Of a stretch of DNA of 64,000 nt, positions 1-64,000 are shown piece after piece. The position numbers and the translations under genes are program-made. Position 1 is the stretch's first letter; each line of letters starts with the position of its first letter. The notes below the pieces were generated by a model. It did no database searches and had not been told where the DNA came from. It saw nothing but the letters and a program-made list of their open reading frames with translations. Source of the DNA: Congzhengia minquanensis (lineage in GTDB: Bacteria; Bacillota; Clostridia; UBA1381; UBA9506); NCBI RefSeq assembly GCF_014384785.1, contig NZ_JACRSU010000003.1:186001-250000 (forward strand). The letters run 5' to 3'.

Positions 1-156
1 GCAGCCCCGTCCGAACCGGATAAACGGAATGCGTTTGCCCAAAACCGAATATCCTGCAGTGCCGCTTTCTAAAATGTTGTATTCCCCCATCAGACGAAAA
101 AAGTCGTCCATGAAAACATCGTATGTATATTCCTTATCCGTGCTGATAATTTGCAT
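1..156 (-). CDS. M14-family zinc carboxypeptidase, N-terminal fragment
   Basis: Reading the minus strand from an ATG at 156 gives about 52 residues that run off the left edge. They begin MQIISTDKEYTYDVF and contain SVLGKRIPFIRFG. The second stretch resembles the start of the M14 carboxypeptidase fold, where an early G-x-S-x-x-G-R-x-I-P segment precedes the first zinc ligands. The ribosome binding site GAGGTGAT lies at 161-168. Bacterial M14 proteins of this kind often cut peptidoglycan stem peptides, which would fit the M23 peptidase divergently encoded next door. The zinc ligands lie outside the window, so activity cannot be judged. Confidence 0.6.
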   Translation of the reverse strand, partial: MQIISTDKEYTYDVFMDDFFRLMGEYNILESGTAGYSVLGKRIPFIRFGRGC

Positions 157-233
157 ATTCCATCACCTCAGTTCAATTTATGTATAAAAGTGAAAAAAAT
201 TACAAACAATAGCGGTGAAAGGAATGGTGAATT

Positions 234-1001
234 ATGAAGAAAGCTTATGTAAAAGTGAAAAGTAAAAGTGCAACATCCATTTTAAAGCGGCCATACATAG
301 CCGCAACCATTATTGGGGCTGCCATTTGTGCAATTGCTCTTTCTTTTGCCGTAAAACCGCCTGAAACGGACAAAACCGAAAAGGGAACAACGCTGTCTGC
401 CGCTTCTAGCGTGCCGGAAGCTGAGGCGAGCAAAGCTCCGGAACCGCCAAAGGAAACCCCGCAAAAGCAGGCGCCCGCTGAGGTGACAGCACCGGCGCGC
501 CAGGAGGTTACAAATCCCGATACAAACGAGGTGGCTGCCGTAGTACCGGAAGAAGACGCCAGCGTTTCTGTGGGTCTCTTTGGTAAGACGGCGGACGTAA
601 AGTTTGTAAAACCGGTGGACGCGGAAATCATTAAGGCTTATTCCGGCACAAAGCCGGTAAAATCGAAAACACTTGGCGACTGGAGAATTCATTCAGGAAT
701 TGACATAAAAGCGGAAAAAGGCACAGAGGTGAAAGCCCCGGCAGACGGAAAAGTGATAAGCGCCGCCAAAGACGGTTTAACGGGATACACCATATCCATT
801 GACCACGGAAATGGTATAATATCTACGGTGTATAACTTAGAAAGCACCGACAAGGTGACCGAGGGGCAGGAGGTTAAGGCCGGCGATGTGATCGGCACAG
901 CCGGCACCAGCGCGGCATCTGAACTGTTGGACGACCCCCACATTCACTTTGAAGTAACGGTAAGCGGTGAGTTTGTCAACCCGGAAGAATATTTAAAATA
1001 A
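234..1001 (+). CDS. Membrane-anchored M23 (LytM) peptidase, SpoIIQ-like
   Basis: A 255-residue protein with a short basic cytoplasmic start, one membrane segment (about 19-40), a Pro/Ala/Glu-rich linker (about 41-110) and a C-terminal LytM domain (about 120-255). The zinc ligands of an active M23 enzyme are visible: H153 and D157 in HSGID, and H236/H238 in HIHFE. The layout and length match SpoIIQ, the forespore protein that pairs with SpoIIIAH across the engulfment space. Clostridial SpoIIQ keeps the complete zinc site whereas the Bacillus subtilis protein lost part of it. spoIID is not adjacent, so a vegetative cell-wall hydrolase is the alternative. Start ATG is preceded by AAGGAATGGTG. 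Confidence 0.75.
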   Translation: MKKAYVKVKSKSATSILKRPYIAATIIGAAICAIALSFAVKPPETDKTEKGTTLSAASSVPEAEASKAPEPPKETPQKQAPAEVTAPARQEVTNPDTNEVAAVVPEEDASVSVGLFGKTADVKFVKPVDAEIIKAYSGTKPVKSKTLGDWRIHSGIDIKAEKGTEVKAPADGKVISAAKDGLTGYTISIDHGNGIISTVYNLESTDKVTEGQEVKAGDVIGTAGTSAASELLDDPHIHFEVTVSGEFVNPEEYLK

Positions 1002-1057
1002 AAAAACAGCCCTCCGGCTGTGTGATGAGTTACGCAAAAAAAACAATATTAAACTAA

Positions 1058-1084
1058 GGGGGAACCGGCTGCGGTTCCCCTTTT
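1058..1084. terminator. Terminator between the M23 gene and the HPr-like gene
   Basis: Nine-base-pair stem GGGGAACCG/CGGTTCCCC (1059-1067 with 1072-1080), loop GCTG, followed by TTTT on the plus strand. On the minus strand it follows the HPr-like gene and is succeeded by a T-rich stretch and a second small hairpin (1007-1021) with an adjoining T run. It probably serves both convergent transcripts. Confidence 0.7.
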
Positions 1085-1092
1085 CGTAACGC

Positions 1093-1326
1093 TTATTGGA
1101 TATAAGCCTTGATCTCTTCAATAAATTTGTCTGCGTCTTCGCCTTCTGAATGAACGTCAACCTTGATAGGTTTGCTAAGATCGAGGCTGAAAATACCCAT
1201 AATCGATTTTGCATCAACAACATATCTGCCGGATGTTAAGTCTACATCGAATTCATATTTGTTAACAATATTAACAAACGCCTTGATGTCGTTGATGGAG
1301 CTAAGTAAAATGTTGAATGTTTTCAT
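1093..1326 (-). CDS. HPr-like protein without the phospho-histidine
   Basis: A 77-residue protein of HPr length. The segment AKSIMGIFSLDL (residues 39-50) matches the HPr region around Ser46, the target of HPr kinase in Firmicutes. The N-terminal active-site loop that should carry His15 reads SSINDIKAF and has no histidine. It therefore cannot relay phosphate from enzyme I, but might still be serine-phosphorylated or bind HPr partners. I chose the second ATG of ATG-AAA-ATG because AGGAGG sits almost directly against the first; this gives normal spacing. A minus-strand promoter lies just upstream. Confidence 0.75.
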   Translation of the reverse strand: MKTFNILLSSINDIKAFVNIVNKYEFDVDLTSGRYVVDAKSIMGIFSLDLSKPIKVDVHSEGEDADKFIEEIKAYIQ

Positions 1327-1348
1327 TTTCATTCCTCCTTTTACCATA

Positions 1349-1377
1349 ATTATAATACAAAAGCTTCCAATTGTCAA
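1349..1377 (-). promoter_or_regulatory. Promoter of the HPr-like gene
   Basis: On the minus strand TTGACA (1377-1372) and TATAAT (1354-1349) are separated by 17 bases, a full sigma-A consensus. It ends about 20 bases before the ribosome binding site. Confidence 0.85.
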
Positions 1378-1418
1378 TTTATTCTTTGTTAAATTTCAGT
1401 AATTTTTTTACAATTAAT

Positions 1419-1447
1419 TTGACAATTTTTTTGATTTTGTTTATAAT
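1419..1447 (+). promoter_or_regulatory. Promoter of the lipoprotein gene
   Basis: TTGACA (1419-1424), 17-base spacer, TATAAT (1442-1447). It reads toward the lipoprotein start at 1484 and is divergent from the HPr-like promoter; the two are about 40 bases apart. Confidence 0.85.
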
Positions 1448-1483
1448 TGATTTAATATCGAATTAAAGGGGTCGCTGTGCGAA

Positions 1484-2116
1484 ATGAAAAAGAATATGTC
1501 AAAGGGTTTTGTTTGGGCCGCGGTGCTTGCAGTTGCGCTGCTGTTTGCCGGCTGTTCAGACGGAACCAAAGAGGCGGAAAATGCCGCAAAAGCCTATTTA
1601 ACCGCAGTTTCAGGGTTTAATTTAGACGTTATGGAAGCCTGTCTTTCCGAGGGGGAAAACGAAGATTTTGGAATTGACACCACTGTGATAGCCAAAGACC
1701 ATGAACAGACAGATACATATAAAAAGGCCGTGGAGTCTATGTTTAAAGCGTTAAGCGGCACCGTGGAATATTCCATAGGCCAGTCGGAACAAAGGGACAA
1801 GAACACGGTGGTTGTCAACACCGAAATTCGGCATGCAGATGTGAACAAAGAAGCGGTTGACCAGTTTATGCAGCAGAAAATGGACGAATATGCTGACGCG
1901 CACCCGGAGCTTTCGCAAAAGACGGAAATTGAACAGAGCGACGTTGGCATTACGGTAATGGCAGACGCTTATAAAACATTTTTGCAGACGCAGAATAAAA
2001 TTTCATCAGAAGTTGCCATTACGCTTGTCCGCGTGAGGGACCAATGGAAAATTTTAAATGGTGAAGAAAACCGGGAATTGAAGAACTTGTTGACGGAAAT
2101 CTTCGGCACGTTTTAA
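1484..2116 (+). CDS. Predicted lipoprotein with NTF2-like domain
   Basis: A 210-residue secreted protein. The N-terminus has a basic start, a hydrophobic core and the lipobox LFAGC with Cys24 as the lipidation site. The mature part begins with a helical segment (KEAENAAKAYLTAVSGFNLDVMEACL) followed by alternating strands, the pattern of NTF2-like/DUF4878-type lipoproteins that bind small ligands or act as structural domains. No catalytic residues can be assigned. It is monocistronic, with its own consensus promoter and a hairpin directly after the stop. The precise family is inferred from layout only. Confidence 0.75.
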   Translation: MKKNMSKGFVWAAVLAVALLFAGCSDGTKEAENAAKAYLTAVSGFNLDVMEACLSEGENEDFGIDTTVIAKDHEQTDTYKKAVESMFKALSGTVEYSIGQSEQRDKNTVVVNTEIRHADVNKEAVDQFMQQKMDEYADAHPELSQKTEIEQSDVGITVMADAYKTFLQTQNKISSEVAITLVRVRDQWKILNGEENRELKNLLTEIFGTF

Positions 2117-2224
2117 ACGAGGGTAACAAAAGCGCGGTAGAGAAATCCGCCGCGCTTTCGCCCCGCACCCTTAATTAAAATATCACACCACACGATATAC
2201 ACTCAATCAAGGAGCATAAAGGGG

Positions 2225-2262
2225 GATAAGGGAACGGTTTGGTCGTCCCCTTATCCGGGGGG
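2225..2262. repeat. Long palindrome with GGGGGATTATTA tail (copy 1)
   Basis: Arms GGATAAGGG and CCCTTATCC flank a shorter inner stem ACG/CGT. The one non-Watson-Crick position is A-C on the plus strand but G-U on the minus strand, so a minus-strand RNA would pair better. The element starts with GGGGG and is followed by CGGGGGGATTATTA. A structurally equivalent element precedes the second XRE array near 25003-25043. Confidence 0.6.
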
Positions 2263-2281
2263 ATTATTAACAAACAAATAA

Positions 2282-2310
2282 TTGACAGTAAATACCCGAA
2301 ATGATATAAT
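2282..2310 (+). promoter_or_regulatory. Strong promoter upstream of XRE array 1
   Basis: TTGACA (2282-2287), 17 bases, TATAAT (2305-2310), with AAATGA directly before the -10. Transcription would start near 2317, some 165 bases before the first XRE codon. A short G-rich then T-rich segment (2336-2357) follows, so the transcript may either end there as a small RNA or read on into the array. Confidence 0.8.
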
Positions 2311-2374
2311 TATAATGTCACTCATAACTGAATCAAGGGAGTTGCTGTCTTTTTTTGTTTGTATTTTTATTATA

Positions 2375-2422
2375 ATCTACAATAATGTAGATGTCAATAC
2401 TTATATCTACAAATATGTAGAA
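2375..2422 (+). promoter_or_regulatory. Tandem CTACA-N4-TGTAG operators
   Basis: Two palindromes, ATCTACA-ATAA-TGTAGAT (2375-2392) and ATCTACA-AATA-TGTAGAA (2405-2422), have centres 30 bases apart, close to three helical turns. The second abuts a TATATTATA -10-like sequence near 2429-2437. Paired short palindromes of this size are typical XRE-dimer operators, so the array probably regulates itself here. Confidence 0.7.
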
Positions 2423-2480
2423 TTGGTTATATTATACAAAAGGGCAGATGTGAATTTGTAAAATATTTAGGAGGTGCAAT

Positions 2481-2801
2481 ATGTTTTGGGATACGTTTTA
2501 TGACTTATGTAAGAAAAATAATACGACTCCAAATGCAGTTTGTGCAAGCGTTGGATTATCAACTGCTACATCTACCCATTGGAAAAACGGTGTAATTCCG
2601 AATTTGAAAACTGTATCTATGCTGGCAGAATATTTTGACGTTTCCATTGATTATCTTCTCGGGAAAGAAGAAATGACGGTTGAGCAATTTTTAATTGATG
2701 AGAATATGGTAGTGTATCGTCGGAATGGTAAAATTATCAAGGAAAAATTTACAGATGAACAAATGGAACGTGTTGTTAAATTTATTAAAACCATAAAGTA
2801 A
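2481..2801 (+). CDS. XRE-family regulator, array 1 gene 1
   Basis: A 106-residue protein: a Cro/C1-type five-helix HTH (about 5-62, recognition region SVGLSTATSTHWKNG) ending in the family phrase DVSIDYLLGKEE, then about 40 extra C-terminal residues rich in charged side chains. It is the only member of either array with this extension and lacks the GRTD tail. RBS AGGAGGTG (2469-2476) is eight or nine bases before the ATG. It follows two palindromic operators, so it is the best candidate for the autoregulator. Base composition is clearly AT-rich compared with tgt downstream. Confidence 0.85.
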   Translation: MFWDTFYDLCKKNNTTPNAVCASVGLSTATSTHWKNGVIPNLKTVSMLAEYFDVSIDYLLGKEEMTVEQFLIDENMVVYRRNGKIIKEKFTDEQMERVVKFIKTIK

Positions 2802-2809
2802 GGGTTGTT

Positions 2810-3031
2810 ATGTGCGAAATAGAGAGAATTTCGGAGCTTTTGAAAAAGCAGAATAAAACGCAAAAGGAGTTAACGGATTATCTTGGTGTGAGTAAAAATC
2901 TGTTTACAGAATGGAAAGCCGGTCGGAACCATTCTTATTGGAAATACTTAAAAGAAATTGCCGACTGCTTAGACTGTTCCATTGATTATCTGGTGGGCAG
3001 AACGGACATACCCGACGTAAACAAGGGATAG
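2810..3031 (+). CDS. Small XRE-family regulator, array 1 gene 2
   Basis: A 73-residue single-domain HTH with nothing beyond the DNA-binding fold. The reading half (QKELTDYLGVSKNLFTEWKAG) differs from its neighbours, while the C-terminal CLDCSIDYLVGRTDIPDVNKG is shared with them. It starts eight bases after the previous stop, so it is in the same operon. No ligand or toxin domain is present. Function beyond DNA binding is unknown. Confidence 0.85.
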   Translation: MCEIERISELLKKQNKTQKELTDYLGVSKNLFTEWKAGRNHSYWKYLKEIADCLDCSIDYLVGRTDIPDVNKG

Positions 3032-3044
3032 GTGTGAATAAAAT

Positions 3045-3266
3045 ATGGTAAACCTAAGCAATCTATTTCTACGAATGGAAGAATTAAATGTAACTTCAAA
3101 AAAGCTTTCGGATGCAACCGGAATATCCACTGGAAATATCGGTGATTGGAAATATGGCAGGAGTAAGCCGGGCGCTGAAAGCTTAATATTATTGGCCGAT
3201 TGCCTTGATTGTTCGGTAGATTACCTTCTTGGAAGAACAGATGTGCCTGAAATGAACAGAAAATAG
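3045..3266 (+). CDS. Small XRE-family regulator, array 1 gene 3
   Basis: A 73-residue single-domain HTH ending [21 protein letters not shown]. It is closest to the next gene: both have the pattern NLFxRxxExxxTxKxxSxxTGISTGNxxDWKxGR and then a GAE segment, indicating a recent tandem duplication. Its AGGTG ribosome binding site overlaps the stop codon of the previous gene, so translation may be coupled. Confidence 0.85.
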   Translation: MVNLSNLFLRMEELNVTSKKLSDATGISTGNIGDWKYGRSKPGAESLILLADCLDCSVDYLLGRTDVPEMNRK

Positions 3267-3277
3267 GTGATTATAAT

Positions 3278-3502
3278 ATGGCAGATATAAATAATTTATT
3301 TATTAGAATTGCTGAAAAAGGATTAACTGCTAAGATAGTTTCCAATGATACGGGCATTTCGACGGGGAACTTAAGTGACTGGAAAAAGGGGCGGTGTTTA
3401 CCGGGAGCGGAAAACCTTGAACGATTGGCTGATTACCTTGACTGTTCCATCGACTATCTGGTGGGCCGAACAGACGTGCCCGAGGTAAACAGAAAAAAAT
3501 AA
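3278..3502 (+). CDS. Small XRE-family regulator, array 1 gene 4
   Basis: A 74-residue single-domain HTH ending YLDCSIDYLVGRTDVPEVNRKK, a sister copy of the preceding gene with the shared recognition motif TGISTGNLSDWKKGR. AGGTG lies across the previous stop. It is the last gene before a terminator at 3510-3534. As with the others there is no partner toxin, membrane protein or phage gene. Confidence 0.85.
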   Translation: MADINNLFIRIAEKGLTAKIVSNDTGISTGNLSDWKKGRCLPGAENLERLADYLDCSIDYLVGRTDVPEVNRKK

Positions 3503-3509
3503 ATTGAAA

Positions 3510-3534
3510 GGACTGCGTTTGCAGTCTTTTTTTT
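3510..3534 (+). terminator. Terminator of XRE array 1
   Basis: Stem GACTGC/GCAGTC with a GTTT loop (3511-3526) followed by eight T. It separates the array from tgt, which has its own promoter. Confidence 0.85.
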
Positions 3535-3592
3535 ATGCCTGCCCAATACAAAAGAAAGCGCCATTTCAGCCAGAAATTAGGAATTTTACATA

Positions 3593-3621
3593 TTGAAACA
3601 CGGCGAGGGGTGTGGTATAAT
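3593..3621 (+). promoter_or_regulatory. Promoter of the tgt operon
   Basis: TTGAAA (3593-3598), 17 bases, TATAAT (3616-3621). The remaining leader is only about 40 bases and shows no aptamer-like fold. Confidence 0.8.
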
Positions 3622-3635
3622 ATAAATAATTATGA

Positions 3636-4787
<1,152 letters not shown>

Positions 4788-4805
4788 TTTTATGAGGTAT
4801 CAGCT

Positions 4806-5459
4806 ATGTTTAAAAGATTGAGGGAAGACATTCAAACGATAAAAGAACGCGACCCTGCGGCACGAAACGCGTTTGAAATATTTTTTATGTATTCCGGGCT
4901 TCATGCCATCTGGTGGTATAGGGCGTCTCACTGGTGTTACCGCCACAAGCGGTTCAGCTTGGCGCGCTTTCTTTCCCAAAGCGGCAGATTCTGGACGGGA
5001 ATTGAAATTCACCCCGGAGCGACCATCGGCAAGGGTCTGTTCATTGACCACGGCATGGGAGTTGTCATTGGCGAAACCACGGAAATTGGCGATAACGTTA
5101 CCATTTATCAGGGCGTGACCCTAGGCGGCACAGGAAAAGACGTAGGCAAGCGCCACCCCACCATTGGAAACAATGTGTTAATCGGCTCGGGCGCAAAGGT
5201 TTTAGGGCCGTTCACCGTGGGGGACAATTCAAAAATTGCGGCAAACGCCGTGGTGCTTTCTGAAATTCCGCCAAACTCCACCTGCGTGGGTGTTCCGGCC
5301 CGGGTGGTGAAAATTGGAAACAAGCGGGTTTGCCCCGAGGATTTGGATCAGGTACATATTCCGGACCCCGTTTCCATGGAGCTTTGCAAGCTTTGCGCAA
5401 GGCTCGACAAACTGGAAAAAAAGCTGAAGGAAGAAACAACGCATGAGGAGGAAGCTTAA
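4806..5459 (+). CDS. cysE: Serine O-acetyltransferase
   Basis: A 217-residue left-handed beta-helix acetyltransferase that makes O-acetylserine for cysteine synthesis. Hexapeptide repeats run from about 63 to 170 with the active-site stretch [11 protein letters not shown] (80-90, D81/H82) and the coenzyme A-binding [11 protein letters not shown]. The N-terminal helical part is shorter than in enterobacterial CysE, as is usual in Firmicutes. The C-terminus is a charged helix. It lies directly ahead of cysS, linking cysteine synthesis to its charging. No cysK is present. Confidence 0.93.
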
Positions 5460-6863
5460 TTGAAAATATATAATACGCTCACCAGGAAAAAGGAAGAGTT
5501 CGTTCCAATTACACCCGGAAAGGTGAAAATGTATTCCTGCGGGCCAACGGTGTATAATTATTTCCATATCGGCAACGCCCGCCCGTTTATCATTTTCGAC
5601 ACCCTGCGCCGGTATTTGGAGTATATCGGATATGACGTTACCTTTGTTCAGAATTTTACGGACATTGACGACAAAATGATTAAAAATGCCAACGAGCAGG
5701 GGATTACAGTAAAAGAGTTGGCGGATAAATTTATCGCAGAATATTTTAAAGACGCAAAGGGCTTGGGCATTAAAGAAGCAACAATCCACCCAAAGGCAAC
5801 CGAAAACATGGACGCCATAATCAACACGGTAAACACGCTGGTAGATAAAGGATATGCCTATGAATCGAACGGGGACGTTTATTTTGAAACAAAGAAGTTT
5901 TCAGAATACGGCAAACTCTCCAAACAGCCGTTGGAGGACTTGGAAGCAGGCGCGCGCATTGACGTAACCGACGTGAAACGAAACCCTACCGATTTTGCCC
6001 TGTGGAAAGCAAAAAAAGAAGGGGAGCCAGCGTGGGAAAGCCCCTGGGGAGAGGGAAGGCCCGGCTGGCACATTGAGTGCTCTGCCATGGTAAACAAGTT
6101 CTTAGGCGATACCATTGACATTCATTCCGGCGGGCAGGACCTGATTTTCCCCCACCACGAAAACGAAATCGCCCAAAGCGAGTGCGCCAACGGAAAACCC
6201 TTCGCGCGGTATTGGATGCACAACGGCTATATCAATGTGGACAACGAAAAAATGTCTAAATCTAAGGGCAACTTTTTTACTGTCCGCGACGTGGCAAAAA
6301 AATATGACTATGAGGTAATCCGGTTCTTTATGCTCAGCGCCCACTACAGAAGCGTCATCAATTTTGCAGACGAACTGCTGGCTCAGTCGAAATCCGGTTT
6401 AGACCGTCTTTATAACTGCCTTTATAATTTGGAATTTTTAACGGAGAAATCGAAAAAACGACCGTTAACGCCTGAAGTGGAAACGGCAAAAACTGAAATC
6501 TTATCGTTTAAAGACAAGTTCTGCGCCGCGATGGACGACGATTTAAACACCGCAGATGCAATTGCCGCCTTATTCGATTTGGTAAAATATTTAAACAGCG
6601 CAAACAAAGAAGCTTGGCCAAAGGAGCTTTATGACGTATCAATTGGCCTTATGCGCGAGCTTGGCGGTGTTTTGGGAATATTTCACCGCCAACAGGAGGA
6701 TACTATATCTGAGCGGGCAAAAGAACTGATTGAGCAGCGCAAAGAAGCCCGCGCTCAAAAAGACTGGGCAAAGGCTGATGAAATCCGTGATGAGCTGCTT
6801 TCGTTGGGAATTGAAGTTGCAGACACCCGTCAGGGCATGAAAATCAGAATTTTGGAAAAATAG
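5460..6863 (+). CDS. cysS: Cysteinyl-tRNA synthetase
   Basis: A 467-residue class I synthetase. Visible features: zinc ligand Cys27 in YSCGPTVYNY, the HIGH-type motif HIGNARP (36-42), GWHIECSAM (another zinc-binding segment), HSGGQDLIFPHHENE, and KMSKS at 264-268. The start is TTG directly after the cysE stop, with AGGAGGA at 5446-5452. Followed eight bases later by mrnC, the usual Firmicutes order. Confidence 0.96.
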   Translation: MKIYNTLTRKKEEFVPITPGKVKMYSCGPTVYNYFHIGNARPFIIFDTLRRYLEYIGYDVTFVQNFTDIDDKMIKNANEQGITVKELADKFIAEYFKDAKGLGIKEATIHPKATENMDAIINTVNTLVDKGYAYESNGDVYFETKKFSEYGKLSKQPLEDLEAGARIDVTDVKRNPTDFALWKAKKEGEPAWESPWGEGRPGWHIECSAMVNKFLGDTIDIHSGGQDLIFPHHENEIAQSECANGKPFARYWMHNGYINVDNEKMSKSKGNFFTVRDVAKKYDYEVIRFFMLSAHYRSVINFADELLAQSKSGLDRLYNCLYNLEFLTEKSKKRPLTPEVETAKTEILSFKDKFCAAMDDDLNTADAIAALFDLVKYLNSANKEAWPKELYDVSIGLMRELGGVLGIFHRQQEDTISERAKELIEQRKEARAQKDWAKADEIRDELLSLGIEVADTRQGMKIRILEK

Positions 6864-6871
6864 AGGGAAAC

Positions 6872-7288
6872 ATGAATATTGAGTCAATTTTAAAAGAAAC
6901 GAACGCGCCAGATGTGCGGGAACTGTCGCCCCTCACCTTAGCCTTTGTGGGCGACAGCGTTTACGAGTTATTTATCAGAACAAAAATCCTGTCCGCCGGC
7001 AGCCGCCCTGCCGGAGAGCTACATAAAATTGCCGTAGGCTATGTAAAGGCAAAAGCACAAAGCACAGCAATGCATGAACTGAAAAGTAGCCTTTCTGATG
7101 AAGAACTGGGCATTTACAAGCGCGGCAGAAACACCAATATTCACACCGTGCCGAAACATGCCGACATGAACGACTACCGCCAGGCAACAGGCCTTGAGGC
7201 ACTGGTGGGGTATCTGTTCATTACAGGACAGGAGGAAAGGTTAAGCGAAGTTTTAGAATTTGCTTTTGCCGCAATTAGCCGGGCATAA
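6872..7288 (+). CDS. mrnC: Mini-ribonuclease III
   Basis: A 138-residue RNase III catalytic domain without the double-stranded-RNA-binding domain, the form that matures 23S rRNA ends in Bacillus. The metal-binding acidic positions are seen in LAFVGDSVYE (D28) and GLEALVGYL (E109); the family block KRGRNTNIHTVPKHA is intact. Eight bases after cysS. Confidence 0.92.
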   Translation: MNIESILKETNAPDVRELSPLTLAFVGDSVYELFIRTKILSAGSRPAGELHKIAVGYVKAKAQSTAMHELKSSLSDEELGIYKRGRNTNIHTVPKHADMNDYRQATGLEALVGYLFITGQEERLSEVLEFAFAAISRA

Positions 7289-7307
7289 TAGCTCGGAGGA
7301 ATGGAAT

Positions 7308-8168
7308 TTGAAATTAAAAAAAACAGTTCGCACCATAAAAATCTATGCCGCAATTACAGCAGGCGTGTTTTTAGCGTCTTTAGGAATTAATCTATTTTTA
7401 GCGCCCCATGCCATTGTTTCCGGTGGCGCTTCCGGTATTGCGATTTTGGTAAACCGCTTAACCGGCTTTCCCATGGGAACGTTTATGCTGTTAATCAACA
7501 TTCCGCTGTTTATTTTGGGCTCCATTTTTTTGGGTCATGGATTTGGAATTCGTTCCATTTACGGCACAATTCTGTTTTCTGTGTTCACAGACGTTACCGC
7601 CCTGCTGCCCGGCCTGACCGAAAACCTCATTATGGCGTCTGTTTTTGGCGGCGCATTACTCGGCATGGGATTTGGCATTGTGTTTTTAGCAGGCGCCACC
7701 AGCGGCGGAACAGACATTTTGGCCTCCTTGGGGCATAAGGCCATTCCTGCAGTTGACGTAGGAAAATGGATTTTTATTATCGACATTGTGATCATTTCTT
7801 CCGGCGCGTATCTGTTCCGCAACACCGAGTTGGTGCTGGCAGGTATTTTAACTCTGTTTATCAATTCGCTTTTGGTAGACTACATCATATCCGGCGCCAA
7901 TGTGGCAAAAATTGTGTATATTATCTCGGACAAAAGCGAGGAAATTGCCAAAGAGATTATGGAAAAGGTGGAGCGGGGCGTTACGGGAATTTATACCCGC
8001 GGTATGTATATTAAAGAGGACCGCACCATGCTGATGTGCGTTGTAAAACGGTTTGAACTGATTCGGCTTGAACGGATTGTTGAAAGACATGACAAGCGTG
8101 CTTTTTTAGTTTATTCCCAAGCGCGCCAGGTTACGGGAGAAGGTTTTAAAATATATCCAATACATTAA
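7308..8168 (+). CDS. YitT-family membrane protein
   Basis: A 286-residue integral membrane protein: about six hydrophobic helices (DUF161 repeats, with the typical SGGASGIAILVNRLTG and GATSGGTDILAS phrases) and a soluble C-terminal DUF2179 domain (about 205-285, ERGVTGIYTRGMY). Function in the family is poorly defined; transport of a small solute is suspected. The start is TTG at 7308, nine bases or so after CGGAGGA; an upstream in-frame ATG would lie inside mrnC. A second member is encoded at 11805-12641. Confidence 0.88.
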   Translation: MKLKKTVRTIKIYAAITAGVFLASLGINLFLAPHAIVSGGASGIAILVNRLTGFPMGTFMLLINIPLFILGSIFLGHGFGIRSIYGTILFSVFTDVTALLPGLTENLIMASVFGGALLGMGFGIVFLAGATSGGTDILASLGHKAIPAVDVGKWIFIIDIVIISSGAYLFRNTELVLAGILTLFINSLLVDYIISGANVAKIVYIISDKSEEIAKEIMEKVERGVTGIYTRGMYIKEDRTMLMCVVKRFELIRLERIVERHDKRAFLVYSQARQVTGEGFKIYPIH

Positions 8169-8186
8169 GAAAGGAGCTGTAACTTC

Positions 8187-9035
8187 TTGGACAAACAAAG
8201 AATTACAGAACTAAAGGTTATTGCCGCAAACGTTAGGAAAGATGCGCTGACGGCTGTTCACGCAGCCGCATCGGGGCACCCGGGCGGGTCTCTTTCCATT
8301 GCAGATGTACTTACTATTTTATATTTTGAGGTAATGAACATAAACCCTGAAAATCCGAAAGACCCTGACCGCGACAGGTTTGTTCTTTCCAAAGGCCACT
8401 GTGCGCCGGCGCTTTACGGTGTGTTGGCAGAGCGCGGGTACTTCCCGCGGGAGGACATGGCAACATTCCGTAAAACCGGAAGTTACCTCCAGGGCCATCC
8501 TGACATGAAAAGCGTGCCCGGAATAGACATGTCCAGCGGTTCGCTGGGCCAGGGCGTTTGTGCCGCAAACGGCATGGCGCTGGCAGGGAAAATTGACAGC
8601 AAGCCCTACCGTGTTTATACGATTTTAGGCGACGGCGAGTTAGAAGAAGGCCAGGTTTGGGAAGCGGCCATGTATGCGCCGCACTATAAGCTGGACAACC
8701 TCACCGCCTTTGTGGATTTTAACGGACTGCAAATTGACGGGGATATAGCAGAAGTGATGTCTCCTCTGCCGATTGACGAAAAGTTCGCCGCCTTCGGCTG
8801 GCATGTAATTGTAAGCGACGCTCACGATTTTGAAGCTTTGCTTTCCGCAATCAACGAGGCGAAAGCAACAAAGGGCAAGCCGACGGTAATCATTTTAAAA
8901 AGCATTAAGGGCAAGGGAGTTTCGTTTATGGAGAACAACGCCGCATGGCATGGCGCGGCGCCCAATGACGAACAGTTCCAGCAGGCCATGGAAGAGCTGG
9001 ACCAAGAGCTTGACCGTTTGAAAAAGGAGGCGTAA
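8187..9035 (+). CDS. Transketolase, N-terminal subunit
   Basis: A 282-residue half-transketolase carrying the thiamine-diphosphate-binding domain: AASGHPGGSLSIAD near the start, SKGHCAPALYG, and the TPP motif GDGELEEGQVWE with the downstream FNGLQIDG. Start TTG with AAAGGAG ahead. It needs the C-terminal half encoded two bases downstream to transfer two-carbon units in the non-oxidative pentose phosphate pathway. Split transketolases are common in Clostridia and archaea. Confidence 0.92.
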   Translation: MDKQRITELKVIAANVRKDALTAVHAAASGHPGGSLSIADVLTILYFEVMNINPENPKDPDRDRFVLSKGHCAPALYGVLAERGYFPREDMATFRKTGSYLQGHPDMKSVPGIDMSSGSLGQGVCAANGMALAGKIDSKPYRVYTILGDGELEEGQVWEAAMYAPHYKLDNLTAFVDFNGLQIDGDIAEVMSPLPIDEKFAAFGWHVIVSDAHDFEALLSAINEAKATKGKPTVIILKSIKGKGVSFMENNAAWHGAAPNDEQFQQAMEELDQELDRLKKEA

Positions 9036-9037
9036 TC

Positions 9038-9973
9038 ATGGGAAAAGTTGCAACAAGAGAGGCATATGGACAGGCTTTGGCCGAGTTCGGTGAAAAATAT
9101 GATATTGTGGTATTGGATGCGGATCTGTCGAAATCAACAAAAACCGATACCTTTAAAAAGAAGTTCCCCGACCGCTTTTTCAACACAGGGATTGCAGAGG
9201 CAAACATGATGTCCACCGCAGCAGGATTAGCCACATGCGGTAAAATCGTTTTTGCAAGCTCCTTTGCTATGTTTGCGGCAGGACGTGCATTCGAGCAAGT
9301 AAGAAACAGCATTTGCTACCCCAACCTGAACGTAAAAATCGGCGCGACCCACGCAGGCATTTCAGTGGGGGAGGACGGCGCAACCCACCAGTGTTTAGAA
9401 GACATTGGACTGATGCGCACCATTCCCAACATGGTAATTATCAACCCTGCGGACAAGGCGGAGTCTATCTTGGCAGTGGAGGCCGCAATCAAGCATAACG
9501 GCCCTGTTTACTTACGGTTCGGGCGCCTGGCAGTGCCGGAAATTTTCGACCGGGAAACATATAACTTTGAAATTGGAAAAGGCGTGGAGATAGCTAAGGG
9601 GTCAGACGTTTCTATCATTGCTACGGGCCTGATGGTGCCCACAGCGCTGGAAGCGGCAGAAGCACTGACAAAGGAAGGAATTTCGGCCCGCGTGATTAAC
9701 ATGGCTACCATCAAACCCATTGACAGCAACATTATCATCAAGGCGGCAAAGGAAACAGGCGCCATTGTCACGGCAGAGGAACACAACATCATTGGCGGGC
9801 TGGGAAGCGCGGTTGCCGAAGTTTTGTGTGAAAACTTCCCCGTTCCCATGAAGCGCGTGGGAACGAAAGATGTGTTCGGGCAGTCGGGCAAGCCCGCAGA
9901 GCTGTTTGAAATTTATGGCCTAACGGCAGAAAATATAGTGAAAAACGTAAAAGATGTTTTGAAAATGAAATAA
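9038..9973 (+). CDS. Transketolase, C-terminal subunit
   Basis: A 311-residue partner subunit holding the pyrimidine-binding and C-terminal domains: FFNTGIAEANMMSTAAGLA (with the conserved Glu that activates TPP), FASSFAMFAAGRAFEQVRNS and GEDGATHQCLEDI. RBS AAGGAGG sits before its ATG, overlapping the end of the N-terminal subunit gene. Last gene of the operon, followed by a strong terminator. Confidence 0.92.
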   Translation: MGKVATREAYGQALAEFGEKYDIVVLDADLSKSTKTDTFKKKFPDRFFNTGIAEANMMSTAAGLATCGKIVFASSFAMFAAGRAFEQVRNSICYPNLNVKIGATHAGISVGEDGATHQCLEDIGLMRTIPNMVIINPADKAESILAVEAAIKHNGPVYLRFGRLAVPEIFDRETYNFEIGKGVEIAKGSDVSIIATGLMVPTALEAAEALTKEGISARVINMATIKPIDSNIIIKAAKETGAIVTAEEHNIIGGLGSAVAEVLCENFPVPMKRVGTKDVFGQSGKPAELFEIYGLTAENIVKNVKDVLKMK

Positions 9974-10007
9974 AAATGCGGCAGATATTATCTGCCGCAT
10001 TTTTTAA
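9973..10007. terminator. Bidirectional terminator after transketolase
   Basis: Stem AAATGCGGCAGATA/TATCTGCCGCATTT with a two-base loop, A-run before and T-run after. It serves both the + operon and the convergent minus-strand lipoprotein gene, whose stop codon falls within it. Confidence 0.9.
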
Positions 10008-10471
10008 TACCCCAATTCATTTAAAACTGCTTTCACGTCCTCTGCTTTTTCCTCCGGCACGTCGGCATAAATAAACGTGTTGCCGATGGAGGAGTTAACC
10101 ATATACCGGCCTTCGGCAGTTAAGGAATATTTCACGTTATTGCCTGAACCGGTGGTTTCACCCGTGGCGCCGCCGGCAAAGTTTTCAAACTTTTTTTTGT
10201 TCTGGTCACACATGGCTTTTGCCTGCTTCTGTGTTTCCACCGCATAAAACGCAAGCTCAAAGTTTTCCTCCGGAATGCGAACGTAATAACATTTTGAAAC
10301 GCCTACTTCGGGGTCAAACCGGTCTGTCACGTCCTGAATTTCATAGCCTTTTGCCTCAGCTGCGGCACGGAAACTTTCAGAATCTGTCTTTTTTTTATAA
10401 AAACAGCCAGACAGCCCAATGATTGTTATAACACACAGATAGGCGGCAAGACCGCGGTATATTTTTTTCAT
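10004..10471 (-). CDS. Predicted lipoprotein
   Basis: About 155 residues: a basic start, a hydrophobic core and the lipobox IGLSGC, then a small globular domain. Two ATGs lie six bases apart; AGGAGG touches the first (10477), so the second (10471, MKKIYRGL) is preferred. The mature part has an alpha/beta pattern with YYVRIPEENFELAFYAVETQKQAKAMCDQNKKKF but no family I recognise. It lies between the terminator and the GH43 gene and is transcribed with or after it. Confidence 0.7.
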   Translation of the reverse strand: MKKIYRGLAAYLCVITIIGLSGCFYKKKTDSESFRAAAEAKGYEIQDVTDRFDPEVGVSKCYYVRIPEENFELAFYAVETQKQAKAMCDQNKKKFENFAGGATGETTGSGNNVKYSLTAEGRYMVNSSIGNTFIYADVPEEKAEDVKAVLNELGY

Positions 10472-10497
10472 CTTCATTCCTCCTATATTATTTTAAA

Positions 10498-11772
10498 TCA
10501 CTGATAAAACCAAAATTTCTGAATTTGAAACAGGTCTTTTCCAGAACCTCTGAACACCAAGCAAAGCCCGTGTTTTCCGTTTGCTTTTTTAATTTTACAG
10601 GAAACCTCTGTCCATTGTTCTGGATTCTGCGCCGGGGGAATTTGGCAAACGCCCAAAAGTTCGCCGGCAATATGGTCCAGCCGAATTTCAATCTGACTGT
10701 TTCGTTTTGCGCCCCTTACAATGGCAGTAAAGCTGCTTTGGGCTCCGTCAAACGCATAATATTTGTATATGGCGCTGTCGCCGTCTGTTACAGCTTGAAT
10801 ATATTCATCTTTCCCGTCCCGCTGAATAAAAGCGTTCATACTGAGCTGGCATGCGCGGCCGGCATCCATTTTCATTTCCGGCTGTAAGGGGCCGTCAATA
10901 CCCTGGGTTGTCATTTCCACCCTATTGATGGAGCCGTCTTCCTGAAAGGTGATTGGTTCAACGCATACTCTGCGGCTGAACTTGCTGTTATGGGTTTGGC
11001 GATGGTAAAACACATACCACTGGCCGTTAAATTCCGCAATGCTGCCGTGGTTGTTCCATACAGAAGGGTCGCAGCCGATGTTGTCTATGATGATCCCTTT
11101 CTGCTCAAAAGGCCCTAAAGGAGATTTGCCCATGGCATAAGAAAGCCGGGTTGGCGCGCCGCTGCTGTCGTCGGCATAAACCAAATAATAAGTATCGCCG
11201 CGTTTGCGCATGGAGGAACCTTCGTGGAACCCATGACTGTCCTCGTTGATGATATTGGTGTTTAATGTGGCTTCATCAATTTCGCGCATATTTTCTTTTA
11301 ACCGCGCGCCCCGTAACCGAAACTGCCCCCAATACAGATATGCCGCACCGTCATCATCAATAAAAATTGCCGGGTCAATTGCGTCTTCGTTGGCAAGGGG
11401 AATTGGCCGAACCTCCTTAAAGCGACCCCAAGGATTATCACTGACAGCCATGCCCTCGCCGTTTGCCAATCCCTTTCCGTTTAAAACCGCCGTACAAAAA
11501 TAAAGATAATACTTGCCGTTCTTTTCTATGCAGTCCGGCGCATAGAGAATGCTGCCGGCAAACACTCCCATTCCCTGCTGATCTGTTGAAAAGCTAATGC
11601 CATGGTCAGTCCAGTGTTTCATATCATCGGTGGAAAACACCTTGTATTGCTTGCTGCACCATCTGTCTTCGCCGCAGATATCCATAGAGCCGTATAAATA
11701 CAGTCGGCCGTCCAAAAATTGGTGCGCCTCTACGTCAGGAATAAATTCGCTTAATGGCAAAATTGGATTCAT
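10498..11772 (-). CDS. Glycoside hydrolase family 43 with C-terminal carbohydrate-binding domain
   Basis: A 424-residue protein with a five-bladed propeller (about 1-295) and a CBM6-like beta-sandwich (about 300-424, with SMNAFIQRDGKDEYIQAV). GH43 acids are visible: PDVEAHQF near the start (base Asp), EDAIDPAIFIDDDG (pKa-modulating Asp) and HEGSSMRKRGDTYYLVYA (acid Glu). GH43 enzymes remove arabinose or xylose from plant polysaccharides. No signal peptide, so it acts on imported oligosaccharides. No sugar transporter is adjacent. Confidence 0.88.
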   Translation of the reverse strand: MNPILPLSEFIPDVEAHQFLDGRLYLYGSMDICGEDRWCSKQYKVFSTDDMKHWTDHGISFSTDQQGMGVFAGSILYAPDCIEKNGKYYLYFCTAVLNGKGLANGEGMAVSDNPWGRFKEVRPIPLANEDAIDPAIFIDDDGAAYLYWGQFRLRGARLKENMREIDEATLNTNIINEDSHGFHEGSSMRKRGDTYYLVYADDSSGAPTRLSYAMGKSPLGPFEQKGIIIDNIGCDPSVWNNHGSIAEFNGQWYVFYHRQTHNSKFSRRVCVEPITFQEDGSINRVEMTTQGIDGPLQPEMKMDAGRACQLSMNAFIQRDGKDEYIQAVTDGDSAIYKYYAFDGAQSSFTAIVRGAKRNSQIEIRLDHIAGELLGVCQIPPAQNPEQWTEVSCKIKKANGKHGLCLVFRGSGKDLFQIQKFWFYQ

Positions 11773-11804
11773 ATAAAACCTCCGTTCATGTTTGTGCCAC
11801 AGCC

Positions 11805-12641
11805 CTATCTGTAAACGTGAAAACCGTTTCCCACAATTTGCTGGGACTCTGAGAAAATAGTAAAGGCGTGCGCATCTAATTCTTCAATTTTTTTCTGAAA
11901 CGCTGGCATTTCCCGCTCTTTAATGGCACACATCAGCATGGTTTTTTTCTCGTTTGAATAGGCGCCGGTCACGTCGAACACCGTTACCCCGCGGGTAGAG
12001 GTGGAAATTAAATAGCGTGCCACATCATTTCCTTTATTCGTGATAACAAAGGCAAGTTTTGAAATGTTCAGCTTGCGGATTAAATAGTCAATCGCGAAAG
12101 ATGATACCATCAGCGCCACAATACCAAACAAAATCAGCTCCATGTCACGGAACACAAAAAGTGACGTTAAAATAACTGTTCCGTCAATGATTAAAAGCAG
12201 CTTTCCAATTGGCATATGCGGAAAAAAGTGCTGGAACAGCCTGCCCAATATGTCGGTTCCGCCGGTGGAGGCATTTTGCGAAAATGCAAGGCCAATGCCA
12301 AACCCATACACCACGCCTCCAAAAACCGCCGCAAGAAGAATATTGTCTGTTATAGGAGGGAGCCAAGAGAATAGTTCAATAAAGCCCGATAAAATCATGG
12401 AACATACAAAGGATTTTAAAATAAACCCTTTTCCCAAAACCCAAATTCCAATGAGTGCCAGCAAAATGTTCACAGCCGCATATGTAACAGATGTGGGAAT
12501 CCCTGCCGTATAAAACATGATGGTGGAAAGGCCGGAAACACCTCCGCTCACGATTTTATTCGGCACATAAAAAACGCTGACGGCAAACGCAACCATAACA
12601 ACACCTGCTAACGCAGTCAGCGCGCTTGTTGCTTTTTTCAT
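11805..12641 (-). CDS. YitT-family membrane protein (second copy)
   Basis: A 278-residue protein with the same plan as the 7308 gene: about six membrane helices, phrases KIVSGGVSGLSTIMFY and ASTGGTDILGR, and a C-terminal DUF2179 domain with TRGVTVFDVTGAY. The start chosen is ATG 12641 behind GGAGG; a longer frame upstream would give an unlikely hydrophilic extension. The two copies are clearly divergent in sequence, so this is an old paralogy and not a recent duplication. Confidence 0.87.
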   Translation of the reverse strand: MKKATSALTALAGVVMVAFAVSVFYVPNKIVSGGVSGLSTIMFYTAGIPTSVTYAAVNILLALIGIWVLGKGFILKSFVCSMILSGFIELFSWLPPITDNILLAAVFGGVVYGFGIGLAFSQNASTGGTDILGRLFQHFFPHMPIGKLLLIIDGTVILTSLFVFRDMELILFGIVALMVSSFAIDYLIRKLNISKLAFVITNKGNDVARYLISTSTRGVTVFDVTGAYSNEKKTMLMCAIKEREMPAFQKKIEELDAHAFTIFSESQQIVGNGFHVYR

Positions 12642-12684
12642 ATCAACAACCTCCGTTTGCCAGTCAATTATACCATAAAGCGAA

Positions 12685-12714
12685 TAAAAACACAACCAAA
12701 GAGGCTGTGTTTTT
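12685..12714. terminator. Terminator downstream of spo0A
   Basis: Arms AAAAACACA and TGTGTTTTT with an 11- or 12-base loop. Read on the minus strand it follows spo0A and ends in a T-run. Confidence 0.7.
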
Positions 12715-12747
12715 ATCCTTTTGCATATAAATAATTTTTATAGTAGC

Positions 12748-12801
12748 GGCCTGCGCGCCTTAGGGGGAGGTTTGTATCATAAATCCTATGGTGCGCAGGC
12801 C
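12748..12801. repeat. Nine-base inverted repeat in the spo0A 3' region
   Basis: GGCCTGCGC (12748-12756) and GCGCAGGCC (12793-12801) flank 36 bases. In the minus-strand spo0A transcript this would form a stable stem between stop codon and terminator. It could also be a decayed palindromic element. Confidence 0.5.
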
Positions 12802-12830
12802 GAAGGGTGGGGGCGTTTCTCAAGGCACCG

Positions 12831-13637
12831 TTACATTGCTTTTTTCATTTTCAGCTTAATGGAATCGGAAATCATGGCTATGAACTCGCCGTTTGTGGGT
12901 TTTCCCTTGTTGGTGTCGATGGTATAGCCGAAAATGTCTGTCAATACTTCCTCGCGGCCGCGGTTCCATGCCACTTCAATAGCGTGGCGGATAGCGCGTT
13001 CCACTCTGGAGGAGGTGGTGCTGAAGTTTTTTGCCACGGTGGGATATAACAGTTTTGTTATGGAGTTAATAAACTCATCATCATGGATACACAAGTCAAT
13101 TGCGTTTCTTAAATAGTTGTAGCCTTTGATGTGGGCGGGAACGCCAATGTCGTGAATGATGTCTGTGATAACGCTTTCTAAATTGTTCTCATCAATGGGC
13201 ATGTTCATATTTTTTGCAATTCCATTAGATTTTGAAATACTCTGAATGGATGCCGGAATATTCATAAAAGAATACAATTGACGGATTCGGTCTGCAATCA
13301 CGGCATAGTCGTTGCAAGGCTTCATGATATAATAGTGTGCGCCCAATGAAATTGCCTTTTGTGTTACTTTATCGTTGCCAATGGCGCTGTACATAATATA
13401 GCAGGTATTTGCACAGGACTGGTTTTGCGCCAGCCGCTCCAATAACCCTAAACCGTCCAGCCTTGGCATTACAATATCTAAAATTGCCACATCGGGTTTT
13501 AAATTGCAAATTTGTTTATATCCTTCTTCTCCGTTTTCTGCAGTTCCAACCAGTTCTATGTCCGGCACATTTTGAAAATATTCTGTCAAACTATTTCGCA
13601 CCTCTAAGTTGTCATCTACTAATACAATTCTTATCAT
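12831..13637 (-). CDS. spo0A: Sporulation master regulator Spo0A
   Basis: A 268-residue response regulator. The receiver domain (1-120) has the acidic pocket VDDN (D8, D9), the phosphorylated Asp54 in [10 protein letters not shown] and the conserved Lys in the FMNIPAS region replaced by the Spo0A-type end. The C-terminal Spo0A domain (about 160-268) has the HTH with [20 protein letters not shown] that reads 0A boxes. Its presence marks the organism as an endospore former. spoIVB, often upstream in Clostridia, is not here; rpoD and dnaG are. Confidence 0.97.
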
Positions 13638-13700
13638 GTCATATTCCTCCTGATGTCTTTTGAATTAATTGGTAATTATTTACATCTCCGTTATGAGACT

Positions 13701-13729
13701 ATTATAACACGTTAATTTTTATAATTCAA
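13701..13729 (-). promoter_or_regulatory. Promoter of spo0A
   Basis: On the minus strand TTGAAT (13729-13724), 17 bases, TATAAT (13706-13701). A ten-base inverted repeat, ATTATTTACA (13675-13684) and TGTAAATAAT (13748-13757), brackets the promoter. Confidence 0.7.
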
Positions 13730-13858
13730 GTACTTTTTACCAATTTTTGTAAATAATTTGGAATTAAATGGTAGATGTTTCGGGTTTCTACAGTATATTA
13801 CGCTTTCTGTCAAAAATCGACGTGACAATATGACACGAAGAGTGACGTACAGGCAAAA

Positions 13859-13887
13859 AATAAAACGCGGGGCACATCCCGCGTTTT
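13859..13887 (-). terminator. Terminator of dnaG-rpoD
   Basis: Stem AAAACGCGGG/CCCGCGTTTT around loop ATGTGC on the minus strand, followed by a T-rich run; it begins just after the rpoD stop. Confidence 0.88.
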
Positions 13888-13892
13888 ATTTT

Positions 13893-15011
13893 TTATTCTA
13901 AATAGTCTTTTAATTTTTTGCTTCTGCTAGGATGCCGCAGCTTTCTTAAAGCTTTTGCCTCAATTTGGCGGATCCGTTCGCGTGTTACGTCGAACTCCTT
14001 GCCGACTTCTTCCAGTGTTCTGGCGCGGCCGTCTTCCAAACCAAACCGCAGCTTTAAAACCATTGATTCTCTGGGAGAAAGCGTGTCTAACACGTTGCCC
14101 AGCTGTTCTTTCAGCAGCATAAACGATGCGGCTTCAGAAGGCGCCGGCGCGTCGTCGTCCGGGATAAAGTCTCCCAGGTGGCTGTCTTCCTCCTCGCCGA
14201 TGGGGGTTTCCAATGACACAGGCTCCTGGGCAATTTTCATAATTTCGCGCACTTTGTCAATCGACATGTTCAGTTCTTTTGCAATTTCATTGGGGTGCGG
14301 GTCGCGGCCCAATTCCTGCACCAGCTGGCGGGAAACACGAATTAACTTGTTAATGGTTTCCACCATATGCACCGGAATTCGAATGGTTCTTGCCTGGTCG
14401 GCAATGGCGCGGGTAATGGACTGGCGAATCCACCAGGTGGCGTAGGTGCTGAATTTATAGCCCTTTGCATAGTCAAACTTTTCAACGGCCTTAATCAGAC
14501 CTAAATTACCCTCCTGAATTAAATCCAAAAACAGCATGCCTCGGCCAACATAACGCTTTGCAATGGAGACAACTAAACGAAGGTTTGCCTCGGCCAAACG
14601 CTTTCTTGCAGTAACGTCGCCTTCCGACATGCGCTTTGCCAAATCCATTTCCTCTTCTGCGTCTAAAAGCGGAACCTTGCCGATTTCTTTTAAATACATC
14701 TTGACATGGTCATCAATGGAAACGCCTTCTGCCGACGAAATTTCCATTACCTCGGCGTTAATGTCCATATCCTCGGAGGGTTTAATTTCTTCAAATTCCT
14801 CCTCAATTTTTTCCATTTCCTTGTCAAGGTCAGAAACTACTTCGATGCCCTCGTGTTCTAAAACCTCGTATATATGTTCAATTTGCTCCGGCTCCATTTC
14901 AATTTCCGACAATGAATCCATAATCTCCTTGTAGGTTAAAATGCCGTTGGTGCGGCCTTTGGCAGTCAGTTTGGCAATGGCGTCTGATTTCTTTTGTTCA
15001 ACTTCAGTCAA
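13893..15011 (-). CDS. rpoD: Primary sigma factor SigA/RpoD
   Basis: A 372-residue vegetative sigma factor. Order: acidic region 1.1 (about 1-75), region 1.2 ([19 protein letters not shown]), regions 2.1-2.4 with [22 protein letters not shown] split over the melting and -10-reading helices, region 3, and region 4 with [21 protein letters not shown] reading the -35. Length matches Bacillus SigA. Its start overlaps the dnaG end by eight bases, so the two are translationally coupled. The abundance of TTGACA-17-TATAAT promoters in this window agrees with this factor. Confidence 0.97.
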
Positions 15012-16782
15012 TTTCGCTTCTCCTCTCGTTTTCCTTTTTGATAAGAGCGTTTATCTCATCAATTTTGCCCTCGGCGGCAAGCTTGTTAATCCGGTTATTC
15101 AAATTCTGCTTTTTAATTTTATTGATATTATCTTTCACAGCCGCAACAGAGTCCCCCATATATTCTTTATATAAAATATCCGCCGCCAAGGCTTTCATTT
15201 CCTCCGGCAGGGAGGACAAAAACACAGGTGCGTTGCAGCTGTCGTTACTTTCTTTAAATTTTATGATGGCCTGAAACAAATCCCTGTTTTTTAAATCGGT
15301 CAGCTCGTCAGGAGAAACTTCTGATTTTGCGGTGCGAAACGCGGAGTTGTTAAAAAACATTAAATTCAGCAGCATTCGCTCCGCTTTATAAACGGAGGTG
15401 GGCTGGGCCGTCTGCCCCCGCGGAAGCATGTCAGGTTTGTTAACGCTTTGCACCTTCCGCTCCTGCATTTTTAATTGCTTGCGGTTTTTGTTATAAATCA
15501 GTTTATTCACCTGGGCCGAAATTGATTCTACGGAAATATCGGTTTCGTGAGAAATTCGTTTCATGTAAATTTCGCGCTCCACCGCGTTGGGATTTTGCGC
15601 CAAAATTTCGGCGGCCTTTTCTAAAAACTCAACCGTTTGGTCTGATTCGACAAGATTATAGTTTTTCCTGGCCTTTAAAATTCTATACTCCGTGGCGGAA
15701 AGCGCTTTTGCAATTACCTGTTTAAAGCTTTCCACCCCTTTGGTTTTTAAAAACTCGTCCGGGTCTTTTGCGCCAGTATAGGACAAAACCTTTAACTTCA
15801 CCCCGCCGGCACTTAAAATATCAATTGCCTTGTCTGCTGCTTTTTGCCCGGCCTCGTCGCTGTCATAGCAGACGTAAACTACGTTAGAATATCGCTTGAG
15901 CAAAGAGGCCTGTCCGTCGGTTAAAGCGGTGCCTAGGCCTGCCACGGCGTTTGGGAAACCGTAAACGTGCAGCGACACAGCGTCCATATAGCCCTCCACC
16001 AAAATCAGCCCGTCTTTTGCGCCGAACTGCTTGGCCACATTTAAGCCGAACACATTGTCCCCCTTGTGAAAAACAGGCGTTTCCGGCGAGTTCATATATT
16101 TTGCGGCGTCGTCCCCTAAAGCGCGGCCGCCAAATGCAATCACATTTCCCCGCACGTCAATGATGGGAAACATCAGACGGTTGCGGAACTTGTCGTAAAC
16201 GTGGCCCTTGTCGTTTTTCACCGCCAGGCCGGCCATAACGATTTCGTCATTTTTATAACCGTGTCCGTTTAAAAATGAAGTCAGGTCCGACCAGGATTCC
16301 GGCGCAAACCCAATTCCATAGGTGGCAATAATTTCGCGGGTTAGCCCCCGTTTCGAAGCGTAGCCCCGGGCCGCTTTGGCAGCCTCGGTGGAAAGGTTTG
16401 CCACAAAATGCTTTGCGGCGAGCTTGTTCATTTTTAAAATCCGTTCCCGCATGTCATGCCTTTTCTGCACCGCAGGACTGTAAACCTCCTCCTCCAGCAC
16501 AACGCCGGCGCGGTCGGCCAGAAACTTTATGCAATCCACAAAGTCCAGGTTTTCAATTTTCATGATAAAGTCAATTAAATTGCCGCCCGTTCCACAGCCA
16601 AAACAATAGAAAAGTTGCTTGTCAGCGCTGATGTGGAACGAGGGGGTTTTTTCGCGGTGAAAGGGGCACAAGCCTACATAATCGGAACCATTTCTGCGCA
16701 AAGAAACATAAGACGAAACAACCTCAACAATGTCACAGCGCCGAAGAACTTCATCAATGGAACTTTGCAAAAACCGCGCCAA
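15004..16782 (-). CDS. dnaG: DNA primase
   Basis: A 592-residue primase. The zinc-binding domain has C39 and H42 in [12 protein letters not shown] and C60/C63 in YCFGCG; the TOPRIM core has [14 protein letters not shown] and [14 protein letters not shown]; a helical C-terminal part would contact DnaB. Start TTG 16782 is chosen because AAAGGAGG lies eight bases before it; the longer GTG frame would place the ribosome binding site inside the gene. First gene of the dnaG-rpoD operon. Confidence 0.95.
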
Positions 16783-16824
16783 TTGAAAACCTCCTTTAAA
16801 AAACACGTAAACTTCCTTCTACCT

Positions 16825-16838
16825 ATTATATTCGACAA
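16825..16838 (-). promoter_or_regulatory. dnaG-rpoD promoter -10 with adjoining 0A-box-like site
   Basis: TATAAT on the minus strand (16830-16825) is directly preceded by TTGTCGAA (16838-16831), which matches the core Spo0A box TGTCGAA. No good -35 is seen at 17 bases. Binding between -35 and -10 would usually block the promoter. Confidence 0.55.
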
Positions 16839-16862
16839 TAAACGCTTTTTTCCTTTTTTCTT

Positions 16863-17666
16863 TCAAAAAGATTTTTCCTGCCGCTGGGTGCGGAACGCGT
16901 TCGGAGCCAAGCCAAACGTTTTTTTAAAAAGGTCGCTGAAATAAAATACGTTTTTAAACCCGCATAGGCGCGCGGTTTCGCTGACGTTAAACTCATTGGC
17001 CGCCAAAAGGTCTTTTGCCTTGTTTAAACGCAGATATAATATATATTGTTTCGGAGACTTCCCATAATATGCAGTAAATAGCTTGCGAAAGTGAGAAAGT
17101 GAAAATCCGGCCTCGCCGGCTAAAAATTCAAGGGAAATATCTCCGGTAAAGTTTTCCTGAATATATTTTTTTGCAAAATCCAGCTGCCCATGGCCGGGCG
17201 CGGCGCTTTCCATTTTTGCAGAGAGTAAAGATATTAAAATTTCCTGCACAATTGTGCGGCTTTTCAAGCGGTAGAGCGGTTCTTTTCCTGCCCACACCTT
17301 TGAAAGAGTGAAAAACAAACGGCCCGCCTCGCCGGAAACCTTAGGCACATAAATCATGCTGCGGTTATAACCGGCTTTGCTTCTTTTATATAACGTAAGG
17401 TCAAAATTCACCGAAACAAAATGCCAGGGATGCAGTCTGTCGGCTTTTCCTGACCGGACATTGCCCGGCGGGAAAATGCAAACGTCGTTTGGCCCGGCAG
17501 AAATTTTTCTGCCGTCTGTTTCATAGGTCACAAAACCGTCGGCGGAAAACGCCATAACATAGTTTTGCTCAAAACATATATTTTTTACCGCCCAGCTTGC
17601 TGTGTGGGGCCGTTCCACCACATAGTTTACATCTGTTACCACAAAATCCATATTTTCATAGCCCAT
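16863..17666 (-). CDS. AraC-family regulator of the uronate locus
   Basis: A 267-residue protein: N-terminal cupin-like sensing domain (about 20-150, with ISAGPNDVCIFPPGN) and C-terminal double HTH (about 165-265) with FAKKYIQENFTGDISLEFLAGEAGFSLSHFRK split over the first motif and AARLCGF-type ETARLCGFKNVFYFSDLFKK in the second. Start ATG 17666 follows GGGAG; a long upstream frame reaching 18218 is only antisense to the next gene. It is divergent from the RraA-led operon, so it probably activates that locus in response to an oligosaccharide or uronate. Confidence 0.88.
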   Translation of the reverse strand: MGYENMDFVVTDVNYVVERPHTASWAVKNICFEQNYVMAFSADGFVTYETDGRKISAGPNDVCIFPPGNVRSGKADRLHPWHFVSVNFDLTLYKRSKAGYNRSMIYVPKVSGEAGRLFFTLSKVWAGKEPLYRLKSRTIVQEILISLLSAKMESAAPGHGQLDFAKKYIQENFTGDISLEFLAGEAGFSLSHFRKLFTAYYGKSPKQYILYLRLNKAKDLLAANEFNVSETARLCGFKNVFYFSDLFKKTFGLAPNAFRTQRQEKSF

Positions 17667-17819
17667 TTTCAAAATCTCCCTTGTTTGTGTTGATTTTATC
17701 ATACCATTGGCGGTAAAAAAAGTAAAGCGTTTTCTATATGAAAAAATCGTTTCTTTAATGGAAATGCTTAAAAAAACGTGATAAAATAAAATCAAATACC
17801 AAATAAAAAGGGTGAGAAA

Positions 17820-18497
17820 ATGGAACGAGTGATAAAACAGTTTCCCATTTTGGAGGCGGAGCTTTGCGCAAGATACATGGGCGTGACAACGCCCATGGTG
17901 AACGACGTGCTCCGAGCTATGGGAAAGCTTAGTCAAACGCTTCCTGAAACGATTATGCCGCTTAAAGACGAAATGAAAGTGGCGGGTATTGCGTTTTGCA
18001 TCAGCGGTGAGAAAAGCACCGAGCAGGAGGGCGAAATGGAGGAGCGCGCCAAAATGCTGGAGGCAATCGGAAAAGACACGGTTTGCGTTTGGGCAACCGG
18101 CGGTGACAACAGCGCGGCCCAGTGGGGCGAAATCATGACCATGGCGGCAAAATCCCGGGGCTGCCGCGGCGCAATGGTTGACGGCGGCGTGCGTGACACA
18201 AACCGCGTGCTGGAACAAGGCTTCCCAGTGTTTTGCCGTTACAGAAGTTCAAGCGGCATGCTGGGCAGGTTCCGTTTAACGGGCTATCAAAAGCCGGTTA
18301 CCATTGGCAAAGTTACCATCTGCCCGGGAGACGTGATGCTGGGGGACATTGACGGCTGTATCTGTATTCCCAGAGATATTGCCTATGAGGTTCTGGTGGA
18401 AGCAGAAAAGATAAGGGACAATGAAGTGGAAATTAAAAAAATGGTAGATGGGGGCATGAAGCCCTCTGAAGTGGTTCAAAACGGCGGATATTTTTAA
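17820..18497 (+). CDS. RraA-family protein, probable HMG/CHA-type aldolase
   Basis: A 225-residue RraA-fold protein. The family block GEIMTMAAKSRGCRGAMVDG followed by GVRDTNRVL carries the usual D-x(20)-R-D metal and pyruvate site (MVDGGVRD). Proteins of this family cleave 4-hydroxy-2-oxo acids to pyruvate or, in E. coli, bind RNase E; they were once mislabelled as menaquinone methyltransferases. As first gene of a uronic-acid operon it could perform an aldol cleavage of a 2-keto-3-deoxy acid, but that is inference. The upstream region has a TAAAAT -10-like sequence without a clear -35, consistent with an AraC-dependent promoter. Confidence 0.8.
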   Translation: MERVIKQFPILEAELCARYMGVTTPMVNDVLRAMGKLSQTLPETIMPLKDEMKVAGIAFCISGEKSTEQEGEMEERAKMLEAIGKDTVCVWATGGDNSAAQWGEIMTMAAKSRGCRGAMVDGGVRDTNRVLEQGFPVFCRYRSSSGMLGRFRLTGYQKPVTIGKVTICPGDVMLGDIDGCICIPRDIAYEVLVEAEKIRDNEVEIKKMVDGGMKPSEVVQNGGYF

Positions 18498-18509
18498 AAG
18501 GAAGAAAGG

Positions 18510-19220
18510 ATGGAAATAAACATGGATTTTAAAGGTAAAAACGTAATTGTAACGGGAGCAAGCGGCGGAATTGGCTGTGCGCTGTGTAAAAAGCTTTCAG
18601 AAAACGGCGCTTTTATTGCTGCGGCCAGCCACACAGAAGACGGGGCAAAGGCAATTGCATCGGAGCTTGGGGAAAATTGCTTTTCCATGAGCGTAGACGT
18701 AACCAAAGAAGCGGAAGTTATAAAATTTTATAAAGCCGCGGTGGAAAAGCAGAAAAAGTTTGATTATCTGGTAAACCTGGCCGGTCTGTCCATGCCTTGC
18801 AAATACGACGAGGCGGAGGAAAGCCTTTATGACACGGTGATGGATGTGAACGTGAAAGGCTCGTTTTTGATGAGCAAGCATTTTGCAGGATATGCAAACG
18901 ACCCGGCCATGATTATTAACACCGGCAGCATGGCGGCCCGCAACACCAATGCCAACGCGCCGGTTTACTGCATGGCAAAAGGTGCGGTGAACAAGCTGTC
19001 TGAGGGACTGTTTTTGCAGTATGCCAAAAGGGGCATCCGCGTGACCACAGTAAATCCCGGCGGCGTGGACACACCTTTCTGGGGCGACCGCCCGGTAGAC
19101 AGAACCGCGTTGATGACAGCGGAGAACGTGTCGGACATAATTTATTTTTTAATGACGACACCGTCCCATGTGCAAATCCACTCTATCGACTTTGAATGTA
19201 CGGCAAAATTTAAAAAGTAA
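18510..19220 (+). CDS. Short-chain dehydrogenase, possibly for a keto-deoxyuronate
   Basis: A 236-residue Rossmann oxidoreductase with VTGASGGIG for NAD(P) binding (about 15-23), NLAG, and the catalytic YCMAK (Tyr-x-x-x-Lys) after INTGSMAA. The C-terminus shows no special extension. In pectin and glycosaminoglycan loci a related SDR (KduD) reduces or oxidises the keto-deoxyuronate released by lyases, which is the likely role here. Two ATGs (18510, 18522) are both usable; AGGAAG favours the first. Confidence 0.85.
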   Translation: MEINMDFKGKNVIVTGASGGIGCALCKKLSENGAFIAAASHTEDGAKAIASELGENCFSMSVDVTKEAEVIKFYKAAVEKQKKFDYLVNLAGLSMPCKYDEAEESLYDTVMDVNVKGSFLMSKHFAGYANDPAMIINTGSMAARNTNANAPVYCMAKGAVNKLSEGLFLQYAKRGIRVTTVNPGGVDTPFWGDRPVDRTALMTAENVSDIIYFLMTTPSHVQIHSIDFECTAKFKK

Positions 19221-19235
19221 AGTGAGGAACGGAAA

Positions 19236-20297
19236 ATGAAACCTCTTGACATGGCGCAAAACCTAGTTTTGAGAAATCAAAAAATGCACGTTCCGTCTCA
19301 ATATTACGGTCTGTTGATGTTCTACGGCGCGGCGCAGGCCGCGGCGGAATTAGAAAGTCCCCGGTTTTTGAAGAAGGTAATTGGTTTTTTAGACGCCTAT
19401 CCCGACAAAACGGGCCAAATGGTAGGCAATTTCGACAGCTACACCGCAGGAGGAAACGGGAAAGCATATTTCACCTATCTTGACAAAATTGGGAAGATTA
19501 CCTTAGCAAAGGACGTAAAAGAGCGGTTTTATGCCGCAACCAGGGAATATGCAGACAAAACCTTGGCGGCTCCCAAAAGTGCGGACGGCATTTTGACTTC
19601 GGCAAAAGTGGGGCCGGACAAGGTGTGGATTGATGTTGTCACCTGTGTTACCCCCTTCATGCTGTTTGCCGGCCTGGCGCTTGACAACGAAGCGTATGTT
19701 GACTTTGGCGCAGAACAGTGCTTCTTGATGTATGAGCTGTTTTTAGACAAAGAAAACGGCCTTTTGCACCAGTGCCGGGGCTTTGTTACGGGAAAACCGG
19801 AGGCAATTTCAAAAGATCACTGGTCCAGAGGAAACGGCTGGGGATATGTTGGTTTTGCAGATTTAATTTCATATTTGCCAAAAACCTCCCGCCATTTTGA
19901 AAAAGCAAGAAACGAGTATGTGAAATTTACAGATGCGCTGTTAAAAGTTCAGACAGACGGCGGCATGTGGAACCAGGAGCTGACCGACAAAGACGCCTGG
20001 CATGAAACCTCCGGCACAGCATTAATTCTTTACGGCTTAGGCGCTGGAATTCGGCGGGGCATTTTAAAGGACGAACGCTATAAAAAAGCATTTCAAAAAG
20101 GCATAAATGCTCTTTTAGGCTTTATTGACAACGACTTTGCTACCTACAACTCCTGCCCGGGGTGCCTTTGCCCGAAGCGGACGGGTGAAATTGCAGAGTA
20201 TTTGGCCCTGGTGCCGCCGAAAGACGAAGTGCACTCCTACGGCGCGTTTATTTTAGCGTTGACAGAAGCCCACAGGAACGGAATGGAGGAGATTTAA
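19236..20297 (+). CDS. Unsaturated uronyl hydrolase, GH105/GH88 type
   Basis: A 353-residue (alpha/alpha)6-barrel protein. The block DHWSRGNGWGYVGFADLIS (about 195-213) is the WxRGNGW signature of unsaturated rhamnogalacturonyl and glucuronyl hydrolases, and VWIDVVTCVTPFM contains the hydrating Asp region. These enzymes add water to the 4,5-double bond left by polysaccharide lyases, freeing a 5-keto uronate. No signal peptide: it works in the cytoplasm on products of the lyase encoded next. The stop abuts the GTG start of that lyase. Confidence 0.88.
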   Translation: MKPLDMAQNLVLRNQKMHVPSQYYGLLMFYGAAQAAAELESPRFLKKVIGFLDAYPDKTGQMVGNFDSYTAGGNGKAYFTYLDKIGKITLAKDVKERFYAATREYADKTLAAPKSADGILTSAKVGPDKVWIDVVTCVTPFMLFAGLALDNEAYVDFGAEQCFLMYELFLDKENGLLHQCRGFVTGKPEAISKDHWSRGNGWGYVGFADLISYLPKTSRHFEKARNEYVKFTDALLKVQTDGGMWNQELTDKDAWHETSGTALILYGLGAGIRRGILKDERYKKAFQKGINALLGFIDNDFATYNSCPGCLCPKRTGEIAEYLALVPPKDEVHSYGAFILALTEAHRNGMEEI

Positions 20298-22295
20298 GTG
20301 ATTCAGTTTATTCAGTCTGAGGAAATTAATACGTTTTTAAGCCAGCCGGAAGACAGCCATGTGAAAACCCTTTATAAAGAAGTGAAGAATCGGGCAAAAC
20401 AGCATATTTTAGCAGACAGCTTCTCCCATTCTGGCGACGCCTGCGCGTGGTATCACGTGTGCTCAAGCCGCATGTCGGACGTGTGCGTGTTCTATCTTGC
20501 AGAAAAAGACGAGGAGGCGGCCAAGTGGATAAAAAACCGCGCGCTTGACATTGCGGCCCTCTCTGAGGAAGAATGGCTGGGGCCTTTTTACAGGCCGAAG
20601 CAAAAGCCCTGCATTGGGTCGCTGGAAACGGCGCACATTGCTGTGACGCTGTGCGACGCCTATGTGAACGGATATGCGCTGTTCCATCAAGAAGAAAAAA
20701 ATAAAATAGAGGCGGCATTAAGAAATTATGGCCTGCACCTTTGTGAGCGGTATATTACCGAAGTACTGGCAGGAAACGCCTTTCAGGGGCGCATTATAAA
20801 CTGGTTCATGGTGCTGTTAAACGGCTTTGGAACCTGCGCGGCGGTGCTGTCAGACGGCGCGGCCATGGAGCGAGCACTGACATATTGCAAAATGGCGGAA
20901 GAGGCGTTTAATTCAGACAGCTATGGGGAAAGCCTGCAATATTCCAGCTATGCGGCCCACAATCTGGCCCATTTTCACGAGGTGGCCGAACGGTTCGGCA
21001 TAGACGAAGAAAAACTGAACACCGAAGTTTTTGCAAACCTTGCAGGCTGGTATGCCTCCAGCTATATTGGAAAGCATGTTGTTAACCGCATAGGCGGCAG
21101 CGTGCCGCAGTTTTTTAATTTTGGAGACAGCGCGCATATTTACAGGCCCTCTGGCGACCTTTTGGCGCGAATTGCGCGAAAGAGTAAAAACGAACGCAGC
21201 CGGGGCCTTGCAAAGTGGCTTTTAGAGGAACTTTATCAGGGGGAAAGCCTTTTGTCAGACGAACTTTCTGCATTTGGCTTTCACTATACGGGCAGCTACT
21301 GCGTTTTTCAATATCCCTACGAAACAGCGGCCGTTTCGCCCAAGCAGGCGTTGCTTCCGGAATTTAACGTGTTTGAAAACGGGCACATTTTCATGCGCGA
21401 TGCGTGGGAAAACCCTGGCTCGGAGCTGGCAATTTCTGCGGGTTACAAACCGCTTGCAGCTACCGCCCACCGGCATTTTGACCAAAACAGCTTTCAGCTT
21501 CAGGTGTTTGGTGAGCGTTTTTTCCACGACCCCGGCCACTGCTGCTACCGCTTAAACGCCCACCAGCGCTCCCGTAATGCGGAAAGCCACAACTGTGCGC
21601 TCATCTTTAAAAATGGGCGGGAACTTGTGCAAAAGGAGGTTTCCGGTGATGTCCGCCACTACACAGAGCCGCTTAACAGCCTGGTTTGCGCGAGAGCAGC
21701 GGGGGATATGTATGTGGTGATTTCCGACGGCACAAAGCTCTACGGCGGCGAGGTGAAAAAATATGTTCGCGCCTTTTTTGTAAAGCTGCCCCACATGATG
21801 GCAGTTATAGATTTTGTGGAAGCAGACGAGCCTGTTTCACTTTGTGCAAATTTCACGCTGGATAACCGGGAAAACGATTTAAAGGTGCACATATATAATG
21901 AAGAACGAATTGTGTTCCGCAAAGGGCAAAGCGCCGTAAAGCTGTTTTCTATGTATGCGGCGGCTGACGGGGAAGTATGCGGCACAGACTTTTCATTTGG
22001 CTGGGGCTATGCCCACGACTACTATCACCCGGAACCGAATTTTCATGGGCAGGGCAAAGAGGGGAGCGGCCTTTGCTACCGCTGGAAGCCGCAGAAAGAG
22101 GGAAAAACCAATCTTCTGCTGCACACAATTTGCTTTGATAAAGAGGAACAAATCCGCGGCTGGCACGTAACAAAAAATGAAACCGAAATTCATTTGGAGT
22201 CGCCGGACAAAACCGACTATTTTGACCTTGAAATCAACGGCACTGATATGATTCTGACACAGCCAAATGGTCAAACTGACAAATTTACACTATGA
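20298..22295 (+). CDS. Heparinase II/III-like polysaccharide lyase
   Basis: A 665-residue protein: an alpha-helical toroid in the first half (about 40-330) and a beta-sandwich C-terminal half. The heparinase II/III signature HRHFDQNSFQLQVFGERFFHD begins near residue 389, with the His and nearby Tyr expected for beta-elimination. GTG start immediately after the previous stop. No signal peptide is visible, so it probably acts on imported oligosaccharides. Members cleave heparin, chondroitin, alginate or other uronate chains; the substrate cannot be read from sequence alone. Together with the GH105 enzyme and the SDR it defines a uronate-depolymerising set. Confidence 0.82.
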   Translation: MIQFIQSEEINTFLSQPEDSHVKTLYKEVKNRAKQHILADSFSHSGDACAWYHVCSSRMSDVCVFYLAEKDEEAAKWIKNRALDIAALSEEEWLGPFYRPKQKPCIGSLETAHIAVTLCDAYVNGYALFHQEEKNKIEAALRNYGLHLCERYITEVLAGNAFQGRIINWFMVLLNGFGTCAAVLSDGAAMERALTYCKMAEEAFNSDSYGESLQYSSYAAHNLAHFHEVAERFGIDEEKLNTEVFANLAGWYASSYIGKHVVNRIGGSVPQFFNFGDSAHIYRPSGDLLARIARKSKNERSRGLAKWLLEELYQGESLLSDELSAFGFHYTGSYCVFQYPYETAAVSPKQALLPEFNVFENGHIFMRDAWENPGSELAISAGYKPLAATAHRHFDQNSFQLQVFGERFFHDPGHCCYRLNAHQRSRNAESHNCALIFKNGRELVQKEVSGDVRHYTEPLNSLVCARAAGDMYVVISDGTKLYGGEVKKYVRAFFVKLPHMMAVIDFVEADEPVSLCANFTLDNRENDLKVHIYNEERIVFRKGQSAVKLFSMYAAADGEVCGTDFSFGWGYAHDYYHPEPNFHGQGKEGSGLCYRWKPQKEGKTNLLLHTICFDKEEQIRGWHVTKNETEIHLESPDKTDYFDLEINGTDMILTQPNGQTDKFTL

Positions 22296-22373
22296 CACTC
22301 ATGCAGAAATTGTGCATTATATGCAAAAAATGGCGGCGAAATTATGCATTTTGCTGAATTTTAAACAACCCCT

Positions 22374-22401
22374 TTGATTTTTATGAAAAGTATGATAAAA
22401 T
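22374..22401 (+). promoter_or_regulatory. Putative promoter of the secreted CBM protein gene
   Basis: TTGATT (22374-22379), 16 bases, TAAAAT (22396-22401). Transcription would begin around 22408, just before the palindromes at 22420-22467. TGCATTATATGCA (22313-22325), a further small palindrome, lies upstream. Confidence 0.5.
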
Positions 22402-22419
22402 ACAACTGTATTAATATAG

Positions 22420-22467
22420 ACAAAGGGGTATACCCCTTTGTTGTATGTATAAAATACATACAACAAA
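22420..22467 (+). promoter_or_regulatory. Two overlapping palindromes in the leader of the CBM protein gene
   Basis: Palindrome A (22420-22441) is perfect, with arms ACAAAGGGG and CCCCTTTGT about a TATA centre. Palindrome B has perfect 14-base arms TTTGTTGTATGTAT (22437-22450) and ATACATACAACAAA (22454-22467) around AAA. They share 22437-22441, so in RNA only one can form completely. The CCCCTT of A is also complementary to the AAGGGG Shine-Dalgarno at 22487-22492, suggesting control of translation. A pair of DNA operators is the alternative. Confidence 0.7.
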
Positions 22468-22501
22468 TAGTTTTCACTAAATAATGAAGGGGAGAGATAA
22501 A

Positions 22502-24709
22502 ATGAAGAAATTATGTTCCTTGCTGCTGTCACTTACCATGGTGTTCAGCCTGGCGGCGACTTTTGGCATTTCGGCTAGCGCGGCGGATGTTTCAAACACG
22601 TTTTGGCGTGGGTTTGAAACAAACGTGAAGGACTACAGAGATGACCGCGGCGCCAAATCAGAATGGGTGGAAGAAGGCATTGGTGGGAGCCACGGCGCAC
22701 TAAAAATTCAAAACGGTGCATCAGAAGTTTCTGAACCGCAATATGGCGGCGTAACCTGGGAAAAAATTGTAAATGTTCCTAATGACAAGAAGTATAATAT
22801 TTCTATGTGCATTAAACCATTGGACATGGAAGACACAAATTTTGCTGGGAACAGGGCAATGTTTGTGTTCTATCACTATTATAAACAGGACGGTGGTTCA
22901 GAAAAATCGTTCCACGACATTGTGTATTTCAGCAAGGTAGAACAGCTGACAGACGGTTGGCTGAAGCTTTCGTATGACGGACATACTATGAGCTCTGGGG
23001 ATGCCGGAAATGCGCAGACACCTACAGGAACCTATTCCGGTTATTCCAGGATAGAGTTCCGTGCCGGAAGAAAAACGGGAACCTATTTAATTGACGATTT
23101 ACGGGTTGAGCCTGTTCCGGGAAACGAGCTTGTAACCGGCAATGATGAGACTCAGGGGCCGGTTTATCTGGTAAACGATACCAATGAAACCAGCAACACC
23201 GACATTGGCGGAGCAAATGGAACCGCAGGCTGCAGACTGGTGAAACCTACAGGTCAAACGGCAGACGGAGTCAGTTTTGGCAATTTAAAATTAAAACCCG
23301 GTCAGGCCTATAAGTTCTCATGGTGGGCTAAGGGCACCGCTAATGAAACGGATGCTTCGCTTTCCACAATCGGACTATATTTGTATGGATATGTAAACTC
23401 TTATTTTACGTTAAAAGACGGTGCACCAACCGTAACTTATAACATTATTATGAAAAATGACGACGCACTGACAGGTGACTGGCAGTATTATGAATGTATT
23501 TTTAAAACGCCTAATAAAACAGTTCCGGAGGAATGTTACGAGCAGGTAGTTTCGTTTTATCCGCGATTACACAGCGTGGCTGGTTCGCAGATGACAGGCG
23601 CTTTGGCTGAATTCGCCGGAAAATCTGGCATGGAATATTATATTGATGAAATAAAATTAGAACAGTTGGAAAGTGTTTACAATGGGAATTTTGAAGACTC
23701 GCTTGACATGCTAGTTTACGGTCACGAAAGACAACCGGGTTATAAACCGTGGATCACTGAAACAGGAACCACCGCAGTAAATGCTTCAGAAGCAGACAGA
23801 AATTTTGCCCGCGTAACCCAAACAGGCGCAGCAACCGACGGATTTTCTGCCTACGTTGCAATGGACCCGTCGGTAACTTACAAAATTAAGTTCGACGCGA
23901 AAAGCGACGTTGCCGGGGCAAAACTTGGTGCTTCCATTTACAAGGCAGAAGGCGACACTGCATCTTCAACCCAGGCAGAGTTAACCAGCGAATGGGCGTC
24001 TTATGAAGTAATTGTAAAAAACACCGACACGCTGATTACATCGCCGAAGCTTACCTTTACCATGACAGACGGCACCACTCCGCTGGCAGGAGATTTTGAT
24101 ATTGACAACGTAAGCTTTGAAGTTCTGCCGGAATTTGAATCTGCCATTTCCGCGACCAGCAAAGAGGTAGGCGGCGTGATTTCGGGCAGTGCAGAGTTCG
24201 ACGGCAGTGCGGACTTTGGTTTCCAAAGGGTGTTTATTTCAAAAGACGGCAAAACATGGGGACAACTGGCAGAAGGGGATACCGGAGCAGGAGCTTCGTC
24301 TTCCTACACCATTACGGAAAAGGATGCAGGTAAATATATCCGGTTTCTATATACGCCCGGTTTAACAGCTGGAGCAGACTATATTTACACCCCGTCTTTG
24401 CGCACGGCAGTCCGTAAAATTGCGTTCACGGGCACATGGGGAACAGATTTAACCGCAGAAGTGAACATTGTTACAGACACGTTTGACACAGAAGAATTTG
24501 TAGCCATTGTTGCGCTGTATAACAGCGACGACGAAATGATTGGCGTTGAAACCTATAACGTAAACGAACTGATGAACAACACCTCAGGAACTTATTCTAT
24601 TCCCTGCGGTGACACAACCGAAGCGGCATATGCGAAAGCGTATTTGTGGAACAACTTTGTTTCCATTGCGCCCTACTGTGTTTCTGACACAGCGCGCCCT
24701 GCGGAATAA
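22502..24709 (+). CDS. Secreted multi-domain carbohydrate-binding protein
   Basis: A 735-residue exported protein. The signal peptide (MKKLCSLLLSLTMVFSLAAT then cleavage after ISASA, about residue 27) is clear. The mature part contains three beta-sandwich modules of CBM4/9/16/22 style (about 30-215, 220-410, 415-565; each with the run of a buried Trp/Phe core and a closing YxIDxIxxE-type strand), then an Ig-like stretch and a C-terminal domain ending KAYLWNNFVSIAPYC. No catalytic motif is seen. The final LW-x-N...P-x-C phrase recurs in the decayed fragment at 63732-63797. It probably binds polysaccharide at the cell surface or presents it to enzymes. ATG 22502 behind AAGGGGAG is preferred over 22484. 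Confidence 0.82.
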   Translation: MKKLCSLLLSLTMVFSLAATFGISASAADVSNTFWRGFETNVKDYRDDRGAKSEWVEEGIGGSHGALKIQNGASEVSEPQYGGVTWEKIVNVPNDKKYNISMCIKPLDMEDTNFAGNRAMFVFYHYYKQDGGSEKSFHDIVYFSKVEQLTDGWLKLSYDGHTMSSGDAGNAQTPTGTYSGYSRIEFRAGRKTGTYLIDDLRVEPVPGNELVTGNDETQGPVYLVNDTNETSNTDIGGANGTAGCRLVKPTGQTADGVSFGNLKLKPGQAYKFSWWAKGTANETDASLSTIGLYLYGYVNSYFTLKDGAPTVTYNIIMKNDDALTGDWQYYECIFKTPNKTVPEECYEQVVSFYPRLHSVAGSQMTGALAEFAGKSGMEYYIDEIKLEQLESVYNGNFEDSLDMLVYGHERQPGYKPWITETGTTAVNASEADRNFARVTQTGAATDGFSAYVAMDPSVTYKIKFDAKSDVAGAKLGASIYKAEGDTASSTQAELTSEWASYEVIVKNTDTLITSPKLTFTMTDGTTPLAGDFDIDNVSFEVLPEFESAISATSKEVGGVISGSAEFDGSADFGFQRVFISKDGKTWGQLAEGDTGAGASSSYTITEKDAGKYIRFLYTPGLTAGADYIYTPSLRTAVRKIAFTGTWGTDLTAEVNIVTDTFDTEEFVAIVALYNSDDEMIGVETYNVNELMNNTSGTYSIPCGDTTEAAYAKAYLWNNFVSIAPYCVSDTARPAE

Positions 24710-24726
24710 AATAACAAAAAGCAAAA

Positions 24727-24757
24727 CGCCGCAGACATTAGTCTGCGGCGCTTTTTT
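24727..24757. terminator. Terminator of the CBM protein gene
   Basis: Perfect stem CGCCGCAGAC/GTCTGCGGCG (24727-24750) with an ATTA loop, followed by CTTTTTT. The stop codon of the convergent 79-codon gene falls inside the stem. Confidence 0.9.
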
Positions 24758-24977
24758 CGCGGCTTAAAACTCTTGCCAGAGAGTTTGCCGCTGTGCGAAA
24801 ACCGTCGAGATAACCCTGCTCAAACGCGTTTTTGGAGACAACCATCTCCATCTCGCCGCAGATGTCAAAAACCTCGTCTTCAAAGCGTTCATATTCAGAA
24901 GTTGAAAAGGAATTTTTGCACAGGACTAACTTTTTCCTTAAAACTTCTTCCAGTTCAAGGAATTTTGTGTTTTCCAA
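24738..24977 (-). CDS. Small DUF6809-like protein
   Basis: A 79-residue, mostly helical acidic protein. The end SKNAFEQGYLDGFRTAANSLARVL resembles the F-x-x-G-F-R-x-(G/A) close of DUF6809, a family of small uncharacterised proteins in gut Clostridia. The start is TTG 24977 behind GAGGTGA. The gene is divergent from XRE array 2 and its leader contains the long palindrome at 25005-25032. Function unknown; family assignment is by eye and moderate. Confidence 0.6.
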   Translation of the reverse strand: MENTKFLELEEVLRKKLVLCKNSFSTSEYERFEDEVFDICGEMEMVVSKNAFEQGYLDGFRTAANSLARVLSREKSAAD

Positions 24978-25002
24978 AAGTGACTCACCTCTCCCGAAAT
25001 GG

Positions 25003-25043
25003 GGGCGCGGAACGGCATGCCATTCCGCGCCGGGGGATTATTA
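25003..25043. repeat. Long palindrome with GGGGGATTATTA tail (copy 2)
   Basis: A 28-base near-perfect palindrome (25005-25032) whose arms begin GGCGCGGAA, flanked by GGGG on the left and CGGGGGATTATTA on the right. As in copy 1 the single imperfect pair is A-C on the plus strand and G-U on the minus strand. Different arm sequence but the same flanks and the same distance to a strong promoter argue for a common origin. Confidence 0.6.
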
Positions 25044-25057
25044 GTGGTAATCATACG

Positions 25058-25087
25058 TTGACAAGGTCCGCCACAAAATGATATAAT
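25058..25087 (+). promoter_or_regulatory. Strong promoter upstream of XRE array 2
   Basis: TTGACA (25058-25063), 18 bases, TATAAT (25082-25087), with AAATGA directly before the -10 exactly as in the promoter at 2282-2310. The predicted transcript folds GC-bulge-ACGA (25094-25100) with TCGTGC (25118-25123) and meets a T-run at 25125-25130, so it may end as a short RNA. Confidence 0.75.
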
Positions 25088-25168
25088 AAATCTGCTACGA
25101 ACTATGTATATCTTTCCTATGGGGGACTCGTGCCTTTTTTGATTACAAACAGATTATATCACGTTATC

Positions 25169-25201
25169 CAGTGAATATCAAGATGAATCACTGTATAAAA
25201 T
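25169..25201 (+). promoter_or_regulatory. Operator-like inverted repeat before XRE array 2
   Basis: CAGTGA (25169-25174) and TCACTG (25188-25193) are separated by 13 bases and abut TATAAAATG, a possible -10. The half-sites differ from the CTACA/TGTAG operators of array 1, which suggests the two arrays are controlled by different members. Confidence 0.5.
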
Positions 25202-25240
25202 GAAATTTGTGCAAAATACTGAAAAAGAGGTGCAAAATTT

Positions 25241-25471
25241 ATGTATAATACACAAAAAATTGCTGAAAGAATTAAATTACAAGCAAAATTACGTGGTGTT
25301 ACAATGCAAACGATGCTTTCAGAAATTGGTTTAGGAATAAACACAGTTTCACAATTAGCAAAAGGTCAGGTTATATCATCAATAAAACTTGCTCAAATTG
25401 CAGATTATCTTGATTGTTCTGTAGATTATCTCTTATGTAGAACGGATAATTCGAGAATTTTAAATAAGTAG
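25241..25471 (+). CDS. Small XRE-family regulator, array 2 gene 1
   Basis: A 76-residue single-domain HTH. The reading half is RGVTMQTMLSEIGLGINTVSQL; the tail is YLDCSVDYLLCRTDNSRILNK, with Cys in place of the usual Gly of GRTD. Similar to the next gene over its whole length. RBS AGAGGTG. Strongly AT-rich coding sequence. Confidence 0.83.
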   Translation: MYNTQKIAERIKLQAKLRGVTMQTMLSEIGLGINTVSQLAKGQVISSIKLAQIADYLDCSVDYLLCRTDNSRILNK

Positions 25472-25482
25472 GTGAAGATATA

Positions 25483-25713
25483 ATGTGTTATTATACTGAG
25501 AAAATTGCAAACAGAATAAAAAAATGTGCTAGGGAACGTAGTGTAACTTTACAAAAAATGCTATCCGATTTGGGATTTGGCATTAACTTGATTTCTCAAT
25601 TGGCTCATGGGCAAGAAATTTCGTCTATAAATCTTGCAAAGATTGCTGATTATTTAGGTTGCTCAGTAGACTATTTGTTAGGAAGAACGGACAATCCGAA
25701 AATAAATCATTAA
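25483..25713 (+). CDS. Small XRE-family regulator, array 2 gene 2
   Basis: A 76-residue single-domain HTH with ERSVTLQKMLSDLGFGINLI in the reading half and [20 protein letters not shown] at the end. It begins 11 bases after gene 1. A 32-base stretch of its 3' end (25666-25697) is repeated with a single change in gene 3 (25896-25927). Confidence 0.85.
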   Translation: MCYYTEKIANRIKKCARERSVTLQKMLSDLGFGINLISQLAHGQEISSINLAKIADYLGCSVDYLLGRTDNPKINH

Positions 25714-25727
25714 GGAAGGTTCGGCGA

Positions 25728-25943
25728 ATGTTTAAAGATATTTTAAATAAAAAACTAGAAGCAAACGATTTATCCGTATATCAGATTGCAAAAGAAACAA
25801 ATATTCCAAAATCCACACTGTATGAATGGTCTTCGGGTGAGCGGGAACCTTTTTCTGAGTACCTTGTTCCATTGGCCGATTATTTGGGCTGTTCCGTAGA
25901 CTATTTGTTAGGAAGAACAGACAATCCAAACATAAATAAGTGA
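25728..25943 (+). CDS. Small XRE-family regulator, array 2 gene 3
   Basis: A 71-residue HTH, start ATG 25728 behind AAGGAAGG; an upstream in-frame ATG would overlap gene 2. The N-terminal half (NDLSVYQIAKETNIPKSTLY) is unlike gene 2, but the C-terminal end is nearly identical at the DNA level, a mosaic pattern that points to recombination or gene conversion of the tail. Confidence 0.85.
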   Translation: MFKDILNKKLEANDLSVYQIAKETNIPKSTLYEWSSGEREPFSEYLVPLADYLGCSVDYLLGRTDNPNINK

Positions 25944-25961
25944 TAAAAGGATTGGAATTTT

Positions 25962-26189
25962 ATGAAACATGAAAAGACAGCAAAAATTATTAAAGAATTA
26001 TGTTATAAAAAAAATGTTTCCATTACCAAATTGTTAGATTCATGCGGTATAAGAAAAAGTTTAATATATGATTTGGAAAAACGACATTATACACCCTCAG
26101 CCGAATTGTTAGAAATAATTGCGGACTATTTCAATTGTTCCGTAGATTACCTGCTGGGCAGAACAGACAATCCAAGAATCAATGAGTAG
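25962..26189 (+). CDS. Small XRE-family regulator, array 2 gene 4
   Basis: A 75-residue HTH with [20 protein letters not shown] in the reading half and [20 protein letters not shown] at the end. Last member; the mntP promoter begins nine bases after its stop, with no terminator visible in between, so array transcription may continue into mntP. Confidence 0.84.
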
Positions 26190-26197
26190 TTATTCTA

Positions 26198-26226
26198 TTG
26201 ACATTTTTTCTATCATATGGTATAAT
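26198..26226 (+). promoter_or_regulatory. Promoter of mntP
   Basis: TTGACA (26198-26203), 17 bases, TATAAT (26221-26226), a perfect sigma-A consensus. It shows that an ATG at 26198 cannot be the mntP start. Confidence 0.9.
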
Positions 26227-26281
26227 AATCGTCTATATTCGGCGAGTATTTTTAAAAATAATTTTAAGTTGGTGGAACAAT

Positions 26282-26842
26282 TTGGGATTAATCGAACTTT
26301 TTCTGATTGCGGTCAGCTTATCAATGGACGCATTCGCGGTTTCCGTCTGTAAGGGGCTGTCTGTCAGCAAAGTAAACTTAAAGCACGCGCTTACAGCAGG
26401 CCTTTATTTCGGCGGGTTTCAGGCGCTCATGCCGCTGATTGGCTTTTTTTTGGGAACGCAGTTTCGTTTTATGATTGAAAAATGTGACCATTGGATTGCG
26501 TTTGCGCTGCTCACCATTATTGGCATTAACATGATTCGGGAGTCGAGGGGCTCGGGCGACGAACTAAACAGCTCGTTTTCATTCCGCTCTATGCTGCCGC
26601 TGGCTTTGGCAACCAGCATCGACGCGCTGGCAGTTGGCGTAACGTTTGCATTTTTAAATGTGAACATTGTTCCTGCAGTTTGCTTTATCGGCTCAATCAC
26701 ATTCATTTTGTCCGCCGTCGGCGTGAAAATTGGGAATGTGTTTGGGTTAAAATATAAGTCCAGGGCAGAACTTGCCGGCGGAATTGTTTTAATTTTAATG
26801 GCGGTTAAAATTCTGCTGGAACACCTGGGCGTGTTTGCATAA
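26282..26842 (+). CDS. mntP: Manganese efflux pump MntP
   Basis: A 186-residue protein with six membrane helices arranged as two repeats. Hallmarks are the acidic membrane motifs [15 protein letters not shown] near the start and [15 protein letters not shown] in the second half; the Asp residues are needed for Mn2+ export in MntP. The start is TTG 26282 ([12 protein letters not shown]), because the upstream ATG lies in the promoter. It is followed by a manganese riboswitch, which controls the next gene and not this one. Confidence 0.92.
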
Positions 26843-26856
26843 GACAAAACTACATC

Positions 26857-26956
26857 ATTATGAGGGAGTAATTCCGCGTAAAATTGACGCGGGATAGCAC
26901 CAACATCATGGCGGCAAAGCCGCCTGGTCTATCCATAAAGAATGAGACTCATATAC
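26857..26956 (+). promoter_or_regulatory. yybP-ykoY manganese riboswitch aptamer
   Basis: The segment has the class features in order: basal stem TTATGAG/CTCATA, the conserved GGGAGTA (26864-26870), stem P2 CCGCGT/ACGCGG, the GCACCAACATCA loop region (26897-26908) that docks the metal, stem GGCGG-CAAA-GCCGCC, and the closing GAGAC-like TGAGACTCATA. The 3' strand of the basal stem is also the 5' arm of the terminator that follows, so Mn2+ binding would prevent termination. Its place before a P-type ATPase and after mntP fits the known biology of this class. Confidence 0.85.
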
Positions 26957-26993
26957 AAATCCTGCCGGAGGCGTATATGAGTCTTTCTTTTTC
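26945..26993 (+). terminator. Riboswitch-controlled terminator
   Basis: Arms GACTCATATAC (26945-26955) and GTATATGAGTC (26973-26983) followed by TTTCTTTTTC. The 5' arm overlaps the closing strand of the aptamer's basal stem, giving mutually exclusive folds: terminator without metal, read-through with metal. Confidence 0.88.
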
Positions 26994-27029
26994 ATAAACT
27001 AAAGGAAGTACACTTAGGAGGGAAACGGC

Positions 27030-29669
27030 TTGAAAGAGTATTTAACAGAAGTCAGCGAAGTGCTGAAGCAAAATCAGACGTCACAAAATGGTTTAACCTC
27101 TGCCAGCGCTGCCGAACGGTTTGCAAAGTTTGGGCCAAACAAGCTCAAAGAGGGGAAAAAGGTGTCGCTTGCTGCGCGGTTTTTAAAAGAACTGGCAGAC
27201 CCCATGATTTTAATTTTAATTGCCGCCGCCGTTATTTCGGGCGTTACAGCAGTTTATGCAGGGGAATCTTTTGCCGACGTCATTATCATTATGATAGTTG
27301 TTTTAATTAACGCCGTGCTTGGCGTCGTGCAGGAGAGCAAGGCGGAAAAGGCCATTGCGGCATTGCAGGAAATAACAGCCGCCACCTCTAAGGTGATACG
27401 CGACGGACATCAAATCACAGTGAAAAGCGAGGAGTTAGTGCCGGGCGACATCATTGTGTTAGAAGCGGGAGACGCTGTTCCTGCCGACGCACGAATTATT
27501 GAAAGCGCCAGCATGAAAATTGAGGAAGCGGCCCTCACAGGGGAGTCTGTTCCGGTGAACAAAGCTGTTTCGGCATTGTCGCTGGGCGATGAAAAAGACG
27601 TGCCCTTAGGCGACCGCAAAAATATGGCCTACATGGGCAGCACGGTTGTTTATGGCAGAGGCCAGGCAGTTGTTACGGGAACGGGCATGAACACCGAAAT
27701 GGGCAAGATTGCAGACGCGCTGTCCGCCGCCAAAGATGATGAAACGCCCCTGCAAAAAAAGCTCAACCAGCTGAGCAAAGTGTTAAGCTTTTTAGTCATT
27801 GGAATTTGCGTGTTTATCTTCGCGCTGGACGTGTTCCGTTCCTATCCCAACATAACGGGGCAGGGCATGCTCGATACCTTTATGGTTGCTGTGAGCCTGG
27901 CGGTTGCGGCCATCCCCGAGGGACTGGCGGCTGTGGTTACCATTGTGCTGTCTATTGGCGTTACCAACATGTCGAAACGCAATGCAGTGATAAGAAAGCT
28001 CACGGCGGTTGAAACGTTAGGCTGTACCCAGGTAATTTGTTCCGACAAAACCGGAACGCTTACCCAGAATAAAATGACGGTTGTGGAACACGCCGGGCCG
28101 GACATAGACTATCTTGCCACGGCAATGGCGTTAGCAAGCGACGCGGAGTTGGACGAAAATAACGACGCAGTGGGGGAGCCGACAGAATGTGCTTTGGTAA
28201 ACGACGCATTCAAGCTTGGCTTTCATAAAACAGAATTAAAGCAAAAGTGCCCCAGAATTGGGGAAGCGCCGTTCGACTCCGGACGGAAGATGATGAGCAC
28301 GGTGCATAAAACAGAAAACGGGGCCATTGTGCAGTTCACCAAGGGCGCGCCGGACGAGGTGTTAAAACGCTGTACCCATGTATGGGCAAACGGAGAAGCG
28401 GTGGAGCTGGACGACGAAACACGCAAAGCAATTTTAGAAAAAAACAAAAATATGGCAGACAGGGCGCTGCGCGTTCTTTGCGGCGCAATGAGAAGCTATG
28501 ACGCGCCGCCTGAAAGCTTTGAAGCAGACACTTTGGAGCAGAACCTTTGCTTTTTAGGACTTTCCGGCATGATTGACCCCATCCGTCCCGAAGTGAAAGC
28601 CGCCATTGACGAGTGCAAGCAGGCGGGAATCCGTCCGGTGATGATAACGGGCGACCACAAAGACACCGCCGCCGCAATTGCAAAGGAACTGGGAATTTTA
28701 TCGCCGGAGGGCGAAGCCATTACCGGCGCACAGCTTAATGATATGTCTGATGAGGAACTAAAACAAAATATAGAAACCTTTTCGGTTTATGCCCGGGTTC
28801 AGCCCGAGCACAAGGTTCGCATTGTGAAAGCATGGAAAGCCGAGGGAAAAGTGACAGCCATGACAGGCGACGGCGTAAACGACGCGCCGTCAATTAAAAA
28901 CGCAGACATTGGCGTGGGCATGGGCATTACCGGAACCGACGTGACGAAAAACGTGGCCGACATGGTCTTAGCAGACGACAACTTTGCCACCATTGTTTCC
29001 GCAGTGGAGGAAGGCCGCCGGATTTACGACAATATCCGCAAAGCCATTCAGTTTTTGCTGGCGTCAAACCTTGCCGAGGTGCTGTCAATTTTCTTTGCAA
29101 CCATTTTGGGGTTTGTGGTATTAAAGCCGGTGCACCTATTGTGGATTAACCTGATTACAGACTGTTTCCCGGCCCTGGCACTGGGCATGGAGAAAAGCGA
29201 GGGCGACATTATGCGCCGTTCGCCCAGAAATGCAAAAGACGGAATTTTCGCCGGCGGAATGGGAATAGACGTAGTTTTACAGGGCGTGATTGTAACAATT
29301 TTAACCCTTTCGGCATATTTTATCGGCCATTTCATTGAAGCCGGAAAATGGGAAATCGTAAACAGTGCAGACGGCATGACAATGGCGTTTTTAACCCTTT
29401 CCATGGTTGAAATTTTTCATTCGTTCAACATGCGGTCGCGGCGCAAATCGGTGTTTTCCTTAAAAAATCACAATAAATTTTTGTGGGGCGCAATGATACT
29501 GTCCTTCATTTTAACCACCGCGGTCATTTATGTGCCGTTTTTGTCAGACGCATTTGGCTTTGAGCATATCTCGCTTTTAGAATATGCCATAGCAATGGGG
29601 CTGGCTGTGGTAATTATCCCGATTATTGAGTTTGTGAAATTAGTTCAGAGAAAAGCAGGAAAAGAATAA
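27030..29669 (+). CDS. P-type cation ATPase, probable Mn2+ (or Ca2+) exporter
   Basis: An 879-residue P2-type ATPase of the SERCA/PMCA-like bacterial branch. The A-domain motif LTGES, the phosphorylated Asp339 in CSDKTGTLTQNKMT, the hinge MTGDGVNDAPSIKNADIGVGMG, and the ion-site helix AAIPEGLAAVVTI are present, with about ten membrane segments. By sequence it would be called a calcium pump, but control by a yybP-ykoY switch points to manganese export, as shown for YoaB-type ATPases. The start is TTG 27030 behind AGGAGGG. Confidence 0.93.
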   Translation: MKEYLTEVSEVLKQNQTSQNGLTSASAAERFAKFGPNKLKEGKKVSLAARFLKELADPMILILIAAAVISGVTAVYAGESFADVIIIMIVVLINAVLGVVQESKAEKAIAALQEITAATSKVIRDGHQITVKSEELVPGDIIVLEAGDAVPADARIIESASMKIEEAALTGESVPVNKAVSALSLGDEKDVPLGDRKNMAYMGSTVVYGRGQAVVTGTGMNTEMGKIADALSAAKDDETPLQKKLNQLSKVLSFLVIGICVFIFALDVFRSYPNITGQGMLDTFMVAVSLAVAAIPEGLAAVVTIVLSIGVTNMSKRNAVIRKLTAVETLGCTQVICSDKTGTLTQNKMTVVEHAGPDIDYLATAMALASDAELDENNDAVGEPTECALVNDAFKLGFHKTELKQKCPRIGEAPFDSGRKMMSTVHKTENGAIVQFTKGAPDEVLKRCTHVWANGEAVELDDETRKAILEKNKNMADRALRVLCGAMRSYDAPPESFEADTLEQNLCFLGLSGMIDPIRPEVKAAIDECKQAGIRPVMITGDHKDTAAAIAKELGILSPEGEAITGAQLNDMSDEELKQNIETFSVYARVQPEHKVRIVKAWKAEGKVTAMTGDGVNDAPSIKNADIGVGMGITGTDVTKNVADMVLADDNFATIVSAVEEGRRIYDNIRKAIQFLLASNLAEVLSIFFATILGFVVLKPVHLLWINLITDCFPALALGMEKSEGDIMRRSPRNAKDGIFAGGMGIDVVLQGVIVTILTLSAYFIGHFIEAGKWEIVNSADGMTMAFLTLSMVEIFHSFNMRSRRKSVFSLKNHNKFLWGAMILSFILTTAVIYVPFLSDAFGFEHISLLEYAIAMGLAVVIIPIIEFVKLVQRKAGKE

Positions 29670-29673
29670 AGCA

Positions 29674-29706
29674 AAAAGCCGCGAAGCTTAATTCGCGGCT
29701 TTCTTG
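29674..29706. terminator. Terminator between the ATPase and the BlaR1-like gene
   Basis: Stem AGCCGCGAA/TTCGCGGCT (29677-29685 with 29692-29700), A-run on one side and TTTCTTGTTTT on the other; usable by both convergent transcripts. Confidence 0.85.
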
Positions 29707-29708
29707 TT

Positions 29709-31568
29709 TTAGTTTACAGTTTCAAATTCATGAATGCGGTAGGTTCCATCCTGCTGTTTTTCTAAAACCACCTGAAACGACCGTCTTCCGCCCCATACGG
29801 AAGAATGGACCGGGCGCTCACATTCCACCGTTACCTGAATGCGTTTTTCGGCACTCGCCGCACCAGTTGAAAAGGGAATGTTCATTGAAACGACAGACGC
29901 TTTCGTCATATCATAGACGTTTGCTAAAAATGGTCCGTCGTCTAAATAACGAAAATATTTGTCAATGCAGTTCTGCGTGCAAAAGAGCTTCATAGCCTCA
30001 AAATCGGAAACAGCAAAGGCTTCAAAAAAGCTGTTCATAACCGAGGAGGGATTTTTAAAATTAGTGCCGTTATATACAACCGTTTCTCCGTCCGCTTTTG
30101 AAGGAACAGATATACTTTCAACAACAGCCCCGTTTTTATTATATGCGATATAGCCCAAATCTCCCATTTGGTGGCTGAACATATAGTCAATATAGGAAAA
30201 CGGAACGTAGGCTACGGAATCTTTTAAAACCGGCGCATTTTCCATTTTCTTTTCCGTCTTGGCACTTTCTGTTTCGGGATTTAACAAAAGTTGTGGCAAT
30301 CCAATTTCCAGCCCGTAACGGTATAAAAATGTTGTCAGTTCCTCGTGGCCGCCGTCTGCGCCTGTTATCGTCGCCGGCACATCAATGGCTACACACAGAG
30401 CAATTTTTCCTTCGTTCCAGCTGATGTAGCTTTCTTCCTGCTGAAAAACTCCTGCTTTTTCAAAGGTTTCCCGTAAGGGCAGGTAGACCTCGCCGTTTTT
30501 CATAAATGGCTCGTTGGTTAAGTTCATTTTCGCGCCGTTCATCAAAAAATCAATCCGATAATCGGCGTTAACCGTGTTCTGCAAAAGGCCGCTTGCAAAT
30601 GCTGTTGCCGACAGCATTACCGCCGCAACAAAAACCGAAACAGCTGCGGTGAGCCTGCTTTTCTTCTTTCTATTTTTCATCATTTCAAATCTCCTTTTTA
30701 AGGTTTTTTTGCTCCCTGCCATCTGTGTAGTCAGGGGCCTTGCCTTAAGCTTTGCGTTTGTCAGCATGTTTAAAATCATGCGCATATAGTCAATCTGTTC
30801 CTGTGCAGATAAATTCTGCGCAACACAGTAGTCACAGGAGACCTCGCATTCCTCCTCAATTTGCTTCGATACGGCATAAACCACCGGGTTAAACCAGTGC
30901 ACGCTGCAAACGAGCGCTGCAAACCATTTATATAATAGGTCGCGCCGCCGCACGTGCGTCAGCTCGTGCAGCAGAATATAGCGCAGGTCTTCCTTGCCGC
31001 AGACGTTTTCCGGCAGAAACAAAACCGGGCAGAACACGCCGATAACAAGCGGCGCGTCTAACAGCTCCGTCCAGCGGACAGACAAGGCAGGAGGCAAGTT
31101 TTCAATCATGTCCGGCACGGTTTTGCCGCAGTCCGGAAATGAATTTTGATTTACCGCCCTCACAAACAGAGCGTAATGGATAATCTTATACAAAAAGGTG
31201 CCTATCGCGCCCAGCAGCCATAAAGCGGCAAACACAAGCCATGCAGCTTTTGCTGAATTAGTTTGCCTGCGAACGGGTGTCTCCTGCGCTTCAGCAGCAG
31301 GCACAGTATTTTCTGTGTTTCTTTTCAGTGCGTCATCAATCACCGTGTTTTGCGCTGTCTGTGTGGCGGCTTGCGCATCCGGCACTTTGGCAGGCAGAGA
31401 AAACGACACGGGAAAAACAAAAATTACCAAAACAACAAGCCAGATGTAAAATTGCCAGCTTGGAGAAAAAAACCGCTTTGTAATTGGTTTTATCAAAAGC
31501 AAAACCAGCCCCAAAACACCGCCGCAAACAGAGAGCAGGAGCACGCTTTTTGTAATTTGCGTCAACAT
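29709..31568 (-). CDS. BlaR1-like M56 membrane protease with non-penicillin sensor
   Basis: A 619-residue protein. The N-terminal half has four membrane segments and the M56 zinc site HELTHVRRRD (H201-H205) with the downstream acidic ligand in KQIEEECEVSCD. After a fourth helix (about 303-325) comes a region with NGEVYLPLRETFEKAGV, the signature of the copper-amine-oxidase-N/stalk domain (about 340-470), and an NTF2-like C-terminal part (about 500-619). The serine sensor domain (S-x-x-K, K-T-G) of BlaR1/MecR1 is absent. It presumably cleaves the BlaI-like repressor encoded upstream on an unknown extracellular cue. Confidence 0.85.
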   Translation of the reverse strand: MLTQITKSVLLLSVCGGVLGLVLLLIKPITKRFFSPSWQFYIWLVVLVIFVFPVSFSLPAKVPDAQAATQTAQNTVIDDALKRNTENTVPAAEAQETPVRRQTNSAKAAWLVFAALWLLGAIGTFLYKIIHYALFVRAVNQNSFPDCGKTVPDMIENLPPALSVRWTELLDAPLVIGVFCPVLFLPENVCGKEDLRYILLHELTHVRRRDLLYKWFAALVCSVHWFNPVVYAVSKQIEEECEVSCDYCVAQNLSAQEQIDYMRMILNMLTNAKLKARPLTTQMAGSKKTLKRRFEMMKNRKKKSRLTAAVSVFVAAVMLSATAFASGLLQNTVNADYRIDFLMNGAKMNLTNEPFMKNGEVYLPLRETFEKAGVFQQEESYISWNEGKIALCVAIDVPATITGADGGHEELTTFLYRYGLEIGLPQLLLNPETESAKTEKKMENAPVLKDSVAYVPFSYIDYMFSHQMGDLGYIAYNKNGAVVESISVPSKADGETVVYNGTNFKNPSSVMNSFFEAFAVSDFEAMKLFCTQNCIDKYFRYLDDGPFLANVYDMTKASVVSMNIPFSTGAASAEKRIQVTVECERPVHSSVWGGRRSFQVVLEKQQDGTYRIHEFETVN

Positions 31569-31586
31569 AAAAGATTCCCCCTTTTT

Positions 31587-31958
31587 TTAAAGGTCAAACA
31601 GTCTTCTAATTTCTTCAATATCGTCTTTTGTCATGTCGTCGCTTTGAAAGAGAGAAACTGCAAGGGCTTTCGCAGAACCATTGTAGAGCTTTTGCACAAA
31701 GTTTTTTGTCTGCGCTTTTGTATATTCCTCTTTATCTAAAACCGGCGTGTAACAATTCGTTCTGCCGTCCTTTTGGCATATTACCGCGCCTTTTTCCTCT
31801 AATCTAAGAAGCAGGGTAGCCACGGTTTTATATTTCCATTTGCTGCCAGACAACGCATCGCACACGTCCTGCACTTTCATAGGGCAGTTCCCTTGCCACA
31901 GTGCTTTCATTACAGTAAGCTCCGCACCGCTGATTTCCTGATTTTGTGCCATTTCCAA
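31587..31958 (-). CDS. BlaI/MecI-family repressor
   Basis: A 123-residue winged-helix repressor: GAELTVMKALWQGNCPMKVQDV and KYKTVATLLLRLEEKGAVIC form the DNA-binding domain, and the C-terminal helices (FVQKLYNGSAKALAVSLF) the dimer interface, where M56 proteases cut the family. It is first in the two-gene operon, 18 bases ahead of the receptor. Two TTACA-N2-TGTAA dyads lie directly upstream. Confidence 0.93.
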   Translation of the reverse strand: MEMAQNQEISGAELTVMKALWQGNCPMKVQDVCDALSGSKWKYKTVATLLLRLEEKGAVICQKDGRTNCYTPVLDKEEYTKAQTKNFVQKLYNGSAKALAVSLFQSDDMTKDDIEEIRRLFDL

Positions 31959-31976
31959 TAACCTCCTTGCATATTC

Positions 31977-32026
31977 TTACAGCTGTAATACAAATATATC
32001 TTACACCTGTAAGATATATTTGTCAA
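31977..32026 (-). promoter_or_regulatory. Promoter and twin operators of the BlaI-like operon
   Basis: On the minus strand TTGACA (32026-32021), 17 bases, TAAGAT (32003-31998). The spacer is centred on a perfect 32-base palindrome (31991-32022, arms of 15 bases around CC) with core TTACA-CC-TGTAA, and a second dyad TTACAGCTGTAA is at 31977-31988, centres 24 bases apart. TACA-N2-TGTA is the known BlaI/MecI site, so the repressor should control itself here. Confidence 0.9.
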
Positions 32027-32043
32027 GCTTTTTTTATAAAAAA

Positions 32044-32069
32044 GACGGCACAGTTTTTACTGTGCCGTC
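32044..32069 (-). terminator. Terminator of the nhaC-GNAT operon
   Basis: Stem GACGGCACAG/CTGTGCCGTC with a six-base loop; on the minus strand it is followed by CTTTTTTATAAAAAAA. Confidence 0.88.
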
Positions 32070-32085
32070 ATAGCAATCCAATTTA

Positions 32086-32682
32086 TTACATGACATTTGC
32101 TTCGACAAAATGCTCCTGATATTTGTTCCAATATTCCATATAGGTTTGAGCGTTTTCGTCAAAGTTTCGCTGATACATCCGGAAGGTGACGGGTATATTT
32201 TTTGGCTGCCACTGCTCAAGATAGGAATATTTGTAGGTCATGCTCAGCTTTTTCATCACGGCCCCGCTTCTGGGATTATTCACGTCGTGGGTAGCGGTGA
32301 TGTAAGGAAGTCCGGAATTTTTTAACCACTCCACAACCGTTTCGGCAGCTTCGGTGATAATGCCCTTGTGCCAAAATTCTTTTTTTAAACCATATCCAAA
32401 ATCGTGATTTTCTGAATCACTGAGCCAGACATAGCCGATGGGAATGTTGTTTTCTTTCAAACAAACCGCATAGCGGCAGGCAAACGGTTTTTCGTAGTAG
32501 GTTAAAAATCTGTTTGTAAGAAAATCTGTTGCTTCCTGCTCTGTTTCCAACGGGAACCAGGGCAGAAAGGTGTTAACCTCTTTATCTTTCATAATTTCCC
32601 AAAAGGCTGGTAAATCATCTTTTGTAAATTTACGTAAAATGAGCCGCTGTGTTTCAAGAGTCGGCGTGTTTTCGTGTAACAT
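32086..32682 (-). CDS. GNAT-family N-acetyltransferase (RimJ/RimL-like)
   Basis: A 198-residue acetyltransferase. LETQRLILRKFTKDDLPAFW and GYGLKKEFWHKGIITEA (acetyl-CoA loop) followed by PRSGAVMKKLSM match the RimJ/RimL type that acetylates protein N-termini, antibiotics or amino groups. The start ATG 32682 overlaps the nhaC stop as TAATG, so translation is coupled. An upstream in-frame start would lie inside nhaC and is rejected. Confidence 0.85.
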   Translation of the reverse strand: MLHENTPTLETQRLILRKFTKDDLPAFWEIMKDKEVNTFLPWFPLETEQEATDFLTNRFLTYYEKPFACRYAVCLKENNIPIGYVWLSDSENHDFGYGLKKEFWHKGIITEAAETVVEWLKNSGLPYITATHDVNNPRSGAVMKKLSMTYKYSYLEQWQPKNIPVTFRMYQRNFDENAQTYMEYWNKYQEHFVEANVM

Positions 32683-34016
32683 TATGCGGGTTCCTTTCTT
32701 GTTCTTTTGCTTAGAAAAATATAAACCAATGAAGTTAACAGCAATAAAAACGGATAAAACATCCACGGAATAATGGACAGGGCAGATACCGAAAAGCCCA
32801 GTTCTGCTGCACAGGAAACGGCAATGAGCATCTGTGCGCCGTAAGGAATGAGGCCCTGCACAATACAGCTAAACGTGTCTAAAATAGACGCGGCGCGCTT
32901 CGGTTCAATTTCATATTCTGCAGCCATTTCCTTTGCTATGGGACCGGCTACCACAATGGCAACGGTGTTGTTTGCGGTGGCAATGTCCATAGCGCCTACC
33001 AACAGTCCCATGCCGAGCTGGCCGCCTTTATTGCCCCGGAACAGTTTTTTTATAAACGCCAGCAGAGCGTTAAAACCGCCGTGTTCTCTGATGAGCGCAC
33101 ACATGGCAGAAACCAGAACCGTTACAATAATGGTTTCAAACATGCCCTGCGCCCCTGCGCCGGCATTTGCCAAAAGTTCAATTGGGGCGGCTGAGCCGCT
33201 GATGAAAACAATGGCGGCTCCTGAAACAATTCCCACAAGCAAAACCACAAACACGTTAAGCCCAGCAATGCCGCCAATCAGCACCAGAACATAAGGTATC
33301 AATTCCACCAAATTATAAGATTCGCTTACGACATTGTTAATTTCAGTGCCGAAGGACAGGGCAATGATGACAATGAGTGTCAACACTGCTGCTGGCAGGG
33401 CAATTTTAAAGTTGGCCCGGAACTTGTCCCGCATGGGGCAGCCCTGGGTGCTGCAAGCGGCAATGGTAGTGTCGGAAATGAAAGACAGGTTGTCGCCGAA
33501 CATGGCACCCCCCACCACCGAGGCAATGCACAGCGGCATGGAAAAGCCCGAAGCTGCGGAAACATTCACCGCAATGGGCACAATTATACTGATGGTTCCG
33601 GTAGACGTTCCCATGGCAGTGGATATGAAGCACGACACAAGAAATAAAATAGCCACGGAAAACTGCGCAGGAACAATGCTGAGCAAAAAATATGCGGCGC
33701 TTGCTGCGCTGCTGCGGCCCAAAACGCCAACAAAAATGCCTGCGGTTAAAAAGATTAAAATCATGGTCATAATGTTTTTGTCGCCCACGCCCTTTGCCAT
33801 GACACTTAGCTTTTCGTCAAACTTTAGCCCTCTGTTTTGCAGGCAGGCCACCAAAATTGCCGCCATAAATGCAACGACAATGGGAATGCTGTAAAATCCC
33901 ATATTGATTTTCATGACATATTCAAACAAAATTCCAAGTCCCAGATATAAAATTAAAAAAACTAGAATCGGAAGCAGCGCGATGGGGTTTGACGCGTTAT
34001 TTAACTCTTTTTTCAT
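32682..34016 (-). CDS. nhaC: NhaC-family Na+/H+ antiporter
   Basis: A 444-residue integral membrane protein with about 11-12 helices. The family stretches MGTSTGTISIIVPIAVNVS, GAMFGDNLSFISDTTIAA and ATANNTVAIVVAGP are clear. NhaC exports sodium or swaps malate/lactate in exchange for protons, depending on the member. ATG 34016 follows AAGGAGTG; a longer frame upstream has no ribosome binding site. Confidence 0.9.
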   Translation of the reverse strand: MKKELNNASNPIALLPILVFLILYLGLGILFEYVMKINMGFYSIPIVVAFMAAILVACLQNRGLKFDEKLSVMAKGVGDKNIMTMILIFLTAGIFVGVLGRSSAASAAYFLLSIVPAQFSVAILFLVSCFISTAMGTSTGTISIIVPIAVNVSAASGFSMPLCIASVVGGAMFGDNLSFISDTTIAACSTQGCPMRDKFRANFKIALPAAVLTLIVIIALSFGTEINNVVSESYNLVELIPYVLVLIGGIAGLNVFVVLLVGIVSGAAIVFISGSAAPIELLANAGAGAQGMFETIIVTVLVSAMCALIREHGGFNALLAFIKKLFRGNKGGQLGMGLLVGAMDIATANNTVAIVVAGPIAKEMAAEYEIEPKRAASILDTFSCIVQGLIPYGAQMLIAVSCAAELGFSVSALSIIPWMFYPFLLLLTSLVYIFLSKRTRKEPA

Positions 34017-34175
34017 TTTTACACTCCTTTTTACCACAGTTGTATAACCCGAGTATAGCAAAATTTGAATTTCCTGTCAAGCAAAAAGCGCAGGCTAACA
34101 CTGACGGCTAATAAAGAATATCATCTGGCTTCAGGAGCGTAAAAGGGATATTTTTTTATGACGGTTGCCAATATA

Positions 34176-36231
34176 TTACCGATATTTTTTCCCTTTAAAA
34201 AGTATATCAAAGTTCTTTGTTACATCTTCACCATTTGAAGTGATGCATAAATGTACAAGTTTTCTGTCTTTAATCTTCACCTCTGCAACTGCACCGCCTT
34301 TAATTGCAAGCTTGAAAGAGATATCTCCTTTTTCAAGCGGAAATGCCGGCAAAATATTCACTGTTTTTCCATCGCTTTGCAACAGCATTTCATTTACAGA
34401 TGAAATAAACATTCCGCAAGCTGTGGTAAACCAAGGTTTTATTCTTACCGCAGGTTCGTTTATTTCAAACATTTCATGAAACACACCTGCCGATTCATAG
34501 CTTTCAGTCAAAGCATGATATGCTTTTTCCGGCATATTGGCTCTCGCGTAGCTAATTGCTTTCCAACACGCATACCAAGGCGAAATTTTTCTTCCCATAG
34601 GATACATATTACCGTATTTTTCACCGTGTTTTTCAAAATCTTCCCATGCGTTTAAGAGTTTTTTGTCGTTACTATCTATTATATGAAACGGAAACTTGCC
34701 TGCAAAAACAGCAATGCTTTTTTGGGTATAGCCCGTGTGAGGAACATACATATCATTTTCAACAGGCAAGCTTTTACGCAGCTCAGACGCAATAAACCTA
34801 CACTCTTTGCGATAATCTTTATCAATCTCTAAAATTTCAGATGCTTTTGCGCAGCATTCGAGCAATTTAATCGCTCCGCAAGATGTCATAAATGGATTTT
34901 CAACTGCTGCTCCAAGACGCTCAAGGTCGGTACATTTACCAATGTAAAATCTTTCGCCGTCGCGGTAAACCATATAATTCGTAAAATACTTTGCACATGC
35001 ACGAATCATTCTGTAACATTTTTTCAAAAAGTCCTTATCCCTTGTATACTCGTAGAATTCAAAGGCGCCCAAGCCAATTACGGGCATATGAAAAACATGG
35101 TCAAGCCATGTGCCTATGGGGGAAAGCTCAATGTCAGCTTTTTCTCCCGTTTCCCACAAGAACTTTGCCATTTCTTGCGTTTCTTCTCTTTTGTGGCAGT
35201 CGCTTCCGTATTGGATAGCAGTTTCAAGACAAACATCAGCACGAAATGTGGGCACTCGCTTTGCAAGCTCTAATCGATTTGCTCCAAGCAGTGCATAAAA
35301 GCTATAATACTCATCAAATGCAAAGTATCTTCCGTGCCAATACCCGTTGTTAAGACCTATAGGGATAGAGTATTTTGTTGTATAGCACTTTAAGTCATAA
35401 AGCGAGGTTTTGTAAATTTCGTTTAATTTTTTATCGGGAGTTTCAACATAACCAAGCGCAAAAAAGCTTTTGTAGTTTTCCTCGCATTCTGTTAAAAGTC
35501 CCTCATAACCGCGGCCGTCAATTTTCTTTTTTATCGTATTCAGCGCTTCTATATAATCGTCAGACTCAAGATTATCCTCAAGATAATAAAAAAGTGCAAC
35601 GCTTTCACCATCTGACGCTTCAAACTCAAAACGCATTCCATTTGGAATCGGTTCTGTTTTATATTCTTTATTCATGCATAGACGGATTTCTCCTGAATAG
35701 ATATCCATTCCGTAGATACGAAACCCGATACAAGCTTCATCTCTATCTTTTTTTGCATACAAAATGTTCGTAAGCTCATCAATTGCTTCGCTGTATCCTT
35801 CTAAAACAAAATCATAATAAAACTTTTTATTTTTACCTACATTTTCAAAGGTTTTATTTATGGCATAAAATATTGCGTTCGGGGTGGATAAAGCTCTTTG
35901 TAAAAATTTTTGCTCCATCTTTGTACGCACAGGTACTTTGAACATAACCTTTATCCTCTACAAGCTCCTGTGACCAATCTTCTATCTGACTTCCTTCGCT
36001 AAATACAAATTTTCCGAACGAAAACAGCTTCGATTGCCCCACACGTCAGTTATTGTTGCTTCTTCTGCCGCAGCGGACAACAATTCCGTCAAAAGCCGAT
36101 AATCCTTTTTTTTCATATTGTTCGAATGAATAATTCAGCGTTCCCTCACAGTCAGGAGCTAATGAAATATCACCGTTTCCTAAAATAGGCGGAAAATAAG
36201 ATTCCGCATTTGTTTTACCTTGATATAACAT
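34176..36231 (-). pseudogene. Broken GH95-like glycosidase
   Basis: Three minus-strand pieces form one protein of about 685 residues. Piece 1 starts at ATG 36231 (MLYQGKTNAESYFPPILGNG) and ends at an in-frame TGA (36048-36046); piece 2 continues in the same frame to TAA at 35856-35854; piece 3 is in another frame and runs to 34176. Joining HPERNILCH with INKTFENVG needs a one-base shift near 35855-35870. The layout (N-terminal beta-sandwich, (alpha/alpha)6 barrel with WLDHVFHMPVIG, and C-terminal MLLQSDGKTVNILPAFP) resembles GH95 fucosidases/galactosidases and related families. Either a decaying gene or two assembly errors. Confidence 0.72.
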
Positions 36232-36260
36232 AATTTTACTTCCATTTCATTGGTATAATA

Positions 36261-37037
36261 TTATTGATTGATTAAAGGGTAAAGCTGAATGGTGTTTCCT
36301 CCGTCTACAACGAGTTCTGCGCCTGTAGTATTTCTTGCATTCGCCGAAAAATACCAAACCGCATCGGCAACATCTTCCCCTGCTGCGACATCTCCGATAG
36401 GGGTAAATTTTGAGGGAACGTTTTCGTAAAACTCAGGATTTTTTTCCCATCTGTCTGTTCTTATCATGCCGGGCAGAACTGCATTTACACGAATGTTGTA
36501 TTTACCGAGGTCTAAAGCCAATGCTCTCATTAAACTAAGCTGACCGCCTTTAGAAGCGATATACGCAATTCTATTTGGAATTGCGCGGTATGCGGTGTTG
36601 GAATTGATAAATATGATATTTCCGCCGCCGTTTTCTTTCATTCTTTTTGCAGCGCATTCTGCAATACAATAATCCCAAGCAATATTTGTGTTAAGGACTT
36701 TCATAAAATCAGTCAGAGGATTTTTGAATATTTCCATGTTAAGTCCTTGGTCAGCTGCATTCAGAACAAGCGTTTCCACAAATAATCCTTTGCGATCAAG
36801 ATCTGAAAACAAATGATAAACAGCAGCTTCGTCTACTGTCTGTGCATTAATAAGAGAATTTATTTGATACCCGATTATTTTAACATTTGGAAATTTTTTC
36901 TGATACTCTTTTTCTTTTATTTGAACTGTTTCAGCATTTCTTCCTGTAAAAACAATATTCCAGCCTTCGCCGGCGAACTTTTCAACGATTGCAACGCCGG
37001 TATTAATACAAGCGCCCGTTACGAGAACTGTCTTCAT
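36261..37037 (-). CDS. Short-chain dehydrogenase of the sugar-acid cassette
   Basis: A 258-residue SDR: VTGACINTGVAI at the cofactor site, LNAADQG, the catalytic FINSNTAYRAIPNRIAYIASK (Ser and Tyr-x-x-x-Lys; two parts), and a PGMIRTD loop. It lies 21 bases after the enolase-superfamily gene and 29 before the broken glycosidase. In non-phosphorylating routes such an SDR oxidises a free aldose (for example L-fucose or L-rhamnose) to the lactone or acid, which the neighbouring dehydratase would then use. That role is inferred. Confidence 0.85.
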   Translation of the reverse strand: MKTVLVTGACINTGVAIVEKFAGEGWNIVFTGRNAETVQIKEKEYQKKFPNVKIIGYQINSLINAQTVDEAAVYHLFSDLDRKGLFVETLVLNAADQGLNMEIFKNPLTDFMKVLNTNIAWDYCIAECAAKRMKENGGGNIIFINSNTAYRAIPNRIAYIASKGGQLSLMRALALDLGKYNIRVNAVLPGMIRTDRWEKNPEFYENVPSKFTPIGDVAAGEDVADAVWYFSANARNTTGAELVVDGGNTIQLYPLINQ

Positions 37038-37058
37038 TTTTATTTCCCCTTTCAGCAG

Positions 37059-38219
37059 TTAAAAGTAACACTCTGATTTTGGTGGTCTGATGTCTGTTAA
37101 CGCCCCGGTATAATGTCTTAACGTATGAGGTTTATAAGGGTGCTTTAAACATGCTTCTTCATTTATTTCTATGCCTAGACCCGGCTTGTCGGGAATGGCA
37201 ATATAACCATTTTTATATTCCAGGCTTTCGTTTGTAACATCTTTACGCCATTCTACATCGGAATACATAATTTCTAATATGCTGAAGTTCGGGCAGCATG
37301 CTGCGAGCTGAAGCGTAGCTGCATTTGCAACAGGGCCTGACGGGTTATGAGGTGCAAAGGGAATATATCTGCATTCTGCCGCTGCTGCAATCTTTTTTAG
37401 CTCCATAATGCCGCCTGCGTGTGAAATATCGGGCTGAATATAGTCCGCTGCCATTTTGTCGAACATATGCTTATAATCCCAACGAGTATAAAGCCGTTCG
37501 CCTGCAGCAATTGCCACAGGAGATTTATCTTTGACCGCTTTGAGGGCGTCAAGATTGTCGGGGGGAACAGGCTCTTCAAAGAACATTGGCTGAAACTGTT
37601 CCAGTTCTTTTGCAATTTTAATGCCTGTAGGGATATTAAATCTTCCGTGTCCCTCAATCAGTAAGTCTACATCATTCCCAACCGCTTCCCTGACTGCTCC
37701 GATACATTCAATCGCAATATTTAAATCCTTGTTGGATATATCAAGATAGCTTTTGCCGAACGGGTCCCATTTCATTGCAGTAACTCCTTTTTGAACAGCA
37801 ACTTTTGCTTTTTCGCCAAATTCTTTTGGAGTTTTTGCTCCTGCAAACCATCCGTTTACATATATTCTGACTTTTTCGTTTATTTTCCCGCCCAATAGCT
37901 GATAAACAGGAACGTTAAGATATTTGCCAAGAATATCCCAGAGAGCCATTTCAACAGCAGACAAAGCCGACATTAAAACAGGACCGCCGCGCCAATAAGC
38001 ATCACGGTAAATATCGTGCCAGTGCTTTTCAATATCCAGCGGGTTTTGGCCTGCCAAAGATTCTTTTATGTGTTCAACCGCACCCAAAAGAGCCTTTTCT
38101 TTATACTCAAGTGTTGCTTCCCCGATTCCGTCAATACCTTCATCGGTATATACCTTAACAAAAACCCAATTTGTTCGAAAACAATCAACAGTAAAACATT
38201 TTATATCTGTTATTTTCAT
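37059..38219 (-). CDS. Enolase-superfamily sugar-acid dehydratase, galactonate-dehydratase-like
   Basis: A 386-residue mandelate-racemase-subgroup enzyme. The general base region LIEGHGRF (H191), metal ligands E189, E215 (FFEEPV) and E241 (AAGERLYTRWD), DISHAGGIMELKKIA, and the acid H291 in FAPHNPSGPVA parallel D-galactonate dehydratase (DgoD), which yields a 2-keto-3-deoxy acid. The exact aldonate is not readable. Start ATG 38219 follows GAGGAAATGCA. Divergent from the AraC gene at 38356. Confidence 0.87.
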   Translation of the reverse strand: MKITDIKCFTVDCFRTNWVFVKVYTDEGIDGIGEATLEYKEKALLGAVEHIKESLAGQNPLDIEKHWHDIYRDAYWRGGPVLMSALSAVEMALWDILGKYLNVPVYQLLGGKINEKVRIYVNGWFAGAKTPKEFGEKAKVAVQKGVTAMKWDPFGKSYLDISNKDLNIAIECIGAVREAVGNDVDLLIEGHGRFNIPTGIKIAKELEQFQPMFFEEPVPPDNLDALKAVKDKSPVAIAAGERLYTRWDYKHMFDKMAADYIQPDISHAGGIMELKKIAAAAECRYIPFAPHNPSGPVANAATLQLAACCPNFSILEIMYSDVEWRKDVTNESLEYKNGYIAIPDKPGLGIEINEEACLKHPYKPHTLRHYTGALTDIRPPKSECYF

Positions 38220-38355
38220 TGCATTTCCTCTTTTCAAATTATAGATTGACAAAACATTTATTGTGTGTTTTAATTATTATATCAATAAAAATTGTTATAT
38301 TATATCATGTTTTAATACAATTTTTTAGATATTTAACACAAAGGATTGTGGCGAT

Positions 38356-39111
38356 ATGATTTATAAACGAGAATATTATAAAAGCACCAATTATTTTAGC
38401 TGCGATATTACGCCGAAACGAGTGACACAATATTATGAATTAGAGATATATGATTATGGGACAGGGTGTGCTTCTATTGACAATATTCTTTATCCCCATA
38501 ATCAGAATATGGTTATTTTTTCAAAACCATTTCAGGAGAGATTTACTATTGGCTCTTTTAATTGCTATGCAATTCATTTTACTTGCGAAGATAACGAAAT
38601 TTGTCAAATATTAAGCAGTATTCCCGACTGCATCATTATAGATCCCTTAATAAAAAAACAGCTGTTAAACCTCTACGAATTAACAACTATAGAAAATAAT
38701 TTAGAAACGATTGTTTCCATAGGAAGAATTCTTAACATAATTAAAAATTCTAATTATCACATTCATAACGAAATAACGCATAATTCCAAAATAGCTATGA
38801 CTGTTAAAGAATACATAGATAATCATTATCAAAGTCCGATTCACATTTCTGGCTTTGAAAAAATGGTTCATTTAAGCGTTAATTACATAAGAAAATTATT
38901 TTTAGATTGTTATGGTGTTACGATTCATAAATATATTACAGAATTACGATTAAGTCATGTTAAAAAGCTTTTATTATCCACGGACCTGCCCATAATTGAC
39001 ATTGCCTATAAATCAGGCTTCAGCAGTCAAAGTCATATGAATTATATGTTTAAGTCTGTTTTTGGTATCAGTCCGTTAAAATATAAAAAAATGCAGATTG
39101 GTACTCAATAA
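38356..39111 (+). CDS. AraC-family regulator of the sugar-acid cassette
   Basis: A 251-residue regulator: an N-terminal sensing region (about 15-130) with little recognisable sequence and a C-terminal double HTH (about 150-250) with HISGFEKMVHLSVNYIRKLF and IIDIAYKSGFSSQSHMNYMF. The codon use is very AT-rich, more so than any other gene here, which together with its neighbours suggests transfer. A TTGACA-17-TTTAAT sequence begins near 38248 on its strand. It should respond to the sugar or sugar acid handled by the divergent operon. Confidence 0.87.
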   Translation: MIYKREYYKSTNYFSCDITPKRVTQYYELEIYDYGTGCASIDNILYPHNQNMVIFSKPFQERFTIGSFNCYAIHFTCEDNEICQILSSIPDCIIIDPLIKKQLLNLYELTTIENNLETIVSIGRILNIIKNSNYHIHNEITHNSKIAMTVKEYIDNHYQSPIHISGFEKMVHLSVNYIRKLFLDCYGVTIHKYITELRLSHVKKLLLSTDLPIIDIAYKSGFSSQSHMNYMFKSVFGISPLKYKKMQIGTQ

Positions 39112-39223
39112 CTGATTGAAGCAACCCCAAATGTTGTATAAGTTCATAGAACATACAATCGCGTAGATTGACAGAAAACACAGGTGAAGTTTGCTAAAAG
39201 CTTGACAGTTGGGCATATAAAAG

Positions 39224-39262
39224 AAAATGGTGTAACTTCGTTTTGAAGTTACACCATTTTTT
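39224..39262. terminator. Terminator between AraC gene and ftsX
   Basis: A 16-base-pair stem AAAATGGTGTAACTTC/GAAGTTACACCATTTT with a GTTTT loop, A/T runs on both sides. It isolates the AT-rich cassette from the ftsEX operon. Confidence 0.9.
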
Positions 39263-39296
39263 GTAAATTGTACTTTTTTTACCCGGTTTTCTTTTC

Positions 39297-40184
39297 TTAA
39301 ACGTTTAGATGCTTTCTGACGGAGATAAAACTGCCCACGCCGCCAAGCACTGCGCCCAGCCCGAAGGAAGAGCCTAAAATCAGTGTTAAAAGCTCATTAA
39401 GCGGTTTTAAGGTGAAGAACATAATGTTGTTTTGCACCACGTCCACTAAGAAATTATAGCCCAACAGCACCAGAGCCACCGCCGCGCAGGAGCCGATAAT
39501 TCCAATGATAATGCCCTCAATGATGAAAGGCCAGCGGATAAACCAGTCGGTTGCGCCCACAAATTTCATAATGTTAATTTCTTTGCGCCGGGTGTAAACC
39601 GTGAGCTTAATGGTGTTTGAAATGATGAACACCGAAACAACAGCCAGGGCAATGATAATCCAAAAGCTGAATGTTCGTATGTAATTTGCAATTTTCACCA
39701 GGTTGCCAATGGCATCTTCATTTTGAATGACCTTTTCCACACCGTCAATCTGTTCTAATTTTTCAACGGTTTCCGAAGTCCGCGTTAAATCGCTTAACGT
39801 AATCCGATACCAGTTTCTTAAGGGATTGTCATCTTTATACCGGTCTAAAAGCGAGGCGTTTTCGCCAAACTCTTTTTTTAAGTCCTCTAACCGGTCGGAG
39901 TTGCGGTCTAAGGTGGCGTCGGCCACGTTTTCTACCTTTAAAATTTGTTTTCCAATGGCAGAAATGCCCTCTTCAGTGGTTTTTTCGTCCATAACGACAA
40001 TAATTTCATAGCTGCCCTCTAAGTCGCCCACAATGCTGTTCAGGTTAATGGACAAAATTAAAAACACGCCCAGAACCAAAAGACTGGCCATAACGGTGAA
40101 AATTGAGGCAATGGTCATCCAGCCGTTGGAAAAAATATTTTTAAACGCTTCTGTTAAAAAGTATCGAAATCCTCTAATCCTCAT
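39297..40184 (-). CDS. ftsX: Cell division protein FtsX
   Basis: A 295-residue four-helix membrane protein: first helix about 25-47, an extracellular loop of about 120 residues, then three helices, with the family phrase YTRRKEINIMKFVGATDWFIRWPF. FtsEX relays energy to peptidoglycan hydrolases (such as CwlO-type enzymes) at the septum or side wall. Start ATG 40184 behind AGGTGG, overlapping ftsE by 11 bases. Confidence 0.92.
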   Translation of the reverse strand: MRIRGFRYFLTEAFKNIFSNGWMTIASIFTVMASLLVLGVFLILSINLNSIVGDLEGSYEIIVVMDEKTTEEGISAIGKQILKVENVADATLDRNSDRLEDLKKEFGENASLLDRYKDDNPLRNWYRITLSDLTRTSETVEKLEQIDGVEKVIQNEDAIGNLVKIANYIRTFSFWIIIALAVVSVFIISNTIKLTVYTRRKEINIMKFVGATDWFIRWPFIIEGIIIGIIGSCAAVALVLLGYNFLVDVVQNNIMFFTLKPLNELLTLILGSSFGLGAVLGGVGSFISVRKHLNV

Positions 40185-40872
40185 TGCCGTAACCACCTCT
40201 TGTTTCATCGCGTGCAATTTTTCCGTCTTCAATTGCAATCACGCGCTTTTTCATTCTGTCAACAATTTCTTTCGCGTGGGTTGCCATAATAACGGTTGTT
40301 CCGCGCTTGTTAATATCGTCTAACAGTTCCATAATTTCCATTGCCGCCTTGGGGTTTAAGTTACCCGTAGGCTCGTCCGCAATTAAAAACGCCGGGTTGT
40401 TTACCAGCGCCCGGGCCAGAGCAACCCTTTGCTGCTCGCCGCCAGAAAGCTCGTCCGGATATGATTTAGCCTTGTGGGAAAGTCCCACCAGGCTCAGTAC
40501 GTTGGGCACTTGTTTTCTAATTTCTTTTCTGCTGGCGCCGATAATGTCCATGGCAAAGGCCACGTTTTCAAACACAGTCTTTTTGGGCAGCAGACGGAAA
40601 TCCTGAAACACTACGCCCATAGACCGGCGCAGGTAAGGAATTTCGCGGCGCTTGAGCAGAGCCACATCGTCGTTATTTATAATTACCTGGCCGGAGGTCG
40701 CCACCTCCTCGTGCATTAACAGTTTGATCAGAGTCGATTTTCCCGAACCGCTGGGCCCCACGATAAAGACGAATTCGCCCCGTTCAATGAAAAAGCTGAT
40801 GTCGTCTAAGGCCGTTGAGCCGTTAGGGTAAATCTTGGATACGTTGCTTAATAAAATCAATGGAACATCCAA
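40174..40872 (-). CDS. ftsE: Cell division ATP-binding protein FtsE
   Basis: A 232-residue ABC ATPase: Walker A GPSGSGKSTL, Q-loop region VFQDFRLLPKKTVFENV typical of FtsE, signature LSGGEQQR and Walker B FLIADEPTGNL. It forms a complex with FtsX. The 73 bases upstream contain part of a long hairpin (40903-40932). Confidence 0.94.
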   Translation of the reverse strand: MDVPLILLSNVSKIYPNGSTALDDISFFIERGEFVFIVGPSGSGKSTLIKLLMHEEVATSGQVIINNDDVALLKRREIPYLRRSMGVVFQDFRLLPKKTVFENVAFAMDIIGASRKEIRKQVPNVLSLVGLSHKAKSYPDELSGGEQQRVALARALVNNPAFLIADEPTGNLNPKAAMEIMELLDDINKRGTTVIMATHAKEIVDRMKKRVIAIEDGKIARDETRGGYGNED

Positions 40873-40902
40873 GCCTTTCTGCCCACAAAGAATACATTTA
40901 AG

Positions 40903-40932
40903 CGCGCCTTATATGTGGGCATATAAGGCGCG
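40903..40932. terminator. Twelve-base-pair hairpin between the PucR-type gene and ftsE
   Basis: CGCGCCTTATAT (40903-40914) and ATATAAGGCGCG (40921-40932) around GTGGGC. On the minus strand it lies 14 bases after the upstream gene and before ftsE, but no T-run follows, so it may be an RNA processing or stability element and not a true terminator. Confidence 0.5.
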
Positions 40933-40945
40933 GAAAATTTATTTT

Positions 40946-42022
40946 TTAAAATTTCGATGGGTTCGAGGTTAAGTATTTGCTGACAAGCACCGCAACCTTA
41001 AATACCACCGCGTCGTCAAATTTTCTTAAGTCCAGCCCTGTTAACCGCTCGATTTTGTCAAGACGGTAAACCAAGGTGTTCCTGTGCACAAACAGCTGAC
41101 GGGAGGTTTCGCTGACGTTTAAGTTGTTTTCAAAGAACTTGTCAATGGTTTGAAGGGTTTCGTCGTCTAACACCTCTAAACCGTCCTTTTTAAAGATTTC
41201 GTCTAAAAACAGCTCGCAGAGCTTGCTGGGAAGCTGATAAATTAATCGGCCAATGCCCAGCTCGTCGTAGCTTAAAATATATTTTTCCCCTTCAAACACC
41301 CGGCCGATTTCAATTGCCAGGCGCGCTTCAGAATAGGAGCGGGCAATTTCGTTAATGGAGTCCACAGGCGTGCCGATGCCTACAAACACTTTCAGCATCA
41401 GCTCAGAGTTAATCATTTCCACAATGCTTTTTGCAGTTTTCTCCGCAAAATCGGAGGCATAGCCCGGGGAGAGCGCTTTAATTAAAACAATGTTTTTGTT
41501 GTCGATGTTAATAATGAAATCCTGTTCCGGGAACATGTTCTGCATAAGCTGAACAACGCCGGTTTCGTTGCCGGGAATTTGAACGATAAACACCAGACGG
41601 GAAACGTCTGCGTCAATTTGCAGTTCGCCGGAACGCAGGTAAATATCGCCGGGCAGCACGTTGCCCTGCAGTACGCTTTTTAAATAACTGGTTTTATCAT
41701 ACCTGTCAGCGCAGTGAATTTGCAAATTGGAAATGCTGATGGCAAGCAGGGCACACAGCTTTTGTTCTTCCGGATCCGTCCCTTTCACATAAACGACAAA
41801 CTCCATTATGTTCCGGGTGCCGATTGCGACACAGGAATAGCCGTTTGAGATAAACGGGCGGCCGTTGCCCTGAACAGAGGATATCATGGAAAATGCTTCA
41901 TCGTCGCCTACGGGTTCGCCCACATAGGAAACAAGAACGGAGGTGCTGTTGACAACGCCCATGGACTTATGCGTCACTCCGCGCATTTGGTCTAAAACAG
42001 GCTGGAAAACTTCGCTCAACAT
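40946..42022 (-). CDS. PucR/CdaR-type transcriptional regulator
   Basis: A 358-residue protein. The C-terminal HTH of the PucR type (FFENNLNVSETSRQLFVHRNTLVYRL, about 300-325) is preceded by a GGDEF-like linker region (about 150-270) and an N-terminal sensing part with GAF-like features (about 1-120). Members respond to sugar acids or purine metabolites. It lies ahead of ftsE on the same strand and is divergent from argD; neither gives an obvious ligand. Confidence 0.85.
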   Translation of the reverse strand: MLSEVFQPVLDQMRGVTHKSMGVVNSTSVLVSYVGEPVGDDEAFSMISSVQGNGRPFISNGYSCVAIGTRNIMEFVVYVKGTDPEEQKLCALLAISISNLQIHCADRYDKTSYLKSVLQGNVLPGDIYLRSGELQIDADVSRLVFIVQIPGNETGVVQLMQNMFPEQDFIINIDNKNIVLIKALSPGYASDFAEKTAKSIVEMINSELMLKVFVGIGTPVDSINEIARSYSEARLAIEIGRVFEGEKYILSYDELGIGRLIYQLPSKLCELFLDEIFKKDGLEVLDDETLQTIDKFFENNLNVSETSRQLFVHRNTLVYRLDKIERLTGLDLRKFDDAVVFKVAVLVSKYLTSNPSKF

Positions 42023-42196
42023 ATTAAATCGCTCCTTTAATAGATTTCATTAACACTTTTTCTCTTATATCATACTAAATTTTTAATAAATTTGCAATAA
42101 TTTTTTACGAATTTAACCGAAATTTAATTTTTTTTGCCATATTTTTTATCAAAAACACAGATTTTTCATTTGTACCTGTAAAAAAATAAAATTACT

Positions 42197-42226
42197 ATTG
42201 CATATTTATTCAAATTATTGTATAAT
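42197..42226 (+). promoter_or_regulatory. argDF promoter overlapped by an ARG box
   Basis: TTGCAT (42198-42203), 17 bases, TATAAT (42221-42226). The 18 bases at 42197-42214 fit the ArgR/AhrC box TNTGNATWWWWATNCANA at all but the first position and cover the -35, so arginine-bound ArgR should repress the operon. Confidence 0.78.
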
Positions 42227-42262
42227 TATAAAAGTGATCAAATTGATTTGGAGGAACACGCC

Positions 42263-43447
42263 ATGACAACCAGTGACATTGCGAATTTAGATAAACAAAA
42301 TTATATGAACACCTTTGGGGAACGGATTCCGGTTTCGTTTTCAAAAGGAGAGGGAATTCATTTATACAGTGACAGCGGGGAAGTGTACACCGACTTTCTC
42401 GCGGGAATCGCGGTAAACGCGGTGGGGCACAGCCACCCAGCCTTTGTAAAGGCCATTTGTGAGCAGGCGCAAAATTTGCTTCATGTTTCTAACTATTATT
42501 ATATGAAGCAACAGGCGCTTTTAGCAGAAAAAATTGTGTCCTTGAGCGCAGCGGACAAGGTGTTTTTTGCGAATTCCGGCGCCGAGGCAAACGAAGGTGC
42601 AATTAAGCTTGCCAAAATTTATCACTATAAAAAAGGCAATTCACAAAAATATGAAATTATTACATTAAAAAATTCGTTTCATGGACGGACGCTGGCAACC
42701 GTGGCCGCCACAGGGCAGGAAAAGTTCAGCGCGCCATATCACCCCCTTACGCCGGGGTTTTTATATGTTCCGGCAAACGATTTAACGGCGTTTGAAGCCG
42801 CCGTCAGCGACAAAACCTGCGCGGTAATGCTGGAAATGATTCAGGGGGAAAGCGGTGTGCACCCGCTGGATTTGGATTATGTAAAATCTGTATATGAAAT
42901 TTGCAAAGAAAAGGATATTCTTTTTATTTGTGACGAAGTGCAGACAGGTATGGGCAGAACCGGCAAGCTGTTTGCCTATGAGCATTATGGCATAGAACCA
43001 GACATTTTCACCTTGGCAAAAGCCCTGGGCGGCGGTGTTCCCATTGGGGCGGTATGCGCGAAAGATTTTGCAGCCAGCGCTTTTGCCCCCGGCGACCACG
43101 GCTCCACTTTCGGAGGAAATCCGTTGGCTTGCGCGGCGGCACTTTCCGTGTTTGATATTTTTGAAAAAGAAAATTTGGTTGAAAACAGCCGCATTGTAGG
43201 CGAATATTTTGTGGAGCAATTAAAGGCCCTTGCAGAAAATGTGCCCTGCATTAAAGAAATCAGGGGCAAAGGATTGATGATTGGCATAGAATTTACCGAG
43301 CCAATTGCGGGGGACATGAAGCACAGGCTGTTTGAAAGGCATTACTTAACCGGCGCAACGGCAACCACCTTAAGAATTTTACCGCCGTTGATTGTGACAA
43401 AAAATGATGTAGATCAGTTTATGAAGATATTGAAAGAAATTTTATAA
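42263..43447 (+). CDS. argD: Acetylornithine aminotransferase
   Basis: A 394-residue class III PLP aminotransferase. The cofactor segment FFANSGAEANEGAIKLA, the FHGRTLATVAATGQ block, DEVQTGMGRTG and the Schiff-base lysine in FTLAKALGGGVPIGA are clear. It converts N-acetylglutamate semialdehyde to acetylornithine. ATG 42263 is placed behind GGAGG; an upstream ATG at 42218 overlaps the promoter. Confidence 0.94.
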   Translation: MTTSDIANLDKQNYMNTFGERIPVSFSKGEGIHLYSDSGEVYTDFLAGIAVNAVGHSHPAFVKAICEQAQNLLHVSNYYYMKQQALLAEKIVSLSAADKVFFANSGAEANEGAIKLAKIYHYKKGNSQKYEIITLKNSFHGRTLATVAATGQEKFSAPYHPLTPGFLYVPANDLTAFEAAVSDKTCAVMLEMIQGESGVHPLDLDYVKSVYEICKEKDILFICDEVQTGMGRTGKLFAYEHYGIEPDIFTLAKALGGGVPIGAVCAKDFAASAFAPGDHGSTFGGNPLACAAALSVFDIFEKENLVENSRIVGEYFVEQLKALAENVPCIKEIRGKGLMIGIEFTEPIAGDMKHRLFERHYLTGATATTLRILPPLIVTKNDVDQFMKILKEIL

Positions 43448-43462
43448 TGGGAGATGACAGCA

Positions 43463-44389
43463 ATGAAACATTTATTGACGCTGCACGACTGGAGCACAGA
43501 AGAAATTTTAGACACGCTGAATTTGGCGGACAAATTGAAATATGAACAAAAGCACGGAATTGAGCACCATTTGCTGAAAGGCAAAACACTGGGCATGATT
43601 TTTTCAAAATCCTCTACCCGCACAAGGGTTTCGTTTGAGGTGGGAATGTATCAGCTCGGCGGCTATGCGCTGTTTTTAAGCGCAAACGACATTCAGCTCG
43701 GCCGGGGCGAGTCGGTTTACGATACAGCAAACGTGCTTTCGCGGTTTTTAGACGGCATTATGATTCGTACCTTTAAACAGTCTGACGTAGAGGATTTGGC
43801 AAGGTTCGGCTCTATACCTGTGATTAACGGACTAACCGACCTAGTGCACCCCTGCCAGATTTTGGCCGATTTTCAGACAATCCGTGAGCACAAGGAGGGG
43901 CAGCTAAAGGGCTTAAAGCTTGCCTATATCGGTGATGGCAACAACATGGCGCACTCGCTGCTTTACGGCGGCGCAAAGGTGGGGATGGATATTTCCGTTG
44001 CAACACCGCCTGAATACACGTGTGATGCACAGGTGGTGAAAAACGCCCTGGAAGACGCAAAGGCCACCGGCGCGAAGCTTACGTTAACATGCGACCCGCA
44101 GGAAGCGATAAAAGGCGCAGACGTGGTTTATGCCGACACTTGGGTCAGCATGGGCCAGGAGGAAGAAAAAGAAGAAAAAATTAAAGTATTTTCAAACTAT
44201 CAAATTAACAAAGAGCTGTTTTCCCAAGCGGACAAACACGCTATATTCCTGCACTGCCTGCCGGCATACCGGGGCTATGAGGTAACGGAAGACGTGATTG
44301 ACGGGCCGCAGTCGGTGGTGTTTGACGAAGCGGAAAACCGCCTGCACGCACAGAAAGCCGTTATGGTGCGGCTTTTAGGAAAGCAATAA
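43463..44389 (+). CDS. argF: Ornithine carbamoyltransferase
   Basis: A 308-residue transcarbamylase. The carbamoyl phosphate loop SSTRTRVSFE, HPCQILADF, and the ornithine-side FLHCLPAYRGYEV are intact. ATG 43463 follows GGGAGA at the normal distance; an ATG nine bases earlier does not. Directly after argD. Confidence 0.95.
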   Translation: MKHLLTLHDWSTEEILDTLNLADKLKYEQKHGIEHHLLKGKTLGMIFSKSSTRTRVSFEVGMYQLGGYALFLSANDIQLGRGESVYDTANVLSRFLDGIMIRTFKQSDVEDLARFGSIPVINGLTDLVHPCQILADFQTIREHKEGQLKGLKLAYIGDGNNMAHSLLYGGAKVGMDISVATPPEYTCDAQVVKNALEDAKATGAKLTLTCDPQEAIKGADVVYADTWVSMGQEEEKEEKIKVFSNYQINKELFSQADKHAIFLHCLPAYRGYEVTEDVIDGPQSVVFDEAENRLHAQKAVMVRLLGKQ

Positions 44390-44411
44390 GTGATGCAAAG
44401 GAGAAAGCAAA

Positions 44412-44876
44412 ATGTTTGAGGTTCGGCGGGCAACGCTTGAAGACGTTGACAGCATTGTTAAAATTACGCAGGAAGCATTTGAAAAATATATTAAGCTTGC
44501 AGACATAAAAGACACTCCCGCGCTGCATGAAACGCGGGAGCAGGTGATAAAAGACATCGACACCAAAATTGTTTATGTGGCCTATATTAACAACCAGGTG
44601 GTGGGGAGCATGCGGATTGAGCTGATAGACAAAGAAACCGCATATCTCTCCCGCTTCGGCGTGAACACAGAGTTTCAGAATTTGGGGATAGGAAAATCCA
44701 TGATGAACTCGTTGGACATGGAGCTTGCAGAGCTAAAGGTAAAGCGCGTTATGCTGCACACCGCGTCGAAAGCCACGTCGCTGGTGCGGTTTTATTACAA
44801 CCGCGGCTTTTATATTGATTCTACAACAAAGGACAAAGGTTATATCCGGGCGCTGTTAATTAAGGATTTGGCCTAA
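44412..44876 (+). CDS. GNAT acetyltransferase in the arginine operon
   Basis: A 154-residue GNAT protein with VNTEFQNLGIGKSMMNSL as acetyl-CoA loop and the C-terminal LVRFYYNRGFYID. Third gene behind the ARG box, 22 bases after argF. A role as N-acetylglutamate synthase is possible from position but not demonstrated by sequence. Its stop codon overlaps that of the convergent gene. Confidence 0.8.
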   Translation: MFEVRRATLEDVDSIVKITQEAFEKYIKLADIKDTPALHETREQVIKDIDTKIVYVAYINNQVVGSMRIELIDKETAYLSRFGVNTEFQNLGIGKSMMNSLDMELAELKVKRVMLHTASKATSLVRFYYNRGFYIDSTTKDKGYIRALLIKDLA

Positions 44877-45346
44877 GAGGTGTAGTCCTCAAGCAGGGCG
44901 GCAAGCTCCTCCTCCGATTCTAAAATAATACCTTCCTCCAGCTGGGCCTTGTCCTCAGCCAACAGCGCGTCGGGGGCAATGTCTAAGTCTTTTGAATAAA
45001 TTTGGTCGCCGCTTTCGGTAATGTTATAAAGTTTCACAACGCCGTTTTCTGATATTACCAGATAGTCGTTGGGGTCGGACGGGACGCGCACATCCTCCTT
45101 GGGCAGTGAGGCAGAGGCAAGGTCCTCAGGCAATTTGAGAGGGTCCTCCTCCTGGGGAGCTATGGTTTCGTTTATTTCCGGCTCCCGGCTTTCAACCGGA
45201 TTCTCCGCAGCATTGCTGTTTCTGACAAAACGGTAGCCAGTTATGGCGCAAAGATACATAGCGGCAAAAATTAAAACCGCTGTAAGCACCAAATTTAAAA
45301 AATGTCTTTTTCTTGTGCCTTGTGTTCCTTTCTCCATTCTTTTCAT
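44873..45346 (-). CDS. Membrane-anchored BofC-like protein
   Basis: A 157-residue protein with a basic start, one membrane segment (about 16-36), an acidic Pro/Glu linker and a C-terminal domain beginning DYLVISENGVVKLYNITE. That phrase, followed by a two-strand and helix pattern, resembles the BofC C-terminal domain of Bacillus, which acts in the intermembrane space during sporulation. Identification is by pattern only. Convergent with the GNAT gene. Confidence 0.65.
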   Translation of the reverse strand: MKRMEKGTQGTRKRHFLNLVLTAVLIFAAMYLCAITGYRFVRNSNAAENPVESREPEINETIAPQEEDPLKLPEDLASASLPKEDVRVPSDPNDYLVISENGVVKLYNITESGDQIYSKDLDIAPDALLAEDKAQLEEGIILESEEELAALLEDYTS

Positions 45347-45492
45347 CTCCTATCCATCATCTTTTACTCATAGTATTTGGCTTTTTGCCACCCTTTATTC
45401 GCCTAAAATAACCGTTTTTTGGAGCATTTAGTGTTATTTTACACCAAAGTAACGCACACGTAATAGTTTTGTAATATGTTTGGGATACAATA

Positions 45493-45525
45493 AATTTGGT
45501 ATAGTTTAAGATTTACTACCAAATT
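45493..45525 (+). promoter_or_regulatory. Inverted repeat in the PBP leader
   Basis: AATTTGGTA (45493-45501) and TACCAAATT (45517-45525) form a nine-base-pair stem ending at the ribosome binding site AAGGGGTGA of the next gene; it could be an operator or a weak RNA hairpin. Confidence 0.4.
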
Positions 45526-45539
45526 AAGGGGTGAGCTAT

Positions 45540-47879
45540 TTGGCAAAAAATACATACAAAAAAGGGACAAGTCCTGCTCAGGATAAAAATAAAAAAAGAA
45601 AGAAAAAGAGCAAGGGATTGAGAATTTTAGCACGGGTTTTAATTGTTATCCTCGTAATTGCGGCCCTTGCGGCTTCTGTGATTGCAGGTGCGGTTGTGGG
45701 TTTTATCGACAACAGCATGGACTTAATTGCCGAGGAATATAACTTAGATTTTACATCAATTATTTATTATATTGATGAGGAAACCAACCAGCCGGTGGAG
45801 ATGGACCGCATTCACCGAAACGAAAACCGCGTTTGGGTAGACATTGAAAATATTCCCGAAAACTTAACCAACGCTTTTATTGCTATTGAAGACGAGCGGT
45901 TCCGCGATCACAAAGGTGTTGACTTAAAGCGTACGTTTGGCGCATTTCTACAATGGATAACGGGAAATAAAAATTCCTATGGCGGTTCTACCATTACCCA
46001 GCAGCTGATTAAAAATATCACTGGTGAAAATGACGTATCACCTACAAGAAAAATTCAGGAAATTGTTCGGGCAATTAATCTGGAAAAGAAGATGAGCAAG
46101 GACCAGATTATTGAAATGTATATGAACACCATTTATTTCGGCGCGGGATGCCACGGCGTTCAAACTGCGGCAAACTATTATTTCAGCAAGGACGTGAAGG
46201 ATTTAACGCTGGAACAGTGTGCATCGCTGGCAGGCGTGGTAAAGGCGCCAACAACTTATAACCCGGCTACAAACTACGAAAAAAACAAAGAGCGCCAGGA
46301 GGTTATTTTAACCAAAATGGCCAAGCTTGGCTATATTTCCCAGCAGGAATGCGACGAGGCAAAGGGCAGAAACTTAAACGTGAAAATTGGCGAGGTTAAA
46401 AAGGATAAAGAAGATGTAAAGGTTCAGAGCTATTTTGTTGATGCAATTATCACCGATGTTGTCCGCGACCTGATGGAAAAAGAAAACCTGACTGAAGGCG
46501 AGGCGACTAATCGACTCTATACCGGCGGGTTTAAAATTTATTCCACCATGAATCCAGACGTGCAAAAGGCAATTGACAACGTTTATCAAAATACCGCCAA
46601 TTTTCCGGGCAGCTCGGGCAACAAGCCCCAGTCGGCCATGGTGGTGATGGATCCGTATACGGGCCAGATTAAAGGCATGGCGGGCGGAATCGGCAAAAAG
46701 ACCGTTAGCCGCGGCTTTAACATGGCAACACAGGCAAAACGGCAGCCGGGTTCGGCAATTAAGCCCTTGGCGGTGTATGCACCAGCGATTGAATATAACA
46801 TCATCACTCCGGCAACCATTATTAACGACGCAAAAATTAAAATTGGCGACTGGGAGCCTAAAAACTCTGGGGGCGGCTATAAAGGTAGGCTAACAGCGCG
46901 CAGACATTTGGAGCTATCTCAAAACATTCCTGCGGTTAAGGTAATGCAGGAACTTACAGTTGACAAATCTTTCGACTTTATGACAAAGAACCTGGGCTTT
47001 ACCACAATGGTAGCTGGCGAAACCAGAAACGGAAAACTGGTTACGGATAAATCATTGTCTATGTCGCTGGGCGGTTTAACCGACGGCGTAACTGTTAAGG
47101 AAATGACGGCCGGCTATGCCACATTTGTAAACGGCGGGCAGTATAACAAGCCGGTGACCTATACAAAGGTAATTGATGCAAACGGAAAAATTGTGCTGGA
47201 AAATAAAGTAGAAAATAAACGCGCAATGAGTGAGCAGACGGCATTTATCATGCAGAATATGCTCACTGGCGTAATTAAGAACGGTACAGGAACCAGCGCA
47301 TCGTTAGGAAATATTTATGCCGGCGGTAAAACGGGAACTACAAACTCTAACAAAGACCGTTGGTTCATGGGCTTTACGCCCAACTATGTCGCCGGCGTGT
47401 GGATGGGCTATGAAATTCCAAAAGCAATGAGCGGCAGCAATGTATGTCCGAAAATTTGGAAAAGTGTGATGCAGCCCATTCACGATGGGAAAACGATTAA
47501 AACCATTCCGGAGCCCGATGGGCTTGTGAAGCGTACCATTTGCCAAATTAGCGGACGCGTGGCATCAAAATCCTGCAGCACCACCAGGGTTGACTATTTT
47601 AAAGAGGGAACGCAGCCGATGAAATATTGCTCGTCCCATTCGTCTTACGGAAGCTCGTTAGGTGACGATGATGACGACAAAAAGACATCCAGTTCCAAAA
47701 AGTCCAGCAAGCCGTCTTCGTCATCTTCTTCAACACCGGAACCAGGCGAGGAATTAAATGAGAACAACCAAAACAATGTTTCGCCCGGCACGAATATTCC
47801 CAATGAGGAGGAAACGCCAGACGACAATTCCACCGAGGGCGACGGTAACACCGGCGACACCTGGTATGGAGAAGAATAA
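45540..47879 (+). CDS. Class A penicillin-binding protein (PBP1A-like)
   Basis: A 779-residue bifunctional peptidoglycan synthase. Lys-rich cytoplasmic start, one membrane segment (about 29-53), GT51 transglycosylase (EDERFRDHKGVDLKR, GGSTITQQLIKN, about 100-270) and transpeptidase with S-x-x-K in QPGSAIKP, S-x-N in LSQN and KTG in GGKTGTTN. The C-terminal 70 residues are a Ser/Asp/Glu-rich tail. TTG 45540 is chosen because the longer GTG start would collide with the ribosome binding site. Confidence 0.94.
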   Translation: MAKNTYKKGTSPAQDKNKKRKKKSKGLRILARVLIVILVIAALAASVIAGAVVGFIDNSMDLIAEEYNLDFTSIIYYIDEETNQPVEMDRIHRNENRVWVDIENIPENLTNAFIAIEDERFRDHKGVDLKRTFGAFLQWITGNKNSYGGSTITQQLIKNITGENDVSPTRKIQEIVRAINLEKKMSKDQIIEMYMNTIYFGAGCHGVQTAANYYFSKDVKDLTLEQCASLAGVVKAPTTYNPATNYEKNKERQEVILTKMAKLGYISQQECDEAKGRNLNVKIGEVKKDKEDVKVQSYFVDAIITDVVRDLMEKENLTEGEATNRLYTGGFKIYSTMNPDVQKAIDNVYQNTANFPGSSGNKPQSAMVVMDPYTGQIKGMAGGIGKKTVSRGFNMATQAKRQPGSAIKPLAVYAPAIEYNIITPATIINDAKIKIGDWEPKNSGGGYKGRLTARRHLELSQNIPAVKVMQELTVDKSFDFMTKNLGFTTMVAGETRNGKLVTDKSLSMSLGGLTDGVTVKEMTAGYATFVNGGQYNKPVTYTKVIDANGKIVLENKVENKRAMSEQTAFIMQNMLTGVIKNGTGTSASLGNIYAGGKTGTTNSNKDRWFMGFTPNYVAGVWMGYEIPKAMSGSNVCPKIWKSVMQPIHDGKTIKTIPEPDGLVKRTICQISGRVASKSCSTTRVDYFKEGTQPMKYCSSHSSYGSSLGDDDDDKKTSSSKKSSKPSSSSSSTPEPGEELNENNQNNVSPGTNIPNEEETPDDNSTEGDGNTGDTWYGEE

Positions 47880-47936
47880 TTCTGCATATACTAAATCAAT
47901 AGCGACAGCGAAAAAAAGGTTTGAGGAGACATTTAC

Positions 47937-49664
47937 ATGGATTATAAAGAAAAATATGAATATTGGCAGACGAGCGATGTGGTTGACGCTCAGACAAAAC
48001 AAGAGCTTGAAGCTTTAAAGGCAAATGACGGTGAAATTCAGGAACGCTTTTTCAAAGATTTAGAGTTTGGCACCGGCGGGCTGCGCGGAATTTTGGGCGC
48101 CGGTTCCAGCAGAATGAACAAATATACCGTAAGAAAAGCAACTCAAGGATTGGCAAACTACATTTGTGACAACGGAGAAAGCGCAAAGAAGCGCGGCGTG
48201 GCAATTTCATATGACAGCCGCCACTTTTCTCCGGAATTTGCAATGGAAAGCGCATGTGTTTTAGCGGCCAGCGGCATTCGCGCCTATGTGTTCGACAGGC
48301 TCCATCCAACGCCCGTGTTGTCTTTTGCGGTGCGGGAGCTGAACTGTTTTGCGGGCATTATGATTACGGCCTCCCACAATCCAGCCAACTATAACGGTTA
48401 TAAGGTTTATGGTGAAGACGGCGCACAGCTCAATGTTGCCGACTCCAACAAAGTGATTGGATATATGAACCGCATGGACATCTTTCAGGATGTAAAAGCA
48501 ATGGACGAAAAAAGCGCGAAAGAAGCCGGTTTGATTACAATGATTGGCGACGAAATCCGGGAAAAGTTTGTAGGCCGCGTGCTCTCCTGCCGCAAAAATC
48601 CCGATGTGGAAAACGACACGGCAAAAGAAATAAAAATTGTTTACACGCCGTTCCACGGCACGGGCTTGGTTCCCGTTACCGAGGCGCTGGATAAGGCTGG
48701 CTATAAAAACGTGTATGTTGTGGAAGAACAGGCACAGCCAGACCCGGAATTTTCCACCGTGAAATCCCCCAACCCGGAGGAGAAGGAAGGATTTCAATTT
48801 GCCATCAAGCTGGCAGAAAAAGTGGGAGCAGACGTTATTTGCGGAACAGACCCGGACGCAGACAGAATCGGTGTTTTGGTGAAAGATGCAAACGGCAGCT
48901 ATGAAGTGATGACGGGAAATCAGATGGGGCTTTTGCTGACGGAGTATATTCTGTCCTCTGCTGCGGAAAAAAACCAGCTTACCTCTAAGGATTATATAGT
49001 AAAAACCATTGTAACAACAGACTTAACCAAAAAAATTGCAGAAAATTATGGCGTTCGCATGTTTGATGTTTATACAGGATTTAAGTTTATTGCAGAAGTG
49101 ATTAAAAAGCACGACGAAATGAACGATGGGAACTATTATTTTGGCTTTGAGGAAAGCTACGGCTGTCTGCCGGGAACCTATGCCAGGGACAAAGATGCGG
49201 TTGCCGCAACTCTTTTGGTGTGTGAACTGGTTGCAGTTTTGAAGCGGAAAGGACAGACCCTTGCCGACGCAATTCAAAATATTTACAAAAAGTATGGCTG
49301 CTGTGTGGAGCGGACGGTTTCAGTGGTAATGGAAGGCTTAGACGGCATGCAGAAAATGGCCGCGCTGATGGAAAAAGTAGCTGCAGATCCGTTTAAGAAG
49401 ATTGGCGAAACGGAAATTGTGGCATTTAGAAACTATAACGAGGATTTTCGGTTAGATTTTGCAACAGGCAAAAAAGAGTCCATTGGGTTTGAACCGTCAA
49501 ATGTTCTTTATTTTGAACTTGCAGGCGGCGGATTTTTCGTTATCCGTCCGTCGGGAACAGAGCCAAAGATTAAGTTTTATTATTCCGTTCCTTGCAAAAC
49601 AATGGCTGAGGGAAACACGAAAATTGACGCACTGGACAAAGCTGTGAAAGAAAAATTGTTGTAA
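47937..49664 (+). CDS. pgcA: Phospho-sugar mutase (alpha-phosphoglucomutase type)
   Basis: A 575-residue alpha-D-phosphohexomutase. FGTGGLRGILG near the start, the phosphoserine loop TASHNPANYNGYK, the metal loop GTDPDADRIG, sugar-binding FGFEESYGCL and the phosphate-binding RPSGTEPKIKFY are all intact. It interconverts glucose 1- and 6-phosphate for UDP-glucose and glycogen supply. The length favours the PgcA/PGM2 branch over GlmM. Confidence 0.92.
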   Translation: MDYKEKYEYWQTSDVVDAQTKQELEALKANDGEIQERFFKDLEFGTGGLRGILGAGSSRMNKYTVRKATQGLANYICDNGESAKKRGVAISYDSRHFSPEFAMESACVLAASGIRAYVFDRLHPTPVLSFAVRELNCFAGIMITASHNPANYNGYKVYGEDGAQLNVADSNKVIGYMNRMDIFQDVKAMDEKSAKEAGLITMIGDEIREKFVGRVLSCRKNPDVENDTAKEIKIVYTPFHGTGLVPVTEALDKAGYKNVYVVEEQAQPDPEFSTVKSPNPEEKEGFQFAIKLAEKVGADVICGTDPDADRIGVLVKDANGSYEVMTGNQMGLLLTEYILSSAAEKNQLTSKDYIVKTIVTTDLTKKIAENYGVRMFDVYTGFKFIAEVIKKHDEMNDGNYYFGFEESYGCLPGTYARDKDAVAATLLVCELVAVLKRKGQTLADAIQNIYKKYGCCVERTVSVVMEGLDGMQKMAALMEKVAADPFKKIGETEIVAFRNYNEDFRLDFATGKKESIGFEPSNVLYFELAGGGFFVIRPSGTEPKIKFYYSVPCKTMAEGNTKIDALDKAVKEKLL

Positions 49665-49668
49665 AGTG

Positions 49669-49701
49669 AAAAAAGCCTTGCCCAAAAGGGTAAGGCTTTT
49701 T
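49669..49701. terminator. Bidirectional terminator after pgcA
   Basis: Stem AAAAGCCTTGCCC/GGGTAAGGCTTTT with an AAAA loop; A-run and T-run flanks let it serve pgcA and the convergent ybaK operon. Confidence 0.9.
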
Positions 49702-50182
49702 ATTTGCACAAATCGCAAAGCTTTGCTCCGACAAATTCTGTAAGCTCATGGCGGTTTACCAAAAGCTGGCATCCCTTTGTGCCTGCGCTGATGGTAATTT
49801 TTTCGAACCCCTCTGCCGACTGGTCAAAAAACGTAGGGAACTGTTTCTTCATTCCAATGGGGGAGCAGCCGCCGCGGATATATCCCGTCAAAGGCAATAG
49901 CTCTTTCACAGCCAAAAGTTCCACCCGTTTATTATTTGTGGTCTGGGCTGCCTTTTTTAAATCAATTTCCTTGTGAACAGGAATACAAAATACCACCGGG
50001 CCGGTTTTGTCGCCTTTTGCTACCAGCGTTTTAAACACCATGTCATAGGGCAGACCCACAGAGTCGGCTATGTGTACGCCGGAAAGGTCGGCTTCGTCCA
50101 CCTCATATTCAATTGCTTCAAATGGAATTTTTGCTCTGTCTAACATTCGCATTGCGTTGGTTTTCACCGGTTTTGAGCCCAA
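49700..50182 (-). CDS. ybaK: Cys-tRNA(Pro) deacylase
   Basis: A 160-residue YbaK/EbsC-type editing protein that hydrolyses mischarged tRNA-Pro. The family segments FKTLVAKGDKTGPVVFCIPVH, the catalytic-lysine region and GYIRGGCSPIGMKKQFPTF are present. Last gene of the minus operon, five bases after fmt. Confidence 0.9.
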   Translation of the reverse strand: MGSKPVKTNAMRMLDRAKIPFEAIEYEVDEADLSGVHIADSVGLPYDMVFKTLVAKGDKTGPVVFCIPVHKEIDLKKAAQTTNNKRVELLAVKELLPLTGYIRGGCSPIGMKKQFPTFFDQSAEGFEKITISAGTKGCQLLVNRHELTEFVGAKLCDLCK

Positions 50183-50186
50183 TTTC

Positions 50187-51119
50187 TCAGCCTCCTAAAA
50201 TTATGCCTGTTTCAATTTTGTTGCCCTTAATATATTCCGACACGGGCATTTTCTTTTTGCCTTCAAACTGCACCTCGCAGATGAGCAGTGCACCGCTTTC
50301 ACACTTTACCAAAATGCCGTCTTTGGTTACACTTAAAATTTCGCCGTTGGCGCCGCTGCTGTTTTCGTGAATGGGCAATGCACGAATAACCTTAAACCGA
50401 TGCCCGTTATAAAACGTGCTGGCATATGGATAAGAATTCAGTCCGCGTACAAGGTTATATAGCGATAGAGCGTCTTTGTTAAAATCTAAAACGCCGGTAT
50501 CTTTTGATATCATTGGCGCATAGCAGGAGAGGGCGTCATTTTGCTTTTTACGATCAAGGGTGCCGTTTTCTAATTGGCAAATGGTTTCCCGAATGGCGTC
50601 TGCACCGGCTTTAGCCAACTTATCATGCAGGGTCTCGCCCGTATCGTTAAATGCAATGTCCACAGGCTTCACCACCAGCATATCGCCGGTGTCAATGCCA
50701 TCGTCCATCTGCATGGTTGTAATACCAGTTTTCGTTTCCCCGTTGATAATGCTCCACTGAATGGGCGCAGCGCCCCGGTATTTCGGCAGCAGGGAAGCGT
50801 GAATATTGATGCTTCCATGCTTTGGAATGTCTAAAATCCGCTGGGGCAGAATTTTTCCATACGCCACAACTACAAAAAGGTCGGCTTTTTCTGCGCTTAA
50901 ACGTTCAAACGCTTCGTCAGTTTTCATGCTTTTGGGCTGATACACAGAAATATTACGGCTTTCAGCAAACACCTTAACTTCCGGCGGAAGCATTTTTTGG
51001 CCGCGGCCCTTCGGCTTGTCGGGCTGGGTAACGACAAGAGAAATTTCGTGTCCGTCTTCACACAAAGCCTTAAGAGGGGCCACCGCAAATTCCGGCGTTC
51101 CCATAAACACAATTTTCAT
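50187..51119 (-). CDS. fmt: Methionyl-tRNA formyltransferase
   Basis: A 310-residue enzyme formylating initiator Met-tRNA. N-terminal folate-dependent domain with FMGTPEFAV, NIHASLLPKYRGAAPIQWSI (Asn-His catalytic pair) and DDGIDTGDML, and the C-terminal tRNA-binding beta-barrel. Downstream of def in the usual functional pair. Confidence 0.95.
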   Translation of the reverse strand: MKIVFMGTPEFAVAPLKALCEDGHEISLVVTQPDKPKGRGQKMLPPEVKVFAESRNISVYQPKSMKTDEAFERLSAEKADLFVVVAYGKILPQRILDIPKHGSINIHASLLPKYRGAAPIQWSIINGETKTGITTMQMDDGIDTGDMLVVKPVDIAFNDTGETLHDKLAKAGADAIRETICQLENGTLDRKKQNDALSCYAPMISKDTGVLDFNKDALSLYNLVRGLNSYPYASTFYNGHRFKVIRALPIHENSSGANGEILSVTKDGILVKCESGALLICEVQFEGKKKMPVSEYIKGNKIETGIILGG

Positions 51120-51140
51120 TTTTATCCCTCCGTAAAAAGC

Positions 51141-51599
51141 TTAGTTTTCCACTTCCGCAATCATTTTATCAACATACAGGGTGCCGTTCAAGTGGTCAAT
51201 TTCGTGGCACAGGGCAATTGCCAATAACCCCTCGCCCTCAATGGTAAATTCCTTGTTATTTCTGTCTATGGCACGCACGCGCACCTTTTCCGGGCGGGAC
51301 ACCGTACCAGATCTGCCGGGAATGGAAAGGCACCCTTCCGCGTTAATCTGTTCGCCCTTTTTATAAACAATTACAGGATTAATCAGTTCGATAAGCCCCT
51401 CGCCAACGTCAATAACCACCACGCGACGCAAAATCCCTACCTGGGGCGCGGCTAAACCTACGCCGTTTTCCGCATAAAGCGTTTCTTTCATATCGTCTAA
51501 AAGTGTAAGAATCCTATCATCAATCATTGTGACATCGCGGGACTTCTTTCTTAAAAAATCGTTGTCATCGGGAATTGTAAGTACTTTTCTGATAGCCAT
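51141..51599 (-). CDS. def: Peptide deformylase
   Basis: A 152-residue metalloprotease. [18 protein letters not shown] and the metal motif HEIDHLNG are the three PDF signatures. It removes the formyl group added through fmt. Starts 11 bases after the priA stop. Confidence 0.96.
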
Positions 51600-51610
51600 T
51601 TGCTTTCCTC

Positions 51611-53866
51611 CTAAATTGCGCCGAATGGGTTGTTTTCAATCACCATATTAATATGTGGATTTTTTTCATTGATATGATAACTTCTCAGGCGTGCAAAAAT
51701 ATCCTCCGCCTTCCGGTTCATTTTGCATTTAATCCAAATCCGCTGACGAAAACGCCCGTTAATCTTAGTTACAGACGTTTCGCTGGGACCTAACAATTCA
51801 AACGCTCCGTCATAGTCCTTTTGCATCACAATGTGAATGGAACGCGCCAGTTTTTTTGCGTAGCTCAAGAGTCCGTTTAAAACAGGAGAAGTGAGCAAAA
51901 CGGAAATGATGTCGCAAAAGGGCGGATAGTTCAGCTGGCGGCGAAGCTCAATTTCATTTTCATAAAACGAAAGATAATCCTGCTCTTGGGCCTGGCAAAT
52001 CACGCTGTTCTCCGGCATGTAGGTCTGAATCAGCGCGCGGCCTTGCTTTTCGCCTCTGCCGGCCCTGCCGCAAACCTGGGTAATCAGGTCGAAGGTGCGC
52101 TCTCCGGCGCGGAAATCGTCCACAAACAGGCTTTGGTCTGCCGCCAAAACACCCACTAAGGTGACGTTGGGAAAGTCTAAGCCCTTAGCCACCATCTGTG
52201 TGCCCAGCAAAATATCAATTTTTTCTTTGTCGAACTTTTCTAAAATCGCCCGGTGAGACGACTTTACACTGGTAGTGTCTACATCCATACGAATAACGGA
52301 CAGATCGGGGAACAAACTGTGCAGCTCCTCCTCCACCTTTTGGGTGCCTGCGCCAAATTCCTTGATAAAACTGCTTGCACAATTTGGGCACACCTCAGGT
52401 TTTTTTATAGTATATCCGCAGTAGTGACAGGTGAGAGAGTTTTTTGCTTTATGATAAGTTAAAGAAACGTCGCAGTTCTTACATTTTATCACGAAACCGC
52501 AGCTTCTGCAAGACACAAATGTGGAAAAACCCCGCCGGTTTAAAAATAAAATCGTCTGTTCGCCCTGTTCTTTGTTTTTGCGTATCTCCCGCTGCAGGGA
52601 AAGCCCAATGCAGGAACGGTTCCCGTTTTTTATTTCCTCCCGCATGTCTGACACGGCGACTGTGGGCAAATTCTGAGCAGTTGGCCTGCGGGTTAAGGAA
52701 ATTAGCTGATAATTGCCCTGCTTTGCCTGGTAAAAACTCTCAACAGACGGTGTGGCAGAAGCCAGAACAAAAGCGGCTCCGTGCTGTTTTGCACGAAAAT
52801 CAGCCACCTCCCGCGCGTGGTAGGTGGGTGCGTTTTCCGCCTTGTAGCTGGTTTCGTGTTCTTCGTCAATTACGATGACACCAATGTTTTTTAAAGGCGC
52901 AAAAATGGCCGAACGGGCGCCCACAACTACCCTTGCCTCACCGCTTTTAATGCGTTTATATTCGTCCGCTCGTTCTCCCATAGACAGAGCAGAGTGCAAA
53001 ACGGCAATTTTTTTGCCAAACCGCGCGGCAAACCGCGTTACCATCTGCGGTGTGAGAGAAATTTCGGGCACCAGCACAATGGCGGTTTTTCCAATTTCCA
53101 GCGCCTTTTCAATGCAGTTTAAAAAAACCTCTGTCTTTCCGCTGCCCGTTACGCCGTGGAGCAGAAAGGTGTTATTTTGATTTTCTGTTACCGATGCGCA
53201 AATGCGGTCTACCGCGTATTGCTGCTCCTCCGTCAGCACAGGGGAGGCTGAACGGGGAATGCTTTCGTAATCAATGGGAAGCCGGAACACCTCTACCGTT
53301 TCCTGCCGGGCCAGTCCCTTGTCTTTTAACGCGCGAATGGCCTGATAGCCTGCACCTGTTAAAAACAAAATGTCGCTGTCTGCCACAAAATCGTTTTGAA
53401 TTAAAAGCTCTAAAATTTTGCACTGTTTCGGCGCTTTGTCCCGCAGTTTTTCCAACGCGTCGAACGCCTCATCGTAGGGCACGTTTAAAACCGAGCCGCG
53501 GATCAGTTTGTCAGACACCTTATTTTTGCGTCCGCTGCCAGGAGGCAAAACGGTTTTTACCGCGCTGATATAAGAGCAAAAATACTTCTGTTTTAAAAAC
53601 TGACAAACCGAAAGCATTTCTCTGTCAAACAGCGGACCGCTTTCTGAAACCGATAAGATTTCTTTCAACGTGCCGTCAAAGTCGGAGTGGTTTGACAAAG
53701 ACAGCACAAATCCGTCAACAGTTTTGTTTCCGTTTCCAAAGGGCACTGTGACGTGGCTTCCAATATCAATTTTACCCAATAAGCCGTCGGGTATACTGTA
53801 ATGGAACATTCTGTCAATGTTCAGCGCCAGCCTGTTAATAATTACTCCTGCAAATTTGCCTTCCAT
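51611..53866 (-). CDS. priA: Primosomal helicase PriA
   Basis: A 751-residue restart helicase: N-terminal DNA-end-binding domain, Walker [16 protein letters not shown] box ([13 protein letters not shown]), the eight-cysteine zinc region ([14 protein letters not shown] and [17 protein letters not shown]), and helicase C-terminal motifs with GRAGRG. Its ATG shares a base with the coaBC stop (TAATG). Confidence 0.95.
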
Positions 53867-55068
53867 TATTTTTCACCGTTTAGCTTTAAAACTTCGTCTA
53901 ATATTTTCATTCCGGCATCAAATTTGCTCATGTTGGGAAGCGGAATTTTCGCGCCGTTTTTCGTGAGCAAGGTAATGGTGTTGGTGTCAGTCCCAAACCC
54001 CGCGCCGGGTGTTCCAATGGTGTTGGCGCAAATCATATCCAAATTTTTTGCATTTAGTTTTTTTTCTGCGTTTTCCAAAAGGTTCTGTGTTTCCATGCAA
54101 AACCCTACTAAAATTTGTCCGCTCCGTTTTACCTGGCCCAGTTCTTTTAAAATATCCTTATTTTGAATCAGGGGAATTGTCAGCTCCCCGCCTTTTTTCA
54201 TTTTTTGTTCTGCTGTGTGCGCCGGGCGGTAGTCGGCCACCGCCGCGGCTTTTATGATAACGTCGCAGCTGGAAGCAAGTTCGGTGCATGCGCGGTACAT
54301 TTCCTCAGCGCTTATAACCTGCACAAACTCAATTCCAGGCGGAACAGAAAGGGCAGTTTCACCGGAAACCAGGGTAACTTCCGCACCACGGAAGTGTGCG
54401 GCCTTTGCAATTTCATAGCCCATTTTTCCGGTGGAATGGTTCGTGATATACCGCACAGGGTCAATGGCCTCCTGGGTTGCGCCTGCGGTGACCAAAATTC
54501 GCTTGCCTGCAAAATCTTTTGAAAAACCAATGGCCCGCACAGCCTCATACAACAGCCGGTCGGTGTCGGGCAGCTTTCCGCGGCCTGAGTCGCCGCAGGC
54601 AAGGTTTCCGCTTTCCGGTTCAACAAACAAAATGCTCCGCTGCTTTAATTTTTCCATATTTTCCTGGGTAGCGCAGTTTTCAAACATAGCAGTGTTCATG
54701 GCCGGAGCAACGAGCATGGGCGCTTTTGTTGCAAGCGCAACGGTCGACAGCATGTCGTCTGCAATTCCGGCTGCAATTTTGGCGATGATGTTGGCCGTGG
54801 CGGGCACAATGTATAAAAGGTCGGCCCATTTTGCCAAGGCAATGTGCTCAACCTCCCAAACAGCGGGAGCGCTGAACATGTTGTCGTCTGCCACCATATT
54901 TTGCGACATGGTGCGAAACGTTAACGGCGTTACAAATTCTGCAGCCGCCTTTGTCATAATCACCTTTACTTCCGCACCCTGCTTGCGCAGTTTGCTGATT
55001 AAGTCCGGTGTTTTATATGCGGCAATACCGCCCGTTACGCCAATTATAATGTGTTTTCCTTTCAGCAT
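53866..55068 (-). CDS. coaBC: Phosphopantothenoylcysteine decarboxylase/synthetase
   Basis: A 400-residue bifunctional coenzyme A enzyme. The flavin decarboxylase (1-180) has GGIAAYK, the catalytic-His region and PAMNTAMFENCATQENM; the CTP-dependent synthetase (190-400) has VTAGATQEAIDPVRYITNHSTGKMG with its parts split over the nucleotide site. It overlaps recX by seven bases. Confidence 0.95.
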   Translation of the reverse strand: MLKGKHIIIGVTGGIAAYKTPDLISKLRKQGAEVKVIMTKAAAEFVTPLTFRTMSQNMVADDNMFSAPAVWEVEHIALAKWADLLYIVPATANIIAKIAAGIADDMLSTVALATKAPMLVAPAMNTAMFENCATQENMEKLKQRSILFVEPESGNLACGDSGRGKLPDTDRLLYEAVRAIGFSKDFAGKRILVTAGATQEAIDPVRYITNHSTGKMGYEIAKAAHFRGAEVTLVSGETALSVPPGIEFVQVISAEEMYRACTELASSCDVIIKAAAVADYRPAHTAEQKMKKGGELTIPLIQNKDILKELGQVKRSGQILVGFCMETQNLLENAEKKLNAKNLDMICANTIGTPGAGFGTDTNTITLLTKNGAKIPLPNMSKFDAGMKILDEVLKLNGEK

Positions 55069-55700
55069 GAATACCCGTCCTCGCTTTCCGCTTTCAGTTT
55101 TCTAAGTGTGCTGTCTATGTCGTCAAAGCTGTATCCCCTTGCGGCAAAATACCGCTTTGCCCGCATCACGTTTTTCATGTCAAAATCGCCGCCGAGCTTC
55201 TTTTGCATAAGCTTTTCCAAATTCTCTGCTTCTACATCATTGCAGTCAAGCTCCTCTATGGCGTTTTCGGCAATTTCTGCAGGAATTCCTTTTTCCAAAA
55301 GCTTATATTTAATTTTTCTGCGGCCATACTTTTTTAAATTTAGGCAGTCAGAGGCAAATCTTCTGGCATAGTCGCTGTCATCAATCAGTTTATATTCTTT
55401 TAAAAACGCAAGGACCTTATTCGCCGTAGCCTCGTCGCCGGTGTGGTCCATTAGTTTTTGTTTCATGCCGCGCTCTGTATAACTCCTTGCAGAAACAAGA
55501 TTTGCGGCATAGGTTTTTGCACTTTCAAACAAAACAGTGTTTTTAATTTCACGCAGCCGTATTTCGTCAATCTCATCGTTTTCCTTCAATTTCAGCGCAT
55601 AAAGGCTAAAGGCATCAATTCCAAAGGCAAACGTATCGTCTAAAAAGACAGACATTCTGTTTTTATGTTTTTTCTGTGGTTCAATTTTTGTAATTTTCAT
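55062..55700 (-). CDS. recX: Regulatory protein RecX
   Basis: A 212-residue protein of three-helix repeats (RSYTERGMKQKLMDHTG, LKKYGRRKIKYKLLEKGIP, MRAKRYFAARGYSFDDI) that inhibits RecA filaments. ATG 55700 (MKITKIEPQ) follows GAGG; a longer frame upstream crosses the terminator and is rejected. First gene of the recX-coaBC-priA-def-fmt-ybaK operon. The operon lacks rpoZ and gmk, which usually precede coaBC in Firmicutes. Confidence 0.88.
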   Translation of the reverse strand: MKITKIEPQKKHKNRMSVFLDDTFAFGIDAFSLYALKLKENDEIDEIRLREIKNTVLFESAKTYAANLVSARSYTERGMKQKLMDHTGDEATANKVLAFLKEYKLIDDSDYARRFASDCLNLKKYGRRKIKYKLLEKGIPAEIAENAIEELDCNDVEAENLEKLMQKKLGGDFDMKNVMRAKRYFAARGYSFDDIDSTLRKLKAESEDGYSC

Positions 55701-55718
55701 GAAAACCTCAAAGGACAC

Positions 55719-55755
55719 AAAAGCAGGAACGCCAAACAGCGATCCTGCTTTTTTT
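55719..55755. terminator. Terminator between the oxidoreductase operon and recX
   Basis: Stem AAAAGCAGGA/TCCTGCTTTT (55719-55728 with 55743-55752) with a 14-base loop. On the minus strand it lies 11 bases after the beta-subunit gene. Confidence 0.85.
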
Positions 55756-55765
55756 ATTTGAAAGC

Positions 55766-56512
55766 TTATTTTTCTTCTGTTCTGTCGCAGTAAACGCCCA
55801 AAGGATAGTATGGAATCATATTCTCCTGAAGCCATTTAATCGCCTCTTCAGGCGCTAAGCCCCAGTTGGTAGGACAGGAGGATAACACTTCCACCATAGA
55901 AAATCCTTTTCCTTCGAGCTGCGTCTGAAATGCTTTTTTTATGGCCTTTTTCGCGCGGTTTACATTCTTCACACAGTCCACCGAAACACGCTCGATATAG
56001 GCCGCGCCCGATGTGGTAGCAAGCATCTCACTCACACGAAGGGGATAGCCCTGTGTTTTTGTGTCGCGGCCGTACGGAGAGGTTTGCGTTACCTGGCCGG
56101 GCAGGGTAGTGGGAGCCATCTGGCCGCCTGTCATGCCGTAAATTGCGTTGTTGATGAAAATTACGGTAATGTTTTCACCTCTTGAAGCAGCGTGGACGGT
56201 TTCTGCCGTTCCGATTGCCGCCAGGTCGCCGTCGCCCTGATAGGTGAACACCACTTTATCGGGATGAACGCGCTTAATTCCCGTTGCAACTGCCGGAGCC
56301 CTGCCGTGGGCGGCCTCCTGCATGTCACAGTTAAAATAGTCGTATGCAAACACCGCACAGCCAACCGGCGCAACGCCAATGGTAGAGCCTTCAATGCCCA
56401 GTTCGTCCATTACCTCAGCCACTAGCCTGTGCACAATGCCGTGGGTGCAGCCCGGGCAATAGTGCAGGGTAACGTCGCAAAGTGCGTGTGGTTTTTTAAA
56501 TACCTGTTCCAT
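55766..56512 (-). CDS. korB: 2-oxoacid:ferredoxin oxidoreductase, beta subunit
   Basis: A 248-residue TPP-binding subunit: [19 protein letters not shown], the TPP motif [12 protein letters not shown] with [17 protein letters not shown], and the C-terminal SCPTNWG. It holds the Cys residues for a 4Fe-4S cluster. One base overlaps with the alpha gene. Together with alpha it decarboxylates a 2-oxoacid (2-oxoglutarate or branched-chain type) and passes electrons to ferredoxin. Confidence 0.9.
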
Positions 56513-57579
56513 TATTTTTCACCCCCAACAATCTTTTTAACCTCATCAATAATTTCATTGGGATACGGAATATTTCCGCCGGTTCTGCCGTAGAAATGAA
56601 CCGGAATTCTGCCGTTTACGGCAAGACGAACGTCTTCAACCATCTGCCCCATGCTCATTTCAACCGTTAAAACAGCTTTCGCGCAGGCAGTTTCTTTCAC
56701 ATATGCTTCAGACGGGAACGGCCAAAGGGTAATCGGGCGGATTAACCCGGCTTTAATTCCCTGCGCACGCAGTTCATCCACTGCGTTTTTGCAGATACGG
56801 GCAACAGAGCCGTATGCAGTTAAAATAAACTCTGCGTCGTCTGTCTGATATGCTTCATATTTGGTTTCGTTCTGTTCAATGGTTTTATATTTTTCGTAGC
56901 GCTCCAGCGTAATTTTTTCCAGCACATTGGGCTGAATATAAAGGGAATTGATGATGTTGTGTTCCCGTTTCATTTCAGTTCCCGTGGTGGCCCATGTCTT
57001 TTCAGGAATTGTTCTTTTCGATTTTTTCTGTTCAAACACAACGGGCTCCATCATCTGGCCCAGCATGCCGTCTGCCAAAATCATAACCGGTGTTCTGTAA
57101 ATATCCGCTAAGTCAAATGCGTCAGACGTCATGTCAACAATTTCCTGCACGGAGCTGGGGGCCAAAACAATCAGTCTGTAATCGCCGTGGCCGTGTCCCT
57201 TGGTGGCCTGAAAATAGTCAGACTGAGCAGGCTGAATGCCGCCTAAGCCCGGGCCCGCACGTACAACGTTTATCACAACGCAGGGCAGGTCAGCGCCTGC
57301 CATGTATGAAATTGCCTCCGCCTTTAAGCTAATGCCGGGGGAGGAAGATGATGTCATAACTCTTGCGCCGGCGCCGGCTGCGCCGTAAACCATGTTAGCC
57401 GCAGAAACTTCACTTTCCGCCTGGAGAAACACACCGCCGATTTTCGGCATACGCTTCGCCATATATGCGCTCACTTCCGTCTGCGGAGTGATGGGATAAC
57501 CGAAAAAGTACCGGCAGCCGGCCATGATTGCAGCTTCTGCTATGGCTTCGTTGCCTTTTACCAAAACCTTTTCTGCCAT
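56512..57579 (-). CDS. korA: 2-oxoacid:ferredoxin oxidoreductase, alpha subunit
   Basis: A 355-residue subunit: [27 protein letters not shown] at the start, [22 protein letters not shown], and the C-terminal transketolase-like part with [14 protein letters not shown]. It is the fold partner of the beta subunit. RBS AAAGGA ahead of ATG 57579. Substrate class (Kor versus Vor) is not decided by sequence alone. Confidence 0.9.
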
Positions 57580-57609
57580 GAATATATCAATCCTTTCTGT
57601 AAATAATCT

Positions 57610-57816
57610 TTATTTAAAAACCTCTATTGCGCAGTCCGGGCACATGGTAGCGCACATTGCGCAGCCGATACACTCGTCAGGGTTCACAGCCTCAATGGGA
57701 CGGTAGCCCTTTTTGTTCAGTTTATCTTTTGCTGGTGCCAAGACCTTTTTCGGACATGCAGAGGCACAGAGGTAGCAGCCTTTGCATACGTCGTCTAAAA
57801 TAACAACCTTTGCCAT
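57610..57816 (-). CDS. korD: Two-cluster ferredoxin subunit (delta)
   Basis: A 68-residue ferredoxin-type subunit with CKGCYLCASACP and CIGCAMCATMCP, binding two 4Fe-4S clusters. Start ATG 57816 (MAKVVILDD); a longer frame upstream has a poor ribosome binding site. It precedes the alpha gene as in Kor/Vor operons. The gamma subunit gene is absent from the window. Confidence 0.9.
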   Translation of the reverse strand: MAKVVILDDVCKGCYLCASACPKKVLAPAKDKLNKKGYRPIEAVNPDECIGCAMCATMCPDCAIEVFK

Positions 57817-57898
57817 ATCATTTCTTGCCTTTCTGCCCACGTAAATTGAATAAAAGCAGGTCTGACAGTGGGCGGCCAGACCGCGGAAAAAAACTGAA

Positions 57899-58558
57899 TT
57901 AGATTTTTGAGATGCGGCACTTTATTGGAAATAGCTTTTGCGAAATCTCAGGGCTGAGATGCTCAGCCGCTTTTTCGGTGGCGCATACAAATTTTATGGG
58001 AAGGCCGGTTTTCCGGCTGACGTCTTCTAAAATTTCATAGCCTTCCGCAACAATGAAAGACGTAGTTTCCTCTGCAATGTTCGTGTCGGAAATGAGGCCT
58101 GTAACCGTAAGACGCGAGGCAATTTCAATGTCTTCTTTCATCTGGATAATTTCGTCGGCATTCGATGTCAGCGGCCGGCGGGTGTTCACCACCAGATAAA
58201 GCTCATAACCGCTTTCGTCAAAGTATTTTTTATACCGCCCCAATGCAATTGCTCCGTCGTCGTCGCCGCCCACATCTAAAATGATTTTTGCATCTTCTTC
58301 CTCAAAAATCCGCATAATTTCAGGCGGCAGAACAGGAATGTCCACATTCGTTCCGGCATAGGCCGGAGCAATTACACAAATTCCGGCGTCTTCTAAAAGA
58401 GCCCGGGCATCGTTTGAACGGAAATAGGGGTTAACAATGTCCAAATCCACCAAAAAGACTTTTTCGCAAGTCTTTTTTAAAGACAGCGCGTAGTTAACTG
58501 AAAATTCCGTTTTTCCGCTGCCGTAATGGCCCGTTACAATATATATATTACTTTTCAT
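57899..58558 (-). CDS. P-loop ATPase linked to the oxidoreductase
   Basis: A 219-residue SIMIBI-type nucleotide-binding protein with Walker A GHYGSGKTEFSVN, VDLDIVNPYFRSND and DVGGDDDGA. It resembles MinD/ParA-like ATPases found just upstream of ferredoxin-dependent 2-oxoacid oxidoreductases in Clostridia; the role (assembly of iron-sulfur clusters or subunits) is inferred. It lies 80 bases before the ferredoxin gene, same strand. Confidence 0.75.
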   Translation of the reverse strand: MKSNIYIVTGHYGSGKTEFSVNYALSLKKTCEKVFLVDLDIVNPYFRSNDARALLEDAGICVIAPAYAGTNVDIPVLPPEIMRIFEEEDAKIILDVGGDDDGAIALGRYKKYFDESGYELYLVVNTRRPLTSNADEIIQMKEDIEIASRLTVTGLISDTNIAEETTSFIVAEGYEILEDVSRKTGLPIKFVCATEKAAEHLSPEISQKLFPIKCRISKI

Positions 58559-58698
58559 AGAAATACATCACGCCCAATATACAATTTGATTGGATAACAT
58601 CTTTCAGTATAGCACAGTTTCGCTGTTATGTAAAGTTGTAACCGGAAAAAAGCCGCTTTTATTTACTTTTTTTTAATTAATTTTGCTTAATTTGACAA

Positions 58699-59598
58699 TT
58701 AAAGCGCACCCACCACAACCGACGCAATGGCGCACAGAATAGAGATAACGTCAACGAGATGCAGTTTCCGTTCTTTAAACACAACGACGGACAAAAATGC
58801 AGTGATTAAAATTCCCAAAGAGGTGCCCAAAATGGTCATAAGCGCAATGCTCATGCCCCCCATAACCACAAATGCCAGAAGGGTTGAAGCGTTAGAAGTC
58901 ACTGCGCTGGCAGCTACATAAGCAATGTGCTTCGGCGTAATTTTTTTCAGCTCGGTTTTGATGGAGGACTGCCGTTTGGAAAGCACCAGAAAGCCCGCTG
59001 CGGAGACAAAAAACATAACCAAATTCATAAGAAAACAATATGCATTTTCGTTGGTGACAATTGGGCTGCTTTGAAACAGCTTCAGCAGAACCACATACAT
59101 TCCGTTCATAAAAAACAGTACGGCGCAGCAGATGTAACCGATAACGGTCCCGCGCTCTTTGGGTTTTCCCTTTGCGGCAATCGGAAGCAGAACCGCCGAA
59201 GCCATTAACGCAGCGCTGACCCAAAATAATAGAGTTGTGCGCTCATTTAAAAACAAAATTCCAAATAAAACGGGAATGATCATGCTGCCGCAGCTTTGAG
59301 AAAAGGAAAGGGTAATCAGGTCAATATACTTCATTGCTACTACGCCTAAAATTACCACAATCACAGTGTCTAAACCTGCGACAATGGAGTAGAGAATTGT
59401 CGGGCTGTTTACCTCCAGCCGAAAGCCGCCGGTAATGAAAAAGAATGTCATGGCACACAGTGACATGATAAGAGAAAACAGACAATAGGCAGCGTTGCCA
59501 GCAGGCGCCGTTTTTTGATACTGCTTGATAAAACCGTTGCTGATGCCGCCGATTGCGGATTTTATAATTAAGACGAATATGTAAAACCAGGCTCCCAT
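58699..59598 (-). CDS. EamA/DMT-family transporter
   Basis: A 299-residue protein with about ten membrane helices in two five-helix halves, each of the drug/metabolite transporter type (IIPVLFGILFLNERTTLLFW in the first half, VVVFKERKLHLVDVISILCA in the second). Substrate unknown. ATG 59598 behind GGAGGG. Divergent from the LacI gene, about 190 bases away. Confidence 0.88.
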   Translation of the reverse strand: MGAWFYIFVLIIKSAIGGISNGFIKQYQKTAPAGNAAYCLFSLIMSLCAMTFFFITGGFRLEVNSPTILYSIVAGLDTVIVVILGVVAMKYIDLITLSFSQSCGSMIIPVLFGILFLNERTTLLFWVSAALMASAVLLPIAAKGKPKERGTVIGYICCAVLFFMNGMYVVLLKLFQSSPIVTNENAYCFLMNLVMFFVSAAGFLVLSKRQSSIKTELKKITPKHIAYVAASAVTSNASTLLAFVVMGGMSIALMTILGTSLGILITAFLSVVVFKERKLHLVDVISILCAIASVVVGAL

Positions 59599-59703
59599 AC
59601 GGACCCTCCAAACAAAATAATATTACCATGATTATATATGATAATGGAAACTCGGTCAATACATTGAACCGAAATAATTCTTGCAAAATTTAACGGAATA
59701 TGC

Positions 59704-59732
59704 TTGACATTTTTTTATGGCTTTGGTATAAT
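59704..59732 (+). promoter_or_regulatory. Promoter of the LacI sugar operon
   Basis: TTGACA (59704-59709), 17 bases, TATAAT (59727-59732). It excludes the ATG at 59700 as the regulator start. Confidence 0.88.
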
Positions 59733-59760
59733 GTAAACGATTTCTTGGGAAAACGATTTC
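59733..59760 (+). promoter_or_regulatory. Twin LacI-type operators
   Basis: GTAAACGATTTC (59733-59744) and GAAAACGATTTC (59749-59760), 16 bases apart. Both have the near-palindromic GAAA-N-CG-N-TTTC plan with the central CG read by LacI-family hinge helices. They cover the transcription start, so the regulator should repress its own operon. Confidence 0.72.
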
Positions 59761-59783
59761 AGAGTGATAAGGAGGCGGGTAAA

Positions 59784-60767
59784 ATCGCAAATATTAAAGA
59801 TGTTGCAAAAATGGCAAACGTGTCGGTGGCAACGGTTTCGCGCGTTTTGAACAAGACCCGCCACGTTTCGGAAGAGATTGAAAAAGCGGTGCTTGAGGCC
59901 GCCCGGGAGCTGGGCTACACTCCCAACCTTCTGGGGAAAAATCTGCGGCAGAAGCGCACAGGCATTATTTTGGTGATGATGTCCACGCTTACAAATTCCT
60001 TTTGCTCTAAAGTAGTAACGGGAATTGCAAACGAAGCGGAAAAGCACAACTATCATATTATGATTTGTGCCACAAATGGCTTGCCTGAGAAAGAAAAAAT
60101 TTATTTGGGCCTGGTGAAAAACCGCATGGCAGACGGCATGATTGTGTTAAACAGCACCCTTTCTGCTGACGAAATGTCCTTAATTTCAAACCACGCGGCA
60201 ATTGTCCAGTGCAGTGAATACACAGCCAGCGAAAACACGCCGTTCGTTTCAATTGACAACGGCCTTGCTGCCAAGGACGCTTGTGAGCACCTGATTTTAA
60301 ACGGCAGAAAACGGATTTTGTTTATCGGCGTGGACAACAGCCTGATTTCCTCGCATCTTAGGATGGAGGGATACCGCCAGGCACTGAGCTGCCACGGCCT
60401 GCCCTTCGATCCGGGGCTGGTACTCTACAGCAACTATGGCTACCGCAACACCATGCGCATGGTAGACAGATATTTGGAGGAGGGTCACACGTTCGACGCG
60501 GTGTTTGCCATTTCAGACCGCATGGCGGCCGGCGCGGTGTCAGCTTTGCGCAAGCATGGGCTCACTGTTCCGGAGGATATTGAAGTGATTGGCTTTGACA
60601 ATACGGACATTGCCTACATGGTGGAGCCGCCGTTGACAACCGTTTCCCAGCCGCAGACAGAAATGGGAAAACGCGCGTTTTCCATTCTTTATGAAAAGCT
60701 AAACGGAGGAGAGCCTGAAAATGTAATTCTCCCACATAAATTGATTGTAAGAAAGTCCGCTAAATAA
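59784..60767 (+). CDS. LacI-family regulator
   Basis: About 327 residues. N-terminal HTH and hinge (NIKDVAKMANVSVATVSRVL) followed by a periplasmic-binding-like sensor domain (about 60-325, with VIGFDNTDIAYMVEPPLTTV). Start: the frame is open from an ATG at 59700, but that lies in the promoter; AAGGAGG (59770-59776) is eight bases ahead of ATC 59784, exactly where relatives start with M-A-N-I-K-D. Either AUC is used or a TTG at 59745 is. First gene of the operon. Confidence 0.82.
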   Translation: MANIKDVAKMANVSVATVSRVLNKTRHVSEEIEKAVLEAARELGYTPNLLGKNLRQKRTGIILVMMSTLTNSFCSKVVTGIANEAEKHNYHIMICATNGLPEKEKIYLGLVKNRMADGMIVLNSTLSADEMSLISNHAAIVQCSEYTASENTPFVSIDNGLAAKDACEHLILNGRKRILFIGVDNSLISSHLRMEGYRQALSCHGLPFDPGLVLYSNYGYRNTMRMVDRYLEEGHTFDAVFAISDRMAAGAVSALRKHGLTVPEDIEVIGFDNTDIAYMVEPPLTTVSQPQTEMGKRAFSILYEKLNGGEPENVILPHKLIVRKSAK

Positions 60768-60820
60768 TGCATTAAAAATATATAAATAAATATATAAATA
60801 AAAATCGGAGGTAATGTTTT

Positions 60821-61786
60821 ATGAAACTTTCAGTTGTAAATTCAGCATGTGCCGGCATGTCCTTAGAGGAAACCCTGGCCTATCTTTCGCCACTGGGCGT
60901 TGATTCATTGGAGGTGGGCGCAGGCGGCTATCCTGGTGACTGTCACCTGAACACAAAAGAAATGATTGCGCATCCTGAAAAGGCAAAAGAAATGCTCGAC
61001 CTGTTCAAAAAATATAATATGGATATTGCGGCAATTTCCTGCCACGGAAACCCCCTGCACCCGAACAAGGAACAAGCAGAAAGCTTCCACAACGATTTTA
61101 AAAACGCCATTTTGGCGGCGGAGCTTTTGGGGGTTGACACCATTGTTGGGTTTGCCGGCTGCCCGGGCGACTGTGAAACCTCCCAGAACCCCAACTGGGT
61201 AACCTGCGCTTGGCCGCCGGAATATTTAGATATTCAAAAATGGCAGTGGGAAGAAAAGGTTATTCCTTACTGGAAAGACATGGCCGCATTTGCAAAAGAA
61301 CACGGCATTAAAAAAATTGCATTTGAAATGCATCCCGGTTTTGTGGTTTATAACCCCGAAACACTCTTGCGGCTGCGCGCTGCAGTGGGCGACATCATTG
61401 GTGCAAACGTTGACCCCAGTCACTTAATCTGGCAGGGAATGGACCCGAAAGAGGTTATTAAAGAGCTGTCCGGCGCAATTTATTACTTCCACGCGAAGGA
61501 CACGAAGATTGACAAAGCAAACACAGCGAAAAACGGCGTATTAGACTATAAACATTACGGCGATGTGTTAAACCGCTCCTGGGTGTTCAGAACCGTGGGC
61601 TACGGCAACGGCAAGGAATATTGGAACGATTTGATCAGCACCTTAAAGGCTGTTGGCTATGACGGCGTGGTTTCCATTGAGCATGAGGACTCGCTTATGT
61701 CTGTAAAAGAGGGTTTGGAAAAAGCAATTGCGTTTATGAAAGATGTTTTAATTTATGAGAAAGCAGGCGAAATGTGGTGGGCGTAA
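60821..61786 (+). CDS. Sugar phosphate isomerase/epimerase-type TIM barrel
   Basis: A 321-residue AP-endonuclease-2-fold barrel. The metal ligands expected for the fold occur in AFEMHPGF (Glu), GANVDPSHLIW (Asp, His), YYFHAKDT (His) and SIEHED (Glu). Such proteins isomerise or dehydrate keto-sugars and inositols. ATCGGAGGTAATG precedes the start; the end overlaps the next gene by about 10 bases. Confidence 0.85.
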   Translation: MKLSVVNSACAGMSLEETLAYLSPLGVDSLEVGAGGYPGDCHLNTKEMIAHPEKAKEMLDLFKKYNMDIAAISCHGNPLHPNKEQAESFHNDFKNAILAAELLGVDTIVGFAGCPGDCETSQNPNWVTCAWPPEYLDIQKWQWEEKVIPYWKDMAAFAKEHGIKKIAFEMHPGFVVYNPETLLRLRAAVGDIIGANVDPSHLIWQGMDPKEVIKELSGAIYYFHAKDTKIDKANTAKNGVLDYKHYGDVLNRSWVFRTVGYGNGKEYWNDLISTLKAVGYDGVVSIEHEDSLMSVKEGLEKAIAFMKDVLIYEKAGEMWWA

Positions 61787-62847
61787 ACAAAATTTATAAC
61801 GTTGGTATTATCGGCTTTGGCGGCATGGCGTCGAACCACTTTAAACAGTCGAAAGAGCTTGACCGCATCAACATGAAGGGCGTTTTCGACATAAACCCTG
61901 AACGTATGGAATTTGCGAAAGCAAACGGAATGGTTACATATGAATCCAGAGAAGCGCTGCTGAATGACCCTGACATTGACATTGTGCTGATTGCAACGCC
62001 CAATGATGTTCACAGGGAAATTGCAATTGAGGCGCTGCGCGCCGGCAAAAACGTGCTGTGCGAAAAGCCTGTTACCATTGAGAGCTGGGAATTGGAAGAA
62101 ATTATGAAAGTTGCTGCAGAAACGGGCAAGGTGTTTACCGTTGACCAGAACAGGCGTGTGAACAAAGATTTTGTTGCAATGCGCCGGGCAGTGGAACAAG
62201 GCCTTTTGGGAGACGTTTATGTAATTGAGTCGAGAGTGGAGGGTTCCCGCGGCGTGCCTGCCGGATGGAGAATTGACAAAAAGCAGGGCGGCGGTATGAT
62301 GCTGGACTGGGGCGTTCATTTAATTGACCAGATTATGTATATGTATGACGCGAAAGTAACCAACGTGTTTTGCAAAATGTATAGCATCAACTACCCCGAC
62401 GTGGACGACAATTTCAGGCTCACCATGACGCTGGATAACGGCGTAACAGCCCACATTGAGGTTTCCACAAACAACTTTATTAAGCACCCGAGATGGTATG
62501 TTTTGGGTAAAGATGGCACGCTTCAAATTGACGATTGGGACTGCGAGGGCAAAATCATCCGCTGTAAAGACCGGGAGGACACCTGGAGCGCGGAAATTCC
62601 AAAGTCGAAGGCCGGCCCATCGAAAACCATGGCGCCCAGAAGCGACGATTCGGTTGACATTATCCCCATTTCCGCTCCGGAAGACGTGGTGGACAATTTA
62701 AATCCTACCTATTGGCAGTTGATTGACACGTTAGACGGCAAGTGTGAATTAAAAATTAAGCCTGAACAGGCAATGCGTGTCATTAAGGTTATGGAGGCGG
62801 CTTTTCAGTCCTCTGAAACAGGCGAAGCGATTAAAACGGATATTTAA
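61774..62847 (+). CDS. Gfo/Idh/MocA-family oxidoreductase
   Basis: A 357-residue NAD(P)-dependent dehydrogenase: GIIGFGGMASNHF at the cofactor fold, EKPVTIE (catalytic Lys), GGGMMLDWGVHLIDQIMY (D-x-x-x-H substrate site). GTG at 61774 (or 61777) inside the previous gene. With an isomerase/epimerase partner such enzymes oxidise a sugar at C3 or an inositol hydroxyl. Confidence 0.87.
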   Translation: MVGVNKIYNVGIIGFGGMASNHFKQSKELDRINMKGVFDINPERMEFAKANGMVTYESREALLNDPDIDIVLIATPNDVHREIAIEALRAGKNVLCEKPVTIESWELEEIMKVAAETGKVFTVDQNRRVNKDFVAMRRAVEQGLLGDVYVIESRVEGSRGVPAGWRIDKKQGGGMMLDWGVHLIDQIMYMYDAKVTNVFCKMYSINYPDVDDNFRLTMTLDNGVTAHIEVSTNNFIKHPRWYVLGKDGTLQIDDWDCEGKIIRCKDREDTWSAEIPKSKAGPSKTMAPRSDDSVDIIPISAPEDVVDNLNPTYWQLIDTLDGKCELKIKPEQAMRVIKVMEAAFQSSETGEAIKTDI

Positions 62848-62868
62848 CAATAAAAGGAGACGAATTTC

Positions 62869-63606
62869 ATGATTAAGGTTACCATTTGGAACGAAAATCA
62901 ACATGAAAAAACCAGCGAGGAAGTCCGCGCCGTGCACCCCAACGGAATTCACGGCACATTGAAAAGCTTTTTGGAAAAGGACGAGGAGCTCATGATTCGA
63001 ACCGCTACCTTAGACGACCCGGAATGCGGCCTGACACAGGAAGTGTTAGACGACACGGACGTGCTGATTTGGTGGGGGCATATGGCTCACGAAAAGGTAC
63101 CCGACGAAGTGGCAGAACGCGTGCAAAAGGCTGTTTTAGACGGCATGGGCGCAGTGTTCCTGCACTCTGCACACCATTCAAAACCGTTCAGACGGCTTAT
63201 GGGAACCTCCTGTAACTTAGAGTGGCGTGAAACCAACGACCGCGAGCGGATTTGGATTACGGCACCCTCAAGCCCCATTGTTAAGGGCGTTAACGCAAGG
63301 TATTTTGAGCTTGAAGCAGAGGAAACCTATGGCGAGCGGTTCGACATTCCAGAGCCGGACCGCCTGATTATGATTGGCTGGTATAACGGCGGCGAAGTGT
63401 TCAGAAGCGGCTGCTGCTTTAACCGCGGCAACGGAAAGATTTTTTACTTCCAGCCGGGACATGAAACCTTTAGAACATTTTACCACCCCACCGTTCAGCT
63501 TATCATTAACAACGCGGTGCACTGGGCGGCAAACGAGCGTCCTACCGTAAAGGGCAACACCGACAGCTGTCTGCACTCAGAGAGAATAGAACCTATGGGC
63601 AACTAA
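62869..63606 (+). CDS. ThuA-like protein
   Basis: A 245-residue class I glutamine-amidotransferase-like fold of the ThuA type: VLIWWGHMAHEKVPDEVAER, GAVFLHSAHHSKPFRRLMG and YFQPGHETF. ThuA proteins act with Gfo/Idh partners on keto-disaccharides in rhizobia; the reaction is not settled. Last gene of the operon, followed by a long terminator. Confidence 0.85.
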   Translation: MIKVTIWNENQHEKTSEEVRAVHPNGIHGTLKSFLEKDEELMIRTATLDDPECGLTQEVLDDTDVLIWWGHMAHEKVPDEVAERVQKAVLDGMGAVFLHSAHHSKPFRRLMGTSCNLEWRETNDRERIWITAPSSPIVKGVNARYFELEAEETYGERFDIPEPDRLIMIGWYNGGEVFRSGCCFNRGNGKIFYFQPGHETFRTFYHPTVQLIINNAVHWAANERPTVKGNTDSCLHSERIEPMGN

Positions 63607-63609
63607 TAG

Positions 63610-63657
63610 AAAAATAACATGCTTTACACGAAATGAAGTGTAAAGCATGTTATTTTT
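63610..63657 (+). terminator. Terminator of the LacI sugar operon
   Basis: Twenty-base-pair stem (63610-63629 with 63638-63657; inner part ATGCTTTACAC/GTGTAAAGCAT) around GAAATGAA, A-rich before and T-rich after; also usable from the minus side. Confidence 0.9.
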
Positions 63658-63731
63658 TATCTTCTTTTAAAAATTAAAACTGCTGTAACGAATCGGAAAA
63701 GAAGCGACTCGCCCCCCTTCTATCGAAAACT

Positions 63732-63890
63732 CTATGTTACAACTGTTGTGCACAAAGGTGCTGCATCAACCAGATTGTTCCAGAGTGTAACCTTCACGGG
63801 GGTTGCATCCCCGTTCCAAAGTCTTCGGAAACAGCAATTTCTGACTTGGTGTCTGCAATGAGCCTTTCTGTTTTCAAAGCTTATTCCGCT
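63732..63890 (-). pseudogene. Decayed C-terminal domain of a secreted protein
   Basis: After the minus-strand stop at 63891 the same frame continues as LKTERLIADTKSEIAVSEDF to 63814, and a shifted frame from 63797 gives VKVTLWNNLVDAAPLC, ending at 63732. One missing base in a run of five C (63798-63802) would join them. The LWNN...P-x-C end matches the close of the secreted CBM protein at 22502-24709. It looks like a broken copy of that C-terminal domain. Confidence 0.4.
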
Positions 63891-64000
63891 CTCCAGGAAC
63901 CTGCAAAAATATTGTAGATTCTGGTTGCGATTTTTTCGGTTGTTGCGGTGCCGTCAACCACCTTGAGTACAACATTGTGTGTGCCGTAGTCTAAATCAAA
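63891..64000 (-). CDS. Unknown protein, C-terminal fragment
   Basis: About 36 codons running in from the right edge on the minus strand, ending ATRIYNIFAGSWRAE and TAA (63893-63891). The visible part (DYGTHNVVLKVVDGT) looks like a beta-sandwich domain of an extracellular protein. Too little is present for a family call. Confidence 0.6.

Follow-up and report, generated by a model that had tools for sequence, protein, structure and literature searches.

Predicted convergent promoters and paired operators in front of two arrays of miniature XRE repressor genes in Congzhengia minquanensis

What do four miniature XRE regulator genes do side by side in the chromosome of Congzhengia minquanensis, and how did they come together? 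We analysed them within a stretch of 64,000 nucleotides (the window), which holds this array (array 2) and a second one (array 1) 21.7 kb upstream. The original prediction had described four tightly spaced genes of 71–76 codons with a common tail, and a sister array about 22 kb away, and all of this was borne out. The genes are separated by 11, 14, and 18 bp (B1–B2, B2–B3, and B3–B4), and the residues L, AD, CS, DYL, and RTD of the tail are invariant in all seven members compared. A purine-rich stretch resembling a ribosome-binding site lies 5' of each array 2 gene. The longest open reading frame (ORF) of B3 would begin at a TTG (25659), but the ATG at 25728 is the one consistent with the family. 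Array 1 consists of a longer lead gene followed by three short mini-XRE genes. All eight ORFs of the two arrays are intact (Table 1).

Table 1. Genes and predicted control elements of the two arrays, by position in the window
Feature	Position	Strand	Basis
Array 1, predicted forward promoter PF	2282..2310	+	12/12 consensus positions
Array 1, predicted reverse promoter PR	2369..2397	-	12/12 consensus positions
Array 1, putative operator 1, TCTACAATAATGTAGA	2376..2391	.	sequence palindrome
Array 1, putative operator 2, TCTACAAATATGTAGA	2406..2421	.	sequence palindrome
Array 1, lead gene (106 aa); 48% identity over 65 aa with the G311 array's lead gene	2481..2801	+	
Array 1, second gene, mini-XRE	2810..3031	+	
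Array 1, third gene, mini-XRE	3045..3266	+	
Array 1, fourth gene, mini-XRE; 99% match to P0241	3278..3502	+	
79-aa ORF downstream of PR of array 2, possible PR target	24738..24977	-	ORF list
Array 2, predicted forward promoter PF (TTGACA, 18 bp, TATAAT)	25058..25087	+	12/12 consensus positions
Array 2, predicted reverse promoter PR (TTGATA, 17 bp, TATAAT), opposite PF	25153..25181	-	11/12 consensus positions
Array 2, putative operator 1, TCACGTTATCCAGTGA, within the PR spacer	25159..25174	.	sequence palindrome
Array 2, putative operator 2, TCACTGTATAAAATGA, 29 bp from operator 1	25188..25203	.	sequence palindrome
B1, mini-XRE, 76 aa	25241..25471	+	ORF, Pfam, PHROG
B2, mini-XRE, 76 aa; 68% identical to B1	25483..25713	+	ORF, Pfam, PHROG
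B3, mini-XRE of 71 aa from another HTH class; 66% identity with L391 1080-1295	25728..25943	+	
B4, mini-XRE of 75 aa from another HTH class; 64% identity with L193 1498-1758	25962..26189	+	

All four array 2 proteins match the Pfam families HTH_3 and HTH_26. B2, B3, and B4 score above at least one curated cut-off, and B1 lies slightly below both (22.4 against 23 bits and 20.8 against 22 bits). Each also matches PHROG 8 ("transcriptional regulator") with E values of 5e-16 to 2e-20, and the pairwise similarity among members is well beyond chance (phmmer, E down to 4e-28). Pfam found no further domain beside the XRE HTH in B1–B4, whose 71–76 residues are HTH only. The four repressors fall into three HTH classes, one of which is shared by B1 and B2. 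The AlphaFold model of B2 has five helices and a mean pLDDT of 81. A Foldseek search with this model lists the domains of SinR, ImmR (PDB ID: 7t8i), P22 c2, 434 Cro, and TP901-1 CI, none of them below an E value of 0.001. The best PDB match by sequence is P22 c2, and ICEBs1 ImmR is listed there as well. From sequence and modeled fold, the array 2 proteins are XRE repressors of the phage CI/Cro type without an effector domain. They have the five-helix fold and palindromic operators in common with phage repressors such as P22 c2, 434 Cro, and TP901-1 CI, the operators here being seen in the DNA sequence only. Unlike phage CI, they stand in arrays of several apparent specificities away from phage genes and lack the C-terminal cleavage/oligomerization domain, which Cro also lacks. 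ICEBs1 ImmR is the XRE immunity repressor of an integrative element. It resembles the array proteins in both sequence and fold; unlike in ICEBs1, no ImmA-like protease or integrase was found among the nine neighboring genes scanned. In this fold, the near-invariant tail is likely part of the dimer surface.

The original prediction had passed over the control region that precedes each array. In both arrays, the predicted promoters PF and PR converge. Their predicted starts, placed approximately 7 bp past each −10 box, are 52 bp apart in array 2 and 45 bp apart in array 1. The 17-bp spacer of PR is filled by a palindrome (operator 1), and a second copy (operator 2) follows 29–30 bp further on. 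The array 2 operators differ from TCACTGNNNNCAGTGA by two mismatches each. There are four sites in the window within two mismatches of this pattern, and none of 100 shuffled sequences holds as many. The array 1 operator pattern has three sites in the window, a number equaled in 8 of 100 shuffles when the presence of two exact copies 30 bp apart is ignored. A hairpin with GGGGATTATTA before both arrays was rejected as a signal, as its two exact matches are not clearly over chance. Neither the window nor four fetched loci gave an Rfam match at the curated cut-offs.

To place this architecture among its relatives, we gathered genes with a CSVDYL-type tail from IMG/VR, one plasmid record, and other genomes. 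There are 66 distinct genes from viral contigs and Clostridia genomes with enough upstream DNA, including six array-internal genes of the window, all without PR. A reverse promoter with at least 10 of 12 consensus positions lies upstream of 46 of these 66 (2.34 expected from dinucleotide shuffles), and one with at least 11 of 12 upstream of 32 (0.1 expected). Read in the forward direction, this upstream region yields such a promoter for 3 of 66. The reverse promoter is retained in 31 of 40 clusters after collapsing at 60% identity. In the 43 genes with PR, the palindromy of operator 1 exceeds that of shuffles (5.6 against 4.6 of 7 pairs). Operator 1 shares 13.6 of 17 bases with the operator 2 of the same gene, against 9.7 of 17 with those of other genes; its own partner ranks first in 20 of 43 cases. 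Operator 2 begins 7–8 bp past the −35 box in 34 of the 43. Judged by these sequence patterns, PR with paired operators is general in the relatives. Of 42 genes, 16 have a strong PF further upstream (0.9 expected); seven of the 16 come from one genome and one is from the window. The face-to-face PF is thus clear in the window and in genome G432 but not in most viral relatives, and the full predicted layout is not general.

Genome G432 carries eight dispersed units (L217, L221–L226, and L228) with a conserved control region of approximately 290 bp, made up of a forward promoter, a leader, and a reverse promoter. Their operators differ and their flanks are unrelated, which resembles a small dispersed cassette. 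At three other loci (L081, L087, and L101), PR would drive one or two hydrophobic peptides of 29–42 aa together with an XRE protein of 63–66 aa. The hydrophobic peptides tested from this set gave no significant family match.

The operator sequence goes with the HTH half of the protein and not with the common tail, as is shown statistically by comparing sequences of 49 genes (2000 permutations; p floor 5e-4). Operator similarity rises with similarity in the recognition helix (r=0.25, p=5e-4), in helix 2 (r=0.24, p=5e-4), in helix 1 (r=0.19, p=5e-4), and in the stretch after the recognition helix (r=0.16, p=1e-3). No such correlation is seen for the helix 4–5 core (r=0.05, p=0.21) or for the tail (r=0.05, p=0.17). 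Common descent accounts for part of the link: the remainder of the protein shows a correlation just as high as that of the recognition helix (r=0.26), with a partial r of 0.17 left to either one given the other. In an out-of-sample set of 17 new genes, 10 had PR. For these, the training gene closest in its HTH had an operator that resembled theirs more than chance would give (4.69 of 7 against 3.72 expected, p=5e-5). Among the 49 training operators, it ranked 1, 2, 2, 5, and 1 in the five genes with the best HTH matches and between 11 and 40 in the remaining five.

Scanning viral contigs with operator patterns as a blind test for repressors worked well for two classes and poorly for two. The expected repressor was present at seven of seven and six of six loci for the first two classes, mostly on contigs already used. 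It was present at two of eight loci for the B4 class and at none of eight for another class, and two of the empty matches precede HicB-like antitoxin genes. The operator alone is not diagnostic, since the scan gave such mixed results. The window is not enriched for the site classes that B4 (TTACGT-ACGTAA; 2 sites, 2.0 expected) and the products of the third and fourth genes of array 1 (TCGTA-TACGA; 1 site, 0.9 expected) would be expected to bind, so these three proteins may act elsewhere.

Two arrays within one window had been taken to mean that the family amplifies. This does not follow. For five of the eight members, the BLASTP bit score among the loci compared is higher against a gene outside the arrays than against any array neighbor: in array 1 the lead gene (71.6 outside against 41.6), the third (111 against 98.6), and the fourth (105 against 98.6), and in array 2 B3 (107 against 56.2) and B4 (105 against 59.3). 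The other three tie, namely the second gene of array 1 (64.7 outside, 65.5 neighbor), B1 (97.8 and 97.8), and B2 (97.4 and 97.8). Amplification of a single gene was rejected as the main account on these grounds. Array 2 may in part have arisen by plain duplication, as B1 and B2 share an HTH class.

The same prediction had seen a dispersed and expandable family of single-domain DNA binders, and this part of it is well founded. Genome G432 holds at least nine members at eight places. Among the fetched loci there are 20 distinct arrays or pairs, including the two of the window, with HTH classes mixed in varied combinations. Arrays in the window, G311, and G855 begin with an MFW-type lead gene; in G457 a B3-type gene comes after a different first gene; and G311 and G106 contain B4-type genes. 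Close homologues exist for B2 (P0001, 99%), B4 (P0121, 95%), and the last array 1 gene (P0241, 99%), and the genome that carries P0241 probably holds a further member, P0123, a 72% relative of B4. The nearest genome to the window among the two orders searched is G506 (PriA 74% identical), followed by G507 and G508 at 67–68%. Array 1 is not present at the same site in G507 and G508, where 104 bp and 132 bp, respectively, separate the homologue of ORF 1484–2116 from tgt; the window has 1546 bp there. In 20 genomes of the nearest family, mostly fragmented, no subfamily member was found among the matches examined, the best of which (71.5 bits, G516) belongs to another XRE subfamily.

Several other genomes have array members with near-identical tail DNA beneath unrelated HTH halves. 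Synonymous codons were compared across 14 genomes or contigs, picked for holding at least two members and contributing 50 genes in all. Tail codons agree 0.26 more within than between genomes (p=2e-4, the floor), and codons of the HTH half only 0.03 more (p=0.10). Within-genome agreement in the tail is large in G311 (41/46), G855 (40/46), L092 (39/44), G457 (14/15), L081 (14/16), and G286 (38/46), and moderate in L082 (11/16), G432 (252/410), Monoglobus (24/41), and G106 (43/74). Homogenization of the tail DNA is absent or weak in G796 (2/15), L091 (5/14), contig 2563367167 (106/222), and the window itself (126/268). In the genomes and contigs with a large effect, the tail has likely undergone recombination or gene conversion, because codon bias should raise the agreement of both halves alike. 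A pair of near-identical mini-XRE genes in G106 (L193 16–240 and 1951–2181) differs almost only in the final dozen residues; one has the common tail and the other does not.

Array 2 had also been described as free of phage genes. No phage family was found in the nine neighboring genes scanned against Pfam, and the claim stands for those nine only. They include no restriction or methylase gene either, and the PADLOC matches are to HTH proteins of several systems (the best is capH, 1.5e-10, for B4). The nine genes give no sign of a restriction-modification controller or known defense system. These surroundings are compatible with a decayed origin, in which immunity modules left over from prophages or integrative elements lie together by chance and serve at most to control themselves. 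The proteins are phage-type by PHROG 8, and several of their closest relatives are encoded on viral contigs. Against decay, all eight ORFs are intact and the predicted promoters and operators are near perfect. Unlike HTH classes in one operon are also not expected from a single decayed prophage with one repressor, though two or three mini-XRE genes do occur together on some prophage-like contigs. We consider this origin unlikely.

The gene that follows array 2 is mntP, with a 12/12 promoter at 26198–26226. None of 80 loci has an array beside mntP, but most of them probably come from genomes that are not closely related. A stretch at 26851–26993, between mntP and a cation-ATPase gene, weakly resembles the manganese riboswitch (16 bits against a cut-off of 45).

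On the other side, PR of array 2 reads toward a 79-aa ORF, which may be a real target. The operon may even exist mainly to regulate it. As a host switch, the array would control this divergent ORF or else genes of the host, acting as a bistable regulator or within a toxin–antitoxin-like pair. A distant homologue of the ORF in G506 (L396 10754–11359) is likewise divergent from an XRE gene (HTH_26) and adjoins a reverse promoter with the palindrome CGGTAAGATATTACCG in its spacer, and in G286 the divergent gene encodes DUF6809. The 79-aa ORF itself, however, has no credible family match and is not DUF6809 by Pfam. DUF6809 was rejected as a general partner, since a divergent XRE gene accompanies it in just 2 of 26 loci with enough upstream DNA (30 fetched). 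Nor does PR of array 1 have a convincing downstream gene, with only minus-strand ORFs of 24–49 aa there. A single target would also leave four repressors of three HTH classes unexplained, and a host switch of this kind appears distinctly improbable to us.

The original prediction had raised the possibility of a phase-variable or combinatorial host DNA-binding system. Phase variation is not supported in the region of array 2, where no tandem repeat was found and none of the four inverted pairs (14–18 nt) flanks the array or its promoters. A combinatorial arrangement could draw on the near-invariant tail, which would permit mixed dimers, and on the unequal halves of several operators, including those of array 2. 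The array 1 operators, in contrast, are symmetric. We regard such a system as very improbable. Convergent promoters could make expression bistable, which would be epigenetic switching and is distinct from phase variation.

The reading that we favor, and hold to be somewhat the likelier case, is that array 2 is a phage-type switch driving accreted and differently aimed repressors, most likely conferring trans-acting immunity against elements whose operators match. The anatomy of the operon and its predicted control region is well supported; the immunity role is what we infer. B1 and B2 would match the array operators, bind operators 1 and 2, and run the switch. PR transcription, when on, would collide with PF. 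Repressor on the two operators would shut PR and free PF, and the repressed state would sustain itself as in the P2/186 phage switch. B3 and B4, with other presumed specificities, would work in trans when a prophage or integrative element that carries matching operators enters the cell, at its early promoters. On this view, the operon would amount to a modest store of immunity repressors gathered from mobile DNA. Its natural targets would be the early promoters of the relatives on viral contigs, two of which (L081 and L101) carry a related repressor beside a phage-type integrase.

What is new here is a variant of the temperate-phage switch, more organized than had been seen at first. In P2-like phages, the lytic and lysogenic promoters are described as standing face to face, 40–60 bp apart (PMC7498355), and the predicted starts in front of both arrays are spaced similarly. 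In phage 186, pR is reported to interfere with pL (PMC7708051). As far as these accounts of P2 and 186 go, the arrays differ in that the transcript on the lysogenic side would carry four small repressors with no integrase alongside. The operators also differ: here they are two palindromes, one of them inside a promoter spacer, and 186 is described with flanking CI sites and Apl sites. In mycobacteria, a lone cloned repressor is reported to defend the cell against phages with matching sites (PMC6550527). This defense is the point of likeness to cluster A mycobacteriophage immunity, in which the repressor is of another type, acts at asymmetric stoperator sites (PMC9283540), and is not known to stand in arrays.

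More broadly, and only tentatively, Clostridia might keep chromosomal banks of miniature immunity repressors as a protein-based memory against mobile DNA. Prophage modules of an HTH half and its operator would be joined to the resident tail by recombination in the short homologous 3' stretch, with the tail kept uniform in each genome while heads and operators turn over. We think this possible but doubtful. If true, bacteria free of a given prophage would still carry its immunity key, several per operon, renewed by head swaps onto a common tail, and gut Clostridia would have a simple extra layer of immunity. It would also make the arrays a natural library of many differently aimed repressor–operator pairs with a readable recognition code, in which dozens of small, naturally paired sets could serve for testing HTH–target rules and for building orthogonal switches. 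A search of the openly licensed PMC literature with narrow terms found no earlier description of chromosomal arrays of such mini repressors.

Two other designs came up among the fetched loci. On other mobile contigs (L365–L372), each locus has several TCAAG-TTTCTTGA repeats at positions that resemble promoters, with no mini-XRE gene within 520 bp on the tested side. At L354 and L356, dual TACGTAA palindromes lie at the promoter before HicB-like antitoxin genes, a like design in another system.
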